DNA of 27,715 bases from the IMG/VR virus record IMGVR_UViG_3300030419_002963, positions 1 through 27,715 of that record. One strand, written 5' to 3'. This DNA is from a virus. Positions 1 to 27,715 of this stretch are shown piece by piece. Numbering within the stretch: position 1 is the first letter of the stretch; each line of letters opens with the position of its first letter. The position numbers and the translations under genes were made by a program. The notes below the pieces were generated by a model that saw only the letters and a list, made by a program, of their open reading frames with translations, had not been told where the DNA came from and ran no database searches.

Positions 1-286
1 CGTCCATAGGCTCGGCGGCCAATTCGTCATCGGCCATGGCAAGGTCGCCTTCCAGATCATCGATCTCGGCGCCCTCTCGGTCAGCTTCATCATCCATATC
101 AGAAAGCTCTCGGCCTTCGGCCTCACCTTCTTCTTCGGAGTGACGAAGTTCATCTTCCTCATCACGGAGGCCTGGGGTATGATAGCTACCCATTTCTTGG
201 ATTCTTTCGTCCCCTACGGGGCGCATATCGGCGAGCTTCATGAATCGACGAAGTTCGCTCTCAGTTAACAAAGTCTTACGAGCCAT
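1..286 (-). CDS. Acidic phage protein, C-terminus cut by the window edge
   Basis: The first 95 codons of an open frame run off the low-coordinate edge. The ATG at 284-286 follows a strong AAGGAGA ribosome-binding site. The N-terminus (MARKTLLTESELRRFMKLAD) is a short amphipathic basic helix. From about residue 42 the chain is dominated by Glu and Asp, with runs such as DEEDE and EEEGEAE. From memory, this type of start (LLTESELRRFMKLA) occurs on small acidic proteins of marine and aquatic myovirus-like phages, some near head genes. A scaffold or core role is possible but not shown. No enzymatic motif is visible. Function unknown. Confidence 0.75.
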   Translation of the reverse strand, partial: MARKTLLTESELRRFMKLADMRPVGDERIQEMGSYHTPGLRDEEDELRHSEEEGEAEGRELSDMDDEADREGAEIDDLEGDLAMADDELAAEPMD

Positions 287-357
287 TATAAAATCTCCTT
301 GTTTATTTACATAAACTCAACAATAAATAGTAGTACAAATGTCAATGTGCCCAAAAC
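287..357 (-). other. Intergenic leader with a lone -35-like hexamer and a small stem-loop
   Basis: This gap separates the sigma-like gene from the acidic protein gene. On the minus strand it holds TTGACA at 340-345, but no good -10 box lies 16-18 bases downstream; the best 17-spaced hexamer is TGTTGA. Just before the ribosome-binding site is a short inverted repeat, GTTTAT-GTAA-ATAAAC. It may hold a promoter of a different class, for example one read by a modified polymerase, but this is not supported further. Confidence 0.3.
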
Positions 358-621
358 TTAATAAGGTTTCTCAACTAGATGTTTTTTAAGTTTCGCGAAC
401 GCCTTTGTTTCTATCTGCTTTACTCTAGCAAAGGAGATCTGTAAACGCTCGGCGATTTGCCTTAAGGTCATAGGTTTTTGATCATTATTATAAATAGCTA
501 CCAAAGTGCAATTATTATCTTTTTTGTAGTTAATCCACATTTTACACTCGGAAAGGTGGCACGATAGTTGGTGTTTTTGGCAGCTTCTAGCGCACTCTGT
601 TAGGCCATCTGTCTTTTTCAC
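358..621 (-). CDS. Small Cys-rich protein with a sigma-70 region 4-like helix-turn-helix
   Basis: An 87-residue protein. Residues 51-80 (MTLRQIAERLQIS...VKQIETKAFAKLKK) match the helix-turn-helix pattern of sigma-70 region 4, the part of sigma that reads the -35 box. The N-terminal half has Cys10, Cys14, Cys21, Cys26 and Cys38, plus His17 and His22, suggesting a zinc site. There is no region 2, so it cannot melt a -10 by itself. From memory, similar Cys-rich region 4 proteins are common in marine phages and are annotated as sigma factors. The start is GTG at 619-621, overlapping the stop of the upstream gene as GTGA, with AGGAG about 11 bases before it. A transcription-switch role is inferred. 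Confidence 0.7.
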   Translation of the reverse strand: MKKTDGLTECARSCQKHQLSCHLSECKMWINYKKDNNCTLVAIYNNDQKPMTLRQIAERLQISFARVKQIETKAFAKLKKHLVEKPY

Positions 622-944
622 AGGTCTGGATGCTCCTGTTCAATAAGGTCGAAGATATTTTCTAAATCGTCCTCATTGAATCCTATATCGTTCATGGTTT
701 TCTCTCCTCGATTTCGAAGGCGCTTGGATTTCTTTTTGATCCTGGGGGATTGATCCTTTACCTCGTCAATATATTGTTGAAGGACTGGATCGTCGTTGAT
801 ATAGCCAGTGATGATAGTTCGAAAAAATTCACCCTGCTTGAATCCATCATGTTTGAGTTTCAAAACGAGCTTGGCATGTCGATGTTCGTTGTCTGTGAAC
901 ACCACTCGCTTGTTCAGCTTTCCATAGTCTATTTCGTCGCTCAT
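618..944 (-). CDS. Conserved-looking phage protein of unknown function
   Basis: A 108-residue protein, not recognised. The first half is mixed alpha/beta with a basic helix around KLVLKLKHDGFKQGEFFRT. A strongly basic stretch follows at residues 67-80 (SPRIKKKSKRLRNRG), and the tail is acidic (NEDDLENIFDLIEQEHPDL). An N-terminal domain of this kind resembles small DNA-binding proteins, but no motif settles it. Its ATG at 942-944 overlaps the stop of the small membrane ORF upstream (ATGA), and its stop overlaps the GTG of the sigma-like gene. The three are therefore probably translated as a coupled unit. Confidence 0.7.
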   Translation of the reverse strand: MSDEIDYGKLNKRVVFTDNEHRHAKLVLKLKHDGFKQGEFFRTIITGYINDDPVLQQYIDEVKDQSPRIKKKSKRLRNRGEKTMNDIGFNEDDLENIFDLIEQEHPDL

Positions 945-1072
945 AATGGCATTCCGCAGACGCGCAGAACAGTTCCTACTGCCATACCGATTACGATTAA
1001 AATCAATAAATGTTTTCCTATTTCGGCTAACATCTCATATACTTCTTTTTTAGTAATCGGAGGCACTACCAT
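941..1072 (-). CDS. 43-residue single-span membrane protein
   Basis: A short ORF fills the gap between the IMPDH-like gene and the unknown gene below it. It reads MVVPPITKKEVYEMLAEIGK, then a hydrophobic span of about 18 residues (LLILIVIGMAVGTVL core), then RVCGMPL. It begins at an ATG at 1070-1072 preceded by GGGAGG. That start overlaps the end of the upstream gene by 7 bases, and its stop overlaps the next start as ATGA. Good ribosome site, tight packing and a clean transmembrane segment argue that it is real. Function is unknown; small phage membrane proteins include holin-like and superinfection-immunity proteins. Confidence 0.6.
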   Translation of the reverse strand: MVVPPITKKEVYEMLAEIGKHLLILIVIGMAVGTVLRVCGMPL

Positions 1073-2094
1073 CGCCTCCCAAGGATGTGAGTGTGGCTTT
1101 CGCTTAGTCCTGATGTGGTCTGTCTTATAAAGTGTGCCTTTGCTTGAAGCTCGGGGAGAGTTCGGGCGCCAGAATAACTAAAGCCAGATCGAATACCTCG
1201 TTCTAGATCTTCCAAAATCATGGACACTGGGCCGCGATATGGAACTTGCGTAGCTACGCCTTCGAACGAGGAATATTTACCATGCCAATCCATCTGGGCT
1301 TCCTTGCTTGCCATTCCCCGATATGCTTTCCATGCCATGCCGTCTTTCCCCTTCAGCACACTCCCTGGAGTTTCGGAAGTTCCAGACAACAAAGAACCGA
1401 TCATCACTGCGTCTGCTCCTGCTGCCAATGCCTTCACCATATCGCCTGAGTTTTTAATGCCGCCGTCTGCAATAATCTTAACATCGCGTGTAGTCTGGGC
1501 GCACTCAAAGATAGTCTCAAGTCCTGGGAGGCCGTGGCCTGTCTGTATGCGGGTAGAACAAATGGAGCCGCCGCCAATATTGCAGCGAACACTGTCTGCT
1601 CCCCAATCTGCCAGGTCATTGACACCGCGAAGTGTAGCGACGTTGCCTGCCATGATGTGGACACTATCGCCAAACTCTTGACGCAAAGCAATAAGAGCCT
1701 CTTTGACTTTAATGTGATGACCGTGTGCCACATCGACACAGAAAAAGGTTGCTCCCGCATTGAATAGCCGGCGAGCACGCTTTAAGTATTCTCCATTGAC
1801 ACCGATGGCTGCGCCAACGATTGCTCCTGATGTTGTTTTTGAAACAAACGTAGCAACCTCTTCTCGTTGCTCTGGAGGTGTGTTGTAGCGATGGATCACC
1901 GCTGTACCTCCGGCTACGCTCATCGCAGCCGCCATGCGAGCGCCGGAGATAGTGTCCATCGGAGAGGCGATAATAGGAAGGGAAAGTTTTACTCCCTTTC
2001 CTAAATCAGTTCCAATGTCTATCTCCGAACGAGATCGAATATCAGAGTACTGTGGGACCAACAGCACATCATCGTATGAATATGCCTGGTTCAT
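1066..2094 (-). CDS. guaB: IMP dehydrogenase / GMP reductase family enzyme without CBS domains
   Basis: A 342-residue TIM-barrel enzyme of guanine nucleotide metabolism. The opening YDDVLLVPQYSDIRSRSEID is the family N-terminus. The catalytic loop GGGSICSTR places the nucleophile at Cys179, and IADGGIKNSGD (about 208-217) is the phosphate-binding region. YRGMASKEAQ is the flap-side motif. The C-terminal pattern RSGFSYSGARTLPEL...TSGLSESHTH looks more like IMP dehydrogenase than GMP reductase. Typical IMPDH is about 480-490 residues with a two-CBS regulatory insert; here the barrel is uninterrupted and the length matches GMP reductase. The family is secure, the direction (IMP to XMP, or GMP to IMP) is not. 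Its ATG overlaps the upstream stop (ATGA). Confidence 0.88.
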   Translation of the reverse strand: MNQAYSYDDVLLVPQYSDIRSRSEIDIGTDLGKGVKLSLPIIASPMDTISGARMAAAMSVAGGTAVIHRYNTPPEQREEVATFVSKTTSGAIVGAAIGVNGEYLKRARRLFNAGATFFCVDVAHGHHIKVKEALIALRQEFGDSVHIMAGNVATLRGVNDLADWGADSVRCNIGGGSICSTRIQTGHGLPGLETIFECAQTTRDVKIIADGGIKNSGDMVKALAAGADAVMIGSLLSGTSETPGSVLKGKDGMAWKAYRGMASKEAQMDWHGKYSSFEGVATQVPYRGPVSMILEDLERGIRSGFSYSGARTLPELQAKAHFIRQTTSGLSESHTHILGRRW

Positions 2095-2468
2095 TCTTCA
2101 CCTTTTTTCTTGCGGCCGCGCTTTTTAACCGGAGGGGGTGCCTTCACCGATTTACGATAAGCTGCTGATTTCTCTAACAGTTCCTCCTCTTTAATAGGCT
2201 CCGTATTAACTTCCTCAACTGGCTGTGGTGGAGGTGCAGGCTGCGCTGGTGCCTGGAGCGCCGTGAGTGTGTTCTGCAATAACACATAGGCGTTTTGAGC
2301 CACTGACAGCGCTTTGCTTCGCTCTACAATGTCTGTGAAATAATCATTATCTTTAATCGCAGCCAAGGGACTCTCAAGATAGGCATCGATAATTGCTTTG
2401 TGCTCCATCATTTCACCACGGAGTCGAAACATGGCGGCTTCCACGTATTTTTCTCTAGCGTCACTCAT
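2091..2468 (-). CDS. Phage protein with helical N-terminus and Pro/Lys-rich tail, unknown function
   Basis: A 125-residue protein, not recognised. Residues 1-75 look helical (SDAREKYVEAAMFRLRGEMM). A proline-rich linker follows (APAQPAPPPQPVEE), then a basic tail ending KKRGRKKKGEE. The tail could contact nucleic acid. It is coupled to both neighbours: its ATG overlaps the stop of the thioredoxin-like gene, and its stop overlaps the IMPDH-like start. No function assigned. Confidence 0.7.
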   Translation of the reverse strand: MSDAREKYVEAAMFRLRGEMMEHKAIIDAYLESPLAAIKDNDYFTDIVERSKALSVAQNAYVLLQNTLTALQAPAQPAPPPQPVEEVNTEPIKEEELLEKSAAYRKSVKAPPPVKKRGRKKKGEE

Positions 2469-2833
2469 TTTGTCTCTCTCTTGATAAAGTTTTTAATATC
2501 TGTGGAATAAAACCATGTATTTTTGTTGGGTGGATCCGGATCTTCCAAGACTCGTACGCGAGGCTTGATGAGTCCTGTTTTCACACTAGCTATAGATGGT
2601 ACTCCATTAATCTTAATAATAGATTCTAAATTTTCAGTATCATCCACATTAAATGCAAAGAAATATATATTATCTTCTTCGTTGGAATCTGCAATATCCA
2701 CATAATACTCATGTAATGCAGAGCAGTAATCACAACCATTAGAATAAAATTTAATAACACAAAGTGCTTCTTGTTCTATTGGCTCTTTCATGAGCTTTCG
2801 AAGGGCTCTTTCGGATATTCTACTAACCGACAT
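2465..2833 (-). CDS. Thioredoxin-like protein (CxxC)
   Basis: A thioredoxin-fold protein of 122 residues when started at the ATG at 2831-2833. That start has GGAGG nine bases upstream and overlaps the upstream gene end by 11 bases. A longer reading is possible but would overlap that gene by 56 bases. The redox motif is Cys34-Asp-Tyr-Cys37, after the strand VIKFYSN. The cis-proline loop NGVPSI is also present. The C-terminus is extended and charged. Thioredoxin-like proteins in phages can supply electrons to ribonucleotide reductase, and a class II reductase with a C-terminal Cys pair lies in this window, so that pairing is a reasonable inference. Alternatives are a glutaredoxin-like or general disulfide reductase role. 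Confidence 0.75.
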   Translation of the reverse strand: MSVSRISERALRKLMKEPIEQEALCVIKFYSNGCDYCSALHEYYVDIADSNEEDNIYFFAFNVDDTENLESIIKINGVPSIASVKTGLIKPRVRVLEDPDPPNKNTWFYSTDIKNFIKRETK

Positions 2834-3014
2834 CGACCAAAGCCTCCAGGCGCTTGCGCTCCTTGGTTGCGCCTTCACCCTTTCCTAGCCGGTAGTCCAG
2901 GGCTCGCAGTTGTTGGGCCGGCGTCATCTTATCACGAGCCTCTTGGCGTTCTGCCGCTCGTTCTCGCAACTCATTGCGGCGGTGCTGGCTCCTATTGATT
3001 CTTCGTTGTCCCAT
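2823..3014 (-). CDS. Small arginine-rich protein, unknown function
   Basis: A 63-residue, highly charged protein rich in Arg, Glu and Gln (MGQRRINRSQHRRNELRERA). It is probably one long helix or disordered. The ATG at 3012-3014 has AGGAGG seven bases upstream. Its first 23 bases overlap the end of the Zn-ribbon gene, and its end overlaps the thioredoxin-like start. It could bind nucleic acid, judging only from charge. Confidence 0.65.
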   Translation of the reverse strand: MGQRRINRSQHRRNELRERAAERQEARDKMTPAQQLRALDYRLGKGEGATKERKRLEALVDVG

Positions 3015-3255
3015 CTAACACCTCCTGTGTTTTTTTAATGCAATCTGGGCAAAATAATGTAACTGATTCTTTTTCTTCTCGCACAACCACCTTCCATGAA
3101 AAGACCATCTCTCGACTAGTCTTATCAAAAGGGGCTCCGCAGGCCGAACAGCTTTCTGGCAAATGACCAAACATCATTAACTTGTCTTCCATTGCCTGTT
3201 GGCTGTCGTTCTTCCGACGTTTTGCGTCTGCTGCTCGGCGCTGCTTACGATTCAT
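2992..3255 (-). CDS. Small zinc-ribbon protein
   Basis: An 87-residue protein with two Cys pairs, C36-SA-C39 and C74-PD-C77, about 34 residues apart: the layout of a four-Cys zinc ribbon. The N-terminus is strongly basic (MNRKQRRAADAKRRK); from memory, such a start occurs on many small proteins of large phages. A nucleic-acid or protein-binding adaptor is likely, but the target is unknown. The ATG overlaps the dUTPase stop (ATGA). Confidence 0.72.
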   Translation of the reverse strand: MNRKQRRAADAKRRKNDSQQAMEDKLMMFGHLPESCSACGAPFDKTSREMVFSWKVVVREEKESVTLFCPDCIKKTQEVLDGTTKNQ

Positions 3256-3716
3256 GCGCCAGTGCTCCCCAGGGCTCCGTCACCTCGACTGCTGATAGTC
3301 ATGGGATAATCATACAGATTTCCTTGGGTGCGCTCGGTAGGTCGAAAATGAACCACTGGAATCAAAACTACTTGTGCAATCTTCATCCCGGCTCCAATAA
3401 ACTGTGGCTCTCTACCAACATTATGAAGATTAACGAACACCTCGCCGTCATAGCCTGAATCAATGACACAGGCTCCCACAAGCAAATGTTTCTTAGCTGC
3501 GTTGCCAGAGCGATTCTTTACCTCCAACATATACCCATGAGGTACGCCAAACTTGAGACCCGTGGCAAAGATGCCGGATTCTCCAGACTTAAGCCAAGTT
3601 CCAGCTACCTGATCTCCATCCGGCGCATAGAAAATGTCAAGACCTGCGTCTGATGGGTTAGCCCTATCAGGGGTGCGAGCATTCTGCCTAACCTTGGAGT
3701 ATTCAAGAATCATCAT
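3252..3716 (-). CDS. dut: dUTP diphosphatase (trimeric dUTPase)
   Basis: Hydrolyses dUTP to dUMP and pyrophosphate, keeping uracil out of DNA and supplying dUMP to ThyX. The 154 residues carry all five family motifs in order: PSDAGLDIF (I), KNRSGNAAK (II), CVIDSGYDGEVFVNL (III, with the catalytic Asp), GMKIAQVVLIPV (IV) and RGDGALGSTG (V, the phosphate-binding loop). Length is normal for the homotrimeric class. The sequence opens with two ATG codons (MMILEY) behind GGAGAT, so either may be used. It overlaps the upstream gene by 14 bases and the zinc-ribbon gene by 4. ThyX, the deaminase and the reductase elsewhere in this window complete a dTMP pathway. Confidence 0.95.
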   Translation of the reverse strand: MMILEYSKVRQNARTPDRANPSDAGLDIFYAPDGDQVAGTWLKSGESGIFATGLKFGVPHGYMLEVKNRSGNAAKKHLLVGACVIDSGYDGEVFVNLHNVGREPQFIGAGMKIAQVVLIPVVHFRPTERTQGNLYDYPMTISSRGDGALGSTGA

Positions 3717-3957
3717 TATCTCCGGTGAGTAGATTATAGTTGTCTACCACTTCGTCAATATTAATCTTCCCCTTAAACAATCGATAAGCTTTGACGGCGG
3801 CTCGGATTTCATCAGTAGTGAGCCATCCGTTCTCGCGAAACTCTCCCCGAAGCTCTCGCTTCTGTTCCTTGTACGGCTCCATTGCTTCTTCAATGGCGTT
3901 AAGCGAGCGAATATACTCCTTAACATACTTTTGTTTTTCTTGTAGTGTGTTGGCCAC
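3703..3957 (-). CDS. Small helical phage protein, unknown function
   Basis: An 84-residue protein, mostly helical by eye (QEKQKYVKEYIRSLNAIEEA) with a charged middle (KEQKRELRGEFRENGWL). Not recognised. It starts at GTG 3955-3957 with AAGGAGG just upstream and is the first gene after a strong promoter at 3983-4011. It therefore heads the cluster down to the acidic protein gene. Confidence 0.7.
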   Translation of the reverse strand: MANTLQEKQKYVKEYIRSLNAIEEAMEPYKEQKRELRGEFRENGWLTTDEIRAAVKAYRLFKGKINIDEVVDNYNLLTGDNDDS

Positions 3958-3982
3958 TGGCCCTCCTTAATGGTTCATTCTT

Positions 3983-4011
3983 ATTATAACTGAGTCAAAA
4001 CTGAAAGTCAA
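3983..4011 (-). promoter_or_regulatory. sigma70-type promoter before the dut-guaB cluster
   Basis: Minus strand: -35 TTGACT (4006-4011), 17-base spacer, -10 TATAAT (3983-3988). A seven-base A-tract lies just upstream in the form AAAAAAATACTTGACT. The -35 overlaps the stop codon of the J-domain gene. The -10 is about 26 bases before the next start codon, giving a short leader that keeps the ribosome-binding site. Confidence 0.88.
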
Positions 4012-4721
4012 GTATTTTTTTGAGGTACATCTAAATCAAATAGCTGCTTTAAAAAACTGCGAATCAAATGATCTCTGTTCACGTCCGACTCACAATCCGC
4101 AAATAAATAATTATATGTTTGCATGTGTTGCTGGATTTGAGTTCTCAATCTTTTTCCTTCAGCTTCCATCCAGGTTATTTGTTCATTATAGTTCTTCGGA
4201 AGCTCAATGTCAAGCTCTTCTGCCATTTCTAATAAAGTAAAATATTTTTGAGAGTCCAATGCGTTCTTTGCGTCTTTAAACTTTTGTTCAAAGAGAATTC
4301 TGGTTTTTTCATCTTTAGCCTTGTCGGGGTGAACGTGGACGGCGATGGCTTTAAATAATCTTTCGAAGGTTTCGTGGACTTCCTTATCTATTGGCGGCCT
4401 CTCTTCCTCTGTCTTTCCCTGGAAACGGGCGATCATAGTGTCGCATGCGTCTAGCAACTCATCTCGGGTTTGCATTTCTTTGTCTTGAACGCGACCAAGA
4501 TCTTCTTCGTCCTTAACTCCGTAAGCATCTTTAACTCGATCAATATGTTTGGCGTTAAGTTCTGCAATGTCAATATCGTGTTCGGCGCAGAACTTTTCAT
4601 AATACTTTTGAAACTCTGGGCCGGCTGACTTTGCAACGTCTTTTACTAAGTCATATTCTTCATGAAAAAAACGCAGGCTGTTGATGGCGCGCTTCCATCT
4701 AAACTGGGTTGCTATGGACAT
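4008..4721 (-). CDS. J-domain (DnaJ-like) co-chaperone
   Basis: A 237-residue protein with a J-domain at about residues 110-175. It contains the hallmark His131-Pro132-Asp133 within AVHVHPDKAKDEK, followed by helix III (FEQKFKDAKNALDSQKYFTLL). J-domains stimulate the ATPase of Hsp70 (DnaK), so this protein probably recruits host DnaK to a phage target. The rest is helical and lacks the Gly/Phe and zinc-finger regions of full DnaJ. The long N-terminal helical part (1-105) and the C-terminal helices are the likely client-binding parts. It lies directly downstream of ClpP and DnaE. Family is fairly certain, the client unknown. Confidence 0.82.
   Translation of the reverse strand: MSIATQFRWKRAINSLRFFHEEYDLVKDVAKSAGPEFQKYYEKFCAEHDIDIAELNAKHIDRVKDAYGVKDEEDLGRVQDKEMQTRDELLDACDTMIARFQGKTEEERPPIDKEVHETFERLFKAIAVHVHPDKAKDEKTRILFEQKFKDAKNALDSQKYFTLLEMAEELDIELPKNYNEQITWMEAEGKRLRTQIQQHMQTYNYLFADCESDVNRDHLIRSFLKQLFDLDVPQKNT
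4185..4213 (-). promoter_or_regulatory. Intragenic consensus promoter within the J-domain gene
   Basis: Minus strand: TTGACA (4208-4213), 17 bases, TATAAT (4185-4190), a full match to the sigma70 consensus. It lies inside the coding frame (residues ELDIELPKNYNEQ) about 230 bases before the next gene start and about 200 bases upstream of the intergenic promoter. Unlike several others it has no A-tract upstream. Coding constraint could have produced the match by chance. Confidence 0.6.
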
Positions 4722-4734
4722 ACCCTAAGTAGTG

Positions 4735-5340
4735 TCAGCCGAAGTCGAACTCAACCTTTGCTGTGATTTTCAACTGAGGAACATGAGCGTGATTAATGAG
4801 GTTATGTTGGGATGCCTCTTCATAATCTAAAAACCAGTCAGCGTGACCTTTGTCATGGATAATATCCAAGAAGTAATCTTCTGGGTGGCCGCAGTTTTCA
4901 GCCATCATGCGATAAACCTTTTTATTTAATCTTTCGGTTTCTTCTGCTGATGCTTTGATCTCCTCAACCTTTCCCCACTTCATCGATGACACATCATGAA
5001 TCATCAGTGTTGCATCGCGATCCATATATCGGTGCCCTTCGTCGCCAAAGCTGGATAAGATAGCTCCGCAACTCATGGCTTTTCCTTGGATGATGGTCGC
5101 GACGGTCAGGTCAGAGTGTCGAATGTCTGAAATCATAGACATTAAACTATAGACTTGTCCACCGTAGCTATCGATGATAATTGGAATAACCGGCTGGCCT
5201 GTGTTGTGAGCCTTCCGCATTAGTTCGGAAAACTCTTTAGCTGCGTCTTCGGTAAACTTTCTTACACGAATGACAACCGGAAGATTATCAATAAGTTTGG
5301 GCTCTTTTAAAAGCGGGCTAAATTCTCTAAATACATTCAT
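4735..5340 (-). CDS. clpP: ClpP-like ATP-dependent protease subunit
   Basis: A 201-residue serine protease of the ClpP/crotonase fold. The catalytic Ser90 lies in GKAMSCGAIL and His115 in LMIHDVSS. The oxyanion glycines are in DSYGGQV (57-63). The third residue is probably an Asp in HDKGHADWFLDYEEA. Length matches bacterial ClpP, and there is no signal peptide or transmembrane span. ClpP assembles as a barrel fed by ClpX or ClpA. No such ATPase is in this window, so it may use host partners or act as a maturation protease. The ATG at 5338-5340 follows AGGA, four bases after the DnaE frame ends. Confidence 0.88.
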   Translation of the reverse strand: MNVFREFSPLLKEPKLIDNLPVVIRVRKFTEDAAKEFSELMRKAHNTGQPVIPIIIDSYGGQVYSLMSMISDIRHSDLTVATIIQGKAMSCGAILSSFGDEGHRYMDRDATLMIHDVSSMKWGKVEEIKASAEETERLNKKVYRMMAENCGHPEDYFLDIIHDKGHADWFLDYEEASQHNLINHAHVPQLKITAKVEFDFG

Positions 5341-5343
5341 TGT

Positions 5344-8300
5344 TTATCCTAATAGTCTGAAAGTTTTACCCACTGCATAAGTCGAAAAGCCCCAGTTCTC
5401 ATCGTATTTGAGCTTCGCCATATATGGGCGGTTAATGTGAATCCTATCTTTGTGTGGCTTGATGCCCCAACATCTTATTCTCGTTAGTTCGTTGTTGGAG
5501 TCAATCACCTCAACAATCCAGTACAGCTTTCCATTCTTGGTCTTGCGTTCTGTGATCTTGCGCGGGATAAACCAACACAATAGTAACGAAGGGTCGTATT
5601 CAGAGATGGGAGGCACGCACTTCTCTTGAAGGCGCTCGACCTTTTCTAACGAAATCACCAAGTTAATGGGAAATACCCCAGTCAGATCAGTTTTAAACTG
5701 AATGACCTCTTCCTCGCTGAAGTCTCCTTCCGGCTTGTACGTTTCGATATTCTCACGAAGGCGCTTCAAGTTCTTGGGTCGATCAACAATGCACGCAGAC
5801 CAGAAGTGTTTCATTCCCGTAAAGCGGTCGTCGAGCAGAGACTCTAGTGCTCCACCGCGACACAGCGCATCCAAGCATTTCTTGTTCAGTTTGGAGTACA
5901 CAACTTCCTCATTGAACAACAACTCTTCTGCCGTTCTGAATGGTCTGTGGTTCAGGACCTGCTCAATCGCAGCACCACCGAATCCTTTAATCGAAGTCAG
6001 CGGCTGAATGAGGGTCTGTCCATCATCGGAGATCTCCCACACAACTCCTGACTTGTTAATATCGAGTGGCGCGATCTTGAAACCAAACTTCTGTGCGATG
6101 TTGATGGCTTTCTCTTTCCTTGTCTCGGGCTCTTTGTCCAAGAACGCAGCCATCCATTCTGGCGCGTAATAGTTCCACAGCCATGCACACTGATATGAGA
6201 TAATCGAATACGACACAGCGTGAGACTTGTTGAAACCATATCCAGAGAAGTATTCAAACTTGTCCCAGAGGTTTTGAGCAACGTCTCGGTCCAAGCCTTT
6301 GTCAACGCATCCTGTGATAAACTTGTTGTGTAGCTTGCCCTTTACGCTGTTCTTGCCTGTTCCCTTTTTGGTCAAGACCTTGCGAAGCATATTACCTTCG
6401 TCCAAGGTCAAGCCTCCCAGTTTGTGAGCAAGCAGTGCAATCTGTTCCTGAAAAATCAAGAACCCGAAAGTCTCGCCTGTAACCTCTTGGACCTCATCTG
6501 AAACATACTGAATATAATGAGGGCTTTCCTTAGCCTCCACATACTCTTCATGCACATCTGCGGCCAACGGACCAGGGCGATAGATAGATGTGATAGCTGA
6601 AACATCAATGATGTTGCGTGGCTTCACTCGGGTGCAAAAGCGTTGTGCTCCCTGCTCTGTGAACTGAAATACACCAGCCCACTTTCCAGTGTGGAAGATA
6701 TTCTCATAGACCGCTTGGTCATCCATATCTAGAACGTCGGGGTGTAGGTTCTTCTCATAGTAATCTCGCACATCAGCAAACGTCGGATTCTGAATGCCGT
6801 GATGGCGGCGCAGGATGTGCTCGATGCACCCCTCCATCATCTTTAAGGTCGATAGTCCAAGCAAGTCAAACTTAATAAAGCCCATCGGCTCTAAGTGTCG
6901 GACGTTCTGGCCTTCAGCCCATGGAGCCTGCCGCACACCGCCAGAGTTAATCAGTGGCATGCTTTGGTCCAAGTTCTCTGCAATCACCACACCGCCGGCA
7001 TGACGTGAACAGGAGCGAACTTGTCCTACCAGCCCCTCAACGTGAGCCTTAACGTCTGGATATTTGTTAAGGTAGTTTTGCAGCGACGGAGAAAACTCCA
7101 TCACCTCTTCCCACGTTGGATTATAAACACCAGACTTAATACCATGACGGCGTTTCGCTTCAGGAGTGGCCTCACGCATCATAACCGATGTAACCGTGTT
7201 GGCTTCTGTGAATGGAATCTCGTAGAACTTCGAAATATCCTTAATGAGAGATCGAAGTTGTAGCGTGTTCCAGTTGGAAATCGGTGCAACGCAATCCTCT
7301 CCCCACATCTCGACCAGCTTTTCCTTGAGAGCCATGCTGTCAGATACATCATAATCAATATCTGGATAGTCTGTGGCGTCTGCTCGAAGAAAGCGAGAGA
7401 ACAGTAGACCATACTTGATTGGATCAACCTGTGTAATGCCCAATACATACGCAACTAGCGAGCCAGCGGCTGAACCTCGACCTGGGCCTGTCAACATCAT
7501 GTCGGTGGCCGTGTCAACGATAGCTTTCATCGTCAAGAAATACTTGGAGAAACCTCGGTCATCGATAACATCGAGTTCGCTTTTAAGGCGGTCCACGTAC
7601 TCCTGGTTCGTGTGTAGCCCTCTGCCCCTCAAACCCTCTAGGGAATAGTTTACAAGCGCTTGTGTGGCCGTATAGCCGGCAGGAACGACGAAGCTAGGCA
7701 AACGGACGGTATTATCTGGAAGGAAGTCCTCAATACGGTCGAATGCGATTCGATATGTCTCTTCGATAGAATCTCGAACCAAGTCGTCATCATACTCAAT
7801 GTTGGCTTCGGAAGAATACTTCTTATAGCTCTCCCAGATCTGATCCCCATTTTTAGGATATAGTTCATAGCCAATCTCTTCCACATCAATCGGGAGTTCT
7901 GATGACATGTACTCGGGGAGACCACCCTTACCTAACCATCCAAGGCGCGTGTATAGCTCGCGGTCACGCCACGCTGTCGGCGTTGGATAGTGAGAGTCGG
8001 CAGTTGTAATCAACCGCAAGTCAAACTCTTTAGCCACTTGGATGATGTATTGATTCAGGGCGTGCTGCTCGGGCACATTGTTCCACTGAATCTCAGCGTA
8101 CCAGCGGTCTCCGAAGATATCGACCATCTGGCGGGTGGTCTCCCGCATTGCATCAAGAACCGCGTCGTCTCCATCCTCGCGGTTTTCCCAATAGTTCCCA
8201 GCGTATACGCCCCCAAGACAGGCGGATGCTGCGATGATCCCCTCATTGTACTTCTTAAGCAAAGCATAATCAATGCGAGGATAGCGGTAGAAATTCTCTG

Positions 8301-8772
8301 GCTGGTATGATTCTGACACCAGCTTAAATAAGTTGTTTAGTCCTGTCTGGTTCTGGACCAATAAAACGATGTGTCTGCGGCGACGAAGAATATCTTGCGT
8401 CTTCTTGGACGCACCCTCGTCTTCTACGGTAGCGCCCGACTGTTCATCTTTCTTAATAGAACGTGCGCGCTTCTTGTCTTCCATTGCGGTGGCATACTCT
8501 TGTCGCCACTCATCTAGCGATGGTAAGAAGTAAGCCTCACAGCCAAAGATCGGCTTGAAGTCTCTGCCCTCGGACTTCATCTTCTTGGCGTGCAATACCT
8601 GATAGGCTAGGCCATTCATGTTCCCGTGGTCGGTGAGCGCCAGTGCTTCTCCGCCGTTTTCATAGCAAAAATCCATATGGTCCTGCGGATAACCAATGGC
8701 GTCAAAAATAGAGCCTGCAACGCTATGTGCATGCAGGCCAACAAATTTAATATCAGACGTTTTTCTCGTCAT
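5344..8772 (-). CDS. dnaE: DNA polymerase III alpha subunit-like (family C) polymerase
   Basis: A 1142-residue replicative polymerase, close to bacterial DnaE in length (about 1160). An N-terminal PHP domain has HAHS (residues 14-17), LTDHGN (46-51) and DSHY (259-262). The palm carries GPGRGSAAGS (429-438) and the catalytic acids Asp471 and Asp473 in YPDIDYD. RHAGGVVIA is a conserved fingers motif, GYGFNKSHAVSYS begins the helix-hairpin-helix part, and the last 150 residues look like an OB-fold. The PHP metal ligands seem kept, so it may proofread itself; no DnaQ-type exonuclease or sliding clamp is visible in this window. The ATG at 8770-8772 has AGGAGG upstream and is the first gene after a good promoter. 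Confidence 0.95.
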   Translation of the reverse strand: MTRKTSDIKFVGLHAHSVAGSIFDAIGYPQDHMDFCYENGGEALALTDHGNMNGLAYQVLHAKKMKSEGRDFKPIFGCEAYFLPSLDEWRQEYATAMEDKKRARSIKKDEQSGATVEDEGASKKTQDILRRRRHIVLLVQNQTGLNNLFKLVSESYQPENFYRYPRIDYALLKKYNEGIIAASACLGGVYAGNYWENREDGDDAVLDAMRETTRQMVDIFGDRWYAEIQWNNVPEQHALNQYIIQVAKEFDLRLITTADSHYPTPTAWRDRELYTRLGWLGKGGLPEYMSSELPIDVEEIGYELYPKNGDQIWESYKKYSSEANIEYDDDLVRDSIEETYRIAFDRIEDFLPDNTVRLPSFVVPAGYTATQALVNYSLEGLRGRGLHTNQEYVDRLKSELDVIDDRGFSKYFLTMKAIVDTATDMMLTGPGRGSAAGSLVAYVLGITQVDPIKYGLLFSRFLRADATDYPDIDYDVSDSMALKEKLVEMWGEDCVAPISNWNTLQLRSLIKDISKFYEIPFTEANTVTSVMMREATPEAKRRHGIKSGVYNPTWEEVMEFSPSLQNYLNKYPDVKAHVEGLVGQVRSCSRHAGGVVIAENLDQSMPLINSGGVRQAPWAEGQNVRHLEPMGFIKFDLLGLSTLKMMEGCIEHILRRHHGIQNPTFADVRDYYEKNLHPDVLDMDDQAVYENIFHTGKWAGVFQFTEQGAQRFCTRVKPRNIIDVSAITSIYRPGPLAADVHEEYVEAKESPHYIQYVSDEVQEVTGETFGFLIFQEQIALLAHKLGGLTLDEGNMLRKVLTKKGTGKNSVKGKLHNKFITGCVDKGLDRDVAQNLWDKFEYFSGYGFNKSHAVSYSIISYQCAWLWNYYAPEWMAAFLDKEPETRKEKAINIAQKFGFKIAPLDINKSGVVWEISDDGQTLIQPLTSIKGFGGAAIEQVLNHRPFRTAEELLFNEEVVYSKLNKKCLDALCRGGALESLLDDRFTGMKHFWSACIVDRPKNLKRLRENIETYKPEGDFSEEEVIQFKTDLTGVFPINLVISLEKVERLQEKCVPPISEYDPSLLLCWFIPRKITERKTKNGKLYWIVEVIDSNNELTRIRCWGIKPHKDRIHINRPYMAKLKYDENWGFSTYAVGKTFRLLG

Positions 8773-8792
8773 TCATCCCTCCTGATGTTCTT

Positions 8793-8821
8793 AATATAGC
8801 ACACCTGATTTGAAAACGCAA
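8793..8821 (-). promoter_or_regulatory. sigma70-type promoter of the DnaE-ClpP-J operon
   Basis: Minus strand: -35 TTGCGT (8816-8821), 17 bases, -10 TATATT (8793-8798) with an extended TGC just before it. An AT-rich stretch (AATAAAAAATAGCAC) lies upstream. It occupies the 52-base gap between the nucleotidyltransferase-like gene and dnaE. Confidence 0.75.
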
Positions 8822-8824
8822 GTG

Positions 8825-9697
8825 CTATTTTTTATTTTCTTTTGTAGGCGCGAGATTATACATTCGCGGCTTGTATATGTCGTAGTACGGCACCTCGACA
8901 CGATTGTCGGATGCCATGTAACTACGGTATTGATCCCATGATGTTATATCATAGAACCAATCAATCTCGTGTGTCAGAGCTTTTGTCAGATTCAGCTTTT
9001 GAAACACGGTTGGTAGGTCGAAAAACCTTGCTGACCACCTCTCCTTGAGAGGTCTCTTTTGGGACGGCAAGTGACCGGGTGAAGGGGGTAAATATTCCCT
9101 GGTGGTTGTTTTGTTGATATTCCGGCGACATTCTAAGTAATCTTCTCCTTTCATTGTAAAACTGATTGGAAGTCCATCCAGTACAGTTTTATTGTCGTAT
9201 GTTAGTGTAAAGTTTTTGTTTGCATCCTGTATCTGTGGTCTGAGTTCTCGCAGGATGCGATAGTCGTAAACGGACATGGGGAAAGCTATAAAGTATTTTT
9301 CTGGCAATATCCATCGAGAGATTTTGTAAGATACAAACCAAGATGAATATATTCCGTGCAACACCGACCAGCCATACGAATCTCGTCTGTCTAAATCCTT
9401 GGGATGTATCGGAACGTAATAAATAGGCACTTCTTTGCGTACATTCGAATAAAACTTAGTAAATTCGCGTTTATAATAAACTGGGTCATGAACCCACTCG
9501 CCGACTGCCTGCTTTACAATGGGAGCCAAATCGTTATTGGCTACGATCCAAATCGTCTTACAGCCCGCCATTGCGCATGCCATCACTGCATTTTGAATGG
9601 CTGTAAATCGCGGCTCAAGAAGCGTTAAAACATCCGGTGTAATAGATTCGTGATCGGTCACCAATTGGGCGACCGGAATGATTCCTGCTAAATGCAT
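8825..9697 (-). CDS. Putative nucleotidyltransferase-like protein
   Basis: A 290-residue protein. The start MHLAGIIPVAQLVTD, then ECRs of the form AIQNAVMACAMAGCKTIWIVANNDLAP, resembles the Rossmann half of NDP-sugar nucleotidyltransferases, where a primary sequence strand is followed by a helix that repeats AGCxxIWIV. From memory, proteins with this N-terminus are conserved in marine phages, without tested function. The GxGxR signature loop of true sugar nucleotidyltransferases is not obvious, so activity is uncertain. The C-terminal half is aromatic- and Arg-rich (PLKERWSARFFDLP) and unrecognised. Its ATG overlaps the upstream stop as TAATG. A glycosyltransferase or modification role is only a guess. 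Confidence 0.5.
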   Translation of the reverse strand: MHLAGIIPVAQLVTDHESITPDVLTLLEPRFTAIQNAVMACAMAGCKTIWIVANNDLAPIVKQAVGEWVHDPVYYKREFTKFYSNVRKEVPIYYVPIHPKDLDRRDSYGWSVLHGIYSSWFVSYKISRWILPEKYFIAFPMSVYDYRILRELRPQIQDANKNFTLTYDNKTVLDGLPISFTMKGEDYLECRRNINKTTTREYLPPSPGHLPSQKRPLKERWSARFFDLPTVFQKLNLTKALTHEIDWFYDITSWDQYRSYMASDNRVEVPYYDIYKPRMYNLAPTKENKK

Positions 9698-10572
9698 TAT
9701 AGATACTTTAAGATTTGGGCGTAGTTTGTTGAAGCCGCTTCCAGAGCCTGAAGCATATCCGCCTGAGACTTGTCGGCAAGCCTGAAGTGAGGCGATTCAA
9801 GTTCAATCTCTTGAGGCGGGCGGTCCACTCTTCGGCCGATACATGATGTTCTAAATTTATAATGTTTTGGTTTTCCGTTGGGTCCATATCCATTAAACTT
9901 TCCTTTCATGCCGCGCTCTTCCATCTCATTGACAACTTTAAAGCGAGCCATGGTCTCAGAATAGTTGAAATCACTCAACTCTTGTTGTGTCAAGTACGAA
10001 ACTGCACATGCATCTTTAACTAGGGTGTTCCCATCAATCCTGTCGGATGAATAAAACCAGATCTCTTGAACAAAGTCGTCCTGAGTTTTTATGTAGTCTA
10101 CTTGGTGTTTACCACCTCGGTTAAACGCTATCCAATCATAGCATACATATTTGCCATAATCAAGGTTTATTTTTAAAATCTGGTCACAGCCATCGTCACC
10201 GAAGTAAACACATTCATCAAACTTTATATCGATCAACTTTGCATATTTATCGGAAAAGGTTAACTGTCCCTCCCCATCATAACGTACACTATGAGCGAGA
10301 TTAGATAGAGGGTTCTGACCTTGCAGCCCTAGCAGAAACAAAAGTCGCTCCCAAAGTAAATGCTTCGGGGTGCCAACTTTCTTGTCGCCATCGAAAGTAA
10401 AAAGACGTTGCGGCCCCACATCGAGTTTAATACAGGAAAGATCAACCGAAGGATCGAGATAATCAAACCTAAAAGGTTTCCGTGGCGACGTGTAAACAAG
10501 AGGTAACTTCTCCGTGAACGCATATAACAATGCGTCCAGCGAGCCTCCAGCCACAACCCTTTCAAACTGAAT
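9697..10572 (-). CDS. Rossmann-like phage protein with apparent non-AUG start
   Basis: About 291 residues. The frame has no ATG near its start: between an in-frame stop at 10597-10599 and the GTG at 10552-10554 only ATA (10576-10578) and ATT (10570-10572) are possible starts. The GTG would give only a 2-base spacing from AAAGGG and would remove the strand in FERVVAGGSLDALLYA, which looks like the beta-loop-alpha start of a dinucleotide-binding fold. AGGTG lies 10 bases before the ATT, so ATT is chosen provisionally. The rest (FRFDYLDP, VYFGDDGCDQILKI, KHYKFRTSCIGR) is unrecognised. It follows thyX by two bases and is translationally linked to the next gene. Function unknown. Confidence 0.55.
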   Translation of the reverse strand: MQFERVVAGGSLDALLYAFTEKLPLVYTSPRKPFRFDYLDPSVDLSCIKLDVGPQRLFTFDGDKKVGTPKHLLWERLLFLLGLQGQNPLSNLAHSVRYDGEGQLTFSDKYAKLIDIKFDECVYFGDDGCDQILKINLDYGKYVCYDWIAFNRGGKHQVDYIKTQDDFVQEIWFYSSDRIDGNTLVKDACAVSYLTQQELSDFNYSETMARFKVVNEMEERGMKGKFNGYGPNGKPKHYKFRTSCIGRRVDRPPQEIELESPHFRLADKSQADMLQALEAASTNYAQILKYL

Positions 10573-10574
10573 AG

Positions 10575-11282
10575 CTATACCACACCTCGGTGTTGTCTAT
10601 ATGCGTTTACCGTTACCGGCCAAAGATCCGTCGCAATCTCCAAGCACGCTTCTGCGGCTTGCTGTATTTCCCATTGGGCCCCCACATGCGTTCGTAGGTC
10701 AACGAATTTAAGTAAATTATTAAGATTGACTGTTCCATAATATTCCGTGTACATATTTTGCGGAAGTACTCCGCGGGCTTGTTCGCGACAAACGCCAGCA
10801 TCAATTAGTGTGTTAAAAAATTTTAAACAATCTTTATTATGTTCTTTTAGTGCATCTGAAGCAGCACCACACACTAAGTTACGCCAGATTGTGGGATTTA
10901 TCAAATCTTCAGGATTAGATGCCTGGCGATTTGATTTGTGTTGTGTCCTAAAACTCTCGGGCTCGTAGAAAGCAAGATTCACATCGGTGTAACGTCTAGA
11001 AATTTCATTATAAGACCAAGTTCTGTGGCGGTGGTGCTGACTGCGCACAAACAAAGGTACGCAAAAACGAAAAGTAACAACGTTATGCTCCAAAGTGGAC
11101 GTGTGCCGGTGTCTGATGAGGTAGTTGATAAGTTTTGTATCTTTTTCATCTAAAGTCTCCTTCTCCTTACCAAAGGATACTCTCGCACTATTACAGACAG
11201 TTAGGTCCGTTCCCATATGCGAGATGTATTCTACTTTACCCGTGCCGTCGTTATACAGTTCAATAGACTTCGAGTAAGTCAT
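10575..11282 (-). CDS. thyX: Flavin-dependent thymidylate synthase
   Basis: Converts dUMP to dTMP using FAD, NADPH and methylene-tetrahydrofolate. The diagnostic ThyX motif RHRx7S is present as Arg85-His86-Arg87 to Ser95 (RHRTWSYNEIS). Flanking family features include LIRHRHTSTLEHNVVTFRF and, later, REQARGVLPQNMYTEYYGT, the substrate-side helix. The start is the ATG at 11280-11282, which has GGAG seven bases upstream and overlaps the upstream stop as ATGA; a TTG 36 bases farther upstream would give a longer but less likely product. The 235 residues match the family. It works with the dUTPase and deaminase of this phage. Confidence 0.95.
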   Translation of the reverse strand: MTYSKSIELYNDGTGKVEYISHMGTDLTVCNSARVSFGKEKETLDEKDTKLINYLIRHRHTSTLEHNVVTFRFCVPLFVRSQHHRHRTWSYNEISRRYTDVNLAFYEPESFRTQHKSNRQASNPEDLINPTIWRNLVCGAASDALKEHNKDCLKFFNTLIDAGVCREQARGVLPQNMYTEYYGTVNLNNLLKFVDLRTHVGAQWEIQQAAEACLEIATDLWPVTVNAYRQHRGVV

Positions 11283-11533
11283 TCTTTCTCCGTGTTGTGT
11301 TGTTTCCAGTCGAGCCAAAATCCCGCTATCACCATAAGGTGCATAAGCAGGGAGGCTGTAATCTCTAATATATCATGATAGTCATTCAGATGCAAGTGAA
11401 TATGACCAATAATCCAAAATGGTATCGCAAACTGTTGACTATACCAGATTAAAAAGAACTTAAAAAACTTCTTTATCTTATTCTTCTTCGTCCTCAAGTT
11501 CTGCAAGCAACGTTTTAAGGTCGAGACCAGCAC
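11279..11533 (-). CDS. Two-span membrane protein next to the endolysin, possible holin
   Basis: About 84 residues when started at GTG 11531-11533, which has AAGGAAG seven bases upstream; a TTG six bases farther upstream is also possible. It overlaps the end of the amidase gene by 56 bases in another frame. A basic N-terminus (LRTKKNKIKKFFKFF) leads into span 1 (LIWYSQQFAIPFWIIGHI), then a short acidic loop with His and Asp, then span 2 (ITASLLMHLMVIAGFWLDW) and a charged tail. Two spans beside an endolysin fit a class II holin or antiholin. That is inference from position and topology only; the start codon is uncertain. Confidence 0.5.
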   Translation of the reverse strand: MLVSTLKRCLQNLRTKKNKIKKFFKFFLIWYSQQFAIPFWIIGHIHLHLNDYHDILEITASLLMHLMVIAGFWLDWKQHNTEKE

Positions 11534-12392
11534 AATCAATCTTCCTTTTGCTGATGTGGTAGTGGCTTACAAAGCCGTTGAAGTTTCCGTACAGTGCATC
11601 TTGGCAATATTTTGTTGAGGTCTTGCCAGTCTGACTGAGCGGTGTTTTGTATTCTACGCCGGCGGCCTCATGAATAGCTTTCCACAGAGCTTTGGCGGCT
11701 TCGATCTGAACTGGGTAAAAACCCATGAAGGGTTCGAGCTTTTCAGTGTGTACCCATGCATCATCGATAATCGGACGCTCCCCAAAGCCATTCTTCACAT
11801 ACCAATCTTGATATTTTGGATAGTATGCATTTGAAATCTCCACTCCTACCGATGCCCGGTTGCTTCGTGCATGGCCGGCATGCCAAGCGCCGTGTTGCAT
11901 GTCGAGAGTCTGATAGATTGTTCCATCATTGTCGATTAGGAAGTGAACCGATATCCCTCGGCGATTTAAGACTTGCGCGCAAGATGTCGAGTTCAAGCAA
12001 ACATCCCAGTGGTTAACGAAAAGACGAATCTTTCTTTTTGGGCGCCCAGTGTAATCATAGTACGTTCCGGGGTTTGCCTTAAGTCCATCTTTCTCCGACC
12101 AAAGCACTACCTTGTCCCACTTGATGGGGTGAAAGTTTCCCTGGTACACAATGAAGTTGGAGTAGTTGAGCGGGCACGGTTCGTGATAATGAATCTCTGA
12201 TTGGCGTTCTGTCCAAACGCGTCGAAAAGTCATAGGACCACAGAGACCGTCTGCCGGCAAACCCCTATCTCTTTGCCATTTCTTGATCGCTCTTACGAGG
12301 TTCTCATCGAAATACTTTTCACCAAACCAGGATGGCTCCCATCCTAATTTCGAAGCAGACGCTTGATTGTAAAAGCTCTTATCGACACCCAT
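11478..12392 (-). CDS. Endolysin: N-acetylmuramoyl-L-alanine amidase with peptidoglycan-binding domain
   Basis: A 304-residue peptidoglycan hydrolase for host lysis. Residues about 28-60 (FDENLVRAIKKWQRDRGLPADGL) are a PG_binding_1 domain, the N-terminal targeting layout also seen in endolysins of Gram-negative phages. The amidase_2/PGRP domain spans about 115-300. His128 (FVNHWD) is a zinc ligand, ISVHFLIDNDGTIYQ and WHAGHARSNRASVGVEI are core strands, and SHYHISKRKIDC gives His277 or His279 and Asp286 or Cys287 as the other ligands. No signal peptide is visible, so release probably needs a holin. The ATG at 12390-12392 follows AGGA. The last residues are acidic (ELEDEEE). Confidence 0.9.
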   Translation of the reverse strand: MGVDKSFYNQASASKLGWEPSWFGEKYFDENLVRAIKKWQRDRGLPADGLCGPMTFRRVWTERQSEIHYHEPCPLNYSNFIVYQGNFHPIKWDKVVLWSEKDGLKANPGTYYDYTGRPKRKIRLFVNHWDVCLNSTSCAQVLNRRGISVHFLIDNDGTIYQTLDMQHGAWHAGHARSNRASVGVEISNAYYPKYQDWYVKNGFGERPIIDDAWVHTEKLEPFMGFYPVQIEAAKALWKAIHEAAGVEYKTPLSQTGKTSTKYCQDALYGNFNGFVSHYHISKRKIDCAGLDLKTLLAELEDEEE

Positions 12393-12411
12393 AAAAAACG
12401 ATCCTTTTTCA

Positions 12412-12693
12412 TTACCCTTCCGACAAAATCCCTAAAATATAGTTATCCTGAACTACAGTAAATAGTTGGTTGTTCACATTAATTTCTTCAACCATGGATT
12501 TATCCACAATTACCGTAGCACCTGCTTGAAGCAGAAATCTTGTATCGTCGGCAGACGAAAGCACTTTTGCTGTGCAAAACTTCTCTTGTGTAGGCTTGAA
12601 GTCATCGGGTAATACGATACCGCTCTCTGTTGTATTTTCTTCTAATGTGGGCACAGAAACCCACACGTATCTATTAACTGGCTTAAGCACCAT
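12412..12693 (-). CDS. GroES-like co-chaperonin
   Basis: A 93-residue Cpn10-fold protein. It has the family start LKPVNRYVWVSV, the mobile loop region PTLEENTTESGIVLPDD (GIVL is the hydrophobic tripeptide that docks into GroEL), and the barrel strands AKVLSSAD and GATVIVD. Phage co-chaperonins such as T4 gp31 replace host GroES so that GroEL can fold phage proteins, commonly the capsid. No GroEL is in this window. The ATG at 12691-12693 is preceded by AGAGGTG, nine bases after the reductase ends, so the two are probably co-transcribed. Confidence 0.85.
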   Translation of the reverse strand: MVLKPVNRYVWVSVPTLEENTTESGIVLPDDFKPTQEKFCTAKVLSSADDTRFLLQAGATVIVDKSMVEEINVNNQLFTVVQDNYILGILSEG

Positions 12694-12701
12694 TCACCTC
12701 T

Positions 12702-14681
12702 TTAGTTAAATTCTATTTCGCACGATTCGCCATCACAGAACTTCGTGCCTGACCCACCTTCCTCTTCTACCTCGAATCGTTGAATGGGGGTCACATTCTT
12801 AATTAGTTCGTTGTATCGCTCTTTGCTAATTGGTTCGTAAGGTGGCTGTACATATCCTGTGGTTTTATACCTTAAAAACGAAACAGCTTTCAACCTGCTT
12901 TCGTACATTTCCAGCGCACTCTTGATTTGAGTGGCCTCCTCATCTTTGAACGTAACAGTAATAGACACCGAGTTATCTGCCCAATAATATTGATATTGCG
13001 CAGCGATCTCTAACTGCTCCCAGATACTAACTTCACTTTTGCCTTTTTCAAAATAAGGCTCATGAATTGGAAATTCGACACAAACCGTGTTGGGGGAATA
13101 TTCATCATCCTCCACATGGTAGCCGGCGTCCTTGAGAGGAGACACCAGAGCAGAATCCTTTGAGAACCGAATCCGACGAATGTAGTATTCATCTTCTGGA
13201 AAGTGAATTCCGGGGGTTGAGCCGTTAAGCAACGAGACCGTTCCCGATGGCTTAATGGAAGTCATACGCACAGATTTAGGAATACATAGCCAATTGGAAT
13301 ATTCTTCGTCAAGCCCCTGTACATGCTGATAGGCATTGTCACACCAATTGTACATTTCGCGGCGACCATGCTTGTTGAATGCTTGGACCACCCCGGACTG
13401 AGACAGGCCGATACGGCGATTCTTCAACATCTTAGCGTTAGTCTCTGGCCAGTGTGTATTAGACAGCGTGATTGTCTTGCCATAAAGATAGGCAATCTTC
13501 AGTGTCTTTAGATAGTCTTCGTAGTCCTCATGTTTGGCTGGAAATGTTTCAACCAAACAACAAAGTTCTGCATCTTCAAGCTGTTGTTCTACGCATGGAT
13601 TAAAACCTGCGACATTTACGTCATCTAGCCGAGTACCGTCCTTGAAGCGACCCTTGGTGCGAGCGTTGTTAAGCCAAATATATCCAGGTTCACCGTTGTT
13701 TTGAGACTGTTCCGCATGCCAGGTATAATCCATTCCAACCACAGCATTGAATGAGTTGTTGGAGCCCCAGCGATGGTGCATGAGCTTTTCAGCGTCATTC
13801 TTCATCTGTAGATATTCAAAATCATCATGTGTGCCCATTGCTAGGGCCGCAGAACGACGTACATTGCCGGCAACCACACAACGGCCGATAAGGTTTTCAG
13901 TGTCTACGATATCAACCGAGCTGATTGGTTCGCCGATCTTATCAGAGTAGAGCTTTGTTAAGTTTTCGTGCAACTCCTTGAGTGGGCCATAACCACTTGA
14001 TGTGCCACCAAAACCATTAATTGGAGCACCTTCAGGACGAATATCAGAATAATCAAACTTAGGAATCTTAGCTCCGAAGAAGAAACCATCGAGCACCATG
14101 TGTACAGAGTTAACCCAGCCTTCTCGGGAATCATCGATAGTCAACGTATCGTTAGTATACTCTGGTTCTTGAATAGTGATGCTTCCGGCCCCTTCTGTAT
14201 CGAAGCCCACGCCGATGCCCAACATTAGGGCGTCCATCATCCAGGCAAAGAGATAACCACCCTTAGTGGGGAGATCTCGCGTAGAACGGAAAGCACAGTT
14301 AAAGAGTCCAGCAGCGGTGCGCTCTTCAATAAACTTGGTGCCCATCATCCAGAGGCCGCGGCCGGGAGGTGTCCACTTTAGATTAAAGAGTCGATCAAAA
14401 GCATCTTTCGCTGTAGCTTGAGCCTTGGCATCGATCCATTCTAAGCCCAACATAAAAACATGCTGCTTCTGCATGTTAAACATGCCTTCGATAACCCGAC
14501 GACATGTCTGCCACCACTCTTCGGTGCCATTAGCATTGGGGTCGAACTCGCTTAGGCGGCGAGCATAAGTTCTTTTAAAGGTGACGTAACCAAGAGGACC
14601 CCATGGGACCTCGGCTGTCTTATATGGTTCGATAAATGTATCTGATAGTCTAAAGCGACGGATGTTTTCAAGTGTTCTCAT
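12702..14681 (-). CDS. nrdJ: Class II (adenosylcobalamin-dependent) ribonucleoside-triphosphate reductase
   Basis: Makes deoxynucleotides from ribonucleotides using coenzyme B12. The 659 residues follow the monomeric Lactobacillus-type RTPR. Cys129 (LFNCAF) and Cys374 (ELCCLVETF) form the reducing pair, and Asn361-Pro-Cys363-Val-Glu365 is the radical Cys triad. The 11-residue gap from Cys363 to Cys374 equals that in RTPR (408 to 419). KPSGTVSLLNGSTPGIHFP is the phosphate-binding loop, and the C-terminal CDGESC (Cys649, Cys654) is the electron-relay pair. It is shorter than RTPR (about 739), with about 55 residues missing between Cys129 and Asn361. Oxygen- and partner-independent, so it suits varied hosts. 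The start lies two bases after the helicase gene. Confidence 0.93.
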   Translation of the reverse strand: MRTLENIRRFRLSDTFIEPYKTAEVPWGPLGYVTFKRTYARRLSEFDPNANGTEEWWQTCRRVIEGMFNMQKQHVFMLGLEWIDAKAQATAKDAFDRLFNLKWTPPGRGLWMMGTKFIEERTAAGLFNCAFRSTRDLPTKGGYLFAWMMDALMLGIGVGFDTEGAGSITIQEPEYTNDTLTIDDSREGWVNSVHMVLDGFFFGAKIPKFDYSDIRPEGAPINGFGGTSSGYGPLKELHENLTKLYSDKIGEPISSVDIVDTENLIGRCVVAGNVRRSAALAMGTHDDFEYLQMKNDAEKLMHHRWGSNNSFNAVVGMDYTWHAEQSQNNGEPGYIWLNNARTKGRFKDGTRLDDVNVAGFNPCVEQQLEDAELCCLVETFPAKHEDYEDYLKTLKIAYLYGKTITLSNTHWPETNAKMLKNRRIGLSQSGVVQAFNKHGRREMYNWCDNAYQHVQGLDEEYSNWLCIPKSVRMTSIKPSGTVSLLNGSTPGIHFPEDEYYIRRIRFSKDSALVSPLKDAGYHVEDDEYSPNTVCVEFPIHEPYFEKGKSEVSIWEQLEIAAQYQYYWADNSVSITVTFKDEEATQIKSALEMYESRLKAVSFLRYKTTGYVQPPYEPISKERYNELIKNVTPIQRFEVEEEGGSGTKFCDGESCEIEFN

Positions 14682-14682
14682 G

Positions 14683-16065
14683 TTAGCGTTTTCCTCTTAG
14701 TTTGCTGTATTTGTCTTTGAGCAACTGCTGTTGAAGCCGAGGGCCCAGCGGCGCGGGAGCAGTTGTCACCGTACTACCATTTACTGTGTTTGAGGATTGT
14801 GGAGGCAATATCTTGATTGATACATTGGACGTATCCATAAAAATATTATACACCATTCCATCGGGCCCGTTTCTATTTTTCGCGATGAACATTTTTCCAA
14901 GATTGTTTTGTTTATCTTCGATTGTGCGAGAGATAGAAAAAATAAAATCTGCCACGAAACATTTGTTAAATGCCTCGGATATTTGTTCCATTGTGATTAC
15001 TTCTGCATTCAACCCCGATCTGTTAGTTTGGGAGGCGGTCCACACAGGACACTGAAACTCAGTTGAAATTGCTCTCAACTCTTCATAAATAGATTCGAGT
15101 TCACTTCTTTTCTCTTTTCTAACGACTGTTGGCTTTAATAAATCTGCATAGTCTACAATGATCATTCCCGGCTTTATACCTCGCTTTAGAAGTTTTGCCA
15201 GGTGAGACTTGATTGTGTTTGTTGATGCTGATTTGGTAGGATATTCCTTTACAATCAGCGTTCCGTCTAAATCTTTAATTTCCTCATAAACTTCTTCCTT
15301 AAAGTTTATAATATCAGAAAGCGGGTAGCCGGTAATACAACTATCATAACGGGTTGCGATTACTGTATCTTGCAACTCCATTGTATAGTGAACGACGGTT
15401 TTGCCCTCCTTGATGGCCTGTGAGCCTAGATGTACGAGTACCATGCTCTTTCCTGCTCCAGTCGGAGCTACTACCACACCCAGTTCACTTTTTCCCAATC
15501 CTCCACCACAAATCTTGTCAATCTCTTGCCATCCTGTGGTGCAGGGAATACGGTGACGTGGAACAAATCGTGCCTCGAAGTCAGCCATGTAATCGTATCC
15601 AAAGTTATTTTCCGAGCCCAGTTTAAGAGCATCATTAATAACAGTGGAAATCTCATCGAACGAACAGTTCTGAAGTAATCCGACTGACTTCAACATTGCT
15701 TCTTTCAGGTTCTGTTTGCGGCAGAAATCGAGAGAAGTCTCCTTAATATATTCTACATCCTGCATCTCACGATTATGGATACGCAGAAAATATTCCCGAA
15801 CTTGGCGTTGGATTACTTCGTCTTCTTCATCAAGTTCAGTCTTTAAAATAGACGCAATCGCATCTACAGAGGGGTGACGACCATAACGGTCTCGGTAGTT
15901 AGTTATTTTCTGAAGAAAAACACGCAGATAATCAAGCTCTAGAAACTGATGGTCTAGTACTTCTGTGATTTGATCTGCGAAAGGTCTATCTTCATAGATA
16001 AGCTGCACAAGTCCTTCTTGGAAGGTTTTTCCGTACCTCCCAAAACTTGCTTCTGTTCCCTTCAT
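14683..16065 (-). CDS. DnaB-type replicative DNA helicase
   Basis: A 460-residue RecA-fold helicase. The C-terminal motor has Walker A at residues 200-207 (APTGAGKS) and Walker B at 301-306 (MIIVDY). VVHYTMELQDTVIATRYDS is the H1a-like segment with its Glu, WTASQTNRSG is the sensor-like strand, and SRTIEDKQNNLGKMFIAKNRNG carries the arginine-finger region. The N-terminal part (1-165) is helical and would be the primase-interaction domain; no primase is in this window. The tail (TAPAPLGPRLQQQ) is Pro/Gln-rich. The nearest relatives by pattern are DnaB and T4 gp41. The ATG at 16063-16065 follows GAGGG, and this gene heads the reductase-GroES-endolysin-thyX operon from a strong promoter. Confidence 0.9.
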   Translation of the reverse strand: MKGTEASFGRYGKTFQEGLVQLIYEDRPFADQITEVLDHQFLELDYLRVFLQKITNYRDRYGRHPSVDAIASILKTELDEEDEVIQRQVREYFLRIHNREMQDVEYIKETSLDFCRKQNLKEAMLKSVGLLQNCSFDEISTVINDALKLGSENNFGYDYMADFEARFVPRHRIPCTTGWQEIDKICGGGLGKSELGVVVAPTGAGKSMVLVHLGSQAIKEGKTVVHYTMELQDTVIATRYDSCITGYPLSDIINFKEEVYEEIKDLDGTLIVKEYPTKSASTNTIKSHLAKLLKRGIKPGMIIVDYADLLKPTVVRKEKRSELESIYEELRAISTEFQCPVWTASQTNRSGLNAEVITMEQISEAFNKCFVADFIFSISRTIEDKQNNLGKMFIAKNRNGPDGMVYNIFMDTSNVSIKILPPQSSNTVNGSTVTTAPAPLGPRLQQQLLKDKYSKLRGKR

Positions 16066-16089
16066 TCACGCCCTCTCTTTATATTAATA

Positions 16090-16117
16090 ATTATATCGAA
16101 TCAGTCTCAAATGTCAA
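16090..16117 (-). promoter_or_regulatory. sigma70-type promoter of the helicase-reductase operon
   Basis: Minus strand: TTGACA (16112-16117), 16-base spacer, TATAAT (16090-16095), both perfect hexamers. It sits in the 85-base gap between the exonuclease gene and the helicase gene, about 25 bases before the start codon. Confidence 0.88.
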
Positions 16118-16118
16118 G

Positions 16119-16139
16119 CCAAAACTTTGAAGTTTTTGG
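16119..16139 (-). repeat. Stem-loop between the exonuclease gene and the helicase promoter
   Basis: Minus strand CCAAAAACTT, then a 2-base loop, then AAGTTTTGG, a nearly perfect inverted repeat with one extra A. It ends one base before the -35 of the helicase promoter. It lacks a clean run of U after the stem (the next bases are CTTGACA), so it is a weak terminator at best. It could end exonuclease transcription or act as a protein-binding site. Confidence 0.45.
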
Positions 16140-16150
16140 TGTTGACAATC

Positions 16151-17113
16151 TTAGTTTTCATTTACAATTCGGTTTAAGTTCGCACGGAGATCTTCCCAAT
16201 TTAGTTCTCCAAAGCCGTCATCTCGCATCATCCCAATGATTTCGGTTCGATTAAAATCAAACTCAAAATGTTCTACAGACTCTTTCACGAACTGCTTTGA
16301 CTTGATTGACATTTGTGGCGCATACAACTGCATCATGGTATAGTTGTGCTGAATAACATCTCGACTCTCTGCCACATTTGTATAAAACTTCAGATTGCTT
16401 TCTTCTGCTTTATTCTCGCAATACTCGATTACGTCGTCAATTGTATAGGTAGTGTTTTCTGCCAGGAATCCCAAGCGTTTAGCTACCGTAGCAAATCCAG
16501 CACCCTTGATGCCTGGCAAGTTATCGGAGGCGTCACCAATAATAGAGCGCGCTAGCGCCATGTTTGTAGGGTGAATACCAAGCTGGTCTACAATGCGATT
16601 TGCATTCAAAACTTCGTCCTTGGTGGGCCGCCATAGGACAGTCTTATCGTCGCAGATCTGCATAAAATCTTTATCATTAGAGACAACAATCTTTTGCCAA
16701 TCTGCATACTGCGGCAAACTTGTCGCATAAGATATAACATCGTCAGCTTCAATCTCTGGCAACATAAACTGAATCACAGGCATGTTGTTAAGGTATTCTA
16801 CAATGCGAGTCTGCTGCCAGATCTTGTTCTGCAACTCTTCATCATCTGTCAAGTTGTGGAAGGCGCGGTTGAGCCGGATTGGCTTACGGCCGGCTTTGTA
16901 GTTCTTGTCCATGCTCTTGCGCTTCTTAGAGCCATTAGGTCCATCCCACACAATCATAACTTGGGTAGGGCGAGTTTGGCGCACGAGCTTCTGAAGGATT
17001 TTCATAAATCCTTTAATGCCTCCAATGGGTTGTCCATTAGATGACAATGAGGGGTCTACAATGTAGGCTCGCAAATATGCGTTGAGCGCATCAACAATTA
17101 GTAGTCGTTTCAT
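16151..17113 (-). CDS. 5'-3' exonuclease / flap endonuclease
   Basis: A 320-residue FEN/PIN-fold nuclease of the type found in the N-terminal domain of bacterial DNA polymerase I and in T5 and T4 RNase H. Metal-binding acids are visible: Asp8 (LIVDALN), Asp57 (IVWDGPN), Glu120 and Glu122 with Asp124 and Asp125 (EIEADD), Asp147 and Asp149 (SNDKDF), and Asp194 and Asp197 (GDASDNLPGIKGAG), which begin the helix-hairpin-helix DNA-binding part. It removes RNA primers and trims flaps. The start is the ATG at 17111-17113 with GGAGAAC before it, not the longer upstream frame, and it overlaps the previous gene by 23 bases. The two polymerases in this window lack this domain. Confidence 0.92.
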   Translation of the reverse strand: MKRLLIVDALNAYLRAYIVDPSLSSNGQPIGGIKGFMKILQKLVRQTRPTQVMIVWDGPNGSKKRKSMDKNYKAGRKPIRLNRAFHNLTDDEELQNKIWQQTRIVEYLNNMPVIQFMLPEIEADDVISYATSLPQYADWQKIVVSNDKDFMQICDDKTVLWRPTKDEVLNANRIVDQLGIHPTNMALARSIIGDASDNLPGIKGAGFATVAKRLGFLAENTTYTIDDVIEYCENKAEESNLKFYTNVAESRDVIQHNYTMMQLYAPQMSIKSKQFVKESVEHFEFDFNRTEIIGMMRDDGFGELNWEDLRANLNRIVNEN

Positions 17114-17573
17114 TTGTTCTCCACCAATAGGGTGTTTGTGTTTTCCAAGTAGCAAAACTGGATTTGTCGCCGTGGTAGTAGGCGCGGTAAGCTGTGACTG
17201 CATCGTCATTTTTATATTCCTGTGGCATAGCCTGGGCAAAGGGTGTAAGGTCGGTTTTCTCAAATCTCATATTTAATCGAGCACAGTGGTCAATAACATC
17301 TAATGACTTGTGCGTTTTTCCATAGCGCTTGGTGTATTCTTCGCACAGCGCATAACCATGCAAAAGAAGCCACGTCCAGTTATCATAAGCCTCTCCAGCC
17401 CAGATAGTACACGGGTGCCGTTTGTGAGTAGCACGATACGGAACCTCATGACCGTGTTCGGAGGCCACAGTACACAGCATTTGCGCTGTCTCTAAAATCA
17501 TTTTCACAACGTGCTTGTCACACATCATCTGTGCGGCGATTTCTGGATCTTCGTCCAAAATAAATATATTCAT
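17091..17573 (-). CDS. Conserved phage protein, possible DNA-repair relative, unknown function
   Basis: A 160-residue protein. Its start is MNIFILDEDPEIAAQMMCDKH followed by VVKMILETAQMLC, and it later has the HPCTIWAGE and RYGKTHKS stretches and DLTPFAQAMPQEYK. From memory, this pattern is a widely conserved family in large phages, sometimes annotated as a pyrimidine-dimer glycosylase-like protein. I cannot confirm that relation by eye, so no function is assigned. Several conserved His, Cys and Trp residues suggest an enzyme. The ATG overlaps the upstream stop (ATGA), and its end overlaps the exonuclease start by 23 bases. Confidence 0.75.
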   Translation of the reverse strand: MNIFILDEDPEIAAQMMCDKHVVKMILETAQMLCTVASEHGHEVPYRATHKRHPCTIWAGEAYDNWTWLLLHGYALCEEYTKRYGKTHKSLDVIDHCARLNMRFEKTDLTPFAQAMPQEYKNDDAVTAYRAYYHGDKSSFATWKTQTPYWWRTNETTTNC

Positions 17574-18016
17574 AGTTTATAGCTCCCTGCAATTTTATCG
17601 TTGATAGTAAATATAACACGTTTTACCCCCACATGTCGAAGGGCTGACTCGCACATTGGACAAGGTTTTGACATTTTGAATTCTCCGCGTTTTCCAATGC
17701 GAGCAACATAAACATCAGCGCCTTCAGTCTTTCGGCGATCTACTCCTAAGATACACCCAAGCTCCGCATGAACTGTAGAATGTCCTGGCTGAATATCACA
17801 CTTGCGAAAGCGTCTGCCAAATGAACAAAAGTTATTCTTGTTTTCTGAAACATGCACCACTCGGGATCCTCTCGCGAGGACTGCTCCATGACGTGGGCCA
17901 TCGAACGTAGAGTGGTGAGCTACCCTGCGTGCTAGCTCCATATGTCTTTTGATGCGCCCCGTATATTTGTGATACTTTTCTGCACCACTAGAATGTTGAT
18001 ACTCCATGCCAAGCAT
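17570..18016 (-). CDS. Zinc-dependent cytidine/deoxycytidylate deaminase family protein
   Basis: A 148-residue deaminase. The zinc signature is complete: His83-Ala84-Glu85 (STVHAELG) and Pro-Cys119-Pro-Met-Cys122 (SKPCPMCESAL). A preceding segment, RHGAVLARGSRVVHVSENKN, is the usual strand pair of the cytidine deaminase superfamily. The likely reaction is dCMP to dUMP, feeding ThyX, by analogy with phage dCMP deaminases; a free-nucleoside or other target is possible. An ATG at 18014-18016 has GGGAGG nine bases upstream, whereas a TTG six bases farther out would have a spacing of only three. The ribosome site is buried in a palindrome (see 18024-18061). Confidence 0.85.
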   Translation of the reverse strand: MLGMEYQHSSGAEKYHKYTGRIKRHMELARRVAHHSTFDGPRHGAVLARGSRVVHVSENKNNFCSFGRRFRKCDIQPGHSTVHAELGCILGVDRRKTEGADVYVARIGKRGEFKMSKPCPMCESALRHVGVKRVIFTINDKIAGSYKL

Positions 18017-18023
18017 AAACAAG

Positions 18024-18061
18024 TGCCTCCCAGATTTATAGTATACTAAATGTGGGAGGCA
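18024..18061 (-). promoter_or_regulatory. Palindrome with embedded promoter that can hide a ribosome-binding site
   Basis: Minus strand TGCCTCCCA (18053-18061) pairs exactly with TGGGAGGCA (18024-18032). After one mismatch a further five pairs form (AUUUA with UAAAU), leaving an 8-base loop, so 14 of 15 positions pair. The right arm contains GGGAGG, the ribosome-binding site of the deaminase gene. The -10 box of a strong promoter lies in the loop, so RNA that starts there lacks the left arm and exposes the site. Read-through RNA from the genes upstream would form the hairpin. Confidence 0.75.
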
Positions 18062-18068
18062 TTGTCAA
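18040..18068 (-). promoter_or_regulatory. sigma70-type promoter of the deaminase-exonuclease unit
   Basis: Minus strand: TTGACA (18063-18068), 17 bases, TATACT (18040-18045). The A-tract form AAAAAAAGTACTTGACA lies at the end of the lipoprotein gene. The expected start point is about seven bases past the -10, inside the palindrome and before the right arm. Confidence 0.85.
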
Positions 18069-18077
18069 GTACTTTTT

Positions 18078-18362
18078 TTAACGTCTGCGGTGTCTTCGCG
18101 GGGGTGGATGATTTGGCCGACGATGGTGGGTATGATATCGCACATATCGATGTGGGTTACGGTTCAGCAAGTGAGGCTTCACATGGCGAACTGCCCAATG
18201 GCCGCGGACCCAGTGTCCATTACGCCAATGTCCGTTTACCCATACCCATGCTTTTACTTTAACTGGAGCATGTGCCTGCGGTGTTGGAGGTGGTGGGGGA
18301 TGTGCATGAACCGCACACCCACTCATTAGAACGCAAAAGATTGCGGTTGTCAGTAGTTTCAT
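18078..18362 (-). CDS. His/Trp/Pro-rich lipoprotein with GHW repeats
   Basis: A 94-residue protein. The true start is the ATG at 18360-18362, preceded by AAGGAAAA and lying eleven bases after the end of RecA; upstream frame extensions would run into RecA. Residues 1-16 are a lipoprotein signal peptide with lipobox MSGC (Cys16). The mature part is PPPPPTPQAHAP, then a repeated N/R-G-H-W pattern (WVNGHWRNGHWVRGHW), then an Arg/His-rich end. Bacterial WxxGHW-repeat proteins are known as surface or periplasmic proteins. It may sit in the host outer membrane and block further infection, or be an outer-membrane spanin-like subunit as in Pro-rich Rz1. Both are guesses. Confidence 0.65.
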   Translation of the reverse strand: MKLLTTAIFCVLMSGCAVHAHPPPPPTPQAHAPVKVKAWVWVNGHWRNGHWVRGHWAVRHVKPHLLNRNPHRYVRYHTHHRRPNHPPPRRHRRR

Positions 18363-18372
18363 TTTATTTTCC

Positions 18373-19521
18373 TTAGTCTTTGATTGGAACAGTGAGGTCT
18401 TCAGGGTCGGCATAAAATGCATCTGCCGTTCCTTCTCTTCGATCAAACTTCTGTACGATCTCCTCATCCATTAGACGTATGACATGTTGCTTAAATTCAT
18501 CATCAGACGTAATTAATTCATTCCACTTTGAAGGTTGAAACTTTTTGGTATATCCATCTTGGGTAGAAAGAGTATACCAGGCTCCTGCGCTAGTTAGTGC
18601 GGCAGATCCCTTAATAGCATCAAACCATGATTCTTCGTCTCGGATTCCAATCTGATCGGTTCCCCACATAATGCGGAAGGCGCATGAGCGCCCTTGGGTT
18701 CCAAAACGAGACTTCTCAAGCCTCACTTTGACTTCAGAGCCAATACGAAATCCTTTCTCATCCTCAATAAAAGCCGCTTTAGCTTTCCGGCCCGTAAGCC
18801 AAATGCGCAAAGAATACGCATAATGCATAGCTTTACCACCAGGCGTGATGTACGGTGTAGTCATGGCCACAATGCGCGCATTCGGACCTTGGGGAATATT
18901 GGTCTTCAACTGATTAAGAACCAAGAAGGTCGCTCTTTTATCGGCAATAGGGATCACCAACTTGGACATACCTTTGGCCAGAATACGAGCCTTCATAGCC
19001 ATCGATGACTGTGGGTTGAAGTCGCCTTCAACATCAGATACAGATGGCGTGAACGCTAGCGAATCCCAGATGAAAAGCATCTGCTCATCGGTTGCGCCAA
19101 GGATTTCTTCGATAGTCTCTAAAACAAACTCTACCGAGGAAGCCTGAACATACATAAGTCGCTCAAGATCGCAGCCGGCGCGCTCCAAGAAAGATGGATC
19201 AATGGCTGACTCTGAATCAAAGTAAACCACCATCATGCCCATCTTTTGAGCGTTTGCTGCCACCTGTACTGCCATGTACGATTTACCAGTAGCTTCTAGG
19301 CCAGCGATTTCAGTAACCTTTCCAACAGGAATACCTGACACCTGGCCTTTGCTAATAATACTGTCAAGCCAGCGAGAGCCCGTAGGGATCCATTCTTTAA
19401 CTTCCGTGGGATTATCGCCGGTCAAATCATGAGCGACTGTAACCCCTGCTTTTTTATTAACAAGACTCATCAAATCTTGCATAGAAACCTTTCCAGGTTT
19501 AGTTTTGGCTTTTCTTGCCAT
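18373..19521 (-). CDS. recA: RecA/UvsX recombinase
   Basis: A 382-residue strand-exchange ATPase. Walker A is at residues about 74-82 (GLEATGKSY). The catalytic Glu lies near DSESAIDP, Walker B is MLFIWDSLAF, and loop 1 and loop 2 regions are present around DVEGDFNPQSSMAMKAR and QLKTNIPQG. It promotes homologous recombination and recombination-dependent replication. The N-terminus is basic (MARKAKTKPGKV) and the C-terminus acidic, as in the family. It resembles RecA in length but keeps the phage-type spacing. The ATG at 19519-19521 has AGGAGG six bases upstream. It lies just downstream of one copy of the 38-base stem-loop. Confidence 0.93.
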   Translation of the reverse strand: MARKAKTKPGKVSMQDLMSLVNKKAGVTVAHDLTGDNPTEVKEWIPTGSRWLDSIISKGQVSGIPVGKVTEIAGLEATGKSYMAVQVAANAQKMGMMVVYFDSESAIDPSFLERAGCDLERLMYVQASSVEFVLETIEEILGATDEQMLFIWDSLAFTPSVSDVEGDFNPQSSMAMKARILAKGMSKLVIPIADKRATFLVLNQLKTNIPQGPNARIVAMTTPYITPGGKAMHYAYSLRIWLTGRKAKAAFIEDEKGFRIGSEVKVRLEKSRFGTQGRSCAFRIMWGTDQIGIRDEESWFDAIKGSAALTSAGAWYTLSTQDGYTKKFQPSKWNELITSDDEFKQHVIRLMDEEIVQKFDRREGTADAFYADPEDLTVPIKD

Positions 19522-19536
19522 TGTGCCTCCTATGTA

Positions 19537-19574
19537 AAAATGTGGCAGACTATTTTAACCCGGTCTGCCATCGG
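19537..19574 (-). repeat. 38-base stem-loop, copy 1 of 2
   Basis: Identical over 38 bases to the copy at 20578-20615, including its loop. Arms TGGCAGAC and GTCTGCCA pair perfectly over eight bases with a 12-base loop, and CATTTTTAC follows on the minus strand. It starts 14 bases after the stop of the ParB-fold gene and ends just before the RecA ribosome site. It could be a terminator, an RNA-processing site or a protein-binding site. Confidence 0.9.
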
Positions 19575-19583
19575 CTTTGTGTA

Positions 19584-20501
19584 TCAATCAATGAGATTAT
19601 TAATCAACTGAAGCTTCAGTTGCTTCTGCTTGTATTTTGCAGTTACTCCATTGATAAGTTGAGCACGACGATAATCAGAGATTAAACCACGAGCAATGCT
19701 TTCGGCATGCCTGTGGTGGACTCTCCCGCCACGGGACTTGTAGTCTGAAGCAACACTGTGTTGCGAATACATGCTTAAAAGATTCGCAAACCAGTTCTCA
19801 AAGTCTTTTGAGATTTTAGACTTTTGTTGGTCGCCCAAAATTGGATAAAGACTATACAACAGTGCAACTGCTTCCATCAATTCTCCTTGAAGTTTCGTGT
19901 CGTTAGGCCACGTCTTTTTCAGAATATCAATGGACATTTTTGCTTCATTGTTGCCGCGTTTTAATGCGCGTCGAAACGCACCAACGCTTACATGGGGGCC
20001 ATTGACAAAACCCACAATACCACCTTTATCTGATGAACCGTAAACACTGACACCGCAGCGAATTAGCTCCAGATTTAACTGGGTAGCCGCCTCAATCTTG
20101 GCCTTAACTTGATGAACAAACACCTCTTCTTTAGTGGCATTTTTGCGCTTCTCCCAGTTGACTTCATAGAAAAGTCTATGATAATCTTTCATGTTTTCAA
20201 CTTCAATCAGATATGCTGGAATAGTTTCCGCATCTGGAAAAGTTAAGCGGTACATGTGGCGTCGATGATCACCGTCTAAAAGCAGTTTTTCTTTGTTTGG
20301 AAAGACCGCGACAATAATCGGACTATACAGAGTCCACTTCCAGCCATCTTTGAGATTTTTTTTAACTCGGCGGCTGTCAGTGTCACGATTGATATCGCCC
20401 TGAATGTTCACTGAAACATCGGCATGTGTTCCTGGTCGACCATGCACGACGATATCATCTGTTTGTGGTAATTTGGCATTACCTGTTATTGTAGTTGACA
20501 T
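19584..20501 (-). CDS. ParB-fold (ParB/Srx-like) protein of unknown role
   Basis: A 305-residue protein. Residues 58-105 (YSPIIVAVF...LLLDGDHRRHMYRL...IPAYLIEVEN) match the N-terminal ParB/sulfiredoxin fold, whose signature is the DGDHRRH motif at 76-82. This motif binds nucleotides in ParB-type CTPases and in related phage nuclease and decoy proteins. A helical part follows with an HTH-like stretch around VSVGAFRRALKRGNNEAK. The C-terminus is basic (KYKQKQLKLQ). It could act in DNA partition, transcription control or nucleotide sensing. It lies between the SSB and RecA genes and is flanked by two identical palindromes. The ATG at 20499-20501 follows GGAG. Confidence 0.65.
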   Translation of the reverse strand: MSTTITGNAKLPQTDDIVVHGRPGTHADVSVNIQGDINRDTDSRRVKKNLKDGWKWTLYSPIIVAVFPNKEKLLLDGDHRRHMYRLTFPDAETIPAYLIEVENMKDYHRLFYEVNWEKRKNATKEEVFVHQVKAKIEAATQLNLELIRCGVSVYGSSDKGGIVGFVNGPHVSVGAFRRALKRGNNEAKMSIDILKKTWPNDTKLQGELMEAVALLYSLYPILGDQQKSKISKDFENWFANLLSMYSQHSVASDYKSRGGRVHHRHAESIARGLISDYRRAQLINGVTAKYKQKQLKLQLINNLID

Positions 20502-20577
20502 AATTTCTCCTTTTTATTATATCAGATGTAGTTTTGCAGCCATCGGACTTATGCGAGGTACTACTAACCTAAAATTT

Positions 20578-20615
20578 AAAATGTGGCAGACTATTTTAAC
20601 CCGGTCTGCCATCGG
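20578..20615 (-). repeat. 38-base stem-loop, copy 2 of 2
   Basis: Exact copy of the element at 19537-19574. Arms at 20584-20591 and 20604-20611. It begins 26 bases after the stop of the SSB gene and lies 77 bases upstream of the ParB-fold gene start. On the minus strand it is followed by CATTTTAAATTTTAGG, a moderately U-rich tail. Confidence 0.9.
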
Positions 20616-20636
20616 TGGTCCACGAGCCTAGTTACT

Positions 20637-21404
20637 CTAGGACATCAGTTCCTCGAACGCCTTATCTACATCGTTCGTCGTCTGGGCGGAGTACTTTGTA
20701 GTCTCTTTCGAGCGACTCTCGGCAGAACCATCACCGGAGAGTTGTTCGTCCAGAATAGCACCGACTTGATCGCTGGTCAAGCGTTCGAACAAAGTGTCGA
20801 ACTCAGGTACGCGGTCTAGGAGGGCAGGGATAGATTCCGCGTCGGCGAGCAGGGGGGATGTGTTGCGGCGCATCTTTAGGCTCGTTTGGGGGTATGCACC
20901 AGGCTTATTGGGCTTGGTGTAAGTTAGAGTGATATCGGTGCCCTCATGAGCATCGGTAATATCACCGTATTCTGGGTCAAGGATGTAGCCCAAAAGAAGT
21001 TCATACGCCTTCTTTCCATATCCATAGACCTTGACACCTTCGTCTTCACGGCCGCGAATAACCACAGGTGAGAAATAACGTTGGCGTACAAAAAGTGACT
21101 TAGCAAGCGTTTTGCTTTCCTCGTCGTTGTTGGTGGTGCCTTCGCGCCATAACGCAGAAGCAAACTCGCAGATTGGACATGCTTCGCCGAAGTTTCGCTT
21201 CGGACAAAGAACGCCACCGCGATGCTCGCCCACATTATAGTGGAAGTGCATCTCCTTAAGGGGGTCCCCGTCATTAGTTGGGATAATACGAATGTCCGTA
21301 TCACCCTCGTCCGGCTTAAACCAGACAGAAGGAGTGTTATCTCCGTTTCCTTCTCCTCGAAGGGATGCAAGTTTTCGTCGCATCAGTTCCATATCAATTG
21401 CCAT
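20637..21404 (-). CDS. Single-stranded DNA-binding protein, T4 gp32-like
   Basis: A 255-residue SSB. The zinc-binding core has Cys67 in LCPKR and Cys76-Pro-Ile-Cys79 (EACPICEF), with a His in the preceding stretch (HFHYNVGEHRGG): the His-Cys3 layout of phage T4 gp32. The N-terminal helix (ELMRRKLASLRGEG) resembles the cooperativity domain. The C-terminus ends in acidic and hydrophobic residues (DVDKAFEELMS), as in SSBs that recruit partner proteins. It coats single-stranded DNA during replication and RecA-driven recombination. The ATG at 21402-21404 has AAGGAGA ahead of it and follows two candidate promoters. Confidence 0.88.
   Translation of the reverse strand: MAIDMELMRRKLASLRGEGNGDNTPSVWFKPDEGDTDIRIIPTNDGDPLKEMHFHYNVGEHRGGVLCPKRNFGEACPICEFASALWREGTTNNDEESKTLAKSLFVRQRYFSPVVIRGREDEGVKVYGYGKKAYELLLGYILDPEYGDITDAHEGTDITLTYTKPNKPGAYPQTSLKMRRNTSPLLADAESIPALLDRVPEFDTLFERLTSDQVGAILDEQLSGDGSAESRSKETTKYSAQTTNDVDKAFEELMS
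20752..20780 (-). promoter_or_regulatory. Possible intragenic promoter in the SSB gene
   Basis: Minus strand: TTGACC (20775-20780), 17 bases, TATTCT (20752-20757) with TGC before the -10. It is the weakest of the set, about 250 bases before the ParB-fold start. Listed because its spacing and position repeat the pattern of the stronger intragenic promoters. Confidence 0.35.
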
Positions 21405-21429
21405 GTTTTTTTGTCTCCTTGTTGACTAT

Positions 21430-21438
21430 AGTATACCA
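21430..21438 (-). promoter_or_regulatory. Extended -10 promoter, second in tandem, before SSB
   Basis: Minus strand TGGTATACT: TATACT (21430-21435) preceded by TG one base away, the extended -10 pattern. No good -35 lies 17 bases upstream. A start point here would give a leader of about 20 bases containing the ribosome-binding site of the SSB gene. Confidence 0.45.
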
Positions 21439-21456
21439 AGCGTTCCTTGATATCTT

Positions 21457-21485
21457 ATTGTGGCACACTCGACGTAGCTTGTCAA
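21457..21485 (-). promoter_or_regulatory. sigma70-type promoter before SSB
   Basis: Minus strand: TTGACA (21480-21485), 17 bases, CACAAT (21457-21462; four of six matches). The -35 lies in a short palindrome, GCTTGACAAGC, and ACAAAAATACGCTTGACA carries an A-tract upstream. It sits at the end of the FtsZ-like gene. Confidence 0.7.
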
Positions 21486-22318
21486 GCGTATTTTTGTACT
21501 ACGTTAGTAAGGGCAACGCAGAACCCAAAATCATCAAATTCAGTTTCATAGATCGCGTACGAGATCTTGCGAAACGCATTTCTTGGTTTTTGCTTGAGTA
21601 AATCAACCAACTTTTTATGAAGCGCCCCATCGTTCTCCAGCTTATCCTTGTTTATACACATATAATAGCATATGTCTCGGTCCATGTCAAGAGGAAAAAG
21701 CCATTTTTCTTCAAGATTCTTCATATTGAGTAAACCGATGGTTCTAATTCGACAAATGTCAAGCGGCCGGGCGACCATCCCGATCTCTGGCTCATTATGT
21801 TCGAAGAAATTTAAGTAATGAACAGTTGAGAAAATAGTGCGATTGAGCGTGGCGTAGTATTTCTTGATGGGAACGTTTCCAAGATGGTTTTCAAGTAATT
21901 CGTTACTAATCAACGTTGCCGACTTTAAGAGGCCGGAACGAGCATACTCCTGTATGACGCTGAATACCACTTTATCTACCAATTTAGGGACGCCTGTGAG
22001 AAGTTCACCGTCTGGTTTGATATAAAACAACTCCACATCTGCATGCTTAAGCTGTTCGAGTATACCAAGTGTATAGTTAGAACTCATCGAAGAGCCTACA
22101 ACAAAGAACTGTACTCGGCCCTTAATATCACTAAAGAACTTTTTGAGATTCGGTATGTTTTGCTCATATTCTTCTGCTTCTTCATAATGCTTTAATCTAA
22201 ATTTATACTTAGAGGAGCGTTCTACAGAACTATTAAGCTGATAGACTTTATAATTGTCGACTGCTTTGAAGTTCTCTACTATTTTAGAAGCGGCATTGCC
22301 CAAGCCAACTACGATCAT
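21482..22318 (-). CDS. Putative tubulin/FtsZ-like GTPase-fold protein
   Basis: A 278-residue protein. The start MIVVGLGNAASKIVENF resembles the first strand and Gly-rich loop of FtsZ/tubulin (GxGGxGxNxV). A second loop, FFVVGSSMSSNYTLGILEQL (about 71-90), sits where tubulins carry GGGTGTG and is followed by a helix, but its glycines are mostly lost, so GTP binding is doubtful. Later segments (LFYIKPDGELL, VFSVIQEYARSGL, TVHYLNFFEHNEP) would form the rest of the Rossmann half. From memory, relatives with this N-terminus occur in marine phages, unnamed. It is shorter than FtsZ (about 380). A partition or virion role is possible. The ATG overlaps the polymerase-like stop. Confidence 0.45.
   Translation of the reverse strand: MIVVGLGNAASKIVENFKAVDNYKVYQLNSSVERSSKYKFRLKHYEEAEEYEQNIPNLKKFFSDIKGRVQFFVVGSSMSSNYTLGILEQLKHADVELFYIKPDGELLTGVPKLVDKVVFSVIQEYARSGLLKSATLISNELLENHLGNVPIKKYYATLNRTIFSTVHYLNFFEHNEPEIGMVARPLDICRIRTIGLLNMKNLEEKWLFPLDMDRDICYYMCINKDKLENDGALHKKLVDLLKQKPRNAFRKISYAIYETEFDDFGFCVALTNVVQKYA
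21662..21690 (-). promoter_or_regulatory. Intragenic promoter in the FtsZ-like gene
   Basis: Minus strand: TTGACA (21685-21690), 17 bases, TATTAT (21662-21667) with TGC before the -10, five of six -10 matches. It lies about 260 bases before the SSB start codon. Confidence 0.6.
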
Positions 22319-23487
22319 AAATTCAACTCTTTCAATTCAAAGTAGTTCTTGCCGGCCTTCATTGAACTGAGAAAGCCATCTTCGAATGTTTGTTTTATTT
22401 GCATTATAATATCCCTATCCTCATTATCAAAGTCTAGCACAATTTCATCATGAAGTATATGAGAAACGAAAGACTTTCTTTCTTCTAGCATTTTATCTAT
22501 AATAACTGCCTTAGCAAGTACGCGATCAGCGGTTGAACTTTGAATCAAATAATTGAGAGCCCGGAAATCATCCACTGCAATCTTTCGCTGGTATGGTGTT
22601 GTAATATATTCCCCATCGTACCATTTGTCAAGTATTTTTTTCTTATCATAAATCTCACCAAGATCTTGACGCTCTAGAGAGTTATACAACCATCCAAAAA
22701 ACTCAATCTTGGCTTCATCGCGCGTTAAAGTATTCGCGAATACATTTCTCACGTTCCAATCGTGAATATCATAGTCTGGCTGTTCTTCTCCGGAAAGCTC
22801 TACAAACATCCGAGCTTCAGCACCGTTATAGTCTAATGCCACAAAAAGGTCGTTGTGCGGCCGCAGGAGCTTGCGAAACTCTTTCTTGACTGTTAGTACC
22901 GGGAAAGAGCCAGGACGCGTTGTAAGGCGTCCTGTGACCGTACCGAACAGGTTGTAGTCAATATATGGGTAGTTCTTCACCAATTCTTGGGCTTTGTTAC
23001 GCTCTACTGTAGAGAGCATTAGATGTCGACATCCTTCAGCGCTTAAGTTGAGCTTATTGTACCTTATTTTATAAAGCAATTTTTCTACATCACACAGGTG
23101 CTGGTAATTATCAGGCCTATCATAAGTCTCAAAGACATGTTCAGTAATACGAGTTTTGACCTCACAAAAACGTTTTAAAAAATCATGAGGAACAAGATCG
23201 AAAATGCAATGGTCATTTAAGTTAACTTTTGCCACTTTAAACGTCTTCATATACGCACGAAGTTTGCGTTCGGTTGCGGCCAATTCTTCAACATGCTCCT
23301 CTGGGCAACATTGTGCTAAAGGGGCACCGTTGGCATATAACCATGCGTATTGTGTTTCCGTATCGGTAACAGAGCCGGTATAACGCCAGGTGTGCGTTAG
23401 ATCAGATGGGAAGCTATCGAAATGTAGCTGCCCATCCGCATATACTCCGATACACTCGGATTTATCGTCAATCGCCTGAAAGTACAT
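22315..23487 (-). CDS. Compact family A DNA polymerase-like protein
   Basis: A 390-residue protein with the three PolA palm and fingers motifs. Motif A is FVALDYNGAEARMF with Asp219. The O-helix pattern RxxxKxxxFGxxY is complete at Arg256, Lys260, Phe264, Gly265 and Tyr268. Motif C is HDEIV with Asp347 and Glu348. NLFGTVTGRLTTRPGSFPVL is the TGR region that precedes motif A, and ALNYLIQSSTADRVLAKAV is the helix before motif C. There is no recognisable 3'-5' exonuclease or thumb-rich N-terminus, and family A polymerase cores are normally about 400 residues with an extra domain. It probably synthesises or repairs short tracts. It starts two bases after the upstream gene, with no clear ribosome site (coupling). 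Confidence 0.8.
   Translation of the reverse strand: MYFQAIDDKSECIGVYADGQLHFDSFPSDLTHTWRYTGSVTDTETQYAWLYANGAPLAQCCPEEHVEELAATERKLRAYMKTFKVAKVNLNDHCIFDLVPHDFLKRFCEVKTRITEHVFETYDRPDNYQHLCDVEKLLYKIRYNKLNLSAEGCRHLMLSTVERNKAQELVKNYPYIDYNLFGTVTGRLTTRPGSFPVLTVKKEFRKLLRPHNDLFVALDYNGAEARMFVELSGEEQPDYDIHDWNVRNVFANTLTRDEAKIEFFGWLYNSLERQDLGEIYDKKKILDKWYDGEYITTPYQRKIAVDDFRALNYLIQSSTADRVLAKAVIIDKMLEERKSFVSHILHDEIVLDFDNEDRDIIMQIKQTFEDGFLSSMKAGKNYFELKELNL
22603..22631 (-). promoter_or_regulatory. Intragenic sigma70-type promoter within the polymerase-like gene
   Basis: Minus strand: TTGACA (22626-22631), 17 bases, TATATT (22603-22608). The upstream bases AAAAAAATACTTGACA match the intergenic promoter at 3983-4011 in all but the last base of the -35. 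It lies about 285 bases before the FtsZ-like start. The coding frame is intact through it. Confidence 0.75.
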
Positions 23488-23488
23488 T

Positions 23489-24847
23489 TTAATCCCAGAT
23501 TGGTTTTTCTTCGTCAGGCAATAGACCTTCGGGAATAAGATCTGGCTCGCCGTCTGCGGGTTTTTCTTCCCACTCTAATTGTTGTTTGCGTGCTATATCG
23601 GCATATCGATAGTTGGAAGGATCCGTAGTATCTTCTTTTCTCATTAGCTCCATCTCCTTTCGAACTTCACCAACCTTCATAATATAACTGGCAGATCCAA
23701 CTTTGTCAAATTCTTTATTTATAATTCCTTCTAAATAGATGCACAACGCCAACGGAGTGCCATTTATTTGGGTAAGTGAAATAACCTCGGAGGCTATCTC
23801 GTCCATCTGCGACAGGGAAAGCTCTGGCTTTTCTTCAAAAAGCCTCAAATATGTGTAAAATCGGAAAATCCTCCAAATGCCAATTAATTGTACGATATCA
23901 CCAGCTTCATTATATTGTTGGGGATAAATCTTTTTCACACGAGTGGTGCCATCGGTGCAATCCTCAAGCTCATCATAAGAATAGACCTTGCATAAATTGT
24001 ATAGAGCCAGCAATGTCCTAGCAAATCCGTGAATGTCTATTGTGTTCGGATTGCCATATGCCTTTTTAAAGACAGAATCCACGCCATAATAACCATACCG
24101 CTCTGCTATCTCTCTCATCGCATCTGATTCTATATCTGCCACAATTCTCCAAGGTATATTTAAGTCTACCATAAACCCATATGAATTGCAAGTGTTAATG
24201 TAAAAATCCCAGTTCTTGCTCCGAAGAAACTGTTCTACTTTCTTCTCATCGTTAGCATAGTCCAAGTCAGCTATCTCAATAGCTAGTCCAGTTGACATGA
24301 CCGAACACTGTATACTCTTAACGAAGCCGGGATAAGTAAAGCGACTTGTCTTGCAGCTAGATTGCAGGATTGGAGTCAATAAAGTAAGGAATTCTTCAAA
24401 ATTCGAAAAGTACATTTTTTGAGATTGGAAAAGCTTGGCAATGCGGTTCATATATTTCTCCTGGTGATCAAAAAACAATTTCTGGGGAGAAACATATGAT
24501 TTATGAACCACCAACTTGCTCAAATAGGGGTCGTTTGTTGCGATCTGCGATAGTGTGGCTTTTTTCTCAAACTGCCGGCACATTTCGTTGAAAATGTCAG
24601 CAACAAAATTGATAGCTTGCTGCGGCTCTGCTGGGCGGGCTGCGTTTTTGAGCGATTTGAGAGTTCCTTGCTTTAGAGTAATTGGCTGCATAGAGCGTCC
24701 AACACGACCATAAAGTACTTTTTCACCGGTACTGAAGTCGACTACATTTTTTAATGATTTATCTCTGACATAAGCCCAGTAATACAATCTCTTTTGATAA
24801 AGATCTTTGGCTGATTCCTTGTTGTTTGGTGCGAAATATTTAGACAT
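23489..24847 (-). CDS. Phage protein, possible virion component, unknown function
   Basis: A 452-residue protein, not confidently recognised. It has a helical, charged N-terminus (NNKESAKDLYQKRLYYWAYV), a mixed middle, and NIPWRIVADIESDAMREIAE, which resembles segments of large virion-associated proteins in marine phages seen from memory. The C-terminus is acidic (KPADGEPDLIPEGLLPDEEK). No signal peptide, transmembrane span or catalytic motif is visible. It lies between a virion-like giant protein and the polymerase-like gene, nine bases after the former, so it may be a tail or baseplate protein, or a replication protein. The ATG at 24845-24847 follows AGGAAG. Confidence 0.55.
   Translation of the reverse strand: MSKYFAPNNKESAKDLYQKRLYYWAYVRDKSLKNVVDFSTGEKVLYGRVGRSMQPITLKQGTLKSLKNAARPAEPQQAINFVADIFNEMCRQFEKKATLSQIATNDPYLSKLVVHKSYVSPQKLFFDHQEKYMNRIAKLFQSQKMYFSNFEEFLTLLTPILQSSCKTSRFTYPGFVKSIQCSVMSTGLAIEIADLDYANDEKKVEQFLRSKNWDFYINTCNSYGFMVDLNIPWRIVADIESDAMREIAERYGYYGVDSVFKKAYGNPNTIDIHGFARTLLALYNLCKVYSYDELEDCTDGTTRVKKIYPQQYNEAGDIVQLIGIWRIFRFYTYLRLFEEKPELSLSQMDEIASEVISLTQINGTPLALCIYLEGIINKEFDKVGSASYIMKVGEVRKEMELMRKEDTTDPSNYRYADIARKQQLEWEEKPADGEPDLIPEGLLPDEEKPIWD
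23681..23709 (-). promoter_or_regulatory. Intragenic sigma70-type promoter within the 452-residue gene
   Basis: Minus strand: TTGACA (23704-23709), 17 bases, TATATT (23681-23686). The stretch AAATAAAGAA lies just upstream. It is about 195 bases before the polymerase-like start, inside coding residues EFDKVGSASYIMKV. Confidence 0.68.
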
Positions 24848-24856
24848 ACTTTCTTC

Positions 24857-27715
24857 CTACCATGGTGTCAAACCATCCCATCTAAGGTCAAAGAGTCTAT
24901 CTGGCGGATTATCTACAACGTCTGCTGCATCTTGACGCTCTTGCGCATAAGTAGCGCAGGCAGAATTCATTCGATCATTAGTGCCGGTGCCTGAATCTCG
25001 TAACGATTGACATGCTGCTGCCGCGGCATCTGCTTCTACTTGATTGACCCATTTTGCGGTAATCTTAGTGGCTGCGGTGCCAGCCCTAAATTCATGTTCA
25101 GATCTGATAATCATATAATAGCCTCCGATACCCAATTCAGATAATTTAATCTTATCATTACTATAGCCAGGATCGAAACCTGAAGGGTCTACATAAATAT
25201 AGGTACCTGGGTAGGTGTTGACGTTTGCAAAACAATCAATGTCAACATCATAAACCACGCGTAGTTGACGTAAACCATCATAACCATCTTGCTCAAAGCG
25301 AACTTCGGCCAGACCTTTCGTCTGTGTTTTAGAGAGAGAAATTTGTTTGATCAAGCCTTTATCGCGGCCCAGCATGTAATGAAAAATGCCCCGCGATTCG
25401 TCGCCTCTTCTAATTAGACCATTTTCAGAATCTCTTGTATCTAAACGTTCGCCTTTCATCTTTTCAATTGGCTGCACTTGGCCGGCAAAATACACAAAAT
25501 AGTTAAATTCATGATCGGGAGATATCATTGTTCGGGCGCCTGGGGGCCCTGACAGATATAAAACAGGGGAAGCTCCAGAACCAAGTCTGTTGATGTTTGC
25601 CCTGTGAGCGCGAGTATGTTCCATTTGATAAGGCTTTGCACTATTGCCACCACTGCTGAGAACTGGGTTATTAGTTCCAGTTCGGGCAATTTTGATTGAA
25701 AGTATGTCGTATTTTTTATCCGGCGACCAACTCGTTAAAGAGGCCTGCTGGGCTCTTATCTTGGTCTTCAAGTTTCTAAAACACTCTCTACTGTTTAAGA
25801 AATCGCGCACAAACTCATTCATTAAATCATTTAAAAATTTTGTAAGTGAATAAAACACTTCTTCTTTTTTAAGCATCTTTTCGGTCATGTATTCCACAAA
25901 GTATTTTACGGAAATTGGGATATCACCAAACGTAGCGTTCGTCACCTTTCGTGAGACAGAAGAGGGAGAATTCACAAACTCAACGGGCCCTAAAACTATT
26001 CTTAGTCTTTTAAAATTCTCTCTCGCTAATTCAATCTCTCTCTGTTTCTTCGCAAGAAGCGTAAAATCATTGATTTCGTACTTTGTACCTGATGGTAAAA
26101 TTAGAGAGCGGGCATGGTCGTATGCAGTCAATGATTTGGTCCCCTCTGTCAATATCTCAAGTTCTGTATCTATATTCTCTAAGATTAGATCAACTAATCG
26201 ACTAAGATAGAAATAAGATATAGTGGTGGTGTCGCCTTCGCTCGCAATCAATGCGGCGGCAATGGCGTCTTTTTCGGGCGCGTCGTCAGCGTCATCCGTG
26301 GTCGATTGGCTTTCAAATTCTTCTAAGGCGTCGTCTATACGGCCTTCAAGATCTAATTGTGACTGCATTTGGTGGGTCACGCCACCCAGGACAATACGTG
26401 AAACAATCGCTTCAGTCTCTGGTCCATTGTTCTGAAAATAGCTCCTCAAGTCTGCTTTCTTAATCGGTAAAAAATTGACTTCGCCGCGTTCCAACAAGCC
26501 ACTGATAAGCTGCTGTAGAGCATCAGCGGAGTTTTTCGCTATCCTCCTTTTGAAATCCTCCTTTACTTCAGCGGCTGTATTGGAACTTTCATCACTCCTG
26601 CATTTTCTTTCTATCTCTTCAAGTACAATACCGCGCTTAAGTCTTTCATATGTCACTAATTCTTTGGCTCCTTCCGTCGTTCTTGCATTGGCAAAGATAT
26701 TAAAATTCTTATTATCAAAATATTCTTCTATATATGCGAGATAATTGATGTTCATCACCACTCCGCCCTGATCGTCAAAATCAAAATTGTGTACTGTGGG
26801 CGTAAGATTAAGGGTGACATAACTTGACTGCACAGCACTGATTAACTCTGGCGAAAGTTGTCCTGCAGTTCCGGCGACGGGAGCCCATCCAACTTCTGCT
26901 CGTAATCTGAAGTTTAGATCAGCCAAATTCTCGTTCTGTTCTCTAATATCGATACAATCATTTCGGTGGCTATCTTGCGCGCCATGGTCGGCGCGGCCGG
27001 TCTTGAGAGCTAGATCAACATATTTAAACTTCCTGGTACCGGTGCGGGTGTGGTCTGCCAGACTGCGGGCGGCGCCGGTTCGTTCTTGTGTGAGTTCAGA
27101 AAAAGTAGAGCCGAAGATTTTAAGATTGGCCTTAATACTCTTTTTGATAGCAAACGGATTTGATCCCTCATAAGCAAATGTGAAATTCTTAATGCCGGCA
27201 CCGGCGCCGCGAGCACCGGTGTCGAGCGTAAAGTTAGCTAAATCGTTAGCTGTGAAGTGTGAATCAAATTTCATCTCTACTTGATAGTCATCATTTCCAA
27301 ATTCATCGTATACAATTTTAAAAAGTCTTATGGAGGGCTGCAACAACGATAAGTCCTGATTATCAATGTTGATCAAATGTTTGAGGTGCGGATTAAGAGT
27401 CATTTTGTTTAAAAAGCCATATGCATCACCGGAAACTAGCAGACTAGCATTTTTGGCTTGTTTTAGGTGATCTTTGATCAAATCTTGATTAAAGCCTGGG
27501 GGGCCTAGGGCTTGAGCATAAGGTAGACGCTTGTTGCCTGCAAAGGTTTCGTCAAGAAATGTATCTTCCTCTATCTTTTGCTTAAGAAAAAGATTTATAT
27601 AATTTAGGAGGAAACATTGTTCTTTAAATAGAACGTTTCTATTATCTACTATCTCCTCTGCAATTGCGGCATCTTGGGCTGCATTATTCCCTTCAAAATC
27701 GCCAAGCACCTGCCG
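24857..27715 (-). CDS. Large virion-like protein, 5' end cut by the window edge
   Basis: At least 952 codons, open to the window edge; a GTG at 27707-27709 is only an internal candidate, as the frame runs on beyond it (CGG CAG GTG). No catalytic motif or transmembrane span is visible. Segments such as LQPSIRLFKIVYDEFGNDDYQ and ARGAGAGIKNFTFAYEGSNP look like the beta-rich domains of large tail or baseplate proteins of marine myovirus-like phages, an impression from memory. An acidic, low-complexity linker (QSTTDDADDAPEKDAIA) lies near residue 480. A late-expressed structural or tail role is likely. The next gene follows nine bases later. Confidence 0.6.
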   Translation of the reverse strand, partial: RQVLGDFEGNNAAQDAAIAEEIVDNRNVLFKEQCFLLNYINLFLKQKIEEDTFLDETFAGNKRLPYAQALGPPGFNQDLIKDHLKQAKNASLLVSGDAYGFLNKMTLNPHLKHLINIDNQDLSLLQPSIRLFKIVYDEFGNDDYQVEMKFDSHFTANDLANFTLDTGARGAGAGIKNFTFAYEGSNPFAIKKSIKANLKIFGSTFSELTQERTGAARSLADHTRTGTRKFKYVDLALKTGRADHGAQDSHRNDCIDIREQNENLADLNFRLRAEVGWAPVAGTAGQLSPELISAVQSSYVTLNLTPTVHNFDFDDQGGVVMNINYLAYIEEYFDNKNFNIFANARTTEGAKELVTYERLKRGIVLEEIERKCRSDESSNTAAEVKEDFKRRIAKNSADALQQLISGLLERGEVNFLPIKKADLRSYFQNNGPETEAIVSRIVLGGVTHQMQSQLDLEGRIDDALEEFESQSTTDDADDAPEKDAIAAALIASEGDTTTISYFYLSRLVDLILENIDTELEILTEGTKSLTAYDHARSLILPSGTKYEINDFTLLAKKQREIELARENFKRLRIVLGPVEFVNSPSSVSRKVTNATFGDIPISVKYFVEYMTEKMLKKEEVFYSLTKFLNDLMNEFVRDFLNSRECFRNLKTKIRAQQASLTSWSPDKKYDILSIKIARTGTNNPVLSSGGNSAKPYQMEHTRAHRANINRLGSGASPVLYLSGPPGARTMISPDHEFNYFVYFAGQVQPIEKMKGERLDTRDSENGLIRRGDESRGIFHYMLGRDKGLIKQISLSKTQTKGLAEVRFEQDGYDGLRQLRVVYDVDIDCFANVNTYPGTYIYVDPSGFDPGYSNDKIKLSELGIGGYYMIIRSEHEFRAGTAATKITAKWVNQVEADAAAAACQSLRDSGTGTNDRMNSACATYAQERQDAADVVDNPPDRLFDLRWDGLTPW

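Follow-up and report, generated by a model that had tools for sequence, protein, structure and literature searches.

In IS10, IS50 and similar elements, transcripts that read through from outside fold in such a way that the ribosome site of the transposase gene is masked, whereas RNA from the internal promoter does not. For gene e of phage T4, two reviews describe long transcripts that fold, with translation reduced approximately 100-fold, and late-promoter RNA that lacks the 5' strand of the hairpin (PMC3014915, PMC2988022). According to the same reviews, a late promoter lies within or at a ribosome-site-masking hairpin in T4 genes e, soc, 49, I-TevI, I-TevII, I-TevIII and segB and in mobE of phage Aeh1 (PMC3014915, PMC2988022). 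In addition, promoter-early stem-loop (PeSL) cassettes are known from T4-like phages (Arbiol 2010; Comeau 2014, as described in PMC4503421).

Promoter and hairpin downstream of recA

The locus considered here lies in a viral DNA stretch of 27,715 nt (positions 1 to 27,715 of the IMG/VR record IMGVR_UViG_3300030419_002963), hereafter the window. On its minus strand, a recA/uvsX-like gene is followed by a small putative lipoprotein gene, the element under study and a dCMP/cytidine deaminase gene. Promoter, hairpin and ribosome site are compressed into about 50–55 bases after recA. The features, in the direction of transcription, are as follows.

18373–19521, minus strand: recA/uvsX-like gene (PF00154, E = 5e-33), whose transcript would enter the element
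18078–18362, minus strand: small proline/histidine-rich putative lipoprotein gene in the recA-to-element interval (open reading frame; signal/lipobox-like start by eye)
18063–18068, minus strand: −35 hexamer TTGACA (TTGACA, TTGACT or TTGACC in relatives)
18062–18046, minus strand: 17-nt spacer containing the left arm
18053–18061, minus strand: left arm TGCCTCCCA, the anti-ribosome-site strand, within the −35/−10 spacer (covaries with the right arm in relatives)
18052/18033, minus strand: C·C mismatch in the stem
18051–18047 with 18038–18034, minus strand: inner pairs, ATTTA with TAAAT
18046–18039, minus strand: loop of 8 nt
18040–18045, minus strand: −10 hexamer TATACT, in the hairpin loop
18032–18034, minus strand: expected transcription start at the 5' edge of the right arm (promoter geometry, 6–8 nt after the −10)
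18024–18032, minus strand: right arm TGGGAGGCA, holding the ribosome site GGGAGG (18031–18026)
18017–18023, minus strand: T-rich stretch CTTGTTT after the stem (weak terminator tail in the window; T5–T7 in many relatives, with T7 in L057)
17570–18016, minus strand: dCMP/cytidine deaminase gene (PF00383, E = 1e-10; the reading frame is also open from TTG 18022)

The element thus reads TTGACA - ATGCCTCCCACATTTAG - TATACT - ATAAATC - TGGGAGGCA - CTTGTTT - ATG, and the coordinates and description given in the initial annotation for the arms, GGGAGG, TATACT, TTGACA and the 17-base spacing are exact. The embedded promoter is of near-consensus sigma-70 type (11/12), and promoters similar to it precede other minus-strand genes in the window. 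Since transcription is expected to start at about 18034–18032, RNA from this promoter would lack the whole left arm. The deaminase more likely starts at ATG 18016, 9 nt after GGAGG, than at TTG 18022, because the relatives L008 and L009 have TTT at the position of the TTG. No Pfam match was found for the putative lipoprotein (18078–18362); many relatives carry a comparable small gene of secreted or lipoprotein type after recA, and others lack it. Comparison of positions 17500–21700 with the Rfam 15 covariance models gave no match with E up to 1.

Conservation and covariation in related marine phages

A search of IMG/VR with the deaminase protein yielded 25 loci, and the layout is kept in all 18 loci with at least 73% protein identity. 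In three of the loci (L020, L022 and L023) a T-A pair at the stem base is exchanged for A-T, and in L021 the stem is thoroughly altered yet paired (AAGCTCTCCGC with GCGGAGGGCTT, one G·U). The layout is absent from the loci of the distant deaminases (L024–L030, about 48% identity), in several of which the deaminase gene overlaps the end of recA.

Most of the 80 loci obtained by a recA protein search contain, 8–40 nt past the recA stop codon or after a lipoprotein-type gene that follows recA, a TTGACT/TTGACA - 17 - TATAAT promoter whose −10 is spanned by a hairpin. The comparative set consisted of 58 distinct elements of related marine phages, with 25 representatives less than 80% identical to one another. 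The −35 is TTGACA, TTGACT or TTGACC in 58/58 elements, the spacer is 17 nt long in 55/58, and the hairpin spans the −10 in 53/58. The remaining five (L062, L068, L077, L081 and L103) retain the promoter alone, so the hairpin is dispensable in some lineages. Genes behind the element vary and include those for the deaminase, a 5'-3' exonuclease, a UvdE UV endonuclease, a pyrimidine-dimer glycosylase and small unknown proteins. Because the downstream gene differs among relatives, the element goes with the post-recA position and not with the deaminase.

In the post-recA loci L031–L109 the downstream genes are mostly those of DNA repair and nucleotide metabolism, and the locus resembles a small hot spot of gene exchange. 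In L103 and L104 the post-recA promoter is kept and the ATG of the exonuclease gene lies a few bases past the −10 (TTATAAATTATGACA), which suggests a leaderless message. Among cultured organisms, all recA matches were less than 60% identical, and the one DNA match, in Pelagibacter phage Mosig, falls under hypothetical proteins.

Alignment of whole elements with MAFFT gave no consensus structure, because the arms differ in their offset from the −35; a swap test and a stem-only alignment were used in its place. In the swap test with the 25 representatives, duplexes of cognate spacers and leaders had a mean energy of −17.6 kcal/mol, versus −11.75 ± 0.62 kcal/mol when the leaders were permuted, and the observed value was reached by 0 of 20,000 permutations. 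In 23 distinct stems, two-sided changes were found at all nine pairs, and 98.6% of the cells were paired versus 72% in shuffles; these counts lean towards pairing, as the arms were chosen as the best helix, a bias from which the swap test is free. Compensatory base changes in the arms, to which the initial annotation had directed attention, are thus present among the relatives.

On the transcript strand, the departures from Watson–Crick pairing in the 25 representatives comprise 25 G·U and 1 A·C, an excess to which a fixed ribosome site and a fixed −10, with drift confined to their partners, could contribute. In roughly half of the wobble pairs, however, the G is in the left arm and the U in the right, an arrangement not forced by the ribosome site. 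This strand asymmetry indicates an RNA stem and not a DNA operator, since a DNA-binding site would treat both strands alike.

Other features were noted upstream of recA. An exact 38-nt direct repeat in the window (19537–19574 and 20578–20615) contains a hairpin (TGGCAGAC/GTCTGCCA) with T-rich sequence after it. It was considered as a second promoter hairpin and rejected after comparison with relatives, being a terminator-like hairpin without a proper −35; many relatives have a hairpin of this type ahead of recA. A gene for a 305-aa protein, for which no Pfam match was found, is flanked by two copies in the window, L031 and L040, and in L032, L033, L006 and L009 a single copy stands alone between recA and the gene upstream of it. 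The difference is apparently a 1041-bp cassette of gene plus terminator, gained or lost at the repeat. A recurrent promoter leader was also observed upstream of recA (L011:586, L053:1095, L082:364 and others), with the arrangement TTGACA..GCTACGTCGAGTGT..TA-AT..ATCAAGGAACGCTTGATAT and a palindrome downstream of the −10. This leader apparently precedes a gp32-like gene and possibly serves gp32 autoregulation.

Occurrence of the layout elsewhere

Consensus promoters in four longer records (146, 78, 73 and 59 kb) were scanned for hairpins across the −10. A strong promoter hairpin bearing a ribosome site was found once each in G001, G005 and G006, at the post-recA place; the G006 record begins just before the element. 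The post-recA element of G003 (L071/L072) has a weaker hairpin, below the strict cut, and no strong hairpin with a ribosome site was detected at the other consensus promoters of the four records.

Viral contigs were additionally searched with the pattern TTGAC..CCTCC..GGAGG-N-TTT, and the presence of a −10 at 16–18 nt served as the test. Among the viral matches listed, a −10 is correctly placed at 32 of 89 distinct sites. In the matches listed for control arms CCACC/GGTGG it was present in 3 of 95 (Fisher 7e-9), and in those for a control without complementary arms in 4 of 94 (Fisher 4e-8). About 20 of the 32 listed layout sites have no recA match in the flanking DNA examined; these numbers count sites and not independent origins. 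The genes behind the sites without recA include those for a DnaE-like polymerase (by eye), a RecD2-like helicase, a deoxynucleotide kinase and a phosphoesterase. The element of L253 stands before a UvdE-like protein. In L153 and L156 it precedes proteins resembling the deaminase or the deaminase start, and judging by sequence these two may be kin of the post-recA family.

A near-identical element (ATGACAAAAAAGACCTCCTATGGTATAATAGAAACCATAGGAGGTTTTGTTATG) was also observed in many Clostridia/Ruminococcus contigs (L521, L527, L542, L547, L584, L597, L603, L607 and L613) before a gene for an HTH protein; Pfam matches at these loci were below the cut-off. The element there may be an insertion-sequence promoter shielded from read-through.

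Proposed action, alternatives and relation to known systems

Folding predictions for the window gave a probability of GGGAGG being unpaired of 0.000 in the read-through RNA versus 0.495 in the promoter-started RNA, and a predicted cost of opening the ribosome site of 18.8 versus 2.9 kcal/mol. The predicted difference in accessibility goes in the same direction for almost every representative with a hairpin; for elements without the hairpin no such difference is predicted. These predictions support the initial proposal that the hairpin forms only in read-through RNA, masking the ribosome site, and that RNA from the embedded promoter escapes it.

The hairpin has terminator character as well. Of 20 hairpin representatives, 13 have a run of at least four T past the right arm, and the mean number of T in the first eight positions is 5.95; these counts were restricted to representatives, and full-fold counts were set aside as confounded by pairing of the tail. 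The comparison spacers, which lie between ribosome site and start codon at those genes of the same loci that lack such a promoter, contain 51% A and 22% T, and TTTT occurs in 0 of 189. L069, L070, L098 and L105 keep the hairpin and T-tract with the ribosome site outside the hairpin. As the T-tract is usual and the ribosome site of this one clade lies outside, the family can be described as a composite of promoter, terminator and ribosome site, whose hairpin probably ends upstream transcription besides masking the start. The tail of the window is CTTGTTTA only (CTTGTTTATG), a poor terminator, and its sister L008/L009 has a T6 tail. Since the T-tract is weak in the window, masking is expected to dominate there and is probably the main action in this phage.

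From the layout, conservation, covariation, RNA-type pairing and T-richness, together with the predicted accessibility and start site, we infer termination and an insulating purpose. With considerable confidence, the element is regarded as a self-insulating promoter that ends the recA unit and leaves the next gene to be expressed from its own promoter only. Polymerase coming from recA and the lipoprotein gene would copy both arms, and the read-through RNA would fold into a G+C-rich hairpin burying the ribosome site of the next gene; with a good T-tract, this hairpin would probably be an intrinsic terminator too. The embedded sigma-70 promoter would start RNA just before the right arm, and because the left arm is absent this RNA would be unable to fold and would be translated. 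The next gene (the deaminase gene in the window) would thereby be shielded from transcription of the recA region. Transcription without translation from upstream, as the initial annotation had it, agrees with the masking and is incomplete, given that the T-tract of most relatives implies possible frequent termination.

Perfect nine-base arms with a gap of no more than 30 nt occur 2.7 times per shuffled window, i.e., two to three are expected by chance, and because such arms are common the palindrome alone is unremarkable. This frequency would favor a chance palindrome at a real promoter, but conservation, the swap test and shuffling contradict it. The observed fold energy was reached by 0 of 20,000 spacer shuffles with the leader unchanged and by 2 of 27,659 other 17-mers from the same strand of the window, and the fold of the element region has z = −4.4. 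The coincidence of the palindrome with the spacer and ribosome site is not due to chance; this explanation, refuted by the swap test, has a practically negligible probability. A palindrome overlapping a promoter is also the classic layout of an operator bound as DNA by a dimeric repressor or activator. However, the arm sequences diverge widely among relatives with pairing retained, and the wobble departures are strand-asymmetric. No second copy of the arms was found in the window. In view of the wobble asymmetry, with neither strand-symmetric departures nor a conserved site sequence, a dimeric operator was rejected as very improbable.

Two further explanations share parts of the proposed mechanism. 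The hairpin might be no more than an intrinsic terminator for the recA unit, overlapping the following promoter and holding the ribosome site in its stem for compactness only. This explanation fits the stems of most relatives, which a T-tract follows, and the clade whose ribosome site lies beyond the hairpin; it is nevertheless doubtful: the window clade, L021 and L051/L071 have a poor T-tract, yet keep the stem that masks the ribosome site, and arms lacking the ribosome site rarely carry a −10 among the viral matches listed (3/95 versus 32/89). A timing switch of the T4 gene e type, in which the hairpin only masks and the embedded promoter sets the phase of expression, is unlikely, although the geometry is the same as in T4 e, soc and I-TevI (PMC3014915, PMC2988022) and the weak tail of the window agrees with masking as the main action. 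Such a switch would leave unexplained the T-tracts and the clade that has its ribosome site outside, and, as the downstream gene differs among relatives, what is conserved is not a deaminase-specific schedule. The embedded promoter is moreover sigma-70-like and not of the phage late type, with similar promoters elsewhere in the window; the timing of the deaminase by promoter choice, as initially suggested, thus found no support. In case of a late shut-off of the phage's sigma-70 promoters, the sequence of events would be opposite to that in T4, with expression early and silence later.

Returning to the self-insulating promoter, the chances appear about even that the layout is a general regulatory part of phages that evolved repeatedly. 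In such a part, the −35/−10 spacer of a sigma-70 promoter would double as the anti-ribosome-site arm of a terminator hairpin, the ribosome site would be its other arm, and the T-tract would set the distance to the start codon. A stretch of about 55 bases would thereby insulate strictly against read-through, in many unrelated phages as well as in some bacterial mobile elements. Promoter, terminator and translation signals are merged here, and calling the parts separately would lead to wrong prediction of transcription units in such phages. The element is also small enough to serve as an insulated promoter part.

The T4 e/soc precedent cited in the initial annotation is real, and the parallel is right in mechanism (PMC3014915, PMC2988022). 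In both cases, the promoter lies within the region of the 5' strand or loop, so placed that the 5' hairpin strand is missing from its RNA, and the ribosome site is masked in longer transcripts only, which for the phage element is a prediction. No relationship of the element to T4 genes e or soc is known. The T4 late promoter is TATAAATA without a −35, whereas the element has TTGACA-17-TATACT, and unlike in T4 its left arm is the 17-nt −35/−10 spacer of a sigma-70-like promoter. Also unlike T4 e/soc, many of the phage elements have a terminator-like T-tract, and the post-recA position is conserved rather than the gene. Comparative evidence of the covariation, wobble or natural-loss kind was not found in the consulted passages of the two T4 reviews (PMC3014915, PMC2988022), and a search of the literature on promoters inside terminators gave nothing useful.

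With PeSL cassettes the element shares an early-type promoter combined with a stem-loop in an intergenic composite where the neighboring gene varies. Unlike PeSL, there is one promoter hairpin per record (G001, G005 and G006) and not a dense repeated set in variable regions; the ribosome site is in the stem, and the sequences differ between phages without obvious recombination homology. In contrast to IS10 and IS50, the window contains no transposase and the locus is one of phage core genes. The kind of mechanism is therefore known (T4 e, soc and I-TevI), and the sigma-70 variant is new to us: what is known mainly from the late genes of T4 and from transposases is here extended to sigma-70 promoters in uncultured marine phages.
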